Source: Alloalcanivorax dieselolei B5 (GTDB taxonomy: Bacteria > Pseudomonadota > Gammaproteobacteria > Pseudomonadales > Alcanivoracaceae). Taken from it: a DNA stretch of 64,000 bases. The notes beneath the pieces were generated by a model. The model was given only the letters and a program-made list of their open reading frames with translations, did no database searches and had not been told where the DNA came from. Below, in pieces: positions 1 to 64,000 of the stretch. The position numbers and the translations under genes were made by a program. The stretch lies in contig NC_018691.1 of the NCBI RefSeq assembly GCF_000300005.1, positions 3,720,001 through 3,784,000 on the forward strand. The letters are read 5' to 3'. The stretch's first letter is position 1, and each line of letters begins with the position of its first letter.

Positions 1-1647
1 GGAATAGCCGATCATCACTTCCTGGCCGCCCTTGACCCGCTCCCGATAAAACGGAATCGACAACAGCGCGGACATGGTCTCCCCGGCGTTGTCCAGATCG
101 TCCAGGGTCTCGAACAGCGGCACCACACGCATCGGCCGGGTCACCCCGGCGATCTTCTGCAGCAGCATCACCGCCAGCACATCCGAGGGGGCGTGCGCCA
201 TGGAGATGACATAGGCACCCAACCCTTCCGGTCCCTGTTCGGCGATCACCTTGCAGGTATCCAGCACCTCACGCACCTGCGGGTCGCACAGCTCGCTCTG
301 GTAGAAGAGGTCATCCACCAATGGGCGGCGATTCTCCAGCTCGGTCAGCAGAAAACGTTGCCGCTCGGCTTCATCCCATTCCAGATAGGAGCCCAGTTCC
401 AGGTAGCGGGTGATGGCATCGACAGTGTCGGCGTGCCGGCCGGACTCCTGGCGCACATCCAGACACAATAACGTGATGCCAAAGCAACTCAGGCGGCGCA
501 GGGTGTCCTTGAGCTGGCCGTTGGCGATGGACTCAAGACCGACGGCGCGCAGGGAACGGTCCAGCAAGCGTAATTCGTCACGCAACTGGGCACCGTTGAG
601 AAAGCCTTCGCCATCCGGCACCGGCCGTTCTTCCACCAGCGCTTCCATACGCCGCCGGGTCACCTTGAGGCGGTCACGCACATCACGCAGTACCACGCGG
701 TAGGGTTCGTGGCTGGGCCCGGTGCGAGCCAGCAGTTCGTCGCTGGCCCGATGCATGGACAAGTCCGCCAGCAAATTCTCCACATCACGCAAATACAGGT
801 CCGCCGCCATCCAGCGCGCCAGCAACAGCACCTCGCGGGTGACCGCGGCAGTGACGTTGGGATTGCCATCACGATCGCCGCCCATCCAGGAGGCCAGGCG
901 GACCGGCACCCAGTCCGCCGGCGGTGATGGCAGACCGGCCTGTTGCAGTTCCTCATCGAGCTGCCGCATGAAGTCCGGCACCGCCCGCCACAGGCTTTGT
1001 TCGATGGTGGCGAAACCCCATTTGGCTTCGTCCACCGGCGTCGGTCTCTCGCGACGAATCTCGTCGGTACTCCAGGCGGAGATAATCAGCTCGCGCAAAC
1101 GCTGTTCGAGTCGCTGCCGCTCTTCCCCTGTGAGATCCGGGCGATCCGATTCGGTGAGCAGGTCCGCCATCTGGTCGTACTTGCGAATCAACGTGCGCCG
1201 GGTCACCTCGGTGGGATGAGCGGTGAGCACCAGTTCCACGGAAAGGTCCGTCAGGGTGTCGCGCACGGTTTGCGCCGACACCTGCCTGGCGGACAGCCGC
1301 TCCAGCACATTGCGCAAACCCTGATCGCTGTCGGGGTCGCCGGGATAGCGCTGATGCTGACGGTGCAGACGTTCGCGATGATGCTGCTCGGCGATGTTGG
1401 CCAGGTTCAGGAACTGGCTGAACGCCCGTGCCACTTCCAGCAGGGCATCATCTTCCAGGGGATCGAGCAGGGCCCGCAGACGCGCCACCGACATTTCATC
1501 GTTGGAGCGGGTTTCCACCGCCGCCAGACGGATCCTCTCCACCGTTTCATACAGGTTCTCTCCCACCTGCTCACGCAACGTGTGGCCAAGCAGCTCCCCC
1601 AGCCAACGGACATCTTCGCGCAACGGCGCGTGCTGATCCTGTTCCAT
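1..1647 (-). CDS. ppc: phosphoenolpyruvate carboxylase, C-terminal part cut by window edge
   Basis: Cytosolic anaplerotic enzyme that carboxylates phosphoenolpyruvate with bicarbonate to oxaloacetate, feeding the TCA cycle. The visible part is residues 1-549 of a family usually about 880 long. The first active-site signature LTAHPTEVTRRT is at about residues 141-152 (catalytic His near 144). The second signature begins at the edge, where VMIGYS are the last six visible residues. The ATG at 1645-1647 sits just before a family-typical N-terminus. The gene is transcribed away from the divergent gene at 1851. The first 549 codons look intact, with no frameshift. Identity is near certain; only the missing C-terminal third is unseen. 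Confidence 0.97.
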   Translation of the reverse strand, partial: MEQDQHAPLREDVRWLGELLGHTLREQVGENLYETVERIRLAAVETRSNDEMSVARLRALLDPLEDDALLEVARAFSQFLNLANIAEQHHRERLHRQHQRYPGDPDSDQGLRNVLERLSARQVSAQTVRDTLTDLSVELVLTAHPTEVTRRTLIRKYDQMADLLTESDRPDLTGEERQRLEQRLRELIISAWSTDEIRRERPTPVDEAKWGFATIEQSLWRAVPDFMRQLDEELQQAGLPSPPADWVPVRLASWMGGDRDGNPNVTAAVTREVLLLARWMAADLYLRDVENLLADLSMHRASDELLARTGPSHEPYRVVLRDVRDRLKVTRRRMEALVEERPVPDGEGFLNGAQLRDELRLLDRSLRAVGLESIANGQLKDTLRRLSCFGITLLCLDVRQESGRHADTVDAITRYLELGSYLEWDEAERQRFLLTELENRRPLVDDLFYQSELCDPQVREVLDTCKVIAEQGPEGLGAYVISMAHAPSDVLAVMLLQKIAGVTRPMRVVPLFETLDDLDNAGETMSALLSIPFYRERVKGGQEVMIGYS

Positions 1648-1713
1648 CAATACGTCTCTCCGTTAATAGAGATCCTTCATGCTACCGGGAACGGGGGGAC
1701 AGGCAATAGCACT

Positions 1714-1743
1714 ATGGTCCGTGGCAACAATGGTCCGTGGCAA
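1714..1743. repeat. 14-bp direct repeat, two copies 16 bp apart
   Basis: ATGGTCCGTGGCAA occurs at 1714-1727 and again at 1730-1743, in the 203-bp gap between the divergent ppc and the membrane-protein gene at 1851. It could be a local duplication or a pair of regulator half-sites. Nothing else in this gap is recognisable. Confidence 0.6.
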
Positions 1744-1850
1744 GAAAGGCCGCGCAAAATACCTTTTTACAACATTACGCCCATTGCAAGTCTTTATTCC
1801 CCGGGCCAGCTACCGCAACATAGGCGCATCTGGTTATCCACGGAACCTCA

Positions 1851-2801
1851 ATGAACTCGACCAACCGCGTGTCCTCCGAACAGGGCGCCATCATTCTGCA
1901 GTATCTGGCCCGGGCCCTGTTCGCCGTGCTGGCGGTGATTTACTTCCATCACACCCCGCAGTTCTTCGTCACGGTGCCGGAAAGCACCCCCTGGCTGATC
2001 GCCGGCGCCTATCTGGGGCTGCAGTTGCTGCTGCTGGTCAGCCGTGCCGATTACGCGGTCATTCTCGCCTCGACCCTGGACATGGTGGTGCTCGGCGTGG
2101 TGATGCTGCTGGATGGCGGCGAGCCGCCGCCCACCATGGCGCTGTTATTCCTGGCGGTGCTCAGCAACGGCCTGCTGTACGGTCTCAAGCGTTTCCTGGT
2201 GATGCTGCTGGCCGCCGAAGTGGTCTTGGCCATCGTGTTGCCGATCCGCATGGCGTATTTGCCGGAAGGCGCCACGCAACCGGCTTCCGCCAGCCTGTTC
2301 CTGCTCGCCGCGCTGACCGTGTGCATGATCTATTTCGGGCTGATGATATGGCGCAATCAGGTGCTGGGCCGGTCCGCCCTGGAAGCGGCCTGGAACGATC
2401 CACAAACTGGTTTCATCAGCCGCGCCGCGCTGGTCAGCACCGCCGGTTGGATGATTCCCCTGCACGATCGCCTGTCCTCGCCACTGACCGTGGTGTTGCT
2501 GCAACACGATGACCTTAATGGTTTGGCGGACGTCATCATCCAAAGGCTGCGTCGCAGCGACGTGGTGGCCCGCAACGATGAACATCAACTGGCTTTGCTG
2601 TTGCCCTGTACCGGCGGCGCGGAAGCCAGCCAGGTGATCGAGCACCTGCGCCAGCGGGTGCCGGATCTGCGCGCCGCCGTGCTGACCCTGAACAGTTCCA
2701 ACCTGGCCCTGGAACAGGTACTGCATCATTTGCAGCAGGCCCTGCCCCGCAGCCGGGATGATGACACCCACTGGCTGGTCTACGCGCCGCCGCTGGATTA
2801 A
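1851..2801 (+). CDS. membrane protein with degenerate GGDEF-like domain
   Basis: A 316-residue protein with about six hydrophobic segments between residues 15 and 165, then a cytoplasmic domain of about 135 residues. That domain opens with DPQTGFISRAAL, which resembles the DxLTGLxNR entry of GGDEF domains. It continues with LRRSDVVARNDEHQLALLLP, which aligns with the D-x-x-AR-GGDEF-x-x-x-LLP strand-turn. The GGDEF signature is replaced by NDEHQ, and the NDxxGHxxGD substrate-binding helix is shortened to a few residues. Diguanylate cyclase activity is therefore unlikely; a sensory or scaffolding role is inferred. The ATG start is supported by the hydrophobic N-terminus. A 67-bp gap separates it from the downstream protease. 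Confidence 0.72.
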   Translation: MNSTNRVSSEQGAIILQYLARALFAVLAVIYFHHTPQFFVTVPESTPWLIAGAYLGLQLLLLVSRADYAVILASTLDMVVLGVVMLLDGGEPPPTMALLFLAVLSNGLLYGLKRFLVMLLAAEVVLAIVLPIRMAYLPEGATQPASASLFLLAALTVCMIYFGLMIWRNQVLGRSALEAAWNDPQTGFISRAALVSTAGWMIPLHDRLSSPLTVVLLQHDDLNGLADVIIQRLRRSDVVARNDEHQLALLLPCTGGAEASQVIEHLRQRVPDLRAAVLTLNSSNLALEQVLHHLQQALPRSRDDDTHWLVYAPPLD

Positions 2802-2868
2802 GAAGAAAACACAGGAAACCCGGGAAGGGAGACCCGGCCAACCCCATGCCGACAACAGGGGAAACGTT

Positions 2869-4575
2869 ATGGTCTACCGCCTTACCCTTCTTGCGCTTGC
2901 CTTATCCGGCCCCGCCCTGGCGGATGATTTCCAGACCTATATCGTCGGCGGCGAGGACGCCACCGGTGATTGGCCCTGGGCGACACGGGTCGCCCTCGAT
3001 CTGGGAAACGGTTTCGAGAACTCATGCTCCGGTTCCCTGCTTAACCGGGAATGGGTACTGACCGCCGCTCATTGCTTTTTTAACGACGACGGCGAGGCAA
3101 TGGACGTGTCCACCATCACCGTTCACATCGGCAGTGGCCCGAAGGGGACCAATCCAACCCGGGAGGCGGATGAGTATCGTCTGCATTCCGGCTACGACAA
3201 CGAAGCCAATCCCATTGGCAACGATATCGCCTTGGTCCACTTGAGCAGGGCCATCGAAGTGTCTTCCTTGCCCAGTCTGGTGGACGAAGCCCATTTCGAA
3301 GAATTGCTTGCCCGCGACGCCATGGGCCACGACGAGGCCGTCACCGCCATCGGCTGGGGCGTCACCGATCCGGATAATCCAACGGTCTCCAACACCCTAC
3401 AGCAGGTGGCTCTGGATTATGTGCCGTTTTCCACCTGCAATCAGAGCTGGAATGGTTTTCTCACGCCGGTCGAGAACAGCGTCCTCTGCGCCACCGAATT
3501 GAACCCGGAAGATGACGAGACCGAGAATACCTGCCAGGGCGACTCCGGCGGTCCGCTGATTCTGGGCGACGATCCGGCGCCTTATATCGTCGGGCTGACC
3601 AGCTTTGGCTCCACCGATAATTGCCAGGCCGGCCGCCCCACCGTGTTCAACCGGGTGCTGAACATGGTGGACTTCGTGGAAGCCAACAGCCCCCTGGTGG
3701 ACGTCAGCGTCAGCAGCGATCCGCAACGCTACTACGGTTCTCTGGGAGGACAGATCACGGTCCCCGCCACGGTCACCAACGGCAGCCTGCGAAACAGCGC
3801 CCGCAACGTGATGATCCAGGCCGCCACCAACACCACCGGCATCGACGCTTCTTTGCAGTGGAGCGACTGTGACAACAACGGCGGCCCGTTGGCGGGCAAT
3901 GACCAGTGCACCCTGACGTTCCCCCTGACCGCCGGCAACGACAGCAACGGGCAGGTGGCAGTCAGCCACAACGGCGTCACCGAAACCGACGCCATCCTGA
4001 CCCTGGCGGTGAGCAGCGACGAAGATGAATACCGGATCAAGAACAATCAGGCCCCGGTCACGGTGGTCTTCTCCAACCGGCCGGACCTCACCGTGAGCGC
4101 CGAGCAGACATCCGCTGATCTGGACAGCAATGGCCAGGGCATCGCCACCATCGCGGTGCGGGTCAGCAATCTCTCCACCGTGAACGCCGCCAGCGATGCC
4201 AGCGTGGAGCTGACCCTGCCCGCCGGCACCACCGCCAGCGGTGACGATACTGTCCAGTGCGATACGTTGTGTTGGATAGGGCCCATGGCCCGCGGTGCCA
4301 GTGTCGATTTCACCTTGACGCTGACCAGCGGAACGCCGGAGAGCGGCACGCTGACCCTGGCCGCCGCCGACCAGAATGGCGAAGACTTTCCCCAGGATAA
4401 TAACCAGCACGAACTGACCGTGGCCTACTCCGGCGTCAAGGCGGCCAGCGACAGTGGCGATGGCGACAGCGGCGGCTCGGGCGGTGGCGGCTCGTTCGGC
4501 GTCGGCTGGTTGCTTGCTCTGGCGGGGCTGGCGCTGCGTGCTCAGACGCCGCGCCGGAACAACCGCTCCAGGTAA
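2869..4575 (+). CDS. secreted trypsin-like serine protease with GlyGly-CTERM tail
   Basis: A 568-residue secreted S1-family protease. An N-terminal signal peptide ends near ALADD and the trypsin-like mature start IVGG is at 25-28. The triad is His68 (TAAHC), Asp119 (NDIAL) and Ser226 (CQGDSGGP). Residues 275-525 form Ig/DUF11-like repeats. The tail is GGSGGGGS, one membrane helix and an Arg-rich end, the GlyGly-CTERM signal known from Vibrio Ves proteases. In that family the rhombosortase cuts the tail after type II secretion. I chose the ATG at 2869 because the signal peptide follows it directly; an upstream in-frame ATG would add 37 charged residues. The last 34 bp overlap the convergent monooxygenase gene. 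Confidence 0.9.
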   Translation: MVYRLTLLALALSGPALADDFQTYIVGGEDATGDWPWATRVALDLGNGFENSCSGSLLNREWVLTAAHCFFNDDGEAMDVSTITVHIGSGPKGTNPTREADEYRLHSGYDNEANPIGNDIALVHLSRAIEVSSLPSLVDEAHFEELLARDAMGHDEAVTAIGWGVTDPDNPTVSNTLQQVALDYVPFSTCNQSWNGFLTPVENSVLCATELNPEDDETENTCQGDSGGPLILGDDPAPYIVGLTSFGSTDNCQAGRPTVFNRVLNMVDFVEANSPLVDVSVSSDPQRYYGSLGGQITVPATVTNGSLRNSARNVMIQAATNTTGIDASLQWSDCDNNGGPLAGNDQCTLTFPLTAGNDSNGQVAVSHNGVTETDAILTLAVSSDEDEYRIKNNQAPVTVVFSNRPDLTVSAEQTSADLDSNGQGIATIAVRVSNLSTVNAASDASVELTLPAGTTASGDDTVQCDTLCWIGPMARGASVDFTLTLTSGTPESGTLTLAAADQNGEDFPQDNNQHELTVAYSGVKAASDSGDGDSGGSGGGGSFGVGWLLALAGLALRAQTPRRNNRSR

Positions 4576-6200
4576 GCCAGCAGGAAGTCCGCGTCGGACA
4601 ACGGCGCCCGGTAAGCCAGGTGGCCATCCGGGCGCATCAGCCATAAACGGCTGCCATTACCGAAGTGCTCGGCGAAATCACCGTCCTTGTCATGCCACAG
4701 GTGGGCCCGCCCCGGCGCCATGTCCGGCGCGGCCCCTTCCGGCGGCTCATTGAGGATCAGGGTAATGCGCAGCTCATTGAGGTATTCGTCCGGCACCCTG
4801 GAAAGCAGCGCATGCAGGATAACCCGGGTGGGATGGTCCGGGGCTTCGCCCGGTTGCAGCAGCAGGTGATGCACCGGCTGGCGCAGCAGGCCGTGCAAAT
4901 GCCGGGGCCCGCCATCGTGCAGCGACACCAGGGACACATCCGGCACCCGGTCGCCGGGCAGCGGCCCCTGATGCCGCCACCCCAGATCCGCGTCCGGACC
5001 GGCGTCCACCAGCGGCGAGGCGCGATAGTGGATGTCCAGTTGGCTGGCCCGACGCATTACTTTGTTTTCCGCCGGCCCGCGCTGGCCGGTCAGCTTCAAC
5101 AATGAATCCCGGGCACCACGCAGAAATGGCCGCCGTAACGTCGAGGTCCGGGACAGTAAATTCACTTCACGCAGCATCTCCACCGCCACCGGCCGGCGCT
5201 CCTGCTGGTAGCTGTCCAACAAGGCGCCACCACCGTAACCACGCAGGAACAGCACCAGTTTCCAGGCCAGATTCACGGCGTCGGCGATCCCGGTGTTCAT
5301 ACCCTGGGCGCCCATCGGACTCTGGATATGGCAGGCGTCGCCGGCGAGGAAAATACGATTGCGCCGATAATGGCTGACCAGCCGGCGGTGCACCGAAAAG
5401 CGCGTCAACCAGATCGGCTCCGGCAGTTCCGGCACCGGATCCAGCACTTGGACAAGGCGTTCGCTCAACAGCGCCAGATCCCGTTCCGGGTCCGCCGGCC
5501 CCGGTTCCGCGTCTTCTTCCAGCACGGTGATCAAACGCCAGCCGGACGGTAGCGGAATCGCCATCAGGGCACCGCCGGGGAGCAGGAAGCCGTGGCTCTG
5601 ATCCTCCGGCAGATCCAGTTCCATATCCAGGTCCGCCAGCAGAAAGGTCTCTTCGTAATCCATGCCTTCGAAGGGCAGGCCGAGCAATTCCCGCACCCGG
5701 GAATGGGCGCCGTCCGCGCCCACCAGGATCTCTGCTTCCACTTCGGTGACTTGCTCGCCAACACGGACCCGGGCCCGCACCCCGGCGCCATCCTGTGAGC
5801 AGTCGAGCAGTTCGGCGTCGCGCCACAGTTCCCCGCCAAGGCTACGGAAACGTTCCTCCAGCACCGCTTCCACCTGTGACTGCGGGCAGCTGAGCAGGGC
5901 CGGCTCCGGCGTGTCCAGGGCGGTGAAATCCAGATGCAGCAGGGGCCCTTTCTCGCCATGGAGATTCACTGCCCGAATCGGACGGCTGCGTTCACGCAGG
6001 GTTTGCAGTACCCCCATGGCGTCGAGGAATTCCAGGGTGCGGGCGTGCAGCCCCAGCGCCCTGGACCAGGGCCGGCGTTGCGGCAGGCGGTCGATGATGC
6101 GGCAGGGAATGCCGCCGCGCAGCAAATTGACGCCCAGGGTCAGGCCGGTGGGGCCGGCGCCGACGATCAGTACTTTGGCTTGACGTGATCCCGTGATCAT
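4542..6200 (-). CDS. FAD-dependent aromatic-ring monooxygenase (PheA/TfdB type)
   Basis: A 552-residue class A flavoprotein monooxygenase. It has GAGPTG at 14-19 for the FAD ADP moiety, GADGAHSRVR at 161-170 (the DG motif) and GDACHIQSPMGAQG at 287-300 for the FAD ribityl chain. The C-terminal 150 residues match the thioredoxin-like dimerisation domain of phenol-hydroxylase-type enzymes. It probably hydroxylates a phenolic or polyketide-like substrate with NAD(P)H and O2; the substrate cannot be read from sequence. The ATG at 6200 begins nine residues before the Rossmann strand. It is divergent from dinB and convergent with the protease, with no pathway partner adjacent, so it looks like an orphan oxygenase. 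Confidence 0.88.
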   Translation of the reverse strand: MITGSRQAKVLIVGAGPTGLTLGVNLLRGGIPCRIIDRLPQRRPWSRALGLHARTLEFLDAMGVLQTLRERSRPIRAVNLHGEKGPLLHLDFTALDTPEPALLSCPQSQVEAVLEERFRSLGGELWRDAELLDCSQDGAGVRARVRVGEQVTEVEAEILVGADGAHSRVRELLGLPFEGMDYEETFLLADLDMELDLPEDQSHGFLLPGGALMAIPLPSGWRLITVLEEDAEPGPADPERDLALLSERLVQVLDPVPELPEPIWLTRFSVHRRLVSHYRRNRIFLAGDACHIQSPMGAQGMNTGIADAVNLAWKLVLFLRGYGGGALLDSYQQERRPVAVEMLREVNLLSRTSTLRRPFLRGARDSLLKLTGQRGPAENKVMRRASQLDIHYRASPLVDAGPDADLGWRHQGPLPGDRVPDVSLVSLHDGGPRHLHGLLRQPVHHLLLQPGEAPDHPTRVILHALLSRVPDEYLNELRITLILNEPPEGAAPDMAPGRAHLWHDKDGDFAEHFGNGSRLWLMRPDGHLAYRAPLSDADFLLAYLERLFRRGV

Positions 6201-6384
6201 GAATGCGATGCTACAATCGGTGTATGAAAAGCCGTCATGCGCGGCCGGCTCCCCGGAACAGATGCGACGGCGGCCCCGCCGTCGAGGATGCCCGTGCAAC
6301 CCGCCACCGGCACCGCGACGAAATGTATCACATCCAGGGCCGCCCGCGCGTCGCGGTCCGCCCATTCCTGCCCCCGGAAGCGTC

Positions 6385-7473
6385 ATGAGCCGCAAAATCA
6401 TCCACGTTGATTGCGACTGCTTCTACGCCGCGGTGGAAGTCCGCGACGAGCCGCGCCTGCGCGGCCGGCCAGTGGCGGTGGGCGGCGATCCCCAGCGCCG
6501 GGGTGTTATCGCCACATGCAATTATCCGGCCCGGGACTTCGGCGTGCGCTCGGCGATGTCCTCCGCCCAGGCCCTGCGTTTGTGTCCGGAGCTGGTCATA
6601 CTGCGCCCGGACTTTGACAAATACCGCCGGGTCTCCGCGCAGATTCAGGACATTTTTCGAACCTTTACTCCGATTATCGAGCCGCTGTCCCTGGACGAGG
6701 CCTTCCTGGACGTGAGCGAGAGCCCGTTGCACAGCAACAGTGCCACGCGTATCGCCGAGGCCATCCGCCAGCGGGTACGCGACAACGTCGGCATCACCGT
6801 GTCCGCCGGCGTGGCGCCGAACAAGTTTCTCGCCAAGGTGGCCAGCGATTGGCGCAAACCGGACGGCCTGTTCGTGATCGCGCCGGATCAGGTCTCGGCG
6901 TTCGTGGCGGCGTTGCCGGTCACCCGCATCTTCGGCGTCGGCCGGGTCACCGCGGAGAAAATGGCGCTGCAGGGCATCCGCACCTGCGCCGATCTGCAGC
7001 CTCTGAGCCGGCTGGAACTGGCTCAGCAGTTTGGCAGCTTTGGCGAGCGCCTGTATCACCTGTGCCGGGGCGAGGACGACCGGCCGGTGCAGACCAGCCG
7101 GCGGCGCAAATCGGTCAGCGTGGAGGAGACCTACCACCAGGACCTGACCCATTTCAGCGACTGGCTGCGGGAACTGGCGGCACTGATGCCCCGTCTGGAG
7201 CAGCGCCTGGACCGTCTCGACAGCCACTATCTGGTGCAGGGCCTGACGGTGAAAGTGCGTTACAACGACTTCCGCATCGTCAGCGCCGACCACACCGAAA
7301 CCGCCCTGGACAAAGCCGTGTTCGAGCACTTGCTGCGGCAACTGTGGGAGCGGCATTCGGCCCCGGTGCGCCTGCTCGGCATCGGCGCCCGCCTGCGTGA
7401 TCTGAAGTCTCCGCAACAACCGGACCTGTTCCCGGAGGAGAGGGAACGGGCGTTGCGGGAGAAGCGGCAGTGA
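6385..7473 (+). CDS. dinB: DNA polymerase IV (Y-family translesion polymerase)
   Basis: A 362-residue Y-family polymerase for translesion synthesis. The N-terminus MSRKIIHVDCDCFYAAVE carries the first catalytic Asp, and SLDEAFLDVS near residue 104 carries the second acidic pair. The helix-hairpin-helix thumb region (GVGRVTAEKM) and little-finger domain follow in normal order. Length matches E. coli Pol IV (351 aa). The ATG at 6385 was chosen because the longer reading frame would add 64 Arg/Pro-rich residues of non-coding character. The 184-bp gap to the divergent gene shows no clear LexA box (CTG-N10-CAG), so SOS control is not demonstrated. Confidence 0.95.
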   Translation: MSRKIIHVDCDCFYAAVEVRDEPRLRGRPVAVGGDPQRRGVIATCNYPARDFGVRSAMSSAQALRLCPELVILRPDFDKYRRVSAQIQDIFRTFTPIIEPLSLDEAFLDVSESPLHSNSATRIAEAIRQRVRDNVGITVSAGVAPNKFLAKVASDWRKPDGLFVIAPDQVSAFVAALPVTRIFGVGRVTAEKMALQGIRTCADLQPLSRLELAQQFGSFGERLYHLCRGEDDRPVQTSRRRKSVSVEETYHQDLTHFSDWLRELAALMPRLEQRLDRLDSHYLVQGLTVKVRYNDFRIVSADHTETALDKAVFEHLLRQLWERHSAPVRLLGIGARLRDLKSPQQPDLFPEERERALREKRQ

Positions 7474-7504
7474 AACGCTACGACACCCAAGAGTAACAAC
7501 GCCG

Positions 7505-7575
7505 CTGTAGGAGCTTGCCCTGCAAGCGAATTCTTTAAGCAAGGCTCAATTCGCTTGCAGGGCAAGCTCCTACAG
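7505..7575. repeat. REP-like palindrome, copy 1
   Basis: A perfect 28-bp inverted repeat (7505-7532 and 7548-7575) with a 15-bp loop. Its arms read CTGTAGGAGCTTGCCCTGCA and on to GAATT. The arm is shared with copies at 41209-41279 and 54279-54348. The GTAGGAGC/GTGGGAGC core resembles Pseudomonas REP elements. It follows dinB by about 30 bp and may also act as a 3' end stabiliser. The rest of the 7474-7664 gap shows only the leader of ppnN. Confidence 0.88.
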
Positions 7576-7664
7576 TGGACTTGTAGCTGGTCAGGAACCT
7601 TGATTCCCCCATCACCAGCCCTCAGATTAGGGGTCTGAACCCCTGGAGCAAGGAACCGCCCTGA

Positions 7665-9062
7665 ATGACCGTCATTAACGCGGCCACCGCCACGCGGCCG
7701 GCCACAGTGTCCACTATCGTCGCCCCGGAAGGCAGCCTGGAAGTACTCAGCCAGCAGGAGGTGGAACGTCTGCGTGATACCTCGTCACGGGGGCTGCATG
7801 ATCTGCTGCGCCGCTGCGCGCTGGCGGTGCTCAACGCCGGCACTCCCACCGACGACAGCCGCCAGGTGCTGGAAACCTACGCGGATTTCGATATCCAGGT
7901 GATGCAGGAAGACCGCGGCCTGATGCTCAAGCTGGACAACGCACCGGCCGGTGCTTTCGTCGATGGCCGCATGATCCGTGGTATCCGCGAGCATCTCTCG
8001 GCGGTACTGCGCGACATTGTCTACGTGGCCAACGAGATTCACACCGGCGGCCGTTTCGATCTGAACAGCACCGACGGCATCAGCAACGCGGTATTTCATA
8101 TCCTGCGCAATGCCGGCGTGCTGCACGCCGGCGAGACCCCCAATCTGGTGGTGTGCTGGGGCGGCCATTCGATCTCCCGGGAAGAGTACGACTACAGCAA
8201 GAGCGTGGGCTATCAATTGGGGCTGCGCCATCTGGACATCTGCACCGGTTGCGGCCCTGGCGCCATGAAAGGCCCGATGAAGGGTGCCCATGTGGCCCAC
8301 GCCAAACAGCGCCGTCGTAATGGCCGCTATCTGGGGATTTCCGAGCCCGGCATTATCGCCGCCGAAGCCCCCAACCCCATCGTCAATGAACTGGTGATCA
8401 TGCCGGACATCGAGAAGCGTCTGGAGGCGTTCGTGCGGGTCGCCCACGCCATCATCGTTTTTCCCGGCGGTGTCGGCACCACCGAGGAGATTCTTTATCT
8501 GCTCGGCGTCCTGCTGCATCCGGCCAACCAGCATCTTCCGGTTCCCGTGGTCTTCACCGGGCCGGCGGACAGCGCCGAGTACTTCCACAAGGTGGATCAG
8601 TTCATCCGCTACGCCCTGGGCGAACAAGCGGCCGGCCGCTATCGCATCATCATCGACGACCCGGAAGCGGTGGCGCTGGCGGTGCGCGAGGGCGTGCGGG
8701 AACTGACCCAGTTTCGCCGCGAAAACGACGATGCCTTTTACTTCAATTGGCGACTCACCGTGCCGCTGGAATTCCAGCAACCGTTCGAGCCCAGCCACGA
8801 AGCCATGGCGGAGTTGCGTTTGAGCACCTCTCTGCCGGTGCACGAGCTGGCCGCCAACCTGCGCCGGGCGTTCTCCGGCATCGTGGCGGGGAATGTGAAG
8901 GAGGCGGGCATTCGTGCCATCGAGGAACGCGGCCCCTATGAGCTGCACGCGGAGGCGGGCCTGATGACCCATCTGGATACTTTGCTGAAGGCGTTCGTCG
9001 AGCAACAGCGCATGAAACTGCCCGGCAGCTATTATCAACCCTGCTACCGGCTGGGTTCATGA
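7665..9062 (+). CDS. ppnN: pyrimidine/purine nucleotide 5'-monophosphate nucleosidase
   Basis: A 465-residue homologue of E. coli PpnN (YgdH, 454 aa), which hydrolyses the N-glycosidic bond of nucleoside monophosphates to base and ribose 5-phosphate and is tuned by (p)ppGpp. The LOG-fold motif PGGVGTTEE is at 267-275, with CTGCGPGAMKGPMKG at 193-207 before it. The family-typical N-terminal domain (LSQQEVERL, LAVLNAG) and the C-terminal FSGIVAGNVKE and MKLPGS segments are all present. The ATG at 7665 follows an AAGGA ribosome site. The stop overlaps the start of the next small gene (ATGA), implying coupled translation. Confidence 0.96.
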   Translation: MTVINAATATRPATVSTIVAPEGSLEVLSQQEVERLRDTSSRGLHDLLRRCALAVLNAGTPTDDSRQVLETYADFDIQVMQEDRGLMLKLDNAPAGAFVDGRMIRGIREHLSAVLRDIVYVANEIHTGGRFDLNSTDGISNAVFHILRNAGVLHAGETPNLVVCWGGHSISREEYDYSKSVGYQLGLRHLDICTGCGPGAMKGPMKGAHVAHAKQRRRNGRYLGISEPGIIAAEAPNPIVNELVIMPDIEKRLEAFVRVAHAIIVFPGGVGTTEEILYLLGVLLHPANQHLPVPVVFTGPADSAEYFHKVDQFIRYALGEQAAGRYRIIIDDPEAVALAVREGVRELTQFRRENDDAFYFNWRLTVPLEFQQPFEPSHEAMAELRLSTSLPVHELAANLRRAFSGIVAGNVKEAGIRAIEERGPYELHAEAGLMTHLDTLLKAFVEQQRMKLPGSYYQPCYRLGS

Positions 9063-9274
9063 AACCGAGCACCCTCGCCGCGCTGCTGAGCTTTGTCATC
9101 CCGGGCGCCGGCCAGCTCTACAACGGCCATATCTGGCGAGCACTGTTCTGGCTGATAGTGACACCGGGACTATGGATCGGCAGCGGCGGCCTGTTCGGCT
9201 GGGTATGCCATCTGATCGCCGCCTGGACCGCCTGGCACAAGGCGCAGGAACACGCTGACACGCTGACACGCTGA
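9059..9274 (+). CDS. small two-helix membrane protein coupled to ppnN
   Basis: A 71-residue protein with two hydrophobic segments (about 5-18 and 27-55) and a PGAGQLYNG turn, as in small TM2-like proteins whose N-terminus reads LLSFVIPGAGQLYNG. Its ATG overlaps the ppnN stop codon. The last seven residues (HADTLTR) and the stop codon are encoded by the CACGCTGA tandem repeat, so this C-terminus was probably acquired when the repeat expanded. Function unknown; the position suggests co-expression with ppnN only. Confidence 0.7.
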   Translation: MKPSTLAALLSFVIPGAGQLYNGHIWRALFWLIVTPGLWIGSGGLFGWVCHLIAAWTAWHKAQEHADTLTR

Positions 9275-9306
9275 CACGCTGACACGCTGACACGCTGACA
9301 CGCTGA
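9251..9306. repeat. 8-bp tandem repeat (CACGCTGA)x7
   Basis: Seven exact copies of CACGCTGA run from 9251 to 9306 and continue with CA. The first three copies encode the last residues and stop of the small membrane protein; the rest are intergenic. Copy number may vary between strains. The array looks like the left arm of a composite element whose right arm is at 9384-9416. Confidence 0.95.
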
Positions 9307-9359
9307 CAAAAACACTGCCAGACCAACCTCTCCTGTCAATGCTTTTCCGGATCAAGAGT

Positions 9360-9416
9360 GCGGCCAGCCAGGCCGCCTCCTTCTGCGTGCAAGCGTGCAG
9401 GCGTGCCGCGTGCTTG
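9360..9416. repeat. GCGGCC hairpin plus GCGTGCAAGCGTG array, relative of the 58.8-kb element
   Basis: A GCGGCC-AGCCA-GGCCGC hairpin (9360-9376) is followed by GCGTGCAAGCGTGCAGGCGTG-type near-repeats (9385-9416). The 13-mer GCGTGCAAGCGTG recurs at 58947-58959, where a GCGGCC-AA-GGCCGC hairpin is also enclosed. With the tandem array at 9251 this gives the same left-array/hairpin/right-array layout. The 9275-9426 gap holds nothing else. Confidence 0.6.
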
Positions 9417-9426
9417 CTGCGCTCCT

Positions 9427-10197
9427 TTACCGAGGCTGCATGCGGATGCCGCCATCCAGACGGATGGTTTCGCCGTTGAGGAAGCGGTTCTCCACCATAT
9501 GACAGACCATGGCCGCGTATTCTTCCGGGTGACCCAGGCGTTTCGGGAACTGGGTCATTTCGATCAGCGGCATTTTTACCTTGTCCGGCGCGGCGTTCAT
9601 CAGCGGCGTATTGAAAATGCCCGGCGCGATGGTGTTGCAGCGGATGCCCAGGGACGCCAGATCACGGGCGATGGGCAGGGTCATGCCGACCACCGCGCCC
9701 TTGGTGGCGGAATAAGCCACCTGCCCCACCTGGCCATCAAAGGCAGCCACGGATGCGGTGTTGACGATCAGTCCCCGTTCGTTGTCCTCACCCGGCTCGT
9801 TTTCCGCCATCACCGCGGCGGCCAGACGAGTCACATTGAAAGTACCGATCAGATTGATCTGCACCACGGTGTTGAACACACCCAGATCGTGAGGCTTGTT
9901 GTCCCGTCCCACGGTTTTCATGGCGGAGCCGACACCAGCGCAGTTGACGCAGAGATGAATCGCGCCGAAGGCATCCCGGGTGGCATCGATGGCCGCCTGC
10001 ACCGAGGCTTCATCGGTGACATCGGTCTGCGTGAAGGCCACGGACGCACCGATGGCGGCGGCGGCTTCCTCTCCCCGCTGGGCGTCACGGTCCAGAATCA
10101 TCACCTTGGCACCACGCGCGGCCAGCGCTTCCACCGTGGCCCGGCCCAGGCCGGACGCGCCACCGGTCACCACCGCCACTTTGTTTTTGATATCCAT
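9427..10197 (-). CDS. short-chain dehydrogenase, 3-hydroxyacyl-CoA dehydrogenase type 2-like
   Basis: A 256-residue classical SDR. The NAD-binding TGGASGLG is at 11-18, NCAG near 85-88, catalytic Ser149 follows NTA, and Tyr162/Lys166 sit in YSATK. The [19 protein letters not shown] stretch and the C-terminal [13 protein letters not shown] are typical of the HSD17B10-like group, which oxidises 3-hydroxyacyl-CoA or 3-hydroxy-2-methylbutyryl-CoA with NAD. A role in fatty-acid or branched-chain acid oxidation is likely, but substrate is inferred. The ATG is preceded by GAGGAGG. It is divergent from egtB across a 135-bp shared promoter region. Confidence 0.9.
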
Positions 10198-10332
10198 ACA
10201 TCCTCCTCGATTTCAGAAACAGGGAGTATACCCAGCTCGGGACGGGGCCGCAGTCTTGCGTCCGCGGGTCAACATACGCATTCTTGTACGGGTCGGTTCA
10301 TTTCACCCGCTCGCCATACGAGGGCAGCGCCT

Positions 10333-11637
10333 ATGAGCTATCCCCAAGCCAGGCTCCGGGAGGACTACCTGGCCGCAACGCTGTTGGCCAATCGTGCTTT
10401 CAGCGAAACGCTGTGCGCGCCTTTGACGCCGGAGGATATGGGCCTGCAGGCCTGTCCGGAGGTCAGCCCGCCGCGCTGGCACCTGGCGCACACCACCTGG
10501 TTTTTCGAGACGTTCATTCTCAAGCCCCATGTTCCCGGTTACCGCCCCCTCGATCCCCGTTTCGAATACCTGTTCAACAGTTATTACAACGGCGTCGGCG
10601 AACAATATCCGCGACCGCAACGGCATTTGCTGTCACGTCCGGACACCGCCACCGTGCTGGCCTGGCGCCGGCAGGTGGACGAGGCCCTGGCGGACTTGCT
10701 GAGCCGCTCCGTCACCCCGGAACTGGCTGCCCTGGTGAGGCTGGGTATCGAGCACGAGCAACAACATCAGGAGTTGCTGCTCACCGACCTCAAATTCAAT
10801 TTCTCTCATAATCCGCTGTACCCTCAATATCAGCCCCACGAGGACCAGGCTGGCGGCGCGCCCGCGCTAAGCTGGCTGGAGTATGCCGGCGGGCTGGTGA
10901 CGATCGGCGCCGGCGACGCCTCTTCGTCACCGGGGTCGTTTTATTTCGACAACGAAACCCCGCGCCACCGGCAATGGCTGGAGCCCTTCGCTCTCGCCAG
11001 CCGCCCGGCCACCTGCGGTGAATACCTGGCGTTCATCGAGGACGACGGTTACCAGCGGCCGGAGCTGTGGCTCTCCGACGGCTGGGCCTGGCGCAGCCAG
11101 CAGCAGGTAAAAGCGCCACTGTATTGGTTTCTGAACGACGGTCTGGCCGAGCACTACACCCTGGCCGGCCGGTGCCCTTTGAATCTGGCGGAACCGGTCA
11201 CTCATCTGAATTACTACGAGGCGGACGCCTTCGCCCGCTGGTGCGGCAAGCGGCTCCCCACGGAAGTGGAATGGGAACACGCGGCGGCGTCCCGGCCAGT
11301 GACTGGCGGTTTCGTGGAAAACCGCCGCTATCACCCCGCCATCGCCACTCCCGGAGAGGGACCACGGCAGCTGTTCGGCGACGTTTGGGAGTGGACCGCC
11401 AGCGCCTATCTGCCCTACCCCGGCTTTCAACCGGCGTCCGGGGCGGTGGGCGAGTACAACGGCAAATTCATGTGCAATCAGATGGTCCTGCGGGGCGGTT
11501 CCTGTGCCAGCAGCCGCGATCATTTGCGTGCCAGTTACCGTAACTTTTTCTATCCTCATTTGCGCTGGCAGTTCAGCGGCGTGCGGCTGGCCCAAAGCAT
11601 GGAGGCGTGCGATGCAACCCCGGCAACTGCTCCCTAA
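10333..11637 (+). CDS. egtB: ergothioneine biosynthesis sulfoxide synthase EgtB
   Basis: A 434-residue non-heme iron enzyme that joins a thiol (Cys or gamma-Glu-Cys) to hercynine using O2. The N-terminal DinB-like domain supplies the three-His iron site: His53 in WHLAHTTW, and His141/His145 in HEQQH. The C-terminal formylglycine-generating-like domain (about 185-425) carries RLPTEVEWEHAA, DVWEWTAS and LRGGSCASS. The ATG at 10333 matches the usual EgtB N-terminus. It overlaps egtD by 26 bp. No egtC or egtA is adjacent, which fits organisms whose EgtB uses cysteine directly. Confidence 0.95.
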   Translation: MSYPQARLREDYLAATLLANRAFSETLCAPLTPEDMGLQACPEVSPPRWHLAHTTWFFETFILKPHVPGYRPLDPRFEYLFNSYYNGVGEQYPRPQRHLLSRPDTATVLAWRRQVDEALADLLSRSVTPELAALVRLGIEHEQQHQELLLTDLKFNFSHNPLYPQYQPHEDQAGGAPALSWLEYAGGLVTIGAGDASSSPGSFYFDNETPRHRQWLEPFALASRPATCGEYLAFIEDDGYQRPELWLSDGWAWRSQQQVKAPLYWFLNDGLAEHYTLAGRCPLNLAEPVTHLNYYEADAFARWCGKRLPTEVEWEHAAASRPVTGGFVENRRYHPAIATPGEGPRQLFGDVWEWTASAYLPYPGFQPASGAVGEYNGKFMCNQMVLRGGSCASSRDHLRASYRNFFYPHLRWQFSGVRLAQSMEACDATPATAP

Positions 11638-12583
11638 TCTGACCTTTCTGGATTTGTATCCACCGACCGCGGACGCCGCCCGAGAGGTACTGTCGTCGCT
11701 CAGCGCGGCGACCCCGCATCTGGATCCGAAATATTTCTATGACGAGCAGGGCTCCGCCCTGTTCGACGCCATCACCCGGACGCCGGAGTATTACCCCACC
11801 CGTACCGAGACCGGTCTGCTGCGCGAGCACGCCCAGGCCATGGCCCGCACCCTGAATACCGAACTGACGATCGTGGAGCCGGGCGCCGGAGGCTGCGAGA
11901 AGGCGCGGATCCTGCTGGATCAGTGGCAGCCGCGCGGTTACATGCCGCTGGAAATTTCCCGTGAATGCCTTCTCGATGCCACCCGGCAGCTGGCGCCTCA
12001 GTACCCGCAAGTCCAGTTCCAGGCGGTTTGCGCCGACTATTCCCAGGCCCTCACCGTGCCCACCGGTCACCAGGAGTTGCCCCGGCTGGTGTTCTTCCCC
12101 GGTTCCACCATCGGCAATTTCGAACCCGTGGCCCGCCGCACCTTTCTCACCGACCTGCGACAGCTGGCCGGCGATGACGGCTTCCTGCTGATCGGCGCCG
12201 ACCTGCAAAAGAATCCGGCTCGGCTGCACCAGGCCTACAACGACAGCGCCGGCCATACCGCCGCCTTCAATCTCAACATCCTCGCCCATCTCAACCGCCG
12301 TCTGGACTGCGGCTTCGATCTCGACGCCTTCGAACATCAGGCCTTCTACAATGAAGAACAGCAGCGTGTGGAAATGCACCTGCACTGCCACCGGGACCAG
12401 CATGTGCAAATCGCCGGCGAATCCCTGACCCTGAGCGCCGGCACCCGGGTCCACACCGAGAACTCCTACAAGTTTTCCGTGGAGGACTTCAGCCGCGAGC
12501 TGGTCACCGCCGGCTTCCAGCCGCTGTCCTGCTGGCTCGACGACGAGGCCCTGTTCAGTGTGCATCTGGCCCGCGCCGCATGA
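11612..12583 (+). CDS. egtD: L-histidine N-alpha-methyltransferase EgtD
   Basis: A 323-residue SAM-dependent methyltransferase that trimethylates histidine to hercynine, the first step of ergothioneine synthesis. VEPGAGGCEKARILL (88-102) is the SAM motif, FFPGSTIGNF (161-170) is the family hallmark, and a C-terminal ENSYKFS matches the substrate-binding segment. The ATG at 11612 lies inside egtB behind GGAGG, so the two genes are translationally linked. Ergothioneine serves as a thiol antioxidant in the cytoplasm. Confidence 0.95.
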   Translation: MQPRQLLPNLTFLDLYPPTADAAREVLSSLSAATPHLDPKYFYDEQGSALFDAITRTPEYYPTRTETGLLREHAQAMARTLNTELTIVEPGAGGCEKARILLDQWQPRGYMPLEISRECLLDATRQLAPQYPQVQFQAVCADYSQALTVPTGHQELPRLVFFPGSTIGNFEPVARRTFLTDLRQLAGDDGFLLIGADLQKNPARLHQAYNDSAGHTAAFNLNILAHLNRRLDCGFDLDAFEHQAFYNEEQQRVEMHLHCHRDQHVQIAGESLTLSAGTRVHTENSYKFSVEDFSRELVTAGFQPLSCWLDDEALFSVHLARAA

Positions 12584-12696
12584 GCTCAACGGCTTTCCGG
12601 CGCTTCGGCCGGGCAGGGCTTAAAGATTATGAACGGGCTCCACAGTGGCGCGCCAAGCTGGCTATACTGGGGTCATGACTTTTCTGGAATGCACCC

Positions 12697-13248
12697 ATGC
12701 TTGAGTTGATCAGCGCCGCCCGCCGCCGCCGCCGGCCACCGACCCATGAACTGTTCGACGTGGTCAGCCAGAATTTCCGTGTCGGCTTGCTGGACATCGA
12801 CATCAACCTGCATCTGAACAACGGCAAATACGTCAAGATCATGGACCGCTGTCGCCTGGAACATGGCGTGGTCACCGGCCTGCTCGATCGCATGATCAAG
12901 GCGCGCACCCACACCATCGTCGCCAACACCGAGATCGCCTATATTCGCGAGCTGCGGCCTTACCAGCGCTTCCAGGTGCACACCCGCATCCTCGGCTGGG
13001 ATGACAAGTACACCTACTACGATCAACGTTTCGAATCGCAGCGCAAACTGCATACCCATGCCCTGCTGCGTCTGGCGCACCTGTATGGCGGCAAGCCCAT
13101 CAGCCCCCAGGCGTTCCAGGAAATGACTGGCCTGAACCGGCGCTCACCGGTGCTGCCGGACTATGTCCAGGACTGGAAAAACCTGCTGCAAAGCAAGCGC
13201 CGCCTGACCGAGCAGGACGACGGATCGCTGGCGCTCGGCTCCCGTTAA
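12697..13248 (+). CDS. hotdog-fold acyl-CoA thioesterase-like protein
   Basis: A 183-residue single-hotdog protein. DIDINLHLNNGKYVKIMDRCR resembles the Asp/Asn-containing helix entry of 4-hydroxybenzoyl-CoA thioesterase-like and THEM6-like proteins. It probably hydrolyses a medium- or long-chain acyl-CoA in the cytoplasm, but the substrate cannot be assigned. The start ATG is followed by a very basic AARRRRRPP stretch. It stands alone, 113 bp after egtD. Confidence 0.78.
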   Translation: MLELISAARRRRRPPTHELFDVVSQNFRVGLLDIDINLHLNNGKYVKIMDRCRLEHGVVTGLLDRMIKARTHTIVANTEIAYIRELRPYQRFQVHTRILGWDDKYTYYDQRFESQRKLHTHALLRLAHLYGGKPISPQAFQEMTGLNRRSPVLPDYVQDWKNLLQSKRRLTEQDDGSLALGSR

Positions 13249-13322
13249 ACACACCTCCCGGAATTCGTAAAAGGCGCCCTTTGCCCCTGCCCCGACCGCG
13301 GCGGATTGAGTACACTGTGGCC

Positions 13323-13835
13323 ATGAGCACTTCCCGCATCCGTACCCCCTGTATTGGCGTTTGTTCCACCGTCTTCGGCGACACCGTATGCCGCGGCTGC
13401 CGCCGCTTCAGTCATGAGGTGGTGGACTGGAACGCCTACAGCGAGGATGAAAAACGTATCGTCTGGCGTCGTCTGGACCAGTTGCTCACGCTGGTGGTGC
13501 GCAACTACTTCCAGGTCTTGGACGGTGAGCGGCTGGCGGCGCAACTGGACTACCAGAATCTGCGCTACCAGCGGCAAATGTCACCGGAAGGCTGGGTCCC
13601 TGAGCTGCTCAAGGCCGCCGGTCGACAGCCGCTCCGATATGAGGATTACGGGCTGCAACCGTTGCCCACCGCCGATGGCCTCACGCCACGGGAGCTTTAC
13701 GACGTGATCAGCCGTGAATGCCACGCCCTCAACCAGGCCCATTATGACCGCTCCTTCGCCCGCCCGGTGCGGAGCACCGGCGACCTGATCCTGCGCGCCG
13801 CCCAGGAAAAAGGGCTGGTGGGCAGTAGCGACTGA
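13323..13835 (+). CDS. DUF1289 cysteine-motif protein
   Basis: A 170-residue protein starting with the DUF1289 signature TPCIGVCSTVFGDTVCRGCRR, a small four-Cys motif (residues 9-27) that looks metal- or cluster-binding. The remaining 140 residues are helical and hydrophilic without known motifs, making this longer than the usual 60-90-residue family member. The ATG at 13323 places the Cys motif at the N-terminus as in homologues. Function is not established. Confidence 0.8.
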   Translation: MSTSRIRTPCIGVCSTVFGDTVCRGCRRFSHEVVDWNAYSEDEKRIVWRRLDQLLTLVVRNYFQVLDGERLAAQLDYQNLRYQRQMSPEGWVPELLKAAGRQPLRYEDYGLQPLPTADGLTPRELYDVISRECHALNQAHYDRSFARPVRSTGDLILRAAQEKGLVGSSD

Positions 13836-13848
13836 ATCCCGGCGCCCG

Positions 13849-14478
13849 TCACCGCACGCCGCCCAGACCCTCCCACGCCACCGCCGCGGCCAGCAGAATC
13901 AAGGCCGCGCCGGCGCCCCGTTCCACCCAGGCCAGCCGGCGCCCGAACACGCTCATCCAGCGTGGCTGAGCCGCCAGCCACGCCACCAGCAAGTCCCAGC
14001 CCAGCACCACGGTCACCATCCACAGTGCATAGCCCAATTGGATCGTTAACGCACTGCCATTCGCTGCCAGAAGTGAAAACAGGCTGGCGTAGAACAAGGC
14101 GTTCTTGGGGTTGAGAATGGCCGAAGCGAAGCCCATGCCCAAGCCGCGCAGGCGGCCACCGGTACCGGCCACGGGCAGCGGCGCCGCCGGCAGACTCAGG
14201 GGCGCGGCCGAGCGGATAAGGCGAACGCCGAGGTAAAACAGGTAACCGGATCCGGCCCACAGCACCACCATGAACAGAGGGCTTCCCGGCCTCAGAACCG
14301 AGAAACCGGCCAGCGCCAGGGCGATGAAGACGCCGTTGGCCAGGGCCACTCCCAGGCACACACCGGCGGCACTGCGCCAGCCCTCCACCAAGGCACTACG
14401 CAGAATCAAAAAGAAATCCGGACCGGGGCTGAGCAACGCCAGGAAATGGGCGCCGGCCACCATAAGAAACTGCTCCAA
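13849..14478 (-). CDS. LysE-family amino-acid exporter (RhtB type)
   Basis: A 209-residue inner-membrane transporter with about six helices. The family signature LLSPGPDFFLILRSAL is near residues 15-30 and GLGMGFASAILNPKNALFY is in the middle. It probably exports an amino acid or homoserine-lactone-like solute. The start is a TTG at 14478; it sits seven bases after GGGAGG, while the nearby ATG is out of frame and too close to that site. The Shine-Dalgarno bases pair with an upstream CCTCCC. The adjacent AraC gene is a common partner of such exporters. Confidence 0.88.
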   Translation of the reverse strand: MEQFLMVAGAHFLALLSPGPDFFLILRSALVEGWRSAAGVCLGVALANGVFIALALAGFSVLRPGSPLFMVVLWAGSGYLFYLGVRLIRSAAPLSLPAAPLPVAGTGGRLRGLGMGFASAILNPKNALFYASLFSLLAANGSALTIQLGYALWMVTVVLGWDLLVAWLAAQPRWMSVFGRRLAWVERGAGAALILLAAAVAWEGLGGVR

Positions 14479-14485
14479 AGCATTG

Positions 14486-14505
14486 CCTCCCGACAGACAG
14501 GGAGG
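14486..14505 (-). promoter_or_regulatory. hairpin sequestering the LysE ribosome-binding site
   Basis: On the minus strand CCTCCC, an 8-nt loop TGTCTGTC, then GGGAGG form a six-pair GC stem. The GGGAGG strand is the only good Shine-Dalgarno for the TTG start at 14478. Melting of this stem could gate translation of the exporter. Seen directly; the function is inferred. Confidence 0.5.
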
Positions 14506-14564
14506 GGCATGCTAGCGGCGCGGGAATGGATGGGATTGTAGAAAATTGCGAGGAGAGCCGGCGG

Positions 14565-15353
14565 TCAGCCGTCCACGGCCACCCGTCGGTATTGCCCCGG
14601 TGTCGCCGCCACCCGTTCCTTGAACGCCCGCTGAAAATGGCTCTGGTCGGTAAACCCCAATGTCTGTGCCACATCCGCTGGCGCCAGCCCGGCCCGCAAC
14701 AAGGCCCGGGCACGGTCTATGCGCTGGTCCAGCCCATAGGCGTGGGGAGTGAGGCCCAGATGGCGGCGAAAGCGGCGGATCAGTTGATAGCGGCTGAGGC
14801 CGTTGGCAGCGGCCAGATCGTCCAGCGGAATCGTCTGGTCGGCGTCACGCAATGCCCGGCGCGCGGCCTCCAGCTCTCCGGGTTCGCCGGTTTGCTCCCC
14901 TTCCAGAGGTTCGCCGCGCCACCATTGAGCGCGCAGGAAGCCGGTCAGGTGACGCTCCTTGAGCGCCGGCGAGGCCGCCGAGAACAGACATCGATTGAGC
15001 TTGCAGAAAGCGGCGTAGGCCACCGGGTCCCGGCCCACTTCCACCCGTCGCGGTGGGATCTCCCCCAGTATCTGTCCGAGCCAGCGAGGATCCAGATAGA
15101 GCATCTGGTAACTCCAGTCTCCGCCTGCGGCCGGATTGCAGGCGTGCACCTGTTCATCGGGAATACTGATCAAGGTGCCGGGCAACAGAACGCGGCTGAC
15201 CCCCAGGCTGGTGAAGCGGCTGCGTCCGCCATCCACCACCCCGATGGACCAGGTGCGATGGCTGTGGGCGCGGTAGCAGGCGCGACTGCGACAGGCCCGG
15301 CGGCTCTCCACGAACGGCAGCGCCGGGTCACGCCAGAATTGAGCGGGGGGCAT
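14565..15353 (-). CDS. AraC-family transcriptional regulator
   Basis: A 262-residue regulator. Residues 1-150 form an AraC-type cupin ligand domain (HSHRTWSIGVV, LISIPDEQVHACNP). Residues 160-262 form the double helix-turn-helix with LAAANGLSRYQLIRRFRRHLG and DVAQTLGFTDQSHFQRAFKE. Such genes next to LysE exporters usually activate them in response to the exported amino acid. The ATG has GGAG five bases upstream. The 86-bp gap to the exporter contains the hairpin described above. Confidence 0.92.
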   Translation of the reverse strand: MPPAQFWRDPALPFVESRRACRSRACYRAHSHRTWSIGVVDGGRSRFTSLGVSRVLLPGTLISIPDEQVHACNPAAGGDWSYQMLYLDPRWLGQILGEIPPRRVEVGRDPVAYAAFCKLNRCLFSAASPALKERHLTGFLRAQWWRGEPLEGEQTGEPGELEAARRALRDADQTIPLDDLAAANGLSRYQLIRRFRRHLGLTPHAYGLDQRIDRARALLRAGLAPADVAQTLGFTDQSHFQRAFKERVAATPGQYRRVAVDG

Positions 15354-15389
15354 GGGGGCTCCGTTCTCGGCTTGGAGCCCCAGTTTACG

Positions 15390-16436
15390 CTATTTGATCG
15401 CCACCGGGTTCACCGGCGCGCCGGTGCCGCCTTCCATCTTCAGCGGCGCCGCCACCAGCAGGAAGTCGTACTTGCCGTCCTCGGCGCTGTCCGCCGCCAG
15501 ATCATCAAGCCAATAGATCTCCGAGAGCACCACCCCCAGGTCGCGGATGAACGCACCGTGTAGGGGAATGATCACGGTCTCGCCATCAATTTCCTGGACT
15601 ACTTTTTCGATGGCCAGATTGTCGGCGGCAATCATCGGGATTTCCATCTGATCCACCCAGTTCACCAACTCCGTGCTGTAACACAGACCCGGCTCGGTAT
15701 TGGCGTCCCACTCGGCATCGGGCTCTTCTTCCCAGAAGCGGGCGATGGAACCGGTGCGGATCACCAGAATGTCGCTCTTGTTGATTTTCACCTTCTGCGC
15801 CTTGGCGGTGTCCTGCAGGTCCCGCAGGCTGATACAGGTGTCGGGCGCCAATCGATAGGGTGCGTTCTTGTTCTGATACCGCCCTACATCCAGCAACACC
15901 GCCCGGCCGACAATACCCTTTTCTCCCAACGCCGCCACATCGGCGTGGGAATGGCCGTGCACCGTGGTTTGATCGCTCTTGCCGCCGTAGACCTGATCTC
16001 CGTACCAGGCATGGGCAAGACTGTCCACGTGAGTGGTGCCCTGCAGATACATGAAGGCCGCGTCATCGGAGAATTTGACACCGCCAGCCAGCGCCTCGGC
16101 CTTGCCGGCGGAGTAGACACTGGCGTCCTGGGCCATGAAATGCTGGGTTGGAATACGCCCGGGGAAGACCGGCCCACTCCCCGAAGTCATCGGAATCTGC
16201 AACGTAAAGGTGCGGCCTTTGCTGACCGCTTTCAGACCGGTGAGTACGGACTCTTCCGAGAGATAGTTGAGCGCCCCGACCTGATCCTCCTCGCCCCATT
16301 TACTCCAGTTGCTGGGGGCATCCTTTTGCAATCTTTCCATGGCGGTTTCCGCCAGCAGCGGCGCGGCCGAAGCCAACAGACAGCCGGCTAGCAAACAGCG
16401 CCATCCCGAACCAAGACCTGACATTGTTGTTTTCAT
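15390..16436 (-). CDS. secreted cyclase-family metal-dependent hydrolase
   Basis: A 348-residue protein of the cyclase/kynurenine-formamidase-like family. It has a signal peptide (cleavage near PLLAETA), then WGEEDQVGALNYL. The metal-binding GTTHVDSLAHAWY (about 135-147) supplies the His-x-x-x-Asp...His cluster, and IPLHGAFIRDLG is near the C-terminus. The family hydrolyses amide or ring bonds; the substrate is unknown. The signal peptide suggests a periplasmic site. A hyphenated dyad lies about 19 bp upstream of the ATG. Confidence 0.85.
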   Translation of the reverse strand: MKTTMSGLGSGWRCLLAGCLLASAAPLLAETAMERLQKDAPSNWSKWGEEDQVGALNYLSEESVLTGLKAVSKGRTFTLQIPMTSGSGPVFPGRIPTQHFMAQDASVYSAGKAEALAGGVKFSDDAAFMYLQGTTHVDSLAHAWYGDQVYGGKSDQTTVHGHSHADVAALGEKGIVGRAVLLDVGRYQNKNAPYRLAPDTCISLRDLQDTAKAQKVKINKSDILVIRTGSIARFWEEEPDAEWDANTEPGLCYSTELVNWVDQMEIPMIAADNLAIEKVVQEIDGETVIIPLHGAFIRDLGVVLSEIYWLDDLAADSAEDGKYDFLLVAAPLKMEGGTGAPVNPVAIK

Positions 16437-16454
16437 ACGTCTCTCCCGATTTGC

Positions 16455-16481
16455 TGTGTTATTTGGATTTATCTAAACACA
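16455..16481. promoter_or_regulatory. hyphenated dyad upstream of the cyclase-family gene
   Basis: TGTGTT (16455-16460) and AACACA (16476-16481) flank an inner imperfect palindrome TTTGGATTTATCTAAA (16462-16477). It sits between the cyclase ATG at 16436 and the zur stop and is AT-rich against a GC-rich background. It looks like an operator or promoter for the minus-strand gene; the binding protein is unknown. Confidence 0.4.
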
Positions 16482-16558
16482 ACCGTTGGCACCACTGCAT
16501 CCACGCGCGTTTTCAAGCACCGCGCGGAGGCTTCAACGGGAGAGGGTCGGGAGGGGAA

Positions 16559-17014
16559 TCAGTCCTGGCACTGGCGGCACTGGCCGTGGATTTCCACCGG
16601 CTGCACGCCGACGACGAAATCCTGATGGGCCAGACTGTTGTTCAGTGCCTGCTTGAAGCGGCCTTCCATCGGCGCCTCACGCACCGCGCCGCAACGGTCG
16701 CAGACCAGAAACAGGGTGCCGTCATGGCCGTGCTCACAGGCCAAGTGACCGCAGGCGAGGTAGCGGTTGGTGGACGCCAGGCGGTGGGCCAGTCCGGCGG
16801 TCACCAGAAAGTCCAGCGCCCGATAAATGGTGGGGGGCTTGGCGCCGGGATGATGCCGGTTTTGCAGCGCATCCAGCAGATCATAGGCGCTGCGCGGCCC
16901 GTCCTGTTCCAGCAACAGCGCCATCACCTGACGCCGCTGCGGCGTCAGGCGCAGGCCTTGTTCAGCGCAGCGCTGCTCGGCGATGCGCAATTGCTTTTCC
17001 ACGGTTTCCGTCAT
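16559..17014 (-). CDS. zur: zinc uptake regulator Zur (Fur family)
   Basis: A 151-residue Fur-family repressor. The winged helix includes LRLTPQRRQVMALLLEQ and PTIYRALDFLV. Structural zinc Cys pairs are C105/C108 (CDRC) and C146/C149 (CRQC). The regulatory site includes the HLACEHGH segment near 90-97, as in E. coli Zur. It represses zinc uptake when zinc is replete. It is downstream of a COG0523 GTPase with a 56-bp gap, so the two probably form an operon under the Zur-box-like site at 18333. Confidence 0.9.
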   Translation of the reverse strand: MTETVEKQLRIAEQRCAEQGLRLTPQRRQVMALLLEQDGPRSAYDLLDALQNRHHPGAKPPTIYRALDFLVTAGLAHRLASTNRYLACGHLACEHGHDGTLFLVCDRCGAVREAPMEGRFKQALNNSLAHQDFVVGVQPVEIHGQCRQCQD

Positions 17015-17070
17015 GCGGGCTCCAGAGAGCGGAATGCGAACCGCTTATTCTACATCAACCCCCGCCGCTT

Positions 17071-18285
17071 TTACCCCACCGGCGGCTCACCCCAGTCCGG
17101 GAACGGGTCTTCCAGGGTGCGCCAGTGGTCTTGCCCGGCCAGCAGCTCATCATCATCCAGCAGGCAGGCGTCAAGCGCGCGGCGGGCCTGCTCCGGACTC
17201 AGATCCTGGCCGATGAACACCAGTTCCTGACGCATATCGCCAAACGGCTCTTCCCAGCTGGCGAGGATATTATCACGGTACTCCGGATCCTCCGGCCAGT
17301 GGCTTCGCGGCACCGCCTTCCAGAACAAGCCGGCGGGACCGTGGTGGGCGATACCGCCGGCCTGGCTCCAACTGCCGGCCCACTGCGGGCGCGAGGCGAG
17401 CCAGAAGAAGCCCTTGGAACGCAACAGTTTGCCCTGTTCCCAGTCACGATGGAGAAACTCGAAAAAGCGCTTGGGGTGAAACGGCCGACGTGCCTTGTAG
17501 GTGAAGCTGGCAATGCCGTACTCCTCGGTTTCCGGCGTGTGCTCGCCGCGCATCTCCTTGAGCCAGCCCGGCGCCTGGCTGGCGCGCTCGAAATCGAAGC
17601 GGCCGGTCTCCAGCACCCGGTCCAGATCGACCTGGCCCTGGCGGATCGGCACGATCTCCGCCTCCGGATTCAGCGCCCGCAGGGAAGCGACCACCTGCTT
17701 GAGTTCGTCCTCGTCGATCAGATCGGTCTTGCTGACCAGCAGCACGTCACAGAATTCGATCTGATCGGCCAGCAAATCCGCCACATTGCGCTGATCCTCC
17801 TCTCCCAGGCTTTCCCCCACCTGTTGCAGCGAGCGGGCTTCGCGGTAGTCACTCAGGAAATTGGCGCCGTCCACCACCGTTACCAGGGTGTCCAGCCGCG
17901 CCACCGTGGACAGGCTGGTGCCGCTTTCGTCCTCGAAGGTAAAGGTCTCCGCCACCGGCAACGGCTCGGAAATACCGGTGGATTCGATGACCAGGTAATC
18001 AAAACGCCCTTCCCCGGCCAGCCGCTGCACTTCCACCAGCAGATCCTCGCGCAACGTACAGCAGATACAACCGTTGCTCATCTCCACCAGCTTTTCCTCG
18101 GCGCGGTTGAGGCTGACCTGCTGGTTGACCAGGGCGGCGTCGATATTGATCTCGCTCATATCGTTGACGATCACCGCCACCCGGCGGTTCTGCCGGTTAT
18201 TGAGGATATGGTTGAGGACCGTGGTCTTACCGGCACCGAGAAAACCGGACAGTACGGTGACGGGCAAACGTTGGGCTGGCTCCAT
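17071..18285 (-). CDS. COG0523 (CobW/ZigA-type) GTP-dependent zinc metallochaperone
   Basis: A 404-residue G3E GTPase. Walker [10 protein letters not shown] is at 14-22, the metal-binding CxCC motif NGCICC at 71-76, ESTGISEP near 110, and a C-terminal CobW_C domain carries [16 protein letters not shown]0523 proteins next to zur deliver zinc to enzymes under zinc starvation. The ATG at 18285 was chosen because AAGGAG precedes it; an in-frame extension of ten residues has no such site. The Zur-box-like site lies about 48 bp upstream, supporting induction when zinc is low. Confidence 0.92.
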
Positions 18286-18332
18286 GGCGGGCTCCTTGGG
18301 CTGAAAGCAGAACAATGGAGCGCATTTTTACA

Positions 18333-18347
18333 TGTTATAACGTAACA
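18333..18347. promoter_or_regulatory. candidate Zur box
   Basis: TGTTATAACGTAACA forms a TGTTA...TAACA dyad close to the gammaproteobacterial Zur consensus (core GTTATA-x-x-ATAAC). It lies 48 bp upstream of the COG0523 GTPase start on the minus strand, in an AT-rich stretch. The zur gene itself is in the same operon. Confidence 0.65.
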
Positions 18348-18405
18348 ATAAAGAAGGAATAAAGGAGCAATAAAGAGGCACCGGCGGCACCTGGCCTGCG
18401 AATCG

Positions 18406-18480
18406 TGGTCCGTGGACCAGTGCTGTCCCGTAGTTTTGGGACAGCACGCTGGCACGCCAATCGCGGCTCGTGAGCCGCGA
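18406..18480. repeat. three consecutive hairpins in the 3' region of the acyl-CoA dehydrogenase gene
   Basis: Three perfect inverted repeats in a row: TGGTCC-GT-GGACCA (18406-18419), GTGCTGTCCC...GGGACAGCAC (18420-18447) and TCGCGGCTC-GT-GAGCCGCGA (18461-18480). They end three bases before the dehydrogenase stop. They lack a U-tract, so they look like REP-type RNA-stabilising or spacing elements. GGGACAGCA recurs at 59002-59010. Confidence 0.7.
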
Positions 18481-18483
18481 TAC

Positions 18484-20208
18484 CTAATCGTCCCAGACCG
18501 CGTCCACCTGATCCCGGAACAGCGGCGTTTCCGCCAGCAGGGCCGCCAGCCAGGCGCCGTCGCCGGCCTCCGGCTTGAGCGGATCCCGTGGCAGCAGTTT
18601 ATGGCTCAACACCAACTTGGCCAGCGCCAGGCGGCGTAGGTCATCGCCGATTCGCGCCGCTTCCCAGGCCAGGACTACCGCCGAGGTGAAGTTGTACAGA
18701 GCGCTGGCGATGCGGCGCGCGTCCGCTTCCAGAGTAGTGTCGCCGGCCACCTGATCGGCGGCGGCGGTCACTTGTTTGAGCACCGCCTCGAAGCGCTGGC
18801 GTTCGCTGTCGGACAAGGCGCTTTCCGACAATAGTTGTTGAAGATGCTCGCTCAGCACCGGCAAAGTCTGTTCCCGCCGGATCGCCCGGAACACATCCAG
18901 CGCGACGATGTTGCTGGTGCCTTCCCAGATCGATCCCAGGTGCGCATCGCGTAATACCCGGGCATCGGACCACTCTTCGATATAGCCGCAACCGCCACGC
19001 ACTTCCATGCCATCCGCGGCGACCTTGCGGGCATCCCGGGTGGTGCGGAACTTGATCAACGGCGTGAGGATACGCAGCAGTTTGGCCGCCACCGCATCAC
19101 CCTGGTCCGCGCGGCGCAGACACTCGGCGGTATGGAACACCATGCTGCGGCCTTGCTCGGCGGTGACCATCATCTTCACCAGTTGCCGCTTCAGCAGCGG
19201 CAGGTCAATCAGCTTGCGACCGAACGCCACCCGGTTGCGGGCGATGAACAGGGCCTCATTGACGGAGCGGCGCATCATGCCGGCGGAACGCACGCCATTG
19301 GACAGCCGTGACATGTTGATCATGTCGGTCATCTGCTTGAAGCCGTTGCCCGGCTCCCCCACCACATAGGCTTCCGCCCCTTCCAGCACGATTTCGCCGC
19401 TGGCCATGGAGCGGGTGCCCAGTTTGTCCTTGAGGCGGATGATGCGATAGCGGTTGAGACTACCGTCGGACAACCGGCGGGGCAGCAGGAATAACGTCAG
19501 CCCCCTGGTGCCGCCGTCACCACCGGAGGGACGGGCCAGCACCATGGCCAGATCCGCGTCGGCGTTGGAGCAGAACCACTTATCACCGTACAGCCGCCAA
19601 GCGCCATCCTCGAAGCGGGCCTCGGTGGTGATCGCGCCAACGTCGGAGCCGGCGTCCTGTTCGGTCATGAACATGGCGCCCTGGAACAGGGTATCTTCGT
19701 CCTGGGAGGTGAGATCGTCGATGAACCGATTGATCAGGTCCTCGTCACCGAACTTGCGCAGGGTGCGGGTCAGCGCATCGGTCATGCTCAACGGACAGCA
19801 CAGGCCGAACTCCGCCTGCACGAACAGATAAGTGAGTCCATATTTGACCAACGGCGGCATCACTTCCGGCCAGCCCAGAACATTGCCGCGATGGGACATG
19901 GCGGCCAGGCCGAAGCGGGAAAAAGCGTAGTACTCCAGCCGCTGATAGGAGGGATGCTTCTCCACCACCTGGGCGTCGCTGCCGTCCCGATTACGGAATC
20001 GCAGCGTCGGAGGATTGCGGTCCGCCTCCCGCGCCAGCCTTTCCAGTTCGTCCCCGGTCAGGGCGCCCAGCTCCTGAAACACCGGCTCCAGGTGATCACG
20101 CAGTTCCGCGGGCAGATACACCGACAACAAACGGGCGAAATCCGGGTCCTGTTGGTAAGCGTTGTTCCCCTGGCTGTCCGGAATATTGCGATAAATCGCC
20201 TTGGCCAT
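18484..20208 (-). CDS. acyl-CoA dehydrogenase family protein (AidB-like)
   Basis: A 574-residue flavin acyl-CoA dehydrogenase of the long AidB-related class. Flavin/substrate segments include AMFMTEQDAGSDVGAI, KWFCSNADADLAMVLARP and RGGCGYIEEWSDARVLRDAHLGSIWEGTSNIVALD. The Arg at the end of the RGGCGY block and the WEGTSNI loop are typical. It likely oxidises an acyl-CoA or a related thioester; chain length is unknown. GAGAGG precedes the ATG at 20208. It is divergent from a LysR gene, a usual regulator-target pair. Confidence 0.9.
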   Translation of the reverse strand: MAKAIYRNIPDSQGNNAYQQDPDFARLLSVYLPAELRDHLEPVFQELGALTGDELERLAREADRNPPTLRFRNRDGSDAQVVEKHPSYQRLEYYAFSRFGLAAMSHRGNVLGWPEVMPPLVKYGLTYLFVQAEFGLCCPLSMTDALTRTLRKFGDEDLINRFIDDLTSQDEDTLFQGAMFMTEQDAGSDVGAITTEARFEDGAWRLYGDKWFCSNADADLAMVLARPSGGDGGTRGLTLFLLPRRLSDGSLNRYRIIRLKDKLGTRSMASGEIVLEGAEAYVVGEPGNGFKQMTDMINMSRLSNGVRSAGMMRRSVNEALFIARNRVAFGRKLIDLPLLKRQLVKMMVTAEQGRSMVFHTAECLRRADQGDAVAAKLLRILTPLIKFRTTRDARKVAADGMEVRGGCGYIEEWSDARVLRDAHLGSIWEGTSNIVALDVFRAIRREQTLPVLSEHLQQLLSESALSDSERQRFEAVLKQVTAAADQVAGDTTLEADARRIASALYNFTSAVVLAWEAARIGDDLRRLALAKLVLSHKLLPRDPLKPEAGDGAWLAALLAETPLFRDQVDAVWDD

Positions 20209-20280
20209 GGCAAACCTCTCTTATTCATAGTATTTATCGCATGATATAAAGGGGTTTTTCCGACCTCCAATCCGATTTTT

Positions 20281-20294
20281 CTATTCATCAATAG
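20281..20294. promoter_or_regulatory. candidate LysR-type binding dyad
   Basis: CTATT-CATC-AATAG is a short perfect dyad between the divergent acyl-CoA dehydrogenase (start 20208) and LysR (start 20326) genes. Its AT-rich T-N10/11-A form fits LysR-type sites. Identification rests on position and symmetry only. Confidence 0.4.
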
Positions 20295-20325
20295 CATTTT
20301 CAGTATTCTTAATGGGAGCCGGACC

Positions 20326-21225
20326 ATGGCCCTGACCTTCCGCCAATTACGCTACTTCCTGGTGCTCGCCGAGGACCTGCACTTCGGCCGTGCCGCCAAA
20401 CGTCTGCACATCTCCCAGCCGCCGCTGAGCGCCAGTCTGCGTCAGTTGGAAGAGGAACTGGAGGTAAAGCTGCTGGAACGCAGCAGTAAGCACGTGGCCC
20501 TGACGCCGGCCGGCGAGGTGTTTCAGCGCGAAGCCCGGCGGCTGCTGGAAAATCTGGAAGCCTCGCAGAACCTGGTGCAGCGGATCGCTTCCAGCGCCTC
20601 CGGCGTGGTGCGGATGGGATTCACCCCGGCGATGATTTTTCGCCAGCTGCCGGCGATGCTGAGGCAATTGGAAGACGCCCATCCCGGCATCGAGGTCCAA
20701 CTGATCGAACGTAACTCAGCGGAACAGCTGGCGGCGCTGCAGGCCAGGCAGCTGGATCTGGCCTTCATCCATGCCATGCCACTGCCAGACGGTATCGCCT
20801 CGCTGCCCATTGCCGATGACCCTTTCCTGGCCTGCCTGCCTCCGCACCATCCGCTGGCTTCGCGGCGCTCGCTGACACTGCGGGATCTGGCCGGCGAGCC
20901 ACTGATCATGTTCAGCCGCAATCTGGCACCCCATTATTACGATCGCATCATTTCCCAGTTCCACCTGGCCGGGCTGGAGCCGCAGATCCGCCATCAGGTG
21001 ACGCACTGGCTGACCATCATGGCGCTGGTGGCCCACGGCATGGGCGTCTCGCTGGTGCCCAAGGCGCTGACCGGAGCGCGCTTCCGTCAGGAGGTGTTCC
21101 TGCCGATCGACGATGCCCCGGCCCATCATCAGTCGCTGTGCATCTGGCCTCGGGATCAGCCCAATCCGAGCCGGGATCTGGTCATCGAGGTGATCGCCGC
21201 CAATGTGGAAAGCGGCAAAAGCTAG
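20326..21225 (+). CDS. LysR-family transcriptional regulator
   Basis: A 299-residue LysR protein. Residues 1-60 form the winged helix (FRQLRYFLVLAEDLHFGRAAKRLHISQPPLSASLRQLEEEL). Residues 90-290 form the periplasmic-binding-like effector domain, with the family phrase MGVSLVPKAL near 235-244. It probably controls the divergent acyl-CoA dehydrogenase. GGGAG precedes the ATG. Its TAG stop overlaps the stop of the convergent MFS gene on a shared CTAG. Confidence 0.9.
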   Translation: MALTFRQLRYFLVLAEDLHFGRAAKRLHISQPPLSASLRQLEEELEVKLLERSSKHVALTPAGEVFQREARRLLENLEASQNLVQRIASSASGVVRMGFTPAMIFRQLPAMLRQLEDAHPGIEVQLIERNSAEQLAALQARQLDLAFIHAMPLPDGIASLPIADDPFLACLPPHHPLASRRSLTLRDLAGEPLIMFSRNLAPHYYDRIISQFHLAGLEPQIRHQVTHWLTIMALVAHGMGVSLVPKALTGARFRQEVFLPIDDAPAHHQSLCIWPRDQPNPSRDLVIEVIAANVESGKS

Positions 21226-22412
21226 CGGGCGGGATTAAAAAAGGGTTTGAGCACCGCCATGACGATCACCATGCACACCAGCGAGCAAGCGAACATGGCG
21301 GCGATCACCGACGACAGGGTTTCCGGCAGCAGCGTGGACAAAGCACTCAACGCCCCGGCGATACCGAATTGAGCGGCGCCCAGCAGCGACGCGGCGGTGC
21401 CACCGTGACGGTCGAAGTACTCCATGAAGCAGGCCTGGTTGTTCGGCACCACCCCACCCTGAGCTCCCACGGTGAGCATCATCGCCGGCAGGAACAGCCA
21501 CACCGGAGCTTCAATGGCGGTCATGACCGCCAGCAACAGGCAGCCGACAAACTGCAGCACCAGAAAACCGCACAGAATCTGGCGGGAAGAAAACCGGTTC
21601 AGCAATACCCGGTTAGTGAGGTTGGCGACCAGCATCATCACGATGTTGGCGCCAAACATCAGCGCGAATACGCTCTCCGAGTGACCGAAGTGTTCCTGAT
21701 AAATAAAGGACGCATGGGTGATGAACAGCATCATTACCGAAAACGCGAACGCCTGCAGGAACAGGAAAGGCAACGCCGGAGTGATGGCGAACACCGCCTT
21801 GTAACGCTGCCAGAGAGATTCGGTCGACGCCGCACCGCCGCCATTGCGTGGACTCTGCCGCAGCACGAAAAAGTAAGTCAGTGGCGCCAGACATACCGCG
21901 TACACCGACAGAAACTGAAAGATGGTATGCCAGCTTCCCACCGCCAGAATGGCGCTGCCGATGCTTGGCGCTACCCCCGGTGCCACCACCATGATCAAAC
22001 CGATCATACTGAACAGTTTGGCGGCATCCACGCCATGTACCCGGTCCCGCACCAACGCCGGCACCAGCACCGCGACGCAGCCGCCGCCAAACGCCTGCAG
22101 CGCCCGCCAGCCGAGCAGCGCGGAGACTGATTCCGAACTGCTGACACCAAGGCAGGCGACCATGAAAATCGCCAAGCCCAGATACATCACCCGCGCCCGC
22201 CCGATGGCATCGGACAACGGCCCGCCCACCAATTGCCCTACCGCCAGGCCGAACACGTAAATCGACAGGCTGCGGGCGATCTCGCTGATCTCCACCCCCA
22301 ACGCTTCGGCCATGCGGGGAAACGCCGGCAGATACGCGTCCACCGATAAAGGCCCCAGCGCCATGGCCAGTGCCAATACGACAGGCAAGGTAACCGGATA
22401 AGGACGGGACAT
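21222..22412 (-). CDS. MFS drug-resistance transporter (Bcr/CflA type)
   Basis: A 396-residue, 12-helix inner-membrane antiporter. SVDAYLPAFPRMAEALG in helix 1 and GQLVGGPLSDAIGRARVMYLG in the loop 2-3 region are Bcr/CflA-type motifs. It is expected to export small toxic compounds driven by protons. The ATG at 22412 was chosen because the first helix follows immediately; an upstream start would add 18 polar residues. It may be co-transcribed with the upstream SMR gene (106 bp gap). Confidence 0.88.
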   Translation of the reverse strand: MSRPYPVTLPVVLALAMALGPLSVDAYLPAFPRMAEALGVEISEIARSLSIYVFGLAVGQLVGGPLSDAIGRARVMYLGLAIFMVACLGVSSSESVSALLGWRALQAFGGGCVAVLVPALVRDRVHGVDAAKLFSMIGLIMVVAPGVAPSIGSAILAVGSWHTIFQFLSVYAVCLAPLTYFFVLRQSPRNGGGAASTESLWQRYKAVFAITPALPFLFLQAFAFSVMMLFITHASFIYQEHFGHSESVFALMFGANIVMMLVANLTNRVLLNRFSSRQILCGFLVLQFVGCLLLAVMTAIEAPVWLFLPAMMLTVGAQGGVVPNNQACFMEYFDRHGGTAASLLGAAQFGIAGALSALSTLLPETLSSVIAAMFACSLVCMVIVMAVLKPFFNPAR

Positions 22413-22518
22413 AGGAGACCTGATGTTGAGGTGTGAACGGGGACAACAAGTAGTTGACGAAGTCAAATAATAAGAACAAGCAGCGCCAATTTCAACCTCG
22501 GCTGTCTGATCGCCCGGC

Positions 22519-22851
22519 TCAATGAGCCGAGGAACTGGAGAACAGATTCATTACCACCACACCGCTAATGATCAGCGCCATGCCCAACATCGCCGGTGCA
22601 TCCAGCTTTTGCCCATAGATCAGCCAGGACAGCAAAGCCACCAACACCACGCCCAGACCAGACCATATGGCGTAGGCCACGCCCACCGGAATCACTCGCA
22701 ACGTCAGCGACAGGAAGTAGAACGCCAACCCGTACCCCAACACCACCACCAGCGACGGCCACAGCCGGGTGAAGCCTTCACTGGCTTTCAACGCCGACGT
22801 CGCCGCCACCTCGGAGACAATGGCAATCAACAGGAACAGTCCGTTTTTCAT
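22519..22851 (-). CDS. small multidrug resistance (SMR) protein, EmrE/QacE type
   Basis: A 110-residue four-helix protein. The essential Glu14 is in [37 protein letters not shown] covers helices 2-3 with the conserved Trp, and [13 protein letters not shown] is in helix 4. SMR proteins of this subgroup export quaternary ammonium compounds and other cations as antiparallel dimers. GGAGG lies upstream of the ATG. Confidence 0.92.
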
Positions 22852-22950
22852 GCGCGCCTCCCATGCCGGGCGTCACTCCAGAAGGAAGCATGATACCCAT
22901 CCAGGATGACGTTCGGCACGTTCGGTTACGCTAATTACACCCTGATCAGG

Positions 22951-23745
22951 TTACCGTTTTCCGTCATCGCGCAGGTGCAGAGCGAATCCGCTGTCACCGG
23001 CGCCCTCCAATCCGGGCCGCAATTCGCATTCGGGGATGGTGTAATCACCGGCATTCTGCCGCCGGTATGCCATCGGTGCGGTGGTTTCCAGATTGCGCAG
23101 CCGTTCCCGCAGCCGCTGTGCCGCGGTCTCAAAGTCCCGCTCACCGAACCGGTCCGCCTGATACACCACGAACGGCGGCAGCACCTGATAACCGGGATAG
23201 AACAGGATGCCGTGATGGATCGGGAACAGCAGATCCCCTATCGGGCCGTTGATGCCGCGAGCCGAGTAATGCTCCCGCCAACCACCGGCGGTCACCATCA
23301 GCATGGCTTTCTTTCCCGCCAGGCTGCCCTCGCCATAGCGGTCTCCCCAGCGATGATCACTATGCTCCCCCACTCCATAGGCGAAACCATAGGCGAACAC
23401 GCGATCCACCCAACCCTTCAAAATCGCCGGCATGGAAAACCACCACAGCGGGAACTGCAGAATCAAGGTATCCGCCCATCGCAGTTTCTCAATTTCCATC
23501 GCCACATCCGCGCTCAAACCATCAGCAACGAACGCGTCCTTGGAGGCACCGGGCACTTTCAGCCGCGACCGCGCCGGCAACGCCGGGAAATCAGCGCGAT
23601 CCACCTGGGACTTCCAGCCCTGGGCATGAAGATCCGAGACTCGCACCTCATGCCCCTGCGCTTCCAATTCGCTCACCGCCACATCACGCAGGGCGCCATT
23701 CAGCGAACGGGGCTCCGGATGGGCAAACACCAATAATACCTTCAT
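22951..23745 (-). CDS. NAD(P)H quinone oxidoreductase (flavodoxin-like fold)
   Basis: A 264-residue protein beginning MKVLLVFAHPEPRSLNGAL, the FMN/FAD phosphate loop of the NQO1/MdaB-like family. FPLWWFSMPAILKGWVDRVFAYGFAYG is the flavin-ring segment and KKAMLMVTAGG follows. It reduces quinones by two electrons, limiting redox stress. The ATG at 23745 was preferred because an earlier in-frame start adds 27 residues before the beta-1 strand. It is divergent from a LysR gene that probably regulates it. Confidence 0.9.
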   Translation of the reverse strand: MKVLLVFAHPEPRSLNGALRDVAVSELEAQGHEVRVSDLHAQGWKSQVDRADFPALPARSRLKVPGASKDAFVADGLSADVAMEIEKLRWADTLILQFPLWWFSMPAILKGWVDRVFAYGFAYGVGEHSDHRWGDRYGEGSLAGKKAMLMVTAGGWREHYSARGINGPIGDLLFPIHHGILFYPGYQVLPPFVVYQADRFGERDFETAAQRLRERLRNLETTAPMAYRRQNAGDYTIPECELRPGLEGAGDSGFALHLRDDGKR

Positions 23746-23802
23746 GGATCCTCTCCATTGATTGCTCGGAGAAAGGACCATAGCCAGGAAGGCGTTAATC
23801 CG

Positions 23803-23819
23803 GTATACCAATGCAATAC
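23803..23819. promoter_or_regulatory. candidate LysR-type dyad GTAT-N9-ATAC
   Basis: GTAT and ATAC arms nine bases apart lie between the divergent quinone reductase (start 23745) and LysR (start 23838) genes, the usual place for a LysR operator. Support is position and symmetry only. Confidence 0.4.
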
Positions 23820-23837
23820 ATAACATTTAGCCGAAAA

Positions 23838-24758
23838 ATGGATAAATCAAACATCAGCCTGGAACGCCTGCGCAGCTTCGTCCGCGTCGTCGAAAGGGGT
23901 GGTCTGTCGGCGGTGGCACGGGAACTGGGCGTCGGACAGTCCACCGTGACCCGTCACCTGCGGGAGTTGGAGGAGGCGTTGGGGGTGCCGCTGCTCAGCC
24001 GCACCACTCGCCGTGTTACCGTCACCGAGGAGGGCCGCCGTTATTACGCCCGATGCGTACAGATTCTGCGCCTGCTGGATCAGGCGGCGGCGGAAGCCCG
24101 CAGTGCCCGTGGCGCCGAAGCCGGCACCATCCGCTTGTCCTGCTCCGCCGCGTTTGGCGTGCGGCAAGCCAGCCGGCTGGTATTCGCCTTCCAGGATCGT
24201 TACCCGGACATCGACGTCGATTTCAATCTCACCGATGAGCGCATTGACCTGGTCCGCGAAGGCGTGGACCTGGCCCTGCGTCTGGGTCCGCTCAATGACA
24301 GCAACCTCAAGCTGCGCCCGCTGGGTCGCTCCCAACGCCTGCTGGTGGCCTCACCGGAATATCTGGCCCTCCACGGTACACCCTCCTCCATCGAGGCCCT
24401 GTCCCGGCATCAGGGCGTGCGCATGATCAATGTGGCGGGCAGCGATACCCTGACCCTGCAAGGACCGGATGGCCGCCAACATGCCGTGCCGTTCGGCGGA
24501 CGTCTGCGCGTCGATCACGGCCTGGCTGCCCGTGAAGCCTTCGCCGCCGGCCGCGGACTCGGCCCCGTCCATCACTGGCTGGTGGATGACCTGCTGGCCT
24601 CGGGCCGCCTTGTGCGGATTCTGCCGGACTATACGTTGCCGCCAGTACCGATCAATCTGCTGATCGTGCCGGAACGCGCCGGCATCGCCCGGGTACGCTT
24701 GTTGGTCGATTTTCTGGTTGAGAAGATGAAAGACATTCCCGGGATGGAGCGGGCATGA
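23838..24758 (+). CDS. LysR-family transcriptional regulator
   Basis: A 306-residue LysR protein with LERLRSFVRVVERGGLSAVARELGVGQSTVTRHLRELEEALG as the N-terminal winged helix and a C-terminal effector domain (DVDFNLTDERIDLVREGVDLALRLG) of the CrgA/DsdC-like subgroup. The ATG at 23838 is chosen over one 27 bp upstream because it places the helix at the usual distance. It is divergent from, and probably controls, the quinone oxidoreductase. Confidence 0.9.
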   Translation: MDKSNISLERLRSFVRVVERGGLSAVARELGVGQSTVTRHLRELEEALGVPLLSRTTRRVTVTEEGRRYYARCVQILRLLDQAAAEARSARGAEAGTIRLSCSAAFGVRQASRLVFAFQDRYPDIDVDFNLTDERIDLVREGVDLALRLGPLNDSNLKLRPLGRSQRLLVASPEYLALHGTPSSIEALSRHQGVRMINVAGSDTLTLQGPDGRQHAVPFGGRLRVDHGLAAREAFAAGRGLGPVHHWLVDDLLASGRLVRILPDYTLPPVPINLLIVPERAGIARVRLLVDFLVEKMKDIPGMERA

Positions 24759-24819
24759 AAAACACGCCCTTGTTATGATCGCGACGGATGCCCGCAACCG
24801 ATTGAATCAAGGAAGCCGC

Positions 24820-25617
24820 ATGCACTCGCTTTTCGTGGAAGAAACCTGGATCAACGCCTCCCAGGGGCGCCTTTTCGTGAAACGCTGGATACCGAAAAAC
24901 ATCACCGGGCCGGCGCCGATAATCCTGTTCCATGATTCACTGGGTTGTGTCGCACTCTGGCGTGACTTCCCACAACAGCTTGCCAGTGCCACCGGACGGG
25001 AAGTAATCGCCTATGACCGGCTTGGCTTCGGCCAATCGGATCCCCATCCCGGCACACTGGGCCCCGACTTCGTACGACAGGAAGCGCAGGACACCTTCCC
25101 CGAACTGTGCCAGGCGCTGCAACGGGAAAGTGCGGTGGTGTTCGGACACAGCGTCGGCGGCGGCATGGCCACGTTTTGCGCCGCTGTTTTTGCCGACCGC
25201 TGCCAGGCTTTGATCACGGAATCCGCCCAGACCTTTGTCGAGGATGTCACCCTGGCCGGCATTCGTGACGCCGACCGCGGCTTCGCCGAAAAAGAACAAA
25301 TGGATCGCCTGCGCAAGTACCACGGCGACAAAGCGCAATGGGTGCTCAGCGCCTGGGTCGACACCTGGCTTTCCGAGCCCTTCCAGGACTGGACGCTCAG
25401 TGACACCCTGCCCCGGGTGCGCTGTCCGGTGCTCGCCATCCATGGTGACCAGGATGAATACGGCTCGCTGATTCACCCTGAACGCATCACTTCGCTGTGC
25501 GCCGGGCCGGCGACGAAGAAGATCGTGCCGGACTGCGGCCATGTACCGCACAAGGAAAAGCCGGCGGACGTGCTGGACGCGATCACGGCGTTTTTTCAGA
25601 AAAAACTGAACGGATAG
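24820..25617 (+). CDS. alpha/beta hydrolase
   Basis: A 265-residue alpha/beta-fold hydrolase. The nucleophile elbow is GHSVGGG with Ser in FGHSVGGGMATF, HDSLGC precedes it as oxyanion loop, and PVLAIHGDQDEYGS and CGHVPHKEKP supply the acid and His of the triad. No signal peptide. It follows the LysR gene on the same strand by 61 bp. The substrate is unknown; an ester or lactone is most likely. AAGGAAG lies upstream of the ATG. Confidence 0.87.
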   Translation: MHSLFVEETWINASQGRLFVKRWIPKNITGPAPIILFHDSLGCVALWRDFPQQLASATGREVIAYDRLGFGQSDPHPGTLGPDFVRQEAQDTFPELCQALQRESAVVFGHSVGGGMATFCAAVFADRCQALITESAQTFVEDVTLAGIRDADRGFAEKEQMDRLRKYHGDKAQWVLSAWVDTWLSEPFQDWTLSDTLPRVRCPVLAIHGDQDEYGSLIHPERITSLCAGPATKKIVPDCGHVPHKEKPADVLDAITAFFQKKLNG

Positions 25618-25770
25618 ACCTGACGGGTTTATCCGGCACGGCAATTTTTATTCCTTCCGGATTATTGTTTTTTTATGTATCCCCAAACGGGAACGTCACA
25701 TTAGCGACAACAAAGGCTCCTAGGGTTTGCCGTTATTGCTGCAATCGACCCAACGTTGAAGGTGCCTACC

Positions 25771-27288
25771 GTGGATTCCCGTTTTACTCGTCGCGCTATC
25801 GTCCGGGCCATTCTGTTGGGAATGGCGTCGTCGACCCTCACCGCCTGCGGCGGCGGGGGCTCCGGCTCCGCGCCACCTTCCACTCCACCTTCCCCCGCCC
25901 CCTCCCCGAACCAACCGGACGATCCGGAGACACCTGAGGAACCCGAATGCCCTCCCGAGGAAACCGCCGGTGCGCAACCGCCGCGAGGGCTTCACGCCAG
26001 TTGGACCGATGATCCTCACACCACCCGCACCCTGACCTGGTTCACCGACGGCACCACGGATCCCGGCACCCGGGTTCAATACGGGCCCATCACCGGGGAT
26101 GCGGATTCATGCTCACTCACCACCGCCGCCTTTCCTTTTGAGGTCACCGGCGCGGCCCATGAGACTTACGGTGTGGAGGCTCTCACTCACGTAGCCACAC
26201 TGACCGGACTGAAAGCGGGACAGGCGGTACGTTATCGGGTGGGCTCGGACAACGGCGGCTGGAGCCCAACACGGGTATTCGCGCCCACTCGCACCGATGG
26301 CTTTCGTTTTTGCCACTTCGGCGATCACGGATTGCAGGACGCCAGCCAGCGTGTTCTGAGCAACGTGGAAACCCTGGCGCCGGATTTTTTCATCGTCGCC
26401 GGCGATCTCTCTTATGCCAACGGCGACCAGCCGGTATGGGACCGCTATTTCGACATGCTCGAGCCCCTCGCTGCCCGGGTGCCGGTAATGACCTGCCCCG
26501 GCAACCACGAAAACAAGGACGGCGGCGGGCAGGGCTACCGCAGCCGCGTCAGCCAGCCGGGCAAAGGAATGTATTACGGTTTCGACTACAACCGCGTACA
26601 TTTCTTTTTCAGTACCGGCGGTTCACTGCTGACCGATTTGTCCTCCACCACAGAGCTTCTGGTGGAACTGGCGGCAATGGAAAAAGACCTGGCCGAAGCC
26701 TGGCGCCGCCGGCGTGACGGCGAAATCGACTTCATCGTTTTTGTCCAGCACTACACCCTCTGGACCAACTGCGAAGGCCGCGACCCCGCCAACTTTGCCC
26801 TGGTGGCGGTGGAAGAACAAATTCTGCTGCGCTACGACGTGGACCTGGTCCTGGTGGGCCACGACCATGTTTTCGAGCGCTCGCATCCGATGGCCTACGG
26901 CAAGCAATCCGATAATGGTTACGTACAGGTCACCCAGGGAGGCGGCGGGCAAAGCCTCTACGACCTGATCGAGGATCCCGCCGACTGGGCCGCCGTTTCC
27001 AGGGTATGCCATGGCTTCACCGTCGTGGATGTGGAAGAGCGGCGGATCCGCGCACGCAGCTACGCGGTCAGCGACGAGGACGGCAACCTGTACCCCGAGG
27101 GCGAGGAAATACTGCTTGATGAATTCACCCTTGCCCCCCGAGTCACGGCACCCACAGGTATCACTCCGTTCTCGACCCGGGAACAACGGCCGGCACGCTC
27201 ACTGGCCGAACTGGACGTGGATCTGAACGCCATGCTCAAGCACACTCTGCAACGTAACCTGACCCACGACATGAACGAAATGCACTAG
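25771..27288 (+). CDS. Tat-exported lipoprotein, purple-acid-phosphatase-like metallophosphoesterase
   Basis: About 505 residues. The N-terminus has a twin-arginine motif (FTRRAIVRAILLG) and a lipobox ending LTAC, followed by a Gly/Ser/Pro linker. An Fn3-like purple-acid-phosphatase N-domain (PRGLHASWTDDPHTTRTLTW, VRYRVGSDNGGWSP) precedes the dinuclear-metal core with FGDHGLQ, AGDLSYANG, CPGNHENKD, VQHYTLW and GHDHVFERSHP. It probably removes phosphate from exported esters. The start is uncertain: GTG at 25771 has AAGGTG upstream, and a TTG at 25756 is also possible. Neither is ATG. Confidence 0.87.
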   Translation: MDSRFTRRAIVRAILLGMASSTLTACGGGGSGSAPPSTPPSPAPSPNQPDDPETPEEPECPPEETAGAQPPRGLHASWTDDPHTTRTLTWFTDGTTDPGTRVQYGPITGDADSCSLTTAAFPFEVTGAAHETYGVEALTHVATLTGLKAGQAVRYRVGSDNGGWSPTRVFAPTRTDGFRFCHFGDHGLQDASQRVLSNVETLAPDFFIVAGDLSYANGDQPVWDRYFDMLEPLAARVPVMTCPGNHENKDGGGQGYRSRVSQPGKGMYYGFDYNRVHFFFSTGGSLLTDLSSTTELLVELAAMEKDLAEAWRRRRDGEIDFIVFVQHYTLWTNCEGRDPANFALVAVEEQILLRYDVDLVLVGHDHVFERSHPMAYGKQSDNGYVQVTQGGGGQSLYDLIEDPADWAAVSRVCHGFTVVDVEERRIRARSYAVSDEDGNLYPEGEEILLDEFTLAPRVTAPTGITPFSTREQRPARSLAELDVDLNAMLKHTLQRNLTHDMNEMH

Positions 27289-27309
27289 CCTTGCCACACC
27301 GTCCTTGAT

Positions 27310-28155
27310 TCAGAATCTATAGACGAATCCGAGCAACCCGATGGCGTGCGTGTCGTCCTCGACCAGAGGGCTGTCCGCCGCGTCGCCAAGCAGACGCGTT
27401 ACCCCGACGGCCCCCCAGGCGCTGACTTTCTCCGTTATTCGATAGCTGGCGCTGATACGGAGCGAGGCATCCTTGAAACCGTCCTCCGGCTGATACGCGG
27501 CCAATCCTGACGCCGCCGACTCGGTGGCATCAATACCGAAATAACTGATCATGTATTTCTCATTGGCCCAGGTCGCGCCCAGGCTCGGGGTCACCAGCAA
27601 CCGTTCCGTGGCGTGAACGGGATAAGCCAGAGCGGCCTTGACCAGCAACCCGCGTTCCACTTCGGTAATGGCCCGGGTGACTGCCAGGGTAGCCACCGCG
27701 CCCCAAAGTGTCGTCGAGACAAACAGCCGTGCCCCCAGAGCACTGTCCACCTCGTCGATGCCCTTGGGCACATCGTCATCCTGGTAACCTCTCATCCAGT
27801 TAGCGCTGACGCCCGCGGTGAAACCGTCGGTATCGATAGCGGTGATACCAATGCCTTCGCCGCTGCTGGCGAAGAAGCGACCGTAGCGTGCGTCAATAAG
27901 GGGAACGGGCTCGGCCTCATACTCATCGGAGCCCTGGTATCGGGGCAGCCCCGCGACCCCCAGGCCCAGAGCCAAATGACGGGAGCGGGATTGCCCTGAG
28001 TCCGCCGTGCCAAGCTCCCATTCCTCCGACGGCCCCGCCTCCAGATCCGAATCCGCCGTCGCCGACGCCGAAATACCGAGCATCACCATACCCAGCGAGC
28101 ATCTCAAACCCGCCTCGCCCAAGCGTCTCAACCCATAACCATCTGTCATTTTCAT
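27310..28155 (-). CDS. MipA/OmpV family outer-membrane protein
   Basis: A 281-residue protein with a signal peptide (LGISASATA), then an outer-membrane barrel. It has the MipA-like LALGLGVAGLPRYQGSDEYEAEPVPLIDARYGRFF segment and a C-terminal aromatic residue in LGFVYRF, the usual BAM signal. Family members link murein synthesis or small-molecule passage at the outer membrane; the role here is unknown. It is divergent from tetR with two dyads in between, so expression is probably TetR-controlled. The first ATG is 28155; another in-frame ATG lies six bases downstream. Confidence 0.85.
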   Translation of the reverse strand: MKMTDGYGLRRLGEAGLRCSLGMVMLGISASATADSDLEAGPSEEWELGTADSGQSRSRHLALGLGVAGLPRYQGSDEYEAEPVPLIDARYGRFFASSGEGIGITAIDTDGFTAGVSANWMRGYQDDDVPKGIDEVDSALGARLFVSTTLWGAVATLAVTRAITEVERGLLVKAALAYPVHATERLLVTPSLGATWANEKYMISYFGIDATESAASGLAAYQPEDGFKDASLRISASYRITEKVSAWGAVGVTRLLGDAADSPLVEDDTHAIGLLGFVYRF

Positions 28156-28169
28156 GCCCCGTCAATTAA

Positions 28170-28185
28170 GATGCGTTGACGCATC
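28170..28185. promoter_or_regulatory. TetR operator candidate 1 (perfect 16-bp palindrome)
   Basis: GATGCGT-TG-ACGCATC is a perfect palindrome 15 bp upstream of the mipA start and 59 bp upstream of the TetR start. A near-copy lies at 28213-28228. A pair of such sites in a divergent regulator-target gap is typical of TetR repression. Confidence 0.6.
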
Positions 28186-28212
28186 CTATTGATTGACTTC
28201 CCGGCAAGTCAA

Positions 28213-28228
28213 GATACATTCATGCATC
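28213..28228. promoter_or_regulatory. TetR operator candidate 2 (near-palindrome)
   Basis: GATACAT-TC-ATGCATC repeats the outline of the first site with one broken pair. It ends 16 bp before the TetR ATG, so a bound repressor here would also limit its own gene. Confidence 0.55.
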
Positions 28229-28244
28229 TTAATAAAGGATTCAT

Positions 28245-28829
28245 ATGATGAAAGGACGTCGGCGCGGCGCGGATCTCGAGGCCGCTCTGCTGGAAGCGGC
28301 CTGGACGGAACTGACCGAACGCGGATATGGCGGTTTAACCATGGAGGGCGTGGCCAATCGAGCCGGCACCAGCCGGCCGGTTCTGGCCCGACGCTGGAAC
28401 GACAAAGCGGAACTGGCCATCGCGGCGATCCGGCATCAGATGACAAAACACCCCATGACCGTGGCGGATCGTGGTGATCTGCGCACCGAGTTGCTGGAAT
28501 ACCTGGAGCTGGCTTCCACCCGCGCCAAAGGTATCGCCGCCGTCTTCACACTGTTCTCCAGCGAGTATTTTCAAGACACGTCCACCACACCGCAGGACCT
28601 GCGTACCGCCCTGTTGGCGGGCGGCAAGGAAACGCTCAGAACGCTACTGGACAGAGCCGTGGAACGTGGTGAGATTGTGCAGGAGAACCTTGCCCCTCCG
28701 GTGGATACTCTGCTGGGAGTTCTGTTTCGTCACCACGTCCTGATGACCTTCTCGCCGCCGCCGGAGGCGCTACGAGAGGCATGGGTGGACAAGATCTTTC
28801 TGCCGTTGGTGAGAAATCGCAAAAGCTAG
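28245..28829 (+). CDS. TetR-family transcriptional regulator
   Basis: A 194-residue TetR-type repressor. The DNA-binding part is ALLEAAWTELTERGYGGLTMEGVANRAGTSRPVLARRWNDKAELAIAAI (about 12-60). The C-terminal helices form the ligand and dimer domain (TetR_C-like; MTFSPPPEALREAWVDKIFLPL). AAAGGA lies upstream of the ATG. Its likely target is the divergent mipA through two palindromic sites. The ligand is unknown. Confidence 0.9.
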   Translation: MMKGRRRGADLEAALLEAAWTELTERGYGGLTMEGVANRAGTSRPVLARRWNDKAELAIAAIRHQMTKHPMTVADRGDLRTELLEYLELASTRAKGIAAVFTLFSSEYFQDTSTTPQDLRTALLAGGKETLRTLLDRAVERGEIVQENLAPPVDTLLGVLFRHHVLMTFSPPPEALREAWVDKIFLPLVRNRKS

Positions 28830-28854
28830 GAGCGTTGCGGAAAAATGCCGTTGA

Positions 28855-29028
28855 GCGGGCGAATTCAACGCCGAATATCTGGACCAGGCGCTGGGCGAAT
28901 ACGACGTGGAAACCAGAATCGGCTTGATTGAGTTCCACGATTTCGATTCAAAATACTTTTCCGCCTCGAACCCGATCACCGAACTGGCCGATCACGTGGA
29001 TGCGTTCTATGCCGGCCAGGAGCGCTGA
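28855..29028 (+). pseudogene. 57-codon gene remnant without start codon
   Basis: The frame 28855-29028 reads FNAEYLDQALGEYDVETRIG..., continues through FHDFDSKYFSASNPITEL and ends at TGA. It has no start codon and is preceded by an in-frame TGA at 28852. The composition (acidic, balanced) looks like real protein rather than antisense noise. It resembles the C-terminal end of a gene whose front was deleted next to tetR. I do not recognise the family. The rest of the 28830-29116 gap shows nothing else. Confidence 0.35.
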
Positions 29029-29116
29029 AGCGACTCGCGCGATGGCTTGGGCAGGTTTGCAAGGGAGAGGAGTGGCAAGTTTCGGAGCCTTGCCACTCGG
29101 TGGGTCGGGTACTCGT

Positions 29117-31306
29117 TCATCTCACTGTTTTTATGGTCTTCCAGGTCCTGAACCGGAACAACAACCCTCCCGCACCAACCCACCACCAACCGATGGCCCC
29201 TCCGCCGTTGCCATAGCTGACGTTGTTGTCGTCCTCGGTTTCCGACGCCATATCCACGCGCAACACGCTGGTGTCGGACACGGCACGGCCGGTGCTCTGG
29301 TCCTCGCAGGCGATGGACAGGTAGTAGTTGCCCGCCGCCGGTGAAACGTCAATGCTGCCGGACGGCGTCAGCGATCCGGACCAGGCCTCCAGGGAGGAAC
29401 TCGCCTGGCAATTTTCCACACCGCTGCCCGTCCAGGTCAGTTCGCTGATTTCGCCCAACTGGATCACCGGCGGCGTGGCCGTGAGCACAATGGAGCCGCT
29501 GGCGGCGGTGCCGGAAGTGTCCACCACGAACAGGGTGCCGTAGTCGTCGTAAGGTACCGTGGTGTTGCTGGCCCCGCGCACGAATTCCTGGCCGCCGTAC
29601 AGCGCGGCGCCGTAAAGGCGATCGTCGCTGCCCCTGACCACACCGATCGGCGTGTTACCTTCCTGGTTATAGGTAAAATCGCGCAGCAGCTCGAAGCCGT
29701 CGGCGGTGACGTTGCCGTCGGCGTCCACCTGGATGGCGATGGGGTCGATGCGATACAGGGTGCCGTTGCGGGATTTATGGATCTGACCGTTGGTTTTCTT
29801 GAATTCACGCAGCGTGCCACCGGTCAGGGTGGTGCCATAAATATTGCCATCAGGCCCCAACGCCATGGGCCCGCGCGGCGAGGCGCCGTCGTCGTAATCG
29901 AACTCATGCAGCAACTGGAATTCACCGGTGTCCTTGTTGACCCGATAGAGGGCGCCGTAGGGGCGCGGGCCATCGTAGAAGGGATGCTGAATTCCGTAGG
30001 GCCATTCGGTGACCCCATTCGGATAATTCGGATAGCCGTTGCTGTTATAGATGTACGGCGCGACGTAGCCTTCCTTGCGAAACACGTAGTAGCCCAGGCT
30101 GCTGGTCATGCTGATATTCCAGCCACACAGGGGCGCCGACATGGCGCGGTCGTCCTGCCAATAGCTGTTTTCCACCCAGACTTCGCACTGCCCAACGGCG
30201 GTGCCGCCGTAGAGCCAGCCATCCGGACCCTCCACCAGATGGGACAGGACCGGGGCCGTGGAATGACTTTCATGACCGGCGCCGTCCGCCTTGAAATAGG
30301 AGCCGCTGCCGTGCAGCCAGCGGTGCCGTCCGGGATTGATGACGTTGATTTCCCCTTCCGACAAAGTGAAAGTGTGCAGGATCTTGATGCCGTCTTCAGG
30401 CGAATTCAGGTCCAGCCGGTAGACCGCGCCCACCTCGGTCTCCGGATCGGTCAGGGTGCCGGGTTTGAAGGGCATGCCACGATCATAGCCCAGCAGGCCG
30501 TACAGCTGGCCGCCGCCACCGAGTACCAGACTGTTGGGTAGTTGATCCCGGCCCGTCTGATTGGCAAAGGTATAAAGAATATCGACTCGGTTATCCGGCC
30601 ACAGACGGAAAATCCGGCCATTGCCGTCCGGTCCTTCGTCGACGCCGTACACCACGTCGGAATCGGAGTCATGCAGCAGATATCCCACCGGCGCGTACAG
30701 CACCCCGATACTCTCTTCCAGCAGCTCCGCGTAGTTGCCGTCACTGTCCAACCGGTACAGCGCGCCCCCTTGCACTTCGCCGCTGGTGACCAGTTCAGTT
30801 GAGAACGACGCGCTGTTGGGGTTGGCAGGGGAGGCCTCCTGAAAGCGGCCCATCGGCGGCACCAGAACACCAATCACATCACCATTGTTACGCTGGACAT
30901 AGTTGCCCAATAGCCGGTAATTCGCGCTGGCCTGGAAGCTGGTGCCATCGACCCTTTGCACGGTCACCGTTTCCGGCTCAATGCCCATCTCCGTTTTCGG
31001 TGACTCCACCTGATAGTGGGAGGCCACCACCGGAGAGCGCGCCAGAGCGCCGTACGAATCGGCCCGCGCGCGCTCCACCGGCAACAGCAGGTACTGACTG
31101 TTCTCGGTGATACTGAACAGCGGCGGGGCCAGCGGGGTTTCCGCCGGCGGCCACCCCTTGGGTTGATCCTCGGTGCCCTCACCGGTGGCGTCGGCGAAGT
31201 AATGCAGCGAAGTGATGGTGGTGAAGGTCACCTCCTCCGCCGCACCGACGGGAGCGGCGAGCAACACACCGGAAGCCAGGGCCGGCAACAATCGGAGCAC
31301 TTTCAT
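29117..31306 (-). CDS. secreted GloVer-repeat protein with GlyGly-CTERM-like tail (second of pair)
   Basis: A 729-residue exported protein. After a signal peptide (LASGVLLAAPVGA) come about nine blocks of the GloVer type, with phrases such as GGGGQLYGLLGYD, GAVYRLDLNSPEDGIKILHTF, GPDGWLYGGTAVG and GTLYRIDPIAIQ. These tandem units have the spacing of a beta-propeller-like structure. An Ig-like segment (ITLTATPPVIQLGEISEL region) precedes a Gly-rich junction, a membrane stretch GWWWVGAGGLLF and a basic tail. This suggests a GlyGly-CTERM sorting signal, although the tail is longer than usual. AGGA precedes the ATG. It is the last gene of the sigma/FecR/receptor cluster. Confidence 0.8.
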   Translation of the reverse strand: MKVLRLLPALASGVLLAAPVGAAEEVTFTTITSLHYFADATGEGTEDQPKGWPPAETPLAPPLFSITENSQYLLLPVERARADSYGALARSPVVASHYQVESPKTEMGIEPETVTVQRVDGTSFQASANYRLLGNYVQRNNGDVIGVLVPPMGRFQEASPANPNSASFSTELVTSGEVQGGALYRLDSDGNYAELLEESIGVLYAPVGYLLHDSDSDVVYGVDEGPDGNGRIFRLWPDNRVDILYTFANQTGRDQLPNSLVLGGGGQLYGLLGYDRGMPFKPGTLTDPETEVGAVYRLDLNSPEDGIKILHTFTLSEGEINVINPGRHRWLHGSGSYFKADGAGHESHSTAPVLSHLVEGPDGWLYGGTAVGQCEVWVENSYWQDDRAMSAPLCGWNISMTSSLGYYVFRKEGYVAPYIYNSNGYPNYPNGVTEWPYGIQHPFYDGPRPYGALYRVNKDTGEFQLLHEFDYDDGASPRGPMALGPDGNIYGTTLTGGTLREFKKTNGQIHKSRNGTLYRIDPIAIQVDADGNVTADGFELLRDFTYNQEGNTPIGVVRGSDDRLYGAALYGGQEFVRGASNTTVPYDDYGTLFVVDTSGTAASGSIVLTATPPVIQLGEISELTWTGSGVENCQASSSLEAWSGSLTPSGSIDVSPAAGNYYLSIACEDQSTGRAVSDTSVLRVDMASETEDDNNVSYGNGGGAIGWWWVGAGGLLFRFRTWKTIKTVR

Positions 31307-31373
31307 AAACTTTTCCTGAAAAACGAACTGGGACCGGGCGTGAACCCGGCCCATGGCGGAATCATGGGAACGA

Positions 31374-33182
31374 TCAGGCACGGCGGACATAACGCCGGCG
31401 CGCCAGCCCCACCGCCGCCAACAGGCCCAGCACCAGCGTACCGGTACTGCCGCCGCCACCGCCGCCAGAGGAACCGCCACCGGAATTGTCGTCATCCCCG
31501 CCGTCTTCACCACCCTCGTTCTGAGCCACGGTTAATACAGCGGTGTCCCCCACCGTGGTTTCACCATCGGCGGCGGTGCATTCGAGGGTGAAGGTGACGG
31601 TGCCGTACTGACCCGGCTCGGCCAGTTCCAGGCTGCCACTGGCGGCACGGGGTTCGCCGGTCAGGGCGGCGTAGTCGGCGGAATCTCCGGCGTCGATGGT
31701 GCAAACGTTGTCACCATCCAGACCAGTGGTGCTCCAACTCAATACTGGAGCCTGGCCATCGCCCACGGTGACGTTCGCCGGGTCCACGGCGAACGTGGTG
31801 ATGGCCGGCGCCGCCAACGGCACTTCCACGCTGAAGATACCGCCTTCATCATTGGTCGCGCCGCCCTGGGTGACACCAAACAGGCGCTGTACCTGACCGC
31901 CATCCTCCTTGGTCAGAATATCTCCGGCCGACAGCCCCATGGGAGCGCTGCCCTCGGTGGCCGCATCGAAAGTATGCAGAAACTCCAGGGTGTCATCGGC
32001 GCGGTCCTCGGCCTGACCCATCACGATGCGATACAGGGTGCCCGGCCCTTTGCCCTCGCCGTCGCTGAAATCGAATTCGGTGGTGCCGTAAATATTGCCG
32101 TCGGCGGCGCGTACCATCGCGCCCCTGGGGGCCGTGCCGTCGGTGTTTTCAAACCGATGGATCACCGTGAAACTGTTCGGGTCATCCTTTTTCATCCGCC
32201 ACGCCAACTGAGTCGTAGTGCCGTACAACCAGTCGCCGTCCTCCACCAGCCCGGTGAATCCCTGATCGCTGACCGAAGGGTTGCCATGCAGCGAATAGGA
32301 GAAGGTGTACAACAAGGTGGGATCGGTGGTGTCGCCCCCTGACAATTGATCAGCGCCGATACGGAACAGGGTGCCCGACGGATCACCGGCGTCAACTTCG
32401 GCCGGATCGCCACCGGCAGACACCGCGCTGCCGCCACTGGTCACGCCGTACAGCGCCTGGTCACTTTCACTCCAGACCAGGGCGGCCACTTCCCGGCCGA
32501 GGACGTAATAGTCGGTATTCCCAGGACCTTCACGCTCGAAACGTTCGTTTTGCAGTTCCGTCAATACATCCAGGGTATTGTCAGCGCTCAATCGCCACAG
32601 GCGCCCGCCACTGGAGAAGTAGACATTGTCATCACCGTCCACCGTCATCTGCCCACGCACTTTCATATCGGCGGGGTCGGCGTCCTCGAAGCCGGCCGGC
32701 ACGACGATACGCTCCGCCTGCAGCGCAAGCTCACCATTGAGTTCCGCCAGCGCGCCAATGCCATTCCAACCGGCCTGACCGTCGGAGGAAATGCCGTCCA
32801 CATCCACGGCACGGGAACTGCCCACCAGCAGGGAGCCGGAGCTGCGAGCCACCACGGTACTCAAGGGAGAACCGATGTCCGAACCCAGCAACTGATACTG
32901 GTAATCCGGTGTCTGGGCATCGGGATCCAGGCTGTAATAAACGCCCTGGGTAATGACGAAATAGTCACCGGCACCGGGCTCACCGCTGTCGAAGGTCACG
33001 CCATAAAGCCGGCCATCGTCCGCCAGCAGCGGTGGTGCTTCCGGGCGCATACCACGGAATTCACCGCTGGCGCCGGTGAAATCGACGATCACTTGCGGGG
33101 TGAAATCGCCCTCGGCGGCGTGGGTCAGGGACACGGTGCCGCACAGTACCAGTACCGCCGTTGCTTGCCATCTTGCTTTCAT
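31374..33182 (-). CDS. secreted GloVer-repeat protein with GlyGly-CTERM tail (first of pair)
   Basis: A 602-residue exported protein with signal peptide (CGTVSLTHA). Repeat blocks include ADDGRLYGVTFDSG, DQALYGVTSGGSAVSAGG, ADGNIYGTTEF and GGIFSVEV, the choice-of-anchor GloVer repeat. An Ig-like domain (about 460-565) has a probable Cys pair. The tail GGGSSGGGGGGSTG, one helix and RRRYVRRA is a clear GlyGly-CTERM. It starts 25 bp after the TonB-dependent receptor stop, so co-transcription is likely. It may bind a ligand at the cell surface for that receptor; this is inference. Confidence 0.82.
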   Translation of the reverse strand: MKARWQATAVLVLCGTVSLTHAAEGDFTPQVIVDFTGASGEFRGMRPEAPPLLADDGRLYGVTFDSGEPGAGDYFVITQGVYYSLDPDAQTPDYQYQLLGSDIGSPLSTVVARSSGSLLVGSSRAVDVDGISSDGQAGWNGIGALAELNGELALQAERIVVPAGFEDADPADMKVRGQMTVDGDDNVYFSSGGRLWRLSADNTLDVLTELQNERFEREGPGNTDYYVLGREVAALVWSESDQALYGVTSGGSAVSAGGDPAEVDAGDPSGTLFRIGADQLSGGDTTDPTLLYTFSYSLHGNPSVSDQGFTGLVEDGDWLYGTTTQLAWRMKKDDPNSFTVIHRFENTDGTAPRGAMVRAADGNIYGTTEFDFSDGEGKGPGTLYRIVMGQAEDRADDTLEFLHTFDAATEGSAPMGLSAGDILTKEDGGQVQRLFGVTQGGATNDEGGIFSVEVPLAAPAITTFAVDPANVTVGDGQAPVLSWSTTGLDGDNVCTIDAGDSADYAALTGEPRAASGSLELAEPGQYGTVTFTLECTAADGETTVGDTAVLTVAQNEGGEDGGDDDNSGGGSSGGGGGGSTGTLVLGLLAAVGLARRRYVRRA

Positions 33183-33207
33183 GGTTCCGCCCTCTTGCTG
33201 AATCGGT

Positions 33208-35775
33208 TCAGAATCGAATGGAAATGCCGCCAATGACGGTGCGGCCAGTACCCACTTGGTAGCTGCCGCCGTTCATCTCGGTGTAGTAGGTGTCGCGCAA
33301 GTTGTTCACCGACAGCCGCAGGGTGGCGTTGTCGGTAAGGTCGTAGCGGGCCCACAGATCCCAGGTGCGCCAGGAATCAATGGCGCTGTCGGAGACCCAG
33401 CCGGCGTCGCTCTGGGCGTCGGTGGGCCGTTCATAACGGAATTGGGTGCCCAGGGTCAGCTTGCGGTTGAACAGCCGCACGCCCAGGTTGGCCAGCACGC
33501 GATGCCGGGGCGGCAACACGTACCAGACATAGCCGCCGTTGTAGCCGTTCGGGTCGCCGAACACGGTGTCCGGGTAGCCGTAAATACTGCCCAGGGGAAA
33601 GGGGTCGTAACCGCCCTTGCCCATGTCGATCAACATGCGGGTGTAGGAGACGCCACCGAACACCCAGCCGGCGTCGTAATCGGTTTCCAGCTCCAGGCCA
33701 CGAAAGCGCACGTCGTCGTCCAGATTGACGAAGGCAAAGCCGCTGAAACCGTTGGGCTGCTTTTCGTCCACCGGGGTCATGATGGCGCCCTGCACCATGT
33801 AGTTTTCCACGGTGGAATCGAACCAGGCGATCTTGGTGCGCAGTGTGTCCCCCCTCGCCAACAGGCCGTCCCATTTCAGATTGGTGCCGATTTCCCAGTT
33901 GCGGGAGCGTTCCTCCTCCAGGCCCGGGTTCGGGTAGTAGAAGAACATGTTGCCCACATGGGCGCCGGACAGCAGCGATTCGGTGATCGCCGGTGGGCGC
34001 AGCCCCTCGCCGTAGGAAGCGTAGATCTCCAGCCAGCGATACGGTGACAGGGACAGAGTCAGCTTGGGCGCGAAGGCGCCGGCGTGGCGCTCCACGTCGA
34101 AGTTGGTGTACATGCGGGTATAGGGGGGACGCACGCCTTCCGGGTTGGGGATCAGACCGTTGAAGATGCGTCCGTCACCTTTGATCTGGTACCAGTCGTA
34201 GCGCAGGCCGGCGATCAGTTTGAGCCAGTCGTCATGCTGGAAGGTGGCTTCCGTGAACACACTGGAGACCCAACGCTCGCCTTCCGGCGTGGCGCCGGTG
34301 AACCACTCCGAGGAACTTTGCGAATCGTCGGACTGCGACTGGGCCTGGGGATCGGTCCAGTCGTAATAAAACTCGGTGCCATAGTCCAAGGCCAGATCGA
34401 AGCGCTTGAACGGGAACACCGAGCGGTTCGTCAAGGTACCGCCAACGGTGTTGGTCTCGTACTCGACGGCGAAATCGTCGTAATAGTTGGACCCCCAGCG
34501 CTTCTCATTGACGCGCGTCAGGGTGTAGTACAGGCTCGCGTTGAGATTGAGCAGCAGATTCTCGCCGCCACCCTGGTGGTAATGGGCAGTGAGAGTGTCG
34601 GTGCGTGCCTCATTGTCACCACGCTGGTTGTCTTGCAGGCTGGTGTCCTGGTAACTCTCGCTGTAGTCGGCGCGCATGCCCACATAGCTGAATTCCAGGG
34701 ACTGATCCGGCGCGAAACGCCAGCGGGTCTTGAACAGGCCGGACCATTGTTCCTGGCCGGTGAACTGGCTGACGCCGTGCATATAATCGGGGGAGTCATC
34801 AGGAATGCCACGGGCACCGCGCTCATAGTCACCCAGATTCTTGCGGCTGATGGCGGCGGTCATGTCGAAGTTGTCGGTGGGCCGGAACGCAGCGGCCAGA
34901 CTGCCGGCGAAGTGGTAGCCGTTATCGCCGCTGTTCAGATTCAGCCGCCCGCCGGCACGCTCGCCCTCCTCCAGCAGATCGTCCGCGTCCAGAGTCTTGA
35001 AGTTGACCGTGCCGGCGATGCTGCCGGCGCCGCCGACGGTGGACACCGGCCCCTTGAACACGTCCACGCCGGAGAGCAGCTCCGGGTCCACATAGACCAG
35101 GCCATTGGAGCCGTGGCCGCTTTTCTGGAAGTTCTGACGGGCGCCGTCCACCATCACGGTGACACGGCCGAAATCCTGCATGCCGCGCACGTTCACCGAC
35201 ACGCCCGGGTTCTGGCGGCTTTGCGAGGTATAGACGCCGGACACGTTTTCCACCACGTCGGAGGTGTTGCGCGGAGGTAGCCGGTCAATTTGTTCCCGGG
35301 TTACAACTCCGGCGGATCCCGGTGTCTGGTAAACCCGCTCCCGCTCTTCTTCGAAGGTGCCCACCACGTTCACCTGTTGCAGGGTATGGCTCTCCTGAAC
35401 GGACGGGTCGGGGCGCTCGCGCAGCACCGCCACGTTGCCGTCGCGCAGACGAAACTCGATGCGGGAGGAGGAAAGCAGACGGGACAGCGCTTCGACGTAG
35501 GTCATGCTGCCCCGCACCGTCGGCGCTTGATACGGCGACAGATCCAGACCGCCGTATATCAACTGCCCGCCGGATTGCCGGGCGAACAGCTTCAATGCCG
35601 ATTCCAGGCTCTGGGCCGGAATATTGAACGTCAGCCGCGCTTGTGCCGCCGTGACCTGGCTGTTCTCGTCTTCGGCGTGCGCCATCGCAACCCCCCCCGC
35701 CAGGACGACCGATAGAATCCAACACGCCGCGCTATGGCGGCGATGGGGGAAAGCGAAAAACCTCGAGCCCGACAC
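33208..35775 (-). CDS. TonB-dependent receptor with N-terminal signalling domain, heme/hemoglobin-receptor-like
   Basis: An 855-residue outer-membrane transducer. It has a signal peptide (cleavage near AMAHA), then an STN/secretin domain (about 42-95: LTFNIPAQSLESALKLFARQ), which in Fec-type systems contacts the anti-sigma factor. The plug follows with NVRGMQDFGRV-type and GPVSTVGGAGSIAG segments seen in heme/hemoglobin receptors. The beta-barrel carries NPGLEEERSRNWEIG, an NPDL-like box. The C-terminus ends in Phe (GGISIRF). The GTG start at 35775 follows GGAGTAAG; longer starts lack a Shine-Dalgarno. It probably imports heme or an iron chelate. Confidence 0.9.
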   Translation of the reverse strand: MSGSRFFAFPHRRHSAACWILSVVLAGGVAMAHAEDENSQVTAAQARLTFNIPAQSLESALKLFARQSGGQLIYGGLDLSPYQAPTVRGSMTYVEALSRLLSSSRIEFRLRDGNVAVLRERPDPSVQESHTLQQVNVVGTFEEERERVYQTPGSAGVVTREQIDRLPPRNTSDVVENVSGVYTSQSRQNPGVSVNVRGMQDFGRVTVMVDGARQNFQKSGHGSNGLVYVDPELLSGVDVFKGPVSTVGGAGSIAGTVNFKTLDADDLLEEGERAGGRLNLNSGDNGYHFAGSLAAAFRPTDNFDMTAAISRKNLGDYERGARGIPDDSPDYMHGVSQFTGQEQWSGLFKTRWRFAPDQSLEFSYVGMRADYSESYQDTSLQDNQRGDNEARTDTLTAHYHQGGGENLLLNLNASLYYTLTRVNEKRWGSNYYDDFAVEYETNTVGGTLTNRSVFPFKRFDLALDYGTEFYYDWTDPQAQSQSDDSQSSSEWFTGATPEGERWVSSVFTEATFQHDDWLKLIAGLRYDWYQIKGDGRIFNGLIPNPEGVRPPYTRMYTNFDVERHAGAFAPKLTLSLSPYRWLEIYASYGEGLRPPAITESLLSGAHVGNMFFYYPNPGLEEERSRNWEIGTNLKWDGLLARGDTLRTKIAWFDSTVENYMVQGAIMTPVDEKQPNGFSGFAFVNLDDDVRFRGLELETDYDAGWVFGGVSYTRMLIDMGKGGYDPFPLGSIYGYPDTVFGDPNGYNGGYVWYVLPPRHRVLANLGVRLFNRKLTLGTQFRYERPTDAQSDAGWVSDSAIDSWRTWDLWARYDLTDNATLRLSVNNLRDTYYTEMNGGSYQVGTGRTVIGGISIRF

Positions 35776-35840
35776 TCTGCTTACTCCGTCCTGTTGTCCA
35801 TGCCACGCGATCAAACGCGCTACTGACCACTAGGACGAGC

Positions 35841-35855
35841 GAATGAGTTTCATTC
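35841..35855. promoter_or_regulatory. perfect dyad GAATGA-GTT-TCATTC upstream of the receptor
   Basis: A perfect 6-3-6 palindrome lies 65 bp upstream of the receptor start. On the minus strand it overlaps a GGGAAT...TCGTCC arrangement, which could be an ECF-sigma promoter (-35 GGAAT-like, -10 GTC-like). Function is inferred from position. Confidence 0.35.
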
Positions 35856-35965
35856 CCAAGAAGTTTTTGCATTTCGCCCTTGGAGAAGCCATGCCCTGTT
35901 CATCGCCCACGGCGGACGCAAACGTCCGCACACGAATCCGCAGGGAGCAGGCCTTGGGAGGCGAA

Positions 35966-36910
35966 TCAGTAAAGCAGGGTCAGGTAGGGTGTCAGACGGC
36001 GCAGAGCCAAACCCTGACTTTCCGCCAGCGCGTCGAGCCCTTTGTCGAGTTCGGCCACGGACAGCATTGCCGATACACGACGTCGGCCGACGCCGGAGTC
36101 CAACAGCAGAATCTTGCCGGGGTGGTAGCGTTGAATCGCCGTCAGCACATCATCCAGTGGCAGATCATCCAGCTCCAGCCGGCCCTCGGTCCACAGCAGA
36201 GCAGCAGTGACGTCCGCGTCCGACACGCCGGACGGCGGTTGTCCGCTGTCATAGACAACCGTCTGGCCGGCATGGACCATTACCGCATGCTCGCCGCCCC
36301 GCTCCGGCGAACGCACCGATACCACACCTTGGGTCACCGTCACCCGCACGGACCGTCCCCGGTCTTCCACCTGATACGCCGTGCCCACCGCCTGAGCCGC
36401 CCCCCCTTGGGACAGCACTTCGAACGGTCGCCGCTTATTCGGTTCCACCTGAAACCAGGCCCGCCCCCGGAGCAATTCGATACGCCGCAGCCCGGAGTCA
36501 TAGTGCACATCCACGGCGGAGTCCGTGTCCAGAATCAGACGGGACCCATCTTCCAAAGCAACGGTGCGTATCTCTCCGGTAGCGGTGTGAAAATCGCCCT
36601 GCGGACGAAAAGCCAGGACCATCATCACCAGCACAACACTGGCCGCTGCCGCCAGGGGCAGGAAGCGGCGGCGAATCGGCGACTCGGTTACCACCGGCGC
36701 GGGACATAGATCCGCCTCCAATGCAGCCAGGTCGCGCCAAAATTGTTGCTCGTGCTCAAAGGCCTGACGATGTTGAGGATCCGTGGCCAGCCACCGCGCA
36801 AGTCGCTCCCGTTCGCCCTGCTCCATCGTTCCCGAAGCGATCCGGATCACCCAATGGCGAGCGGTTTCCGCGATTGTCTCGGCGTTTGTGTCGTTGTCCG
36901 TCGAAGTCAT
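35966..36910 (-). CDS. FecR-family anti-sigma factor
   Basis: A 314-residue anti-sigma regulator. The cytoplasmic N-domain (DUF4880-like: ARHWVIRIASGTMEQGERERLARWLATDPQHRQAFEHEQQFWRDL) precedes one membrane helix (FLPLAAAASVVLVMMVLAF, about 92-110). The periplasmic FecR domain has VALEDGSRLILDTDSAVDV and LLRGRAWFQV, and a C-terminal STN-like segment ends at YLTLLY. It should hold or activate the ECF sigma factor according to the receptor's signal. ATG at 36910. The gap to the sigma gene is 117 bp, and to the receptor start 190 bp. Confidence 0.9.
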   Translation of the reverse strand: MTSTDNDTNAETIAETARHWVIRIASGTMEQGERERLARWLATDPQHRQAFEHEQQFWRDLAALEADLCPAPVVTESPIRRRFLPLAAAASVVLVMMVLAFRPQGDFHTATGEIRTVALEDGSRLILDTDSAVDVHYDSGLRRIELLRGRAWFQVEPNKRRPFEVLSQGGAAQAVGTAYQVEDRGRSVRVTVTQGVVSVRSPERGGEHAVMVHAGQTVVYDSGQPPSGVSDADVTAALLWTEGRLELDDLPLDDVLTAIQRYHPGKILLLDSGVGRRRVSAMLSVAELDKGLDALAESQGLALRRLTPYLTLLY

Positions 36911-37027
36911 TAACCATCCAGGATCTTTGCAAGCCCGGTGCCATACCGGGCAGTCCGGCCCCATATCCGATAGGACGACTCAGCGCCCGGCCTGCCCCAC
37001 TTTTTCATCCGATTTCCGGCCTACCGT

Positions 37028-37525
37028 TCACCGTCGATCCCGGATTCTCGCCAGATGCTCGAACACTCGACGAATATGATTCTCCACCGTGGTGGTGGAA
37101 ACCCCCATCTCTTTCGCGATTTGCTGCTGGGTTTTGCCTTCAAACCTATTGGCAAAGAAAATTCGCCGGCTCCGTTCCGGCAAATCCTGCAGCGCGTCCT
37201 GGAGACGCCGCAAGGTCTCGTCGGCCATACAATTACGCTCGGGTCCGCGGGTCTCGAAAAGGTCCTCGGGCTGATGATTCTGTTCCAGAATCTCACGGCG
37301 GCGGCTTTCCACCCGAATATGGTCGGTGGCGAGATTGGCCGCCATTCGATAAAGATAGGCCCTCATATTGAGGACCGGTCCCTGCCCTTCTGCCTGGACC
37401 AAGCGCAAGTACAAATCCTGGAGCAGGTCCGCCGCTGTGAAACGGCACTGCAAACGGCGGGTCAAATACCCCAACAAGTCCTCCCTGTGTTGCTGGTATG
37501 CTTCCAACAGCGCGACTTGCCTCAC
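37028..37525 (-). CDS. ECF RNA polymerase sigma factor (FecI type)
   Basis: A 165-residue ECF sigma factor. Region 2 begins LLEAYQQHREDLLGYLTRRL, with ADLLQDLYLRLV and MRAYLYRMAANLATDHIR for -10 recognition. Region 4 (LPERSRRIFFANRFEGKTQQQIAKEMGVSTTTVENHIRRVFEHL) recognises -35. The GTG at 37525 is chosen over an upstream GTG at 37624: it has GGGGAC upstream, matches FecI length, and leaves the Fur-box match (37555-37573) outside the coding sequence. No ATG is available. It would activate the receptor gene when the FecR partner is signalled. Confidence 0.88.
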   Translation of the reverse strand: MRQVALLEAYQQHREDLLGYLTRRLQCRFTAADLLQDLYLRLVQAEGQGPVLNMRAYLYRMAANLATDHIRVESRRREILEQNHQPEDLFETRGPERNCMADETLRRLQDALQDLPERSRRIFFANRFEGKTQQQIAKEMGVSTTTVENHIRRVFEHLARIRDRR

Positions 37526-37554
37526 TATCCGTCCCCAATCCGCGTTCCAGATCC

Positions 37555-37573
37555 GATAATGATATTTATTCTC
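37555..37573. promoter_or_regulatory. Fur box upstream of the ECF sigma gene
   Basis: GATAATGATATTTATTCTC agrees with the 19-bp Fur consensus GATAATGATAATCATTATC at 16 positions; mismatches are at positions 11, 13 and 17. It lies about 30 bp upstream of the GTG start of the sigma gene. Iron-replete repression of the whole receptor cluster is the simplest reading. This supports an iron or heme uptake function and the chosen sigma start. Confidence 0.72.
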
Positions 37574-37841
37574 AATTTGTGCGTCCAGCTCCGAGAGCCG
37601 TAAACCCTCACCGCCACGAACCACACCAACCTCGGGACAATGGGCTAGTCATAGACGAGTCAGCACCGGTTTTCCCAACCGTCTCCATCACCTCGATGCA
37701 ATGAATACTTATATTGGGGTAACACTACGATACTGAGCGTCCATCGACATACAGCGGGGCTGTACGCCGTCAGGGGCGGGAAGTCCGTTTCGACACTCGG
37801 TCGACCGAAAAGAAGAAGGGCGGGGAAAATCAAGGGGATAG

Positions 37842-37926
<85 letters not shown>

Positions 37927-37989
37927 GGGCGGGCACATTGTAGCAGCCGGCCGGGCAAAAGCCAGCCGGCTGTATGGGCCGATAAGCGA

Positions 37990-38868
37990 TCAGCGCTCCA
38001 ATTGATCCAGGCGGTTGTTGACCTGGATGCGGTAGGCGTCGAAAGCCTGGATGGCGGCCTCGATTTCCTTGAGGCGCTGGTCGCTTTGACCGCTGGTGCG
38101 GGTCTGCAGGCGGCTGATGGCGGTTTGCTGGTTCTTGCTCTGCTGTTCCAGTTGTTTCAGTGAATCCACCAGTACATCCACCTGGGTTTGCAACTGGCCA
38201 ACCTGGGTACGCAGTTGGGCGTTGCTGTCGTTGACCGATTTCACCGCGCTATCCAGTTGCTTGCGCACCGCGTCCGCCTGACCGCCGGCCTTGCGGATGG
38301 CGTCATCGTAACCGGCCACGGTTTTCTTCAGTTCCGCCAGGCTGGCCTGGGTGGACTGGACACTCTGGGCCTGTTTCTTAATCGCGGCGTCATTGGCGGC
38401 AATGGCATCCTTATTGCCCTTGTTGCTCAGGTCCCACAGTTTGCGGATTTCGGAACCGTGCTCCTTCACCATCTTGTTCAGATCACCGACGTTGGCCTGC
38501 AGTTTGCCGTAGGACTCGATGGCGGATTCGCCGGTCTCGGACAGCTTGGATTGCAGATTGCCGAGTTGCTCGGACGACTCGCTGATACGCGTTTCCATCT
38601 GCGCTTGCAGTCGGGCGATTTCGGTATAGAAGTAGCCCGCGACCACCGCCAGCAGTACCGCCAGTACCAGAGTGGCGGCGATCCAGCCGCCGCTGCCACC
38701 ACCGCCGTTGGCGCGCGCCGGTGGCTCGCGTCGGCCGCCGCCCCCTCCCCCGCCGCCGCTACGACGGGCCGGCTCCCTGGCCGGCGGCCGTTGGTTGCTG
38801 GAATGGGGCGGATCATCCAGGGAAAGATCGTCGATATCACCCAGCTTGACGTCACGCTCTTGGGTCAT
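37990..38868 (-). CDS. single-pass membrane protein with long coiled coil
   Basis: A 292-residue protein. Residues 1-60 are Pro/Gly/Arg-rich and cytosolic, with a run of Gly, then one helix (WIAATLVLAVLLAVVAGYFY, about 61-81). The remaining 210 residues have heptad-rich coiled-coil periodicity, with LAELKKTVAG, VGQLQTQVDVLVDSLKQLEQQ and RLKEIEAAIQAF. It resembles an ATPase- or chemoreceptor-like stalk without a catalytic domain. Function unknown; it lies beside tRNA-Leu on the same strand and has AGGA before the ATG. Confidence 0.8.
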   Translation of the reverse strand: MTQERDVKLGDIDDLSLDDPPHSSNQRPPAREPARRSGGGGGGGGRREPPARANGGGGSGGWIAATLVLAVLLAVVAGYFYTEIARLQAQMETRISESSEQLGNLQSKLSETGESAIESYGKLQANVGDLNKMVKEHGSEIRKLWDLSNKGNKDAIAANDAAIKKQAQSVQSTQASLAELKKTVAGYDDAIRKAGGQADAVRKQLDSAVKSVNDSNAQLRTQVGQLQTQVDVLVDSLKQLEQQSKNQQTAISRLQTRTSGQSDQRLKEIEAAIQAFDAYRIQVNNRLDQLER

Positions 38869-39100
38869 AGGGCATCCTGAAGTGGTAACAATAAAGTGAA
38901 CGGGAATCTGTCAGACAGGCGGAAACGGCCGCCGTTCAAGGCATCCATATTACCGTGTCGGGGGAATCTTGTCCGGCATCGCGTCACGGCCGGTGGGGAG
39001 AGGAGATACCGCCGCCACCACAACGTGGCCGAAGGCCTCGTCTGGCGGCGCGGTGAGCCTGGAGCGGCGCGTTACGGCGCCGCCGGCAGGCTGGGCTGGA

Positions 39101-39688
39101 TCAGCCGGCGAAGTTTTTCGCGGCGAAGTCCCAGTTGATCAGGTTCCAGACGGTTTCCAGATACTTGGGACGGGCATTGCGGTAATCGATGTAGTAAGCG
39201 TGCTCCCACACGTCCACGGTCAGCAGCGGGGTCTGGCCCTTGCCGTGGGCGATCGGGGTGTCGGCGTCATCGGTGTTGACGATTTCCAGGCTGCCGTCGC
39301 TGTTTTTCACCAGCCAGGTCCAACCGGAGCCAAAGTTGCCAACCGCTTTGGCGTTGAACTCTTCCTTGAACTTGTCGAAGGAACCAAAGGCTTTGTTGAT
39401 CGCATCGGCCAGATCACCGGTGGGGGCGCCACCGCCGTTGGGGCTCAGGCTGTTCCAATAGAAGGTATGGTTCCATACCTGCGCCGCCTGGTTGAACAAT
39501 CCCCCTTTGGCGGACTGGATGATCTCCTCCAGGGACTTGTTCTCGTCGTCCGTGCCTTTGGTCAACTCGTTGAGCTTGGTGACGTAGGCATTGTGGTGCT
39601 TGCCGTGATGGTATTCGAGGGTTTCCTGGGAGATGTGCGGTTCCAGGGCGTTCTTCTCGTACGGAAGCGGCGGAAGTTCAAAAGCCAT
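39101..39688 (-). CDS. sodB: iron superoxide dismutase
   Basis: A 195-residue cytosolic Fe-type superoxide dismutase. The N-terminus MAFELPPLPYEKNALEPHIS matches SodB. Metal ligands are His27 (YHHGKHH), His74 (WNHTFYW), Asp159 and His163 (DVWEHAYYIDYR). FGSGWTWLV in the middle is Fe-type. The ATG at 39688 is chosen over one six bases upstream because AGGGG is at proper distance and the protein then matches E. coli. It is divergent from the thiolase across a 292-bp gap that holds only a short GTGTC-TCT-GACAC dyad at 39867. Confidence 0.95.
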   Translation of the reverse strand: MAFELPPLPYEKNALEPHISQETLEYHHGKHHNAYVTKLNELTKGTDDENKSLEEIIQSAKGGLFNQAAQVWNHTFYWNSLSPNGGGAPTGDLADAINKAFGSFDKFKEEFNAKAVGNFGSGWTWLVKNSDGSLEIVNTDDADTPIAHGKGQTPLLTVDVWEHAYYIDYRNARPKYLETVWNLINWDFAAKNFAG

Positions 39689-39980
39689 AGTCATTTCCCC
39701 TGACTGTTATCTGACGTGTTGCCATTGAAGCGGATGATCGCAGCCACCCGCAGGCGGAAGTTGCGCTCCCACCCGTGGCCCGGAGCATCATAGCAAGCGG
39801 CTTTTCGGGGAACCACATAGACCGGCACTATCGTGTCGATTGGCTGCGGCTGTGTCATCCGCGTCGGTGTCTCTGACACTTGGGGACGATCCGGCCCATC
39901 TCAAGTACAATAATGGCGGTTTTTACATCTTGGCTGACCGCCATGGAGTGGTGGACGGCCACCATGATCGAGGAAAAATC

Positions 39981-41162
39981 ATGTCCCAAGACTCCGTTGT
40001 CATCGTTAACGGCGCCCGTACTCCCATGGGCGGCTTCCAAGGCAGCCTGGCGCCGGTGACCGCGCCCACTCTGGGCGCCACCGCCATCCGCGAGGCGGTG
40101 GCCCGCGCCGGCCTCAAGGCCTCCGACATCGAGGACGTGGTGATGGGCTGCGTGCTGCCGGCCGGTCTCAAGCAAGGCCCGGCGCGCCAGGCCATGCGCC
40201 AGGCCGGTCTGCCGGACAGCACCGGCGCCACCACCGTCAACAAACTGTGCGGCTCCGGCATGCGCGCCACCATGTTCGGCCACGACATGATCAAGGCGGG
40301 CAGCCATGACATCGTCGTCACCGGCGGCATGGAATCCATGACCAACGCCCCCTATGTGCTGGACAAGGCCCGCGCCGGCCTGCGCATGGGCCATGGTCAG
40401 GTCCATGACCATATGTTCCTGGATGGTCTGGAAGACGCGGAGACCGGCCGTCTGATGGGCTCCTTCGCCCAGGAAGTGGCGGACCAGCGTGGCATCACCC
40501 GCGAGCAGATGGACGCTTTCGCCATCGAATCGCTGAAACGCGCCCAGACCGCCATCGAGCAGGGCTGGTTCAAGGATGAGATCGTTCCGGTGACCGTGAC
40601 CACCCGTAAGGGCGAAACCGTGGTGGATACCGACGAGCAGCCGGGCAACGCCAATATCGACAAGATTCCGAATCTGAAACCGGCGTTCAAGAAGGACGGC
40701 ACCGTCACCGCCGCCAACGCCAGTTCCATTTCCGACGGCGCGTCCGCGCTGGTGCTGGCACGGGAATCGGTGGCCGCCGAAAGGGGTCTGCGGCCCGTGG
40801 CACGCATTCTCGGCCATGCCACCAACAGCCGTCACCCCAGCGAGTTCACCGTGGCCCCCATCGGCGCCACCGAGAAACTGCTGAAGAAAGTGGGCTGGAG
40901 CGTGGCGGACGTGGATCTGTTCGAGATCAACGAAGCCTTCGCCATGGTGGCGATGCTGCCGATGATCGATCTGGGCATCCCCCACGACAAACTGAACATC
41001 CACGGCGGCGCCTGCGCCCTGGGCCACCCCATCGGTTCCACCGGCTCGCGCATCATCCTGACGCTGATTCATGCACTCAAACGCACCGGCGGCAAACGCG
41101 GCGTGGCCAGCCTGTGTATCGGCGGCGGCGAAGCCACCGCGGTGGCCGTCGAACTGCTGTAA
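39981..41162 (+). CDS. acetyl-CoA C-acetyltransferase (thiolase)
   Basis: A 393-residue thiolase, tetrameric cytosolic enzyme that condenses or cleaves acetoacetyl-CoA or 3-ketoacyl-CoA. The nucleophile is Cys90 in NKLCGSGM, and His349 (GHPIGSTG) and Cys379 (CIGGGEA) complete the active site. GGMESMTNAPYVL is the covering loop. The sequence fits biosynthetic AtoB/PhaA-type enzymes; a role in ketone or PHA metabolism or beta-oxidation is inferred. GAGGAAAA lies before the ATG at 39981. A REP-like palindrome follows the stop by about 47 bp. Confidence 0.93.
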   Translation: MSQDSVVIVNGARTPMGGFQGSLAPVTAPTLGATAIREAVARAGLKASDIEDVVMGCVLPAGLKQGPARQAMRQAGLPDSTGATTVNKLCGSGMRATMFGHDMIKAGSHDIVVTGGMESMTNAPYVLDKARAGLRMGHGQVHDHMFLDGLEDAETGRLMGSFAQEVADQRGITREQMDAFAIESLKRAQTAIEQGWFKDEIVPVTVTTRKGETVVDTDEQPGNANIDKIPNLKPAFKKDGTVTAANASSISDGASALVLARESVAAERGLRPVARILGHATNSRHPSEFTVAPIGATEKLLKKVGWSVADVDLFEINEAFAMVAMLPMIDLGIPHDKLNIHGGACALGHPIGSTGSRIILTLIHALKRTGGKRGVASLCIGGGEATAVAVELL

Positions 41163-41208
41163 AAAACGCTGCGTCAGGCAGCTCCCCACAGACCGGGCCA
41201 CGGAGCCA

Positions 41209-41279
41209 CTGTAGGAGCTTGCCTGCAAGCGAATTATGTACCGACCCCAAAAGATTCGCTTGCAGGCAAGCTCCCACAG
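41209..41279. repeat. REP-like palindrome, copy 2
   Basis: Arms 41209-41234 and 41254-41279 (26 bp, one mismatch: GTAGGAG versus GTGGGAG) enclose a 19-bp loop. Same family as copies at 7505 and 54279; the flanking word CAGCGGCTTCGTA downstream is shared with the 54.3-kb copy. It sits in the intergenic gap between the thiolase and fabY. Confidence 0.85.
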
Positions 41280-41388
41280 CGGCTTCGTAACGCCCTCGAT
41301 GGGAAAGTGATCAGCGTGCAGACATGCCAGCGGTAATATCCCGTTGCAACTCCGGCGGCGGCATTGATACGCAAACGCTATCCTGGGG

Positions 41389-41420
41389 CCTAGAATTGAC
41401 CGATTAGTCATCATTCTAGG
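41389..41420. promoter_or_regulatory. nested palindrome in the fabY leader
   Basis: CCTAGAAT and ATTCTAGG (outer arms 41389-41396 and 41413-41420) enclose TGAC-N6-GTCA. The right outer arm abuts the fabY Shine-Dalgarno AGGGAG. It could be an operator for a fatty-acid regulator, or an RNA hairpin close to the ribosome site. Confidence 0.45.
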
Positions 41421-41427
41421 GAGTATC

Positions 41428-43230
41428 ATGTCCGCCCTGCCCGTCATTACCGCCGTGGGCGGCATCAACGCCGCCGGCCGCACCTCCATGCACCACGGCT
41501 TTCGCCGCATGGTGTTCGAAGCGCTGGATGCCCAACGACAACAACAGACTCTGGACAGCCTGTCCGCGCTCACCGGCCTGAGCGACCGCCAGCAACTGCT
41601 GAACGCCACCTTGATCCGCGAATTGCCGGAAGCGGTGCGCATCACCATGGCGAGCAACGGCCACAGCGACACGCCGGTGACTCTGGAGATGCGCAATCTG
41701 GATCTGCCCCATCCCTTGCCGGAAGGCTGGCAGGCCACCGAGCTGAACCGGCATCGCAGCCGGGTCACCGTGCCCGCCGGGGCCGAACTGCGCGCACCGG
41801 CGGCCATCGCCCGGCGGGTCAGCGCCGCCGGCCAGTTACCCAGCGGTTTCGACCCCGCCACTCTGTACGCTTCACGCAACCATCCCCGCGCCCTGCAGAT
41901 GGCCATTTACGGTGTCAGTGACGCCTTTGGCATGCTCGGTATTCCCTGGGATCAGTTACGTGGCCGGCTGGCACCGGACGAGGTCGCGGTGTTCGCCTCC
42001 AATGCCATGGCGCAACTGGACGACCACGGTCTGGGCGGCATGATGCGCGCCCCGTCGCTGGGCCAGCGCACCACCTCCAAACAATGTCCGCTGGGCCTCG
42101 GCGAGATGACCGCCGATTTCATCAACGCCTATGTGCTGCGCAGCCCCGGTGGTACCGGTGGCATGCTCGGCGCCTGTGCCACTTTCCTCTACAACCTGGA
42201 AAGAGCCGTGCACGCGATCCGCAACGGCCGCGCCCGGCTGGTGGTGGTGGGCACCAGCGAAGCCCCACTGGTGCCGGAAGTGCTGGAAGGCTACCGTGCC
42301 ATGGGCGCCCTGGCCGAGGATGAAGCCCTGGCGGCCCTGGACGGCGCCAAACAGGCTGACCTGCGCCGTGCCTGCCGGCCGTTCTCGGACAACTGCGGTT
42401 TCACCATGGCGGAGTCCGCCCAGTTCGCGGTGGTGATGGACGACAGCCTGGCGCTGGAGCTGGGCGCGGACATTCTGGGGGCGGTACCGGATGTCTTCGT
42501 CCATGCCGATGGCGCCAAGAAGTCCATTTCCTCTCCTGGCATTGGCAACTATCTGACGCTGGGTCGTGCCGCCTCCCTGGTGCGCCAGTTGTTGGGCGAG
42601 GATGCCCTGCGCAACAACAGTGTGGTGCACGCCCATGGCACCGGCACGCCGCAGAACCGGGTCACCGAATCCCACGTCCTCAACGAAGTGGCCAAGGCCT
42701 TCGATATCCGCGACTGGCCGGTGGCCGCGATCAAAGCCTATGTGGGCCATTCCCTGGGCAGCGCTGGCGGTGATCAACTGGCTTCCGCGGCGGGGACTTT
42801 CCAGGATGGATTACTGCCGGGGATCGCCACGGTGGATCATTTCGCCGCCGATCTGCACGACAGCCATCTGTCGTTCTCCCGCGAGCACCGGGAGTTGCGG
42901 CCCTCGGCGGCGTTGCTCAACTCGAAAGGGTTCGGCGGCAACAACGCCACCGCCGTGATGCTGTCCCCGGACGTCACCCTGGACCTGCTGCGCCGCCGTC
43001 ATGGCCAGAGCACGCTGGACAGCTGGCAGGACCGGGTGGCCGACACCCGCGAAGCCGCCGCCGACTACGAACGACGGGCCCTGGCCGGCGAAACCGCGCC
43101 GGATTACTACTTCAACGACGGCGTCCTCAGTGGCGATGACCTGAGCATCACCGACCAGTCCATTCGCCTGCCCGGCTGGGATCAGGCGCTGACCTTCCGC
43201 GACGATCCGGGCTTCGACGACTACCGCTAA
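41428..43230 (+). CDS. fabY: beta-ketoacyl-ACP synthase FabY-like (KAS IV)
   Basis: A 600-residue large KAS enzyme matching Pseudomonas FabY, which condenses acetyl-CoA with malonyl-ACP to start fatty-acid synthesis. The nucleophile is Cys250 (GACATFLYN), with His403 (HAHGTGTP) and His441 (VGHSLGSAGG). The region KSISSPGIGNYLTLGRA is typical of this family. The long N-terminal and C-terminal parts fit FabY rather than FabB/F (about 410 aa). ATG at 41428. A nested palindrome overlaps its leader. Confidence 0.9.
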   Translation: MSALPVITAVGGINAAGRTSMHHGFRRMVFEALDAQRQQQTLDSLSALTGLSDRQQLLNATLIRELPEAVRITMASNGHSDTPVTLEMRNLDLPHPLPEGWQATELNRHRSRVTVPAGAELRAPAAIARRVSAAGQLPSGFDPATLYASRNHPRALQMAIYGVSDAFGMLGIPWDQLRGRLAPDEVAVFASNAMAQLDDHGLGGMMRAPSLGQRTTSKQCPLGLGEMTADFINAYVLRSPGGTGGMLGACATFLYNLERAVHAIRNGRARLVVVGTSEAPLVPEVLEGYRAMGALAEDEALAALDGAKQADLRRACRPFSDNCGFTMAESAQFAVVMDDSLALELGADILGAVPDVFVHADGAKKSISSPGIGNYLTLGRAASLVRQLLGEDALRNNSVVHAHGTGTPQNRVTESHVLNEVAKAFDIRDWPVAAIKAYVGHSLGSAGGDQLASAAGTFQDGLLPGIATVDHFAADLHDSHLSFSREHRELRPSAALLNSKGFGGNNATAVMLSPDVTLDLLRRRHGQSTLDSWQDRVADTREAAADYERRALAGETAPDYYFNDGVLSGDDLSITDQSIRLPGWDQALTFRDDPGFDDYR

Positions 43231-43248
43231 AGACAGCAGATCGCTCCC

Positions 43249-43271
43249 GCCCGCCGGACCCGCCGGCGGGC
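43249..43271 (+). terminator. weak terminator-like hairpin after fabY
   Basis: GCCCGCCGG and CCGGCGGGC arms (9 bp, 5-nt loop) lie 18 bp after the fabY stop. The following GCAATTCTAAAG is AT-rich but lacks a proper U-tract, so it may pause rather than fully terminate. Confidence 0.4.
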
Positions 43272-43393
43272 GCAATTCTAAAGTTTGGTAAAATCTGCGG
43301 AACCCGGCCGGCAAAATGGGCGAGGGCCTGCTTCGCTGCGTTACCGTGGGGTGCACGGATGTTCCCTCACAATAAGCAGAGAAGGAGTTCTCC

Positions 43394-45832
43394 ATGGCCG
43401 CCTCACGTTCCCGCGATGTCCTGCTCTTCCTGATCGGCGCCGTCGTTGCCCTGTTCGGTGTTGCCTTCGCCATCGAGGGCGGTTGGCTGGTGTCGGTGGG
43501 TGGCACCTGGTATTACCTGCTGGCCGGCCTCGCCATGATCGTTTCCGGTTTGTTGCTGATCACCGGGCGCCGGGCCGGCGTCGGCATTTACGTTCTGGTG
43601 TTTATTGGCACCCTGCTGTGGACGCTGTGGGAAGCCGGCGGCAACTACTGGGGCTGGATTCCGCGCATGGACGTGGTGATCGGGCTCGGTGTGGCGGTGG
43701 CGCTGGCCGCTCCCAGATTGCGTAACGGCTTTGCCCCTGGTGCCTCTTATTCTGTCGCGGGGGCGCTGGTGGTGCTGATGGTGGTCGGCCTCGGGCTGGC
43801 GTTCCTACCGTTCGGCGCGGCCAATCCCAACCCGGTCCCCGGACCGGACAGCGCCCAACTGGCCACCACGGTGGGTGACGCGCAACCGGCGGACAACCCG
43901 CACCCCGGCGACTGGCCCGCCTACGGCGGTGGCCATAGCGCGCAACGCTACTCATCGCTGGATCAGATCACCACCGACAACGTCGCCAGCCTGGAAAGGA
44001 CCTGGGTCTACCGTACCGGCGATCTGCTGGACCGCCGCTGGGGCGCGGAGACCACGCCGCTCAAAGTTGGCGACGACGTGTTTCTGTGTACCTCCCGCAA
44101 CATCATTATTTCGCTGAACGCCGCCGATGGCGGGGAAAACTGGCGCTATGACCCCGAAGTATCCGAGGACGCCATTCCCTATACCGCCGCCTGCCGCGGG
44201 GTGACCTACTATCAGGTACCGGAAGAGCGTCTGGCGACACTGCCTGGCAGCAGCGGAGACGGCAACGGCCCGGCCTGCGCCCGCCGTATTTTTTCCGGCA
44301 CCCTGGACGGTCGCATCGTCGCCGTGGACGCCGCCACCGGCGAACCCTGTCAGGACTTCGGCGACGGCGGCCAGGTGGATATCAAGAAAAACATGGGCGA
44401 CACCCCGCCCGGCTATGTCTCGATCAATTCGGCACCGGTGATCGTACGGGATGTGGTGATCACCGGGCACCAGGTACTGGATGGCCAGAAACGGGATGCG
44501 CCGTCCGGCGTGATCAAGGGGTTCGACGCCCTCACCGGCGAATTGAAATGGGCCTGGGACGCCGGCCGGCCAGAGCATAGCGAGCCCCTCAGCGGCGACC
44601 GGATCTACACCCGTGGCTCGCCAAATATGTGGACCACCGCGGTAGGCGACAACGCTCTGGGTATGGTGTACCTGCCGATGGCCAACTCCGCCGCCGATTA
44701 CTGGAGCACACCGCGCAGCGAAGCGGAAAACAAATGGGCGGCGTCGCTGGTGGCGCTGGATGCCAGCACCGGCAAACCGGTCTGGCACTTCCAGGTCGCG
44801 CACAAGGACGTCTGGGATTACGACCTGGGTTCGCAACCGTCGTTGTTGGACTTCCCCACCAGCAAGGGACCGGTGCCAGCGATTCTGCTGCCGACCAAGC
44901 AAGGCGAGTTCTATGTGTTCGACCGGCGCACCGGCGAAGCGCTCACCGGCATCGAGGAAAGACCGGTGCCCCAGGGCGGCGCCGAACCGGAGCAACGCAG
45001 CGAGACCCAACCCTTCTCCACCTGGCACAGCCTGAAACAGCCCGACCTCACCGTGCATGACATGTGGGGCATGACGCCATTCGATCAGATGTATTGCCGG
45101 GTGCAGTTCCACAAAGCCGATTACCGGGGCATGTACACACCGCCCAACGCGGACCGGCCGTGGATCGAGTTCACCGGCTACAACGGCGGCTCCGACTGGG
45201 GCAGCGTGGCGCTGGACCCGTCCCGCGGCGTGATGATCGCCAACTACAACATCACCCCCAACTACAATCGACTGGTGCCACGGGAGCTGGCCAATAAATA
45301 CGGCTGGCTGCCACGCGGCGAGGGAGACGCCGGGGATCATGGTGGTGCCGAGGGCGCCGGCGACCCACAAGCGGGCACGCCCTACGCCATTGACGTCAAC
45401 GCCGGCTGGCGGGTGCCCTGGACCGGGCTGTTGTGCAAACAGCCGCCCTACGGCGGTATCCGCGCCATCGACGTGAGCACCGGCGAAACCCTCTGGGACC
45501 GCCCGTTCGGTACCGCCCGCGCCAACGGGCCCTGGGGCATTCGCAGCGGTCTGTCATTCACCATCGGTACGCCCAACAACGGGGGCCCGGTGGTCACCGC
45601 CGGCGGTCTGATCTTCATTGCCGCCGCCACCGACGATCTGATCCGTGCCATCGACATCACCACCGGTGAAACCATCTGGCAGGATGCCCTGCCCGCCGGT
45701 GGCCAGGCCACGCCTTTGGTGTACGAAGCGGACGGACGGCAGTACCTGATGATCGTCGCCACCGGGCACCATTTCATGGAAACACCGAGTGGCGACTACG
45801 TCGTCACCTACGCCCTGCCGGAATCCGACTGA
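43394..45832 (+). CDS. gcd: membrane-bound PQQ-dependent glucose/quinate dehydrogenase
   Basis: An 812-residue quinoprotein. Residues 1-135 form five membrane helices with a ubiquinone site. The periplasmic eight-blade beta-propeller from about 165 has DWPAYGGGHSAQRYSSLDQI, TWVYRTGD, CRGVTYYQVPEERLATLPG, HFQVAHKDVWDYDLGSQP and NGGSDWGSVALDPSRG, all typical of Gcd. It oxidises aldoses (glucose to gluconolactone), with electrons going to ubiquinone. PQQ synthesis genes are not in this window. GGAG precedes the ATG. Quinate or shikimate as substrate cannot be excluded. Confidence 0.93.
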   Translation: MAASRSRDVLLFLIGAVVALFGVAFAIEGGWLVSVGGTWYYLLAGLAMIVSGLLLITGRRAGVGIYVLVFIGTLLWTLWEAGGNYWGWIPRMDVVIGLGVAVALAAPRLRNGFAPGASYSVAGALVVLMVVGLGLAFLPFGAANPNPVPGPDSAQLATTVGDAQPADNPHPGDWPAYGGGHSAQRYSSLDQITTDNVASLERTWVYRTGDLLDRRWGAETTPLKVGDDVFLCTSRNIIISLNAADGGENWRYDPEVSEDAIPYTAACRGVTYYQVPEERLATLPGSSGDGNGPACARRIFSGTLDGRIVAVDAATGEPCQDFGDGGQVDIKKNMGDTPPGYVSINSAPVIVRDVVITGHQVLDGQKRDAPSGVIKGFDALTGELKWAWDAGRPEHSEPLSGDRIYTRGSPNMWTTAVGDNALGMVYLPMANSAADYWSTPRSEAENKWAASLVALDASTGKPVWHFQVAHKDVWDYDLGSQPSLLDFPTSKGPVPAILLPTKQGEFYVFDRRTGEALTGIEERPVPQGGAEPEQRSETQPFSTWHSLKQPDLTVHDMWGMTPFDQMYCRVQFHKADYRGMYTPPNADRPWIEFTGYNGGSDWGSVALDPSRGVMIANYNITPNYNRLVPRELANKYGWLPRGEGDAGDHGGAEGAGDPQAGTPYAIDVNAGWRVPWTGLLCKQPPYGGIRAIDVSTGETLWDRPFGTARANGPWGIRSGLSFTIGTPNNGGPVVTAGGLIFIAAATDDLIRAIDITTGETIWQDALPAGGQATPLVYEADGRQYLMIVATGHHFMETPSGDYVVTYALPESD

Positions 45833-45845
45833 CCCCGGGTTCGGA

Positions 45846-45864
45846 AGCCCCCGCCCTGGGGGCT
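45846..45864. terminator. bidirectional hairpin between gcd and the DUF6351-like gene
   Basis: AGCCCCC-GCCCT-GGGGGCT lies in the 45-bp gap between two convergent genes. A 7-bp GC-rich stem fits a shared terminator, but no strong T-run is present on either strand. Confidence 0.5.
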
Positions 45865-45877
45865 CTCCCGTGCGGAT

Positions 45878-48478
45878 CTACAATCCCACCCCGAATGCCG
45901 GTGACGCCCACCCCTGACGGGAGCCGCCGGCACCGCCGGTGAGCGGCGCGCCACCGGTGATCACCTGCTCCGCGGTGCCGTACCGCAACCAGGTTTCGGT
46001 GGGCACCTGCTCTACGCCCGGCTGGCTGTAGTCACACACCCCATCCGGGAAAATCTCCGCCACCTGCGCGGCGAAGGCTTCCGGATCGGGGATGCCGGAC
46101 AGCAGCCCGGACGGATAGTCCGCCGGGTCCACCGGTTTCAACTGGCATTTATTGACCAGGGTGGTGATGTCGTCACCGGCCACCGTACGCGGCGTGCCGA
46201 AGCGGGTCTGCACCACGGTTTGCTGTAATCCGGCGACGATATCGGTGATCGGCGACAGCAGATCACCGACGATGCCCGGCAGCCCCAGTGCACTCAGATC
46301 CAGACCGCACACCTGGGCGGTGACCGCATCCACCACCACGCCCAGTTCCGGCGGCGGCGGTGGCAGCAGGGACAAATCCAGCCCTGGAATCAACGGATCC
46401 GGATACAACAGATTGCCGGTGAACGGCACGATCGGGCCATCGGCGCCCAACAGCGACGACACCGACAGGCAACGGTCACGTGCTTGAATCGGCTTGCGCG
46501 CCAGCACCTTTTCCTCGACAGCCCCCGGCTCGGGATCGGCCTCGATATCGGATAACCAGCGGTCCATTACCAGCAACGCCTCGGTGGTGTAGACCGTGTC
46601 GCCGGCCAGCGGGAAGGCGCCGAACCAGATCACGTGATTGTCGGCATGCCCCTGGGTACGTTTCAGCCGCTCGCGCATCTGCCAGGAATGATAGGCGTCG
46701 TGAGCCAGCCCCGGATCCGGACCGCGCAGATCGATGATCGGCACATTGGCGAGATGCTCGGCGGTGTTGATGGCGCCGGTACGGTAGGCATTACGCAGCG
46801 CTTCCGGGTCGGCGACGGTACGCTCCGGTCGATGACGAATGTCCACATCGAAGCCGCCGATCTCCCGGTTCACGGTGAGAAACTGCTGTGGTGTGATGGT
46901 CCCGTCACGCAGCGCTTCCAGACCGTATTGCACCCCCACGTTATCCAGCGGAATACCAGTGAATCCCCGTCCGAGCGCCTGTTCGTTGGCGCCCCACACC
47001 GACGGCGGCCGGGTGCCGAACTGATTCACCATGTAGTCGATCAGGCCGCAGCGCAGCCCGTCCGGCCGCTCTTCCGGGTGGTACACCGGCACGCCGTCCG
47101 CCAGCCCCGGACACTGGTCCTGGGTGGGGTACGCCGAGGGGAAGAACGCCAGGTCGGAGACCACCGGGTTGATCGGCAAATGCCCGTAGAACGCCGACCA
47201 CTGCAGCGCCGGAATCACACCGGAAGTCAGCAATGAGGTGATCACCGACAACAGGTCCGTGGGGTTTTCCGGCAACTGATTGCCAAAATAGCGGCTGAGC
47301 AGATTGTAATCGGCGAACTGGCTGGCGGTGGTCCACACGTCCGGGTAGGAGCACTGCACGATCAGGCCCTGATAAATACCCGGATAGGCATTGGCGATGT
47401 GTTGCTGGGCGATGGCGCCACCGGAACAGCCGGTACCGATGGTGTAACGCAGCGGTCCGTACTGCTCGACAATGCGCTCCTTGGCCATCATCAGCGACTC
47501 GGCGGCGGTGACCAGATTGACGTTGTGGCCGAGATTGGCCTGAGCCGTGGACAGGGTGAGAAAGCCGCGCCCCAGCGCCACGGAAATGCTGTCACCCAAC
47601 AGCATCTCCGCCCCTTCCGGCGCGGTACCGGCAATGTCGCCATTGGGCGGTTCGCCGGGGCCATAACTGACGCCCACGTTGCCGCCGTGATGAATCAACA
47701 ATTTGCCGTTCCATTGCGGCTGCGGTGCCAGCGCGCTCCAGGATTGATCCGGCTGGTACAGCGCCATGATCTGGTAGCGGTCACGGTTGATCACGCCGGT
47801 TTCCACGCGAACGATGAACGGCACCTCCACGTCCTGGTCGGTGGTGACGCTTGCGATCTGGTCCGCCGGCGGCGGGTTGTCCGGGTCATAATCCTGGAAA
47901 GCACCGGGCAGTCCCGGGTTCATCGGATCGAAGCCGGTGATCAGCGCTTGCAGGCGGTCCGCCGGCACATATTTGAAGCGGTATTCCACCGGCTGGTTGC
48001 AAAAGGCGTCCTCGGCGGCGGCATTGGTACAGGTCCAGGGCTGGATTTGTGGACCAGAGAACACCGGCCCGCCGATCGGGTGGTTGACCAGGGTGCGCTG
48101 CAACAGCGAACCGTCCGCCAGCGTCACGGTGACGGTGTTGCCGCCTTCCGCCAGGCCGGCAATCAAACCGCTCAGGGTATCGCCGGTGTGATGAAGGCCG
48201 GCGCCGGCATCCTGCTCGCCCACGGTGACGCGGGCGCCTGCCAGCAAGGCGGGGTCATCCACCACGATGTTGATCAACGCGTCACCGCCGCTGATCAGAT
48301 CGGCGCGATTGGACAACACCTGAATCTCGCCGTCCGCCCACACCGTTTCCCCCGGTTCATCCGGACCACCGGGATTGGGGGAAGGCGAAGGATCACCGGA
48401 AGACGAAGAGCCCGAACCGCCACACGCGGCCAGGAGCAAACACAGACCATAAAGTCCGATCAAAGACAGCCGTTTCAT
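45878..48478 (-). CDS. DUF6351-like exported lipoprotein
   Basis: An 866-residue lipoprotein with lipobox LLLAAC at the signal-peptide end and a Ser/Pro/Gly linker. The body resembles DUF6351 proteins. TIGTGCSGGAIAQQHIANAYPG looks like an alpha/beta-hydrolase nucleophile elbow (GCSGG), and DIRHRPERTVAD and LWFGAFPLAGD are conserved-looking. Whether it hydrolyses anything is unknown. GGAG lies before the ATG at 48478. It is convergent with gcd and divergent from the PLD gene. Confidence 0.75.
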   Translation of the reverse strand: MKRLSLIGLYGLCLLLAACGGSGSSSSGDPSPSPNPGGPDEPGETVWADGEIQVLSNRADLISGGDALINIVVDDPALLAGARVTVGEQDAGAGLHHTGDTLSGLIAGLAEGGNTVTVTLADGSLLQRTLVNHPIGGPVFSGPQIQPWTCTNAAAEDAFCNQPVEYRFKYVPADRLQALITGFDPMNPGLPGAFQDYDPDNPPPADQIASVTTDQDVEVPFIVRVETGVINRDRYQIMALYQPDQSWSALAPQPQWNGKLLIHHGGNVGVSYGPGEPPNGDIAGTAPEGAEMLLGDSISVALGRGFLTLSTAQANLGHNVNLVTAAESLMMAKERIVEQYGPLRYTIGTGCSGGAIAQQHIANAYPGIYQGLIVQCSYPDVWTTASQFADYNLLSRYFGNQLPENPTDLLSVITSLLTSGVIPALQWSAFYGHLPINPVVSDLAFFPSAYPTQDQCPGLADGVPVYHPEERPDGLRCGLIDYMVNQFGTRPPSVWGANEQALGRGFTGIPLDNVGVQYGLEALRDGTITPQQFLTVNREIGGFDVDIRHRPERTVADPEALRNAYRTGAINTAEHLANVPIIDLRGPDPGLAHDAYHSWQMRERLKRTQGHADNHVIWFGAFPLAGDTVYTTEALLVMDRWLSDIEADPEPGAVEEKVLARKPIQARDRCLSVSSLLGADGPIVPFTGNLLYPDPLIPGLDLSLLPPPPPELGVVVDAVTAQVCGLDLSALGLPGIVGDLLSPITDIVAGLQQTVVQTRFGTPRTVAGDDITTLVNKCQLKPVDPADYPSGLLSGIPDPEAFAAQVAEIFPDGVCDYSQPGVEQVPTETWLRYGTAEQVITGGAPLTGGAGGSRQGWASPAFGVGL

Positions 48479-48732
48479 TATTATTCTCCGTTTTCAGTCC
48501 CGGCCGATACCGGGCTGTCCCCGATTGTTATCCCAACGGAGGCGAAAACACTGTTGGCCGGCGGTTGCCGGAGCGTTAACCAAACCGTCATTTTTTTCAC
48601 AAGATGTACAACGGTGCCGCTACCCCTTGCACCATCGAATGACATCGTCCGCCTTGACCAACCCCCGCGCTCCCCGTGAATATCAGCGGTCGGCCCCGGT
48701 CAGGCTGCTCCCTACTTGCAACAGGACACACT

Positions 48733-50175
48733 ATGAAGCCATGGAAAAAAGCACTGCTCACGGTGCTGGTACTGCTCATCGCGATAGCGATCTGGCAACG
48801 CTACAAGCCCCTGCCGGAAGGCGTTGGCGAAGCCGGGCCGCCACGTTCCGCCCATCAGGTGGCGCTGCTGGTGGACGACACCTGGAGCGATGAGCAGAGT
48901 GACCGCCATTTCGATCAGGCCATTTTCGACGAGTATTTTCGCCTGATCGGCCAGGCCAGGAAGCTGGTGGTGGTGGATATGTTCCTGTTCAACACCTTCG
49001 CCGGCGACAGCGGCAGCGCCCACCGGCCACTCAGCGAACAGCTCACCGAAGCGCTGCTGGCCCGTCACGCAGCGGTGCCCGGGCTGCGCATGCTGGTCAT
49101 TACCGATCCCTTTAACACTCTTTATGGCGGCGTCCGGGCGCCGCAACTGGAGCGTCTGCGTCAGGCCGGCATTACCGTGGTGTTCACCGATCTGACCCGG
49201 CTGCGCGACTCCAACCCGAGCTGGTCGGCGCTATGGCGGATGTGTTGTCAGTGGTTCGGCAACCGCAGCGGCGATGGTTGGCTGCCCAACCCCACTGGCG
49301 GCGACGAGGTGACGCTGAGAACCTATCTGAGCCTGCTCAATTTCAAAGCCAACCACCGCAAAACCCTGGTGGTGGACGAAGGCGATGACTGGACCGCGCT
49401 GGTCACCTCGGCCAACGCCCACGACGCCAGCAGTGCCCACTCCAACATTGCCCTGCGCTTCAGCGGCCCGGCGGCGCTCGACGTCCTGCACTCGGAACTG
49501 GCGGTGGCGCGCTGGTCCGGCGCCGCGGTGGGCGAGGACTGGCCAGCGGCGCCACCCTCCGAAACCGGCGACGACGCCCTGCCCCATTTACGCCTGCTCA
49601 CCGAGGGCGCCATCCGCGATGCCCTGCTGGCCACCGTGAACGAAGCACGCCAGGGCGAGCAGTTGGATGTCGGCGTGTTTTATCTTTCCCACCGTCCGCT
49701 GGTGAAAGCCCTGGCCGAGGCGCAACGGCGGGGCGTCCAGGTGCGCCTGCTGCTGGATCCGAACAAGGATGCCTTCGGCCGCGAGAAAAACGGCGTGCCC
49801 AACCGGCAGGTGGCCTGGGAGCTGCACGACGTCGGCGGCGCGGTGCGCTGGTGCGCCACCACCGGGGAACAATGCCATACCAAGATGCTGTTGCGTTTTC
49901 CGGCGGCGGACAGCGACCGTCCGGCGCGGCTGATCCTCGGCTCCGCCAATTACACCCGGCGCAACCTGGATGATCTGAATCTGGAAACCAGCGTGGAATG
50001 GGTGGCCGGAGCCGGTGATGAGGTCATCAGCCATGCCCGGGCCACGTTCGAGAAACGTTGGAGTAACCCGGGCGGCATGCGGTTCAGCCTGCCCTATGAA
50101 GCCTACGAGGACACCTCGTATTGGCGTAAGGCGCTGTACCGGATCATGGAGTTCACCGGCTGGTCGACGTTCTGA
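48733..50175 (+). CDS. phospholipase D-family protein with one incomplete HKD motif
   Basis: A 480-residue protein with an N-terminal hydrophobic anchor (KKALLTVLVLLIAIAIW). The first HKD motif is complete: NHRKTLVVD with His218, Lys220, Asp225. The second (CHTKMLLRF, His392, Lys394) has Phe where the Asp is expected; GSANYTRRN follows normally. It is likely a membrane-attached PLD or cardiolipin-synthase-like enzyme. The ATG at 48733 was chosen because the anchor follows it; a GTG 57 bp upstream would add 19 residues. The end overlaps the convergent membrane gene by 23 bp. Confidence 0.85.
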   Translation: MKPWKKALLTVLVLLIAIAIWQRYKPLPEGVGEAGPPRSAHQVALLVDDTWSDEQSDRHFDQAIFDEYFRLIGQARKLVVVDMFLFNTFAGDSGSAHRPLSEQLTEALLARHAAVPGLRMLVITDPFNTLYGGVRAPQLERLRQAGITVVFTDLTRLRDSNPSWSALWRMCCQWFGNRSGDGWLPNPTGGDEVTLRTYLSLLNFKANHRKTLVVDEGDDWTALVTSANAHDASSAHSNIALRFSGPAALDVLHSELAVARWSGAAVGEDWPAAPPSETGDDALPHLRLLTEGAIRDALLATVNEARQGEQLDVGVFYLSHRPLVKALAEAQRRGVQVRLLLDPNKDAFGREKNGVPNRQVAWELHDVGGAVRWCATTGEQCHTKMLLRFPAADSDRPARLILGSANYTRRNLDDLNLETSVEWVAGAGDEVISHARATFEKRWSNPGGMRFSLPYEAYEDTSYWRKALYRIMEFTGWSTF

Positions 50176-50452
50176 GCGAAGCGGCCCGCACCGCCTTCGC
50201 CGCCACCAGGCCATTAATTCCCCAGGTCAGCGCCAGCAGCAGCGACAAGGCCAGGGGCACTTCGGATTCCGGCAGCAATGACGTGCCCCGCACCTGACAC
50301 AGGAACAGCACCGATTCCAATACCGCCAGCAGCAGCGGCGCGGCGATGGCCGCGGGACGATGCAGTTCCACCTGCAGATAATTCAGCAAGGTCCGGCCGG
50401 CGGAGAGCGCCAGCCATATGATGATCAAACCGCCGGTGAGCACCGCCATCAT
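50153..50452 (-). CDS. small membrane protein, unknown
   Basis: A 99-residue protein with about three hydrophobic helices (TGGLIIIWLALSAG, AIAAPLLLAVLESVLFL, VPLALSLLLALTWGINGL) and a basic C-terminus. No family is recognised. The ATG at 50452 has AGGAG eight bases upstream; a GTG six bases further is too close to it. It overlaps the convergent PLD-family gene by 23 bp. It may share transcription with the LOG-family gene upstream on the minus strand. Confidence 0.6.
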   Translation of the reverse strand: MMAVLTGGLIIIWLALSAGRTLLNYLQVELHRPAAIAAPLLLAVLESVLFLCQVRGTSLLPESEVPLALSLLLALTWGINGLVAAKAVRAASLRTSTSR

Positions 50453-50490
50453 CGGCACATCTCCTGATCAGGTTGTGTTTCCGGCACAGC

Positions 50491-51057
50491 TTACCCCTTC
50501 TCCCATTTCGCCACCGGCGCCCGGTAATCGGCGAACGCCGCCACCAGCGCCCCGGGATCCGCGTCCACGGTGAGCATTTCCCGGTAAGCGGGCTTCATGA
50601 AGCCCTGCTCCACCATGTGTTCAAGAAAACCGATCAAGCCGTCGTAATAGCCAATCACGTTGAAAAAACCGCAGGGCTTGTAATGGTAGCCCAGCTGCGC
50701 CCAGGTCCACACCTCGAAGATCTCTTCCAGGGTACCGGCGCCACCGGGCATGGCGATGAAACCGTCCGCCAGTTCCGCCATCATCGCCTTGCGTTGGTGC
50801 ATGTCCGCCACCACGTGCAATTCGGTAATCCCGGTGTGCTGAATTTCCCGATCCTTGAGCGCCTGGGGAATCACCCCGATAACCTCGCCGCCGGCCTCCA
50901 GCACCGCATCGGCGATCACGCCCATCAGTCCCACCCGGCCGCCACCGTAGACCAGGCCATGCCCCTGTGCCACCAGCGTCCGGGCCAGCGCCCGCGCCTG
51001 TTGTTCATAGATGGGATCGACACCGGAACTGGAACCGCAAAACACCGCAACGTTCAT
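50491..51057 (-). CDS. LOG-family nucleoside 5'-monophosphate phosphoribohydrolase
   Basis: A 188-residue protein of the LOG family (cytokinin riboside 5'-monophosphate phosphoribohydrolase, YvdD type). It has CGSSSG at 7-12, the Rossmann-like GLVYGGGRVGLMG and the signature MPGGAGTLEEIFEVWTW near 103-119, which binds the phosphoribose. It releases the base from a nucleoside monophosphate; the natural substrate in this bacterium is unknown. GGAG is upstream of the ATG. It is a distant paralogue of ppnN in this window. Confidence 0.92.
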   Translation of the reverse strand: MNVAVFCGSSSGVDPIYEQQARALARTLVAQGHGLVYGGGRVGLMGVIADAVLEAGGEVIGVIPQALKDREIQHTGITELHVVADMHQRKAMMAELADGFIAMPGGAGTLEEIFEVWTWAQLGYHYKPCGFFNVIGYYDGLIGFLEHMVEQGFMKPAYREMLTVDADPGALVAAFADYRAPVAKWEKG

Positions 51058-51160
51058 TACTACTCCGTTTGACTATCGAACAATCCTGTCAGGCCCTGAC
51101 TATTGACCAATCGGGACAAACCGGCCACAACAGTAAGCATGATCAGAGCAAGGTACCAGA

Positions 51161-51508
51161 ATGAACGAGGATGATCGCAAAGAAATGAAGGATCGGCTAA
51201 CCGCGCTGCGGCACGAGCTTGAGGACACTCTGGCGCACAGTGAAGACGCCAGCAAACCGGTGGCCCTGGACCAACCCAGCATCGGCCGGCTGTCACGAAT
51301 GGATGCCCTGCAGGGACAGGCCATGGCACAGGAAACGAGGCGACGCCAGCAACATCAGTTGCTACGGATCGAGCGGGCCCTCAGGGACCTGGACAACGAT
51401 GACTATGGCTACTGCGACGACTGTGGCGGGGACATCGATCCACGCCGGCTGCGTGTCGACCCGACGGCGCGCCTGTGCCTGACTTGCGCCCAATCCCGGG
51501 AGGCGTGA
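51161..51508 (+). CDS. DksA/TraR-family C4 zinc-finger protein
   Basis: A 115-residue protein with a helical coiled coil (residues 1-75) and a C4 zinc finger (Cys85, Cys88, Cys106, Cys109: YCDDCGGDIDPRRL, CLTC). It resembles small TraR/YbiI-type proteins rather than full DksA (about 150 aa). It may modulate RNA polymerase through the secondary channel, but the acidic tip residues of DksA are not obvious here. ATG at 51161. Confidence 0.85.
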   Translation: MNEDDRKEMKDRLTALRHELEDTLAHSEDASKPVALDQPSIGRLSRMDALQGQAMAQETRRRQQHQLLRIERALRDLDNDDYGYCDDCGGDIDPRRLRVDPTARLCLTCAQSREA

Positions 51509-51522
51509 ACGCGATCAGCGTC

Positions 51523-52518
51523 TTATCCACCACCGTTGGCATGCAGCAACGCCAGGGTTTCCGCCCGCGCCCGCCGGTATTCTTGCACGGTGCCCGCCAC
51601 CAGTTCCGCCACCGACGGCACTCCGCCGACGCCGGACACCGAGTGCCCGGCGCTCCACACATCCACCCAGCGTTTCGGGCCGGAATGGCCGGAACCACCG
51701 CCGTATAAAGCCGCGGCGCGCTGCTCGGTCATATCCGTGGGCAGATCATCCGGATCAAGACCGGCGGCGATCACCGACGGCCTCAACGTATTGGTTTCCA
51801 GACCAGTGAAGGCACGGCTGAGCATGATGTCATCCAGCCGGGAATCCACCAGCATTTGTTTGTAGCCGTCCGCCGCCAGGCTTTCCCGGGTGGCGATGAA
51901 CTTGGTGCCCATATAGCCCAGATCACAGCCCAGGGCCTGGGCCGCCCACAGCGCCTGGCCATCGCTGATGCCTCCGGCCATCACCATGGGGCCATCGAAC
52001 AGGGCCCGCACCGCCCGCGCGAAAGCGAAGCCATTGGCCCAGCCAGTCTGGCCGCCAGCACCGGCGGTGAGCAGAATCAGGCCGTCGGCGCCGGCGGCGA
52101 TGGCCTTCTCCGCGTGGCGGACATTGGCCACATCGGCGAACACCAGACAGCCGATGTCGTGCAGCGGCGCGATCACCGGCTCCGGCGCGCCAACACTGGT
52201 GATCACCATCTCCACCTTGTGTTTCAGCAGGCAGGCCAGCTCTTCCTTCAGGCTCCGCCGTCGCATGATCAGGTTGGGACAAAACGGGGCGTCTTCAGGC
52301 GTCAGCGCGGCGCTGATTTCACTCAACCAGCGGTCGTACTCTTCCACCGTGCGGCAGTTGGCGGTGGGAAACGAACCGATCACACCCTGACGGCAGGCGG
52401 CGATCACCAGTTCCGGCCCGGAGACCCGGAACATGGGCGCGGCGATCAGCGGCAAGCGCAGCCGGCGGGCAAGAGCAGGCGGCAATCTCATGGTCTTGTT
52501 CCGCGTCACGCCGCTCAT
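51523..52518 (-). CDS. nitronate monooxygenase / NAD(P)H quinone-type flavoenzyme
   Basis: A 331-residue FMN-dependent TIM-barrel of the NMO (2-nitropropane dioxygenase) family. PLIAAPMFRVSGPELVIAACRQGVIGSFP is the N-terminal FMN site, and GADGLILLTAGAGGQTGWANGFAF and MAGGISDGQALWAAQALGCDLGYMGTKFIAT are the phosphate-binding segments. It oxidises alkyl nitronates or an unsaturated carbonyl. The ATG at 52518 overlaps the stop of the acyl-CoA synthetase gene (ATGA), so the two are coupled and probably share a substrate path. Confidence 0.87.
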   Translation of the reverse strand: MSGVTRNKTMRLPPALARRLRLPLIAAPMFRVSGPELVIAACRQGVIGSFPTANCRTVEEYDRWLSEISAALTPEDAPFCPNLIMRRRSLKEELACLLKHKVEMVITSVGAPEPVIAPLHDIGCLVFADVANVRHAEKAIAAGADGLILLTAGAGGQTGWANGFAFARAVRALFDGPMVMAGGISDGQALWAAQALGCDLGYMGTKFIATRESLAADGYKQMLVDSRLDDIMLSRAFTGLETNTLRPSVIAAGLDPDDLPTDMTEQRAAALYGGGSGHSGPKRWVDVWSAGHSVSGVGGVPSVAELVAGTVQEYRRARAETLALLHANGGG

Positions 52519-54071
52519 CCTATCTGCCGGCTCTGGCCGGCCCAGTAACGGGCCCGCAGCGCTTTCTTGTCGATTTTGCCCAGGCTGGTCAGTGGCAGGG
52601 CATCGACGAATTCCAGCTTTTTCGGTGCGTGAGCGGCGCCTTTCAAATCCTTGACCTGCTGGATCAGGGTTCGCGCCGCTACCTGCTCTCCCGGGTGGCA
52701 AACCACGATGGCGGTGACCGCTTCGCCCCAGCGCGGATCCGGCACGCCGATCACCGCCGCCATGGCCACCGCCGGATGAGCGCTGAGCACATCCTCCACC
52801 GCGCGGGTGTAGACGTTGAAACCACCGGTCACGATCATGTCCTTCTTGCGGTCCACGATATACAGCCGGCCCTGTTCATCCGCCCTCGCCACATCACCGG
52901 TATGCAGCCAGCCGAACTGCATCGCCTCCTCGGTCTGCTCCGGCTGGTTCCAGTACCCTTCCATCATCGACGGACCGCGTACGCAAATTTCCCCCGCTTC
53001 GCCAAGCGGCACGGCATGGCCCTCGTCGTCCAGCAGAGCGATACGGTTGGAGGAGACGGGGAAGCCGCAGGACGCCAGCCACTGTGGATGGGCGGGGTCA
53101 TGGTCTTCCTTTGGCAAATAGGTGATCGGGTAGCATTCGGTCTGGCCGAACAGTTGCGCGAACACCGGGCCGATCCGATCCATGCCTTCGGCCAGCCGGG
53201 TCGGCGACATGGGCGAGGCGCCGTACAACAGCAGTTCCAGGGCAGACAGATCAGTCTTCGCCAGGCGGGCGTCGTCCAGCAGGCTGTAGAGCATGGTCGG
53301 CACCATCAAGGTGAAATTGATCCGCCGCCGCTCGATCGCCGCCAGCACTTCGCCGGTATCGAAGCCATGCATCAAATGCACACAGCCGCCACGAATCAGC
53401 GTCGGCAACACCTTGGTACCGGACACATGGCTGACCGGCGCCACCGCCAGATAATAGGGCCGGCGCGGCAGCTCGAAATCCGCCAGGATCGCCACGGCGG
53501 AAGCCACCAGCGCCTGATGGCGACGGAACGCGCCCTTGGCGCGCCCGGTGGTGCCGCCGGTGTAGTTCAGGGTGGCGATATCACTGGCGTGGGCCAGATC
53601 ACGAGCCGTCGCCGTACCGGCCTGCGCCACGGCCCGACTCAGGTCGATGCCGTACTGCGCCGCCGTCAGGGTAAACGTGGTCATCCCCGGCCGGACCGAC
53701 AACGCCGCGCCGACGTCACCGAACGCTTCGGCGTCCGCCACCAGGAAAGCGGCGTCACAGTCCTCCAGTTGGAACTGGTGATCGGCTAACGCCCCCTTGG
53801 GATGCAAAGCGGTGGTGGCCGCACCGCAGAGCTGCGCCGCGACCCCGGCGCACCAGCCATCGGCCCGGTTGGCGCTGAGCACGGCGACCCGGTCGCCACG
53901 CTGCAGGCCATGGTTCAGAAAGACCTTCTGCAGGCGGCCGATCAGGTCTGCGGCACCGCGATAGCTGAGCTCCCCGCCTTCCCAGGTAAAGGCGGTGCGA
54001 TCCGGATAACGTGCCAGCGTACGCAGGACGAGCGTGCCCAGCGTCAGACCGACATCGTGAGCGTCTTGCAT
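52515..54071 (-). CDS. acyl-CoA synthetase (AMP-forming)
   Basis: A 518-residue ANL-superfamily ligase that activates a carboxylic acid to acyl-CoA through an acyl-AMP. The ATP-binding P-loop NYTGGTTGRAKG is at about 167-178, GASPMSP and QLFGQTECYP in the middle (A5 motif), HTGDVARADEQGRLYIVDRKKDMIVTGGFNVY near 390-420, and GKIDKKALR at the C-terminus supplies the catalytic Lys. Chain length is unknown; medium or aromatic acids are plausible. It overlaps the nitronate monooxygenase gene downstream. Confidence 0.9.
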   Translation of the reverse strand: MQDAHDVGLTLGTLVLRTLARYPDRTAFTWEGGELSYRGAADLIGRLQKVFLNHGLQRGDRVAVLSANRADGWCAGVAAQLCGAATTALHPKGALADHQFQLEDCDAAFLVADAEAFGDVGAALSVRPGMTTFTLTAAQYGIDLSRAVAQAGTATARDLAHASDIATLNYTGGTTGRAKGAFRRHQALVASAVAILADFELPRRPYYLAVAPVSHVSGTKVLPTLIRGGCVHLMHGFDTGEVLAAIERRRINFTLMVPTMLYSLLDDARLAKTDLSALELLLYGASPMSPTRLAEGMDRIGPVFAQLFGQTECYPITYLPKEDHDPAHPQWLASCGFPVSSNRIALLDDEGHAVPLGEAGEICVRGPSMMEGYWNQPEQTEEAMQFGWLHTGDVARADEQGRLYIVDRKKDMIVTGGFNVYTRAVEDVLSAHPAVAMAAVIGVPDPRWGEAVTAIVVCHPGEQVAARTLIQQVKDLKGAAHAPKKLEFVDALPLTSLGKIDKKALRARYWAGQSRQIG

Positions 54072-54278
54072 CTCGGCTCTCCGTTCTTCATGCCCCGCAG
54101 CCGGGGTCGGGTGTTGTTGTTCTGATATGGCGGGCGCTTGCCCACGCTTTTATGAGGGTTTCCGCATCATCCGCCCGGGGAGCGGGCCGGGACAATCGCG
54201 GATCACGCCAGATCCATTGACGAAAACGGTCATGGAGCAGAGGCACGAGACATGAATTCAGAGGTAGCTACAAGGCTG

Positions 54279-54348
54279 CTGTGGGAGCTTGCTTGCAAGC
54301 GAATTGCGCTGCATTCAAAGAATTCGCTTGCAGGGCAAGCTCCCACAG
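54279..54348. repeat. REP-like palindrome, copy 3
   Basis: Arms 54279-54305 and 54321-54348 (27/28 bp, CTGTGGGAGCTTGC...GCAAGCGAATT) with a 15-bp loop. It belongs to the same family as 7505 and 41209. It lies in the 54072-54444 gap, just downstream of the aceA terminator as read from aceA. Confidence 0.87.
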
Positions 54349-54389
54349 CGGCTTCGTAGCACGGTCTGTGGAAAATTCCGTCAAACAAA

Positions 54390-54417
54390 AAAAGGCGGGC
54401 CCGAGGGCCCGCCTTTT
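54390..54417 (-). terminator. Rho-independent terminator of aceA
   Basis: AAAAGGCGGGCCC and GGGCCCGCCTTTT form a 13-bp hairpin; read from aceA it is followed by a run of T (GCCTTTTTTTG). It starts 28 bp after the aceA stop. The stem is long and GC-rich, a textbook terminator. Confidence 0.93.
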
Positions 54418-54444
54418 CCAGACTTACCTGAGTAAGATCGAGAC

Positions 54445-56046
54445 TTAGATGTTCTCGAACTGACCCATGGTGTTGTCTTTACCACCGGCTTTCAGCGCGG
54501 CTTCACCGGAGAAGTACTCTTTGTGGTCATCACCGATGTTGGAACCGGCCATGTCCTGGTGCTTCACGGTGGCAACGCCTTCGCGGATCTCGCGGCGCTG
54601 TACGCCAGCTACATAGGCCAGCATGCCTTCGTCGCCGAAGTAACCCTTGGCCAGCTGATCGGTGGACAGAGCAGCGGTGTGGTAGGTCGGCAGCGTGATC
54701 AGGTGGTGGAAGATACCCGCTTCGCGAGACGCGTCGCGCTGGAAGTTCCGGGTCCACTCATCGGCCAGCTGAGCCAGCTCGGTGCTGTCGTAGTCGGCAC
54801 TCATCAGGCGGTCGCGGTCGTAAGCGGACACGTCCTTGCCTTCCTTCTCCCAAGCGTCGAACACTTGCTGACGGAAGTTCAGGGTCCAGTTGAAGGACGG
54901 GCTGTTGTTGTACACCAGCTTGGCGTCCGGCACCACTTCACGGATACGGTTCACCATTTCCGCGATCTGGCCCACGTGCGGCTTCTCGGTTTCGATCCAC
55001 AGCAGATCGGCGCCGTTTTGCAGGCTGGTGATACAGTCCAGAACCACGCGGTCAATACCGGAGCCGGCTTTGAACTGGAACAGACCGGAAGCCAGACGCT
55101 TCGGCTTGAGCAGCTTGCCGTTGGACTTGATCACCACGTCGCCGTTGTTGATGTCGGCGGCGCTTTCAATGATGTCGCCATCCAGGAAGGCGTTGTACTG
55201 GTCGCCCAGGTCGCCCGGCTCGTTGGTCACGGCGATCTGCTTGGTCAGGCCAGCGCCCAGGGAGTCGGTACGGGCAACAATCACGCCGTCGTCAACGCCC
55301 AGCTCGAGGAAGGCGTAGCGAACGGCATTGATTTTGGCCAGGAAGTCGGCGTGGGGAACGGTCACTTTACCGTCCTGGTGACCACACTGCTTCTCGTCGG
55401 AAACCTGGTTCTCGATCTGGATACAGCAAGCACCGGCTTCGATCAGCTGCTTGGCCATCAGGTAGGTGGCTTCCGGGTTACCGAAGCCAGCATCGATGTC
55501 GGCGATGATCGGCACAACGTGGGTTTCGAAGTTGTCGATCTGGCTGATGATCTCGGCCTGTTTAGCCTCATCACCAGCAGCTTTGGCGTCGTCCAGGGCA
55601 CGGAACAGATGGTTCAGTTCCCAGGCGTCGGCCTGCTTGAGGAAGGTGTACAGTTCGCGGATCAGGTCGGCCACCACGGTCTTCTCGTGCATGGACTGAT
55701 CCGGCAGCGGACCGAACTCGGAACGCAGGGCCGCGACCATCCAGCCGGACAGGTACAGGTACCGGCCTTTGGTGCTGCCAAAGTGCTTCTTGATGGAAAT
55801 CAGCTTCTGCTGACCAATGAAACCGTGCCAGCAACCCAGGGACTGGGTGTACTTGGAGGTGTCCGCATCGTAGGCCGCCATGTCTTCGCGCATGATCTTG
55901 GCGTTGTACTTGGCGATGTCCAGATGCGTTTTGAAGCGGTTTTGCAGGCGCATGCGAACAGCGGATTCCGGGTTGATGTCGTGCCAGGTGTTATTGGCAC
56001 CAACCACGGAGCTCAGTGCTTCGATCTCTTTGAGGTACTGTGACAT
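54445..56046 (-). CDS. aceA: isocitrate lyase
   Basis: A 533-residue glyoxylate-shunt enzyme that splits isocitrate to glyoxylate and succinate, needed for growth on acetate, fatty acids or alkanes. The signature KQCGHQDGK is at 219-227 with the nucleophilic Cys. IIADIDAGFGNPEAT and the ICL-subfamily insert give the longer Pseudomonas-type length (about 531 aa). The ATG at 56046 has AAGGA upstream; a TTG two codons earlier lacks it. The codon choice looks more biased than that of its neighbours, consistent with high expression. It has a strong terminator downstream. Confidence 0.97.
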   Translation of the reverse strand: MSQYLKEIEALSSVVGANNTWHDINPESAVRMRLQNRFKTHLDIAKYNAKIMREDMAAYDADTSKYTQSLGCWHGFIGQQKLISIKKHFGSTKGRYLYLSGWMVAALRSEFGPLPDQSMHEKTVVADLIRELYTFLKQADAWELNHLFRALDDAKAAGDEAKQAEIISQIDNFETHVVPIIADIDAGFGNPEATYLMAKQLIEAGACCIQIENQVSDEKQCGHQDGKVTVPHADFLAKINAVRYAFLELGVDDGVIVARTDSLGAGLTKQIAVTNEPGDLGDQYNAFLDGDIIESAADINNGDVVIKSNGKLLKPKRLASGLFQFKAGSGIDRVVLDCITSLQNGADLLWIETEKPHVGQIAEMVNRIREVVPDAKLVYNNSPSFNWTLNFRQQVFDAWEKEGKDVSAYDRDRLMSADYDSTELAQLADEWTRNFQRDASREAGIFHHLITLPTYHTAALSTDQLAKGYFGDEGMLAYVAGVQRREIREGVATVKHQDMAGSNIGDDHKEYFSGEAALKAGGKDNTMGQFENI

Positions 56047-56138
56047 GGTCAATCCTTGTCGATAGAAGAATGAACACCGAAGCCGCCGGTCATGCAGGGA
56101 AAAGGGCCCCTACCCGACGCCGGCTACCGATGGCGCGC

Positions 56139-56186
56139 ATTCTAGGGGGCCCTCACCCATAAAAACAATCAATATGGGTTATACCC
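56139..56186 (-). promoter_or_regulatory. aceA promoter with three operator-like half-sites
   Basis: On the minus strand -35 TTGTTT (56163-56168), an 18-bp spacer and -10 TAGAAT (56139-56144) make a plausible sigma-70 promoter, about 90 bp before the aceA ATG. ACCCATA (56155-56161) and TATGGGT (56173-56179) flank the -35, and GGGTTATACCC (56176-56186) adds a third half-site. A repressor binding these would block RNA polymerase. Confidence 0.45.
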
Positions 56187-56269
56187 AACATTTCTCTGGT
56201 GAATGATGGTGGCAAAGCCCGGAATCGCCCGAGAACGCCGCGCCGGCGGGGGCCGGCGCGACCGAGCGG

Positions 56270-57850
56270 TCAAATCTCCCGGGTCTCCAGGAAACGGATT
56301 TCCGGGTGCCGTTCCTCGGTGAGTTGCAGGTTGACGCGTGTGGGCGCCAGGTAGGTCAGATGGCCGGCGCCGTCGCGGGCCAGGTTGTCGTAGGCCTTGC
56401 GTTCGAAAGACGCCAGCTCGCGTTCGCTGTCCGCTTCCATCCAGCGGGCGGTGGTGACGTTGACCTGCTCGTAACGACATTCCACGCCGTATTCGGCCTT
56501 CAGGCGCGCCGCCACCACGTCGAACTGCAGCGTCCCCACCGCGCCCAGCACCACGTCATTGTTACGCAGCGGGAAGAACACCTGGGTGGCGCCCTCCTCC
56601 GCAAGCTGGGTGAGCCCCTTATGGAGCTGCTTGCTCTTCAGCGGATCATTCAACACCACCCGGCGGAACAGCTCCGGCGCGAAATGCGGAATACCGGTGA
56701 AGCGCAGGTCCTCGCCCTCGGTGAAGGTGTCACCGATCTGGATGGTACCGTGGTTGTGCAAGCCGATGATGTCGCCGGCAAAGGCTTCTTCCACATTGTC
56801 CCGCTCCCCGGCCAGGAACGTCAGCGCATCGGAGATACGCACTTCCTTGCCGGTACGGCACTGCTTGAGCTTGATGCCCTTCTGATATTTGCCGGAACAG
56901 ATGCGCATGAAAGCGATCCGGTCGCGGTGACGCGGATCCATATTGGCCTGGATCTTGAACACAAAGCCGGTCATCTTCGGCTCTTCCGCTTCCACCTGGC
57001 GTTCCACCGCTTCCCGCGACTGCGGCGGCGGCGCCCATTTCACCAGGCCATCGAGCATGTGATCGACGCCGAAATTGCCCAGGGCGGTACCGAAGAACAC
57101 CGGGGTCAGCCGGCCGTCCAGGAACCGCTCCAGATCGAAATCGTGGCTGGCGCCGCGCACCAGTTCCAGCATGTCACGCAGTTCCTGGGCGTAGTCCGCC
57201 CCCACCGCCTGATCCAGTTCCGGATTAGTCAGGCCCTTGATCTCGCGCACGTCCTGGATGGTATGGCCCTGGCCGGTCTTATACAGCACGGTGGTATCGC
57301 GCAGCAGGTTGTAGACGCCCTTGAAGCTCTTGCCCATACCGATCGGCCAGGTCACCGGGGCGCACTCGATATTGAGAACGTCCTCGATCTCGTCCAGCAC
57401 CTCGATGGGATCACGCACGTCGCGGTCCAGCTTGTTGATGAAAGTGAGGATCGGTGTGTCGCGCAGCCGGCACACCTCCATCAGCTTGACGGTTCGCTCC
57501 TCCACGCCCTTGGCGGCGTCGATCACCATCAAGGCGGAATCCACCGCGGTCAGGGTGCGATAGGTGTCCTCGGAGAAATCGGCGTGCCCCGGCGTGTCGA
57601 GCAGATTGACCATGGCACCCTGGTAGGGGAACTGCATCACCGAGGTGGTCACGGAAATCCCCCGCTCCTTCTCCATCTCCATCCAGTCGGAGGTGGCGTG
57701 ACGGCCGGATTTCTTCCCCTTCACCGTGCCCGCCAGCTGGATCTGGTTGCCGTACAGCAGCAGCTTCTCGGTAATGGTGGTCTTACCGGCGTCCGGGTGA
57801 GAGATGATGGCGAAAGTGCGCCGTTTGTGGATTTCGTCGATGGGCTTCAT
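56270..57850 (-). CDS. prfC: peptide chain release factor 3
   Basis: A 526-residue translational GTPase that recycles RF1/RF2 from ribosomes. G1 is SHPDAGKTT near 17-25, G3 [14 protein letters not shown], and G4 NKLD. The RF3-typical [15 protein letters not shown] and [17 protein letters not shown] insertions are present, and the C-terminus ends [10 protein letters not shown]. The ATG at 57850 gives the expected 526-529 length. It stands between aceA and fliA on the same strand with its own gap. Confidence 0.97.
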
Positions 57851-57931
57851 AGCGATCTCGGTCTGCGTCGGCGCGCATTGTAGCGCTGACGGGCCGCTTC
57901 GTGTAGGAAGCCGCGTTACCCGGGACGAGAA

Positions 57932-58627
57932 TCAGCCCAGGCGACCGCGTAACCGGCTCACCGCCTGGCTGTGCAACTGACAAACGCGGGATTCGGTGAC
58001 GCCCAGCACGGCGCCGATTTCCTTGAGGTTGAGGTCTTCCTGGTAATACAGCCCGATCAACAGTTTTTCCCGATCCGGCAGCGCCTCGATGGCGGCGATC
58101 AGGCGGTCGCGCTGCTGCCCGTCCACCAGAGCACTGAACGGGTCCGGCGGGCCATTGCTACCCGCATCCGGTTCCCCCTGTTCCGCGACGATGTCCTCGA
58201 ACGGCAGCAGCAGGCCGCTGTTGGTGTCGCTGAGCAACCGCCGGTAGTCCTCCAGGCTCATGCCCATCTCCGCCGCCACTTCCCGTTCCTGGGGCGCACG
58301 GCCAAGGCGCTGCTCGAGCTGGTGCACGCACCGGTCCAGTTCCCGCGCATGGCGGCGCACACTGCGTGGCAACCAGTCACGCGAGCGCAATTCATCGATC
58401 ATGGCACCGCGAATGCGCTGGCTGGCGAAGGTGGAGAAACTGGCGCCGGCGTTGGGATCATAGCGGCGCAGGGCATCCAGCAGGCCGACGGTGCCGGCCT
58501 GGATCAGGTCGTCCAGTTCAATGCTGGCAGGCAGCTTGACCTGCAAGGCCAGCGCCTGTCGCCGCACCGCTGGCAAGTGTTCCTCCAGCAGTGCCTGTTG
58601 GTCGATTTTCCCTTGAGCGGTGTACAT
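57932..58627 (-). CDS. fliA: flagellar sigma factor FliA (sigma-28)
   Basis: A 231-residue alternative sigma factor for class 3 flagellar and chemotaxis promoters. Region 2 has LDDLIQAGTVGLLDALRRYDPNAGASFSTFASQRIRGAMIDELRSRDWLPRSVRR; region 3 has LGRAPQEREVAAEMGMSLEDY; region 4 has LPDREKLLIGLYYQEDLNLKEIGAVLGVTESRVCQLHSQAV. Length matches the family (about 235-245). It lies downstream of flhA-flhF-x-flhE, separated by a 424-bp gap filled by the composite palindromic element. Confidence 0.96.
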   Translation of the reverse strand: MYTAQGKIDQQALLEEHLPAVRRQALALQVKLPASIELDDLIQAGTVGLLDALRRYDPNAGASFSTFASQRIRGAMIDELRSRDWLPRSVRRHARELDRCVHQLEQRLGRAPQEREVAAEMGMSLEDYRRLLSDTNSGLLLPFEDIVAEQGEPDAGSNGPPDPFSALVDGQQRDRLIAAIEALPDREKLLIGLYYQEDLNLKEIGAVLGVTESRVCQLHSQAVSRLRGRLG

Positions 58628-58778
58628 GCCCTGTCCTCAACAGCGCCCATCGGCGTCCGCACTGATCACCCCGAATCGCGGGCGTCCATCCATTATTCGC
58701 TTCCATGGCGACGGCCATGCCCGGAAAAGACGGTATTGTTGGGGGTTATTCCGGCGACTGGCGGAGACTGGGAGCTGG

Positions 58779-58995
58779 CTGACACGCAACACGCAACACG
58801 CTTGCACGCTAACACCCCGATTCGCGGCCAAGGCCGCTCCCACAAAGAGCGCTGCGAAGCAGCTGTGGGAAGCTGGCTTGCCAGCGAATACAGCGCGAAT
58901 TCATGTCTCCAAGGCTGATAATCAGGCTTTCAGGCTTAGCGTGCTGGCGTGCAAGCGTGTTGCGTGTTGCGTGTTGCGTGTAAGCGTGCTGGCGA
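58779..58995. repeat. composite inverted element with tandem-repeat arms between fliA and flhE
   Basis: A perfect 28-bp inverted repeat (58782-58809 and 58947-58974) is built from (A)ACACGC units and TTGCACGC. It encloses a central palindrome (58820-58889) and about 57 bp of unique sequence. The arms extend as imperfect GCGTGCTGGCG-type repeats to about 58995. It fills most of the 424-bp gap between flhE and fliA. It looks like a non-coding mobile or amplified unit; no ORF is inside. Confidence 0.75.
58820..58889. repeat. central imperfect palindrome of the composite element
   Basis: ATTCGCGGCCAAGGCCGCTCCCACA (58820-58844) is matched by TGTGGGAAGC...CCAGCGAAT (58864-58889) with mismatches. 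Its outer word CTCCCACA...TGTGGGA and terminal GCGAAT resemble the REP-like copies, so it is probably a diverged member. It also contains a GCGGCC-AA-GGCCGC hairpin. Confidence 0.6.
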
Positions 58996-59051
58996 ACTGT
59001 GGGACAGCATTGGCCCTCTCCATACCGGAAAGGACCACGATGGGGTTGAGA

Positions 59052-59444
59052 TCAATAATTGACCAGAACCTGAATGTCGGAGACCGTCACCGCGCGGCGT
59101 TCACCGTCGGGCAGTTGGAAACGGAACGACAGCGGCGACCACGCCGGTCCCTGTAACGCTTCGCTGATGCCCCGGTTGCCGGACAGCCGCAGGCAGCGTT
59201 CGCCCCGACATAACCAGGCGCGCAACGAGCGCCCCGGCGGCGTGCTGTAACGCCAGCGAACTTTCTGGATGTAGTTGCCCCGCGCAGCGGCGTCGCCGGG
59301 CGGCAGCAACGGCTCGCTGTGATAGACCCGTCCCGGTACCGCCACCCGCACCGAAGGCGCCTCGGCGCTCCAGCTGCCCGGCGCCGCCGGCGCCAGCCAG
59401 GGCCACAGCAGGCTCATCCATAACAGCCCGCGCAGCAGCGTCAT
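59052..59444 (-). CDS. flhE: flagellar protein FlhE
   Basis: A 130-residue exported protein with signal peptide (LLWPWLAPAAPGSW). YIQKVRWRYSTPPG, a Cys pair in AWLCRGERCLRL and the C-terminal VSDIQVLVNY match FlhE, a periplasmic protein that limits proton leakage through the flagellar export gate. The ATG at 59444 overlaps the stop of the 149-residue gene (ATGA). Normally FlhE sits right after flhA in peritrichous enterics; here two genes intervene. Confidence 0.78.
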   Translation of the reverse strand: MTLLRGLLWMSLLWPWLAPAAPGSWSAEAPSVRVAVPGRVYHSEPLLPPGDAAARGNYIQKVRWRYSTPPGRSLRAWLCRGERCLRLSGNRGISEALQGPAWSPLSFRFQLPDGERRAVTVSDIQVLVNY

Positions 59445-59890
59445 GGCGCCAGCACCACCAGATCGGTATCGAGAAAGCGCCGGGCCGCCTGCTGCAGATT
59501 GTCCAGCAGACCACGCCGTTGCAGCCGGGGTGGGTGCAGCGCCAGCAGGCGTCGCGGTCCTTGCTGACGCCGCACCGATTCCAGACAGCTCAGGGCCCGG
59601 CGCAGACCGGCGCCGTCCGGCTCCACCCACAGCGCCCAACGAGGTTCACGCTGGGCACTGACCGGCACCGGCAGGGCCGGAGACAGCGGCACGATGCGCC
59701 AGTCCTGTGCCACGCCAACCCAACGCCAACCGCAGTCGGCCCAATGCTCCAGCACTGCCCGGGCCCGCCGTCCGGCCTGGGCGGGTAGCGGATCGCCCAC
59801 CACCACCAGGGTCGGCGCGACACTTTGACCGCGCGTGGCGGCCCAGGCCCGCAGGCCGGCGGCCTGATCCGCGCCGGGCATGACGGTCAT
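59441..59890 (-). CDS. 149-residue protein in the FlhG/FleN position, unknown
   Basis: A 149-residue soluble protein with ATGA overlaps to flhF upstream and flhE downstream, so it is a true operon member. It has no Walker A loop and no MinD deviant motif, whereas FlhG/FleN (about 270-290 aa) would be expected here. Visible phrases are APTLVVVGDPLPAQAGRRARAVLEHWADCGWRWVGVA, LSCLESVRRQQGPRRLLALHPPRL and ARRFLDTDLVVLAP. It may be an alpha/beta fold related to the MinD family but shortened, or unrelated. I do not recognise it. Confidence 0.72.
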   Translation of the reverse strand: MTVMPGADQAAGLRAWAATRGQSVAPTLVVVGDPLPAQAGRRARAVLEHWADCGWRWVGVAQDWRIVPLSPALPVPVSAQREPRWALWVEPDGAGLRRALSCLESVRRQQGPRRLLALHPPRLQRRGLLDNLQQAARRFLDTDLVVLAP

Positions 59891-61926
59891 GACGCCCTCA
59901 TCAGACGCAGGGCGTCATGGGTGCGGATCACATGCAGCAGCGCCGTCAACAACCGCTCCGGCGTGCGCCGGCGGCGTGGCCCGAGCAGGCCCAGGACCCG
60001 GCCGCGAGTCGCCACCGCCCAGTCGCTTTGCTCCTCGTCGAGACGACAGGCCAGGGCCGCCAGTCCGACAGCAGCCGAACAATGAGAAGGAAAGGAAGGT
60101 GAAGAATCGCCCGATGACGAAGCGACCCCCTCCGACAGTTCCCGCAAGGCCCGCTGGTGGAGCCCGGTCACCGCCTGTCCCCGCCACAACGCCAGCAAAT
60201 GCGGTCGCGCCCGCGACAGGTCCCAGTCATTGGGCAACAGGGCATAACGCCAGCCGCGCACCCGATCGGTATCAGGATCCCGCGCTTGCAGGAACCAGGC
60301 GCGGACCAGCCCGCTATAACGACGGCCGGAAGCCGCCGCCACCGGCAAGGCGCGCAGGCTGACCCGCAACGTGCGCCCCTTCTGGCGCAACAGCGCCTCT
60401 CCCTGTTCCGGCGCCTGTTCGCGCAGCGCCCACAATGGCTGGATGTCACTTCGATAACGCACCCGCGCCTGCGCCTGCGCCCTGGCCATCCAGTCGATCC
60501 CCTGGCGATCCAGCCACCGCCAGACCGTGGCTCGCGGCACACCGGAGAGCACCGGCATCAGTGACGGGTAATGGCGATGGCACCATTGCAGACAACGCAC
60601 CTGGGAGGCCTCGTTCGGCGGCCACAGCGGCCAGGCCTCGCCCTCTTTGCCCAGCACCAGGGCGGCCTGATCCCGCGCCGCCGGCCAGAACAGCCAACCG
60701 GCCTCGTCGCCCGGCGGCAGCGGTGGCTGCCTCTGCCATTGCCCCGCCAGCGCCTGTTCCAGCCAGGAGAAGCCGGGCACATCGCGACGCAGGTCGGTAA
60801 GGGTATTCACCAGGGTGCCGGTCTGCGCCAATGGATTGAACGGCAGCGCGCCGCCGGTTCGGCTGCCGCCCTGATTCAACGCCTGCCGGACCAGCTCGAC
60901 GCCGTCCAGAGGGGCCAGATCTTCCGGCACCCGTTGGCCGTGACATTGGAACCAGGGCCGCAGTCCCTGACCGATCACCACGTCCAGCAACGGCGCCAGA
61001 CGGGCCGCTTCATCACTCTTGGTGATGATGACATCGTCCAGCGTCATACCGGCTTGTCGCGCGGCACGACGATAGTGAGTGCTAACCTCATCCAGGGTCT
61101 CCGCCTGACTGGCCGCATTCAGCAACAGCACTGCCCGGGTGCCGCGGGCGCCACCCACCAGGGGCGCAAACCCCTCCGCCAGACGCTCATCCCGCTGTCC
61201 CAGCCCCACCGTGTCGATGATCACCAGACGCTTTTCATTCAATACCCCCGCCAGCGAGGCCAGCGTGCGCCCCGGTGACAGCAGATGCAGCTCCACGCCG
61301 AGCAGTTCCGCGTAGACACGCAATTGATCCCGGGCCGCCACCCGGTAACCGTCGGCGCTGACCAGGGCCACCTGATCCGCCCCCCAGCGCATCGCGTAGT
61401 GCGACGCCAGCTTGCCGGCGGTGGTGGTTTTGCCCACGCCGGTGGGGCCCAGCAACGCCAGGACACCGCCCTCGGCCAATTTGTCCCAGGGCTGCGCCTG
61501 GGCGTTGAGGCGGCGCGCCAGCTGTTCTTCCACCCAGGCCCGGGCGGCATCGCCCTCACCGGCTTCTTCCGGCAGCCCCGCCAGCACATCGGTGATCAGG
61601 GCGGCGCTGAAACCGGCGCCACGGAGCGTCGTCGCCAACGGCGAATCGGTGGCGCCCTCGCCACGCTCCCGGCGCCGCAACAGCGCCCGCAGCGTTTCCA
61701 CTTCCTTCAGCAATAACCGGCTGACATCGGCGTCGCCTTCCGCCATCGGCAGGGCTTCGCCGGAAGGCGGGGACGCGGGGGCCTCTTCCCCTTCGCGCAG
61801 GGCGACCAGTTCCACGCCACCGGGCACCGGGCGGTTGGCCACGATCAGGGCGTCATCGCCCAGGGCCTCGCGGACCCGGCGCATGGCCTCACGCTGCGTG
61901 GGCGCGACAAAACGATGGACACTCAT
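59887..61926 (-). CDS. flhF: flagellar biosynthesis SRP-like GTPase FlhF, extended
   Basis: A 679-residue protein. Residues 1-30 match the FlhF N-terminus (FVAPTQREAMRRVREALGDDALIVANRP) and residues 150-345 are the SRP-type GTPase: GPTGVGKTTTAGKLA at 160-174, VALVSADGYRVAARDQLRVYAELLGV, IIDTVGLGQRD, ITKSDE. FlhF usually has 380-490 residues; here about 330 more follow with no known domain and many Trp/Arg. It sets flagellar placement or number. GGAAGAGG precedes the ATG. Overlaps the 149-residue gene by four bases. Confidence 0.9.
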   Translation of the reverse strand: MSVHRFVAPTQREAMRRVREALGDDALIVANRPVPGGVELVALREGEEAPASPPSGEALPMAEGDADVSRLLLKEVETLRALLRRRERGEGATDSPLATTLRGAGFSAALITDVLAGLPEEAGEGDAARAWVEEQLARRLNAQAQPWDKLAEGGVLALLGPTGVGKTTTAGKLASHYAMRWGADQVALVSADGYRVAARDQLRVYAELLGVELHLLSPGRTLASLAGVLNEKRLVIIDTVGLGQRDERLAEGFAPLVGGARGTRAVLLLNAASQAETLDEVSTHYRRAARQAGMTLDDVIITKSDEAARLAPLLDVVIGQGLRPWFQCHGQRVPEDLAPLDGVELVRQALNQGGSRTGGALPFNPLAQTGTLVNTLTDLRRDVPGFSWLEQALAGQWQRQPPLPPGDEAGWLFWPAARDQAALVLGKEGEAWPLWPPNEASQVRCLQWCHRHYPSLMPVLSGVPRATVWRWLDRQGIDWMARAQAQARVRYRSDIQPLWALREQAPEQGEALLRQKGRTLRVSLRALPVAAASGRRYSGLVRAWFLQARDPDTDRVRGWRYALLPNDWDLSRARPHLLALWRGQAVTGLHQRALRELSEGVASSSGDSSPSFPSHCSAAVGLAALACRLDEEQSDWAVATRGRVLGLLGPRRRRTPERLLTALLHVIRTHDALRLMRAS

Positions 61927-61948
61927 GGCCCTCTTCCTTCATCGGCGT

Positions 61949-64000
61949 TCATGGCTGCATTCCGATCAGTTCGGTGACGCGCAAGGTACGGTCATCGGGG
62001 ATTTCCGCCTGGGACAGCACCACCAGGTGACGCAGACGGCGGCGCAGGAAACGGGCCAGCAGACCACGCAGGGCCGGCACCACCACCAGCACCGGCGGCA
62101 AGCCGGCATTTTCCTGCCGCTCCAGGGCGGCGCCGGCCTGATTCATCAGCGTATCCGCCAGGCCCGGCTCCAGCGCGCCACCACCGTTGAGCGCTTGTTC
62201 CAGCACCTGTTCGAGACCGGCGTCGAGACCGATCACCGACAGCTCGCCGGTGGCGGAGAACCACCGGTCGGTGATAGCCCGACCCAGGGCCACGCGGACC
62301 CGGGCGGTCAGCTCTTCCGCGTCGGCCTGGGCATTGCCCGGTTCGGCCAGGGCATCGAGGATGGTGCTCAGATCGCGGATCGGCACATCCTCGTCCAGCA
62401 GGTTTTGCAGAATGCGCTGCAGCGTGGTGAGCGACACGGCCTTGGGCACCACCTCTTCCACCAGCGCCTTCTGCTCTTCGCCCAGTTTGTCCAGCAGTTG
62501 CTGAACTTCCTTGCGTCCCAGCATTTCCGCGCCATAGCGGTGCAACAGATGATTGAAGTGAGTGGCCACCACGGTGCCGGCGTCCACCACCGTGTAGCCG
62601 TACACCTGGGCCCGTTCCCGTTGGGATTCGTCGATCCATACCGCTGGCAGGCCGAAGGCGGGGTCTTGGGTGGCACGCCCTTCCAGGGTGCCGGACACCT
62701 GACCGGGATCGATGGCCAGCCACTGGCCGGGGAAAGCCTGGCCACGCCCCACTTCAGCGCCCTTGAGGGTGATCACATAGCTGTTGGCGTCCAGCTCCAG
62801 GTTGTCGCGGATGTGCACCACCGGCGGCAGGAAGCCCACGTCCTGAGCGAATTTCTTGCGTACGCTCTTGATGCGGCCAAGCAACTCACCATGTTGACGA
62901 TGATCCACCAGCGGAATCAGCCGGTGCCCCACTTCCAGGCCCAAGGTATCGATCAGGCGCACATCGTCCCAGGTGGCTTCCGGGGCTTCCGGCTCCGGCG
63001 CCGCCGCGGCCTCGATGTGTTGTTCCGCCAGATTCTGGTCGCGCCGCCGGATCAGATACCAGGCAATCCCCCCCAACGCGAGAGTGAACAGCAAGAACAC
63101 CAGATTCGGCATCCCCGGTACCAGCCCCAGCAACCCCATCACGCCGGCGGCCAGGAACATCACCTTGGGATTGATCAGCAACTGGTCGATGATCTGCTCA
63201 CCGATATCCTGGTCGGTGTTGACCCGCGACACGGTGACGCCGGCGGCGGTGGAGATCACCAACGCCGGAATCTGCGCCACCAGGCCGTCACCAATGGTCA
63301 GCAACGCATAGGTGCGGCCCGCTTCGGCGAAGCTCATGTCGTGCTGCAGCATGCCGATCAACAAACCGCCGAGCACGTTCACCACCATGATCACCAGCCC
63401 GGCCACGGCGTCGCCGCGAACGAACTTGCTGGCGCCGTCCATGGAACCGTAGAAATCCGCTTCCTTGGCCACATCGGCACGGCGGCGGCGGGCGTCTTCC
63501 TCGCCGATCAGGCCGGCGTTGAGATCGGCATCGATGGCCATTTGTTTGCCGGGCATGGCGTCGAGGGTAAAGCGCGCGCCCACTTCGGCGATGCGCCCGG
63601 CGCCTTTGGTGATCACCACGAAGTTGATCACCACCAGGATCAGAAACACCACCAGCCCAACGGCGAAGTTGCCGCCCACCAGGAACTGGCCGAACGCCTC
63701 GATCACCTTACCGGCGGCGTCGCCGCCCTCGTGCCCGTCCATCAACACCACCCGGGTGGAGGCCACGTTCAGCGACAACCGCATCAGGGTGGTGAACAGC
63801 AGCACCGACGGAAAGGCGGAGAAGTCCAGGGAGTTGAGGGTGAACATGCTGACCAGCAGCACCATCACCGCCAGGGCGATATTGAAGGTAAAGAACAGAT
63901 CCAGCGCGAACGGCGGCAGCGGCAGGATCAGCATGGACATGACCAGCAGGATCAGTACCGGTCCGGCCATGATCTTCATCGGCACGTTCTTCATCGACAA
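61949..64000 (-). CDS. flhA: flagellar export-gate protein FlhA (5' end at window edge)
   Basis: Inner-membrane export-gate component of the flagellar type III secretion system. 683 codons are visible; the family is about 690-700. Eight N-terminal helices (LILLVMSMLILPLPPF, FTFNIALAVMVLLVSMF) precede the FHIPEP segment, with LMRLSLNVASTRVVLMDGHEGGDAAG and MPGKQMAIDADLNAGLIGEEDARRRR as hallmarks. The C-terminal cytoplasmic domain ends VTELIGMQP. An ATG at 63994 is possible, but the frame stays open to the edge, so the true start may lie outside. It is followed by flhF after 22 bp. Confidence 0.96.
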   Translation of the reverse strand: MSMKNVPMKIMAGPVLILLVMSMLILPLPPFALDLFFTFNIALAVMVLLVSMFTLNSLDFSAFPSVLLFTTLMRLSLNVASTRVVLMDGHEGGDAAGKVIEAFGQFLVGGNFAVGLVVFLILVVINFVVITKGAGRIAEVGARFTLDAMPGKQMAIDADLNAGLIGEEDARRRRADVAKEADFYGSMDGASKFVRGDAVAGLVIMVVNVLGGLLIGMLQHDMSFAEAGRTYALLTIGDGLVAQIPALVISTAAGVTVSRVNTDQDIGEQIIDQLLINPKVMFLAAGVMGLLGLVPGMPNLVFLLFTLALGGIAWYLIRRRDQNLAEQHIEAAAAPEPEAPEATWDDVRLIDTLGLEVGHRLIPLVDHRQHGELLGRIKSVRKKFAQDVGFLPPVVHIRDNLELDANSYVITLKGAEVGRGQAFPGQWLAIDPGQVSGTLEGRATQDPAFGLPAVWIDESQRERAQVYGYTVVDAGTVVATHFNHLLHRYGAEMLGRKEVQQLLDKLGEEQKALVEEVVPKAVSLTTLQRILQNLLDEDVPIRDLSTILDALAEPGNAQADAEELTARVRVALGRAITDRWFSATGELSVIGLDAGLEQVLEQALNGGGALEPGLADTLMNQAGAALERQENAGLPPVLVVVPALRGLLARFLRRRLRHLVVLSQAEIPDDRTLRVTELIGMQP

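Follow-up and report, generated by a model that had tools for sequence, protein, structure and literature searches.

What do two large exported proteins with GloVer repeats do beside a TonB-dependent heme receptor? The question is raised by a locus on the minus strand of the window (the whole 64-kb stretch of DNA that was analysed), in which a Fur-box-like site is followed by genes for an ECF sigma factor, a FecR protein, a TonB receptor, and the two GloVer proteins, hereafter GV1 and GV2. The gaps after the receptor gene are 25 bp and then 67 bp. All parts of the gene set that had been predicted from the DNA are present on this strand at the expected positions, including the two exported GloVer proteins with GlyGly-CTERM-like tails next to the receptor, the tails being judged by inspection. 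In the order of the genes, the features are as follows.

37555..37573, minus strand: Fur-box-like site, 16/19 matches to the consensus
37028..37525, minus strand: ECF sigma factor, FecI/HasI type; likely GTG start; 165 aa, the same as in the L039 ortholog
35966..36964, minus strand: FecR-type anti-sigma factor or signal relay; PF04773 (81 bits) and PF16220
33208..35775, minus strand: HasR-type TonB-dependent heme receptor with N-terminal signalling domain; TIGR01785 and PDB profile match
31374..33182, minus strand: GV1, 602 aa; signal peptide, predicted β-propeller (GloVer repeats), Ig-like domain, GlyGly-CTERM-like tail
31377..31496, minus strand: GV1 tail; Gly/Ser-rich stretch, hydrophobic helix, basic end
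29117..31306, minus strand: GV2, 729 aa; signal peptide, predicted β-propeller (GloVer repeats), Ig-like domain, GlyGly-CTERM-like tail
29120..29212, minus strand: GV2 tail; GNGGG, hydrophobic segment, basic end; less canonical than the tails of its relatives

The window locus and its relative in the has operon

With the heme/hemoglobin receptor model TIGR01785 (cut-off, 316.85), the window receptor reaches 508 bits. A profile of nine receptors matches the solved HasR structures (PDB entries 5c58, 3csl, and 3ddr) with 522–524 bits, followed by ShuA with 147 bits, in agreement with a heme receptor of the HasR type. In Pfam, the N-terminal signalling (STN) domain gives a weak score of 17.7 bits against a cut-off of 28.4, and the receptor profile aligns across the N-terminal domain of HasR, including the separately solved signalling domain (2m5j). 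Of the two histidines of Serratia HasR that we take to be the heme ligands, His189 shares its column with the invariant His221 of the profile, and His603 is one column away from the invariant His606 of the second ligand region.

The proposed iron control is supported by Fur-box matches ahead of the ECF gene, where the reading frame of the window copy is open up to position 37624. In the stretches of 210–360 bp upstream of this gene, the best match is 13–17/19 at all 10 distinct loci examined. Among 600 random 300-bp stretches from the same 64 kb, the best match reached at least 13 in 15 and at least 14 in four; these four all score 16, and may be the 37555..37573 site itself. As this background is taken from the GC-rich window only, it flatters AT-richer genomes such as that of Pseudoalteromonas. 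Directly upstream of the receptor genes, the matches are weak (13/19 in the window and 10/19 in the has locus of the same genome).

A TIGR03803 search of the genome located one further GloVer locus, arranged in the order of ECF–FecR–HasR–GV1–HasA–GV2–type I ABC transporter–membrane fusion protein–TolC–heme oxygenase. Its HasA scores 46 bits in Pfam (cut-off, 26.3) and is matched over about residues 77–228 by solved HasA chains (best E-value, 5e-8). This is the one place in the genome found by a HasA search; neither the hemophore nor a type I exporter is found at the window locus. The heme oxygenase gene, present in the has-type and Comamonas/Variovorax-type loci, is likewise not in the window copy. 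The GloVer pair thus belongs to a has operon, the window locus being a relative that lacks HasA.

With the GloVer model TIGR03803 (cut-off, 44), GV2 scores 73.6 bits, above the cut-off, and GV1 41.8 bits, just under it; at E ≤ 1 the model matches 18/18 GV1 and 16/16 GV2 sequences. Judged by sequence, GV1 and GV2 are paralogous exported proteins, the profile of each also finding the other. The GlyGly-CTERM model TIGR03501 gives no match at E ≤ 1 for either window protein and weak ones (best E-values, 0.03–0.04) in one of the 18 GV1 and seven of the 16 GV2 sequences. The tripartite tail (Gly-rich, hydrophobic, and basic) was seen by inspection and is absent from the GV1 of Hahella as read. AlphaFold models were obtained for GV1 (pLDDT, 77.5; pTM, 0.78) and GV2 (pLDDT, 67.5; pTM, 0.73), and the top Foldseek matches of both in the PDB are mostly β-propellers (best E-values, 7e-10 and 1e-11, respectively), with low TM-scores to the listed propellers (query-normalised, ≤0.38); the β-propeller fold of GV1 and GV2 is thus a predicted one. 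In GV1, the sole conserved histidine, H403 (17/18), falls in a repeat-like motif, and no heme site stands out from the conservation. In GV2, Cys374 and Cys394 are invariant, as is a patch composed of Y274-x-R-G-x-P and H311 to E319, which we read as non-repeat.

Distribution of the GV genes and their display machinery

A GloVer match is found in 7 of 94 genomes (own included), and the same seven hold a HasA homolog (each at E ≤ 0.001). All seven belong to the 13 genomes of the window's genus, and none to the 81 others. The receptor, at E ≤ 1e-60, occurs in these same seven genomes, with nine receptors in total, each adjoined by a GV pair (9/9); the remaining six genomes of the genus are without receptor, GV, and HasA alike at the same thresholds. 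The carriers include Alloalcanivorax xenomutans, A. balearicus, A. gelatiniphagus, A. mobilis, Alcanivorax sp. 24, and a MAG.

A scan of named genomes with the receptor alignment gave 525 relatives, and the best 80 of the 525 were examined with profiles built from the Alloalcanivorax GV proteins (>200 bits; flanks up to 10 kb, much shorter at some loci). GV genes adjoin 17 of these best 80 receptors, with both genes at 16; at the other (L070), the contig ends just after GV1. The 17 hosts are Alloalcanivorax/Alcanivorax (seven, which are the genus loci again), Comamonas (four), Variovorax (two), and four with a single locus each, namely Paracidovorax, Hahella ganghwensis, a Saccharospirillaceae bacterium, and Pseudoalteromonas lipolytica. 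In C. testosteroni ATCC 11996 (L073), an in-frame stop splits the GV2 gene; alignment A5 and the rate table were made without it. Together with the second locus of the own genome, the receptor is accompanied by adjacent GV genes at 18 loci besides that of the window. The co-occurrence across genomes anticipated by the original prediction is thereby borne out, in the 9/9 genus receptors as well as the 17 named loci, and a chance neighbourhood of receptor and GV genes is rejected by this recurrence across the genus and the best 80 named loci.

In a quick IQ-TREE phylogeny (82 rows; midpoint root, without bootstrap), the 19 receptors with GV genes (17 named and two own) constitute one side of a single branch (SH-aLRT, 100), and none of 500 label shuffles on the tree gave a value as low. 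Such a single clade may mean only that one ancestor gained the GV genes. Orthologous loci without GV genes were sought, and none was found within the 19-receptor clade as far as the flanks reach; the other 63 receptors have no GV match in their available flanks, and six of them adjoin a HasA match. At nine of the 17 named GV loci, six of them in the window's genus, the two GV genes flank HasA; with the own two loci counted, HasA accompanies the GV pair at 10 of 19, about half. The idea that the GV pair replaces a hemophore is therefore rejected as a general rule; it may hold in part, as the loci of the window type and the Comamonas/Variovorax type gave no match with an Alloalcanivorax HasA profile, which could miss a divergent HasA. 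The gene order in Comamonas and Variovorax is GV2–GV1. Matches to ECF and FecR lie upstream at all but one of the 17 named GV loci, the exception being L069, where the sequence is cut off on that side.

Wider searches gave few additional proteins. The GV1 profile matched 30 of 369 genomes of the class (own included), mostly through the Ig-like domain, and these matches are accordingly not counted as GV1 relatives. The GV2 profile matched 2 of 150 genomes of Comamonadaceae and 2 of 398 of the phylum; as all four are already among the known loci, GV2 appears rare and patchy. A scan of the named genome contigs with a single GV1 protein gave no match, whereas the receptor-alignment scan did find GV loci. 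Three of the 369 sampled gammaproteobacteria have GloVer proteins with no such receptor nearby in the DNA examined, indicating that the repeat alone does not mean heme.

Five loci (three of Comamonas and two of Variovorax) carry genes for heme oxygenase, GspN, and rhombosortase directly downstream of GV1 on the same strand. Rhombosortase was recognised in all five loci, and GspN by Pfam in three (L062, L063, and L064) and by genome search in all five genomes; in the single Variovorax locus tested, they have a DUF454 gene between them. At L071, all three genes are absent within its flank. GspN is found in 16/16 GV genomes searched. The rhombosortase assumed to sort the GV proteins is available, scoring above its cut-off in 13/13 genus genomes and in 9/9 other GV genomes (that of L074 not among them); the same model also matches 14/14 control genomes, below its cut-off. 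In the account given in PMC13393428, the GlyGly-CTERM tails of Vibrio cholerae are portable rhombosortase signals, and PMC3237569 mentions two consecutive GlyGly-CTERM genes of C. testosteroni KF-1 less than five genes away from rhombosortase, which are probably the GV pair. GspN is described in PMC12802150 as needed for the surface delivery of lipoproteins with an N-terminal lipobox in Acinetobacter baumannii, and by analogy it might serve GlyGly-CTERM proteins as well. GspN and rhombosortase are likely to be the display machinery for the GV proteins.

Divergent alleles of GV1, HasA, and GV2

Among four close Alloalcanivorax genomes, dS is 0.01–0.40 in the genes for ECF, FecR, receptor, ABC transporter, membrane fusion protein, and heme oxygenase, and 0.40–1.60 in those for GV1, HasA, and GV2, with 16 of these 18 values being at least 0.80. 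The lowest value of the block (0.40) belongs to GV2 of G007 and G008 and is near vertical descent, unlike GV1 and HasA of the same two genomes, so that the three are not always exchanged together; the closest partner genome also varies gene by gene. At the protein level, the identities are 94–98% for the receptor, 55–72% for GV1, 76–85% for HasA, and 55–87% for GV2. When the own has locus is compared with the other three in 150-bp segments, the receptor is 79–99% identical and the region from GV1 to most of GV2 37–85%, and the identity returns to 80–97% at the end of GV2 and the start of the ABC gene (the last segment is a contig end).

Comparable values were obtained in Comamonas. C. testosteroni JL40 and ATCC 11996 differ by a dS of 0.09–0.14 in six other genes and of 0.96 in GV1, and C. 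suwonensis and C. testosteroni JL40 by 0.77–1.46 in the same six genes but only 0.38 in GV2 and 0.31 in GV1. No replacement signal is seen in the single window-type pair or in the Variovorax pair. NG86 distances near 1 are rough, alignments of GV proteins with 55% identity add error, and several frames in the Comamonas/Variovorax comparison were taken from stop to stop; the safer cases are HasA (85% identical; dS, 1.24) and the C. testosteroni GV1 pair (0.96 versus 0.09–0.14). Taken from these distances, the GV genes, and with them HasA, look to have been replaced between lineages by divergent alleles with the receptor conserved, in Alloalcanivorax and in Comamonas.

Faster amino-acid change alone is disfavoured as the cause of the GV divergence, because the synonymous distance rises too (0.40–1.60 versus 0.01–0.40) and because the GV genes of C. 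suwonensis and JL40 are closer to each other than the six other genes. The replacement pattern recurs in two genera of different families. With the receptor near-constant while GV1, HasA, and GV2 are replaced, the variable partner is probably located outside the cell, as a ligand source, a competitor, or a phage.

Possible roles of the GV proteins

The gene content and order, the single receptor clade, the linkage to GspN and rhombosortase in five loci, and the allele pattern, as read from the DNA, are consistent with a distinct and recurring subtype of Has-type heme uptake. We consider it moderately likely that tethered propellers work with HasR in such a subtype, by capturing either heme or HasA-heme. 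In the mechanism we propose, iron starvation would release Fur, and the ECF sigma factor and FecR, fed by the signalling domain of the receptor, would switch on the HasR-type receptor together with GV1 and GV2. Export of both GV proteins would rely on the type II secretion system, perhaps with GspN, and rhombosortase would then trim them and tether them at the outer membrane. There, docked on HasR, they may capture heme, or heme-loaded HasA where it is encoded, and pass it on to the receptor in a manner like that of XusB and BtuG, and heme oxygenase would open the imported heme. GV1, GV2, and HasA would be exchanged between lineages for divergent alleles, not always as a unit, while the receptor changes little. 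A host protein, also suggested originally as a ligand, seems unlikely, because the genera are mostly environmental.

The GV loci resemble the HasR/HasA systems of Serratia and Pseudomonas in the receptor family, the N-terminal signalling domain, and the ECF/FecR control, and sister GV loci further carry HasA, type I secretion, and heme oxygenase. They differ in the addition of two exported propellers, which gave no match in the flanks of the other 63 receptors, and the window copy also differs in being without HasA and its exporter. HpuA, TbpB, HxuA, and others like them are surface partners of heme or transferrin receptors with other folds and anchors; the logic of a surface partner combined with a TonB receptor is alike. 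A propeller encoded with a TonB transporter is shared with two systems of Bacteroidota, XusB/XusA for uptake of an iron ligand (as described in PMC13142918) and BtuG/BtuB for uptake of B12 (PMC10404256 and PMC6143338). In contrast to these, the GV proteins are two propellers with C-terminal GlyGly-CTERM-like tails, in Proteobacteria, and with HasR as the partner. XusB is given in PMC13142918 as a lipoprotein of the DUF4374 family; in GV1 and GV2, Pfam gives no DUF4374 match, and their alignments inspected by eye have no conserved lipobox Cys. Neither XusB nor BtuG is among the 50 Foldseek matches listed for either GV model. With VesB-type proteins of V. cholerae, the GV proteins have in common the tripartite tail and rhombosortase, whereas the Vibrio GlyGly-CTERM substrates named in PMC13393428 are proteases, a DNase, and one protein of unknown function. 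The word 'heme' does not occur in the main text of PMC3237569 or PMC13393428. Among the matches listed from the open-licence papers searched, none describes this gene set, links GloVer or GlyGly-CTERM proteins to a heme receptor, or reports a surface-tethered partner of HasR.

For HasA/HasR, a well-studied system, the GV arrangement suggests a form of heme capture that is absent from the literature searched, and GloVer proteins and GlyGly-CTERM sorting would gain a concrete, testable job. The replacement of the outer parts on a near-constant receptor is also a natural experiment on what varies nutrient receptors, with ligand choice, hemophore privatisation, and escape from phages or bacteriocins as candidate drivers. 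More tentatively, the paired propellers, with the hemophore where present, might form a swappable recognition set that decides which heme source, or which kin's HasA, is accepted by the receptor. If true, a public hemophore would be made private with the receptor unchanged, and the GV loci would be a proteobacterial counterpart of the propeller-lid transporters of Bacteroidota, arrived at separately.

The same conservation of the receptor beside replaced GV genes would also be expected if the propellers cover the receptor as a shield. Phages and bacteriocins often use TonB receptors, every receptor of the clade is encoded together with the variable surface part, and allele replacement would then reflect an arms race, heme capture not being the job of the propellers. 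We regard this explanation as unlikely, given that the hemophore HasA is replaced alongside the GV proteins in Alloalcanivorax, for which a pure shield has no need. It is unlikely, too, that lectin- or enzyme-like propellers act on heme-bearing material near the cell, binding or opening it with no contact to the receptor. The Foldseek matches of GV2 do include lectins and sialidases, and 5 of the 16 GV2 proteins give weak SMP-30/gluconolactonase matches; however, a conserved catalytic set was not recognised in the GV proteins, and for a general adhesin so close an association with one receptor clade would not be necessary.

Tethered propellers that act with HasR in heme capture also have to be weighed against a role in signalling, in which the GV proteins would inform the receptor and FecR of the ligand and tune the ECF sigma factor rather than uptake. 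The upstream ECF and FecR matches at nearly all named GV loci fit this role, but the same ECF/FecR pair is present at many HasR-like loci without GV genes, and we hold it to be very improbable. That the GV genes are mere neighbours without a functional link, as the GloVer proteins elsewhere without an adjacent heme receptor could imply, is hardly credible in view of their recurrence at 19 receptors in several families and two gene orders, none of the 19 in the clade having been found without them, and the heme oxygenase, GspN, and rhombosortase genes that stand alongside in five loci.

GspN and rhombosortase genes

A genome search of the five Comamonas and Variovorax loci, in which heme oxygenase, GspN, and rhombosortase follow GV1 (the first of two exported GloVer-repeat proteins, GV1 and GV2), found a second GspN match elsewhere in each genome, which suggests that the GspN in the heme locus represents a dedicated surface-display branch. 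At L063:17360–19263, the GspN gene of the heme locus adjoins that of rhombosortase.

GV genes in individual genomes

The draft genome of Comamonas testosteroni ATCC 11996 carries a divergent GV1 allele, and its GV2 is split by an in-frame stop, either real or a sequencing error (L073:12515–14692). As read, GV1 of Hahella ganghwensis (L072:12337–14160) ends with an Ig-like domain, without the GlyGly-CTERM-like tail, which is present on GV2. The Halomonas dongshanensis locus (L093:5283–17226), when searched, contained no GV genes; HasR-like receptors (514 and 478 bits), ECF/FecR pairs and heme oxygenase matches stand there in a row, two of each.

Neighboring genes

Just past the MipA and TetR genes flanking the locus in the window lies a purple-acid-phosphatase-like metallophosphoesterase (25756–27288), possibly with a lipoprotein-type N-terminus. 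In a draft Alloalcanivorax genome, the TolC-like gene of the has locus (with HasA between GV1 and GV2) seems to consist of two overlapping open frames (L036:2145–3631).
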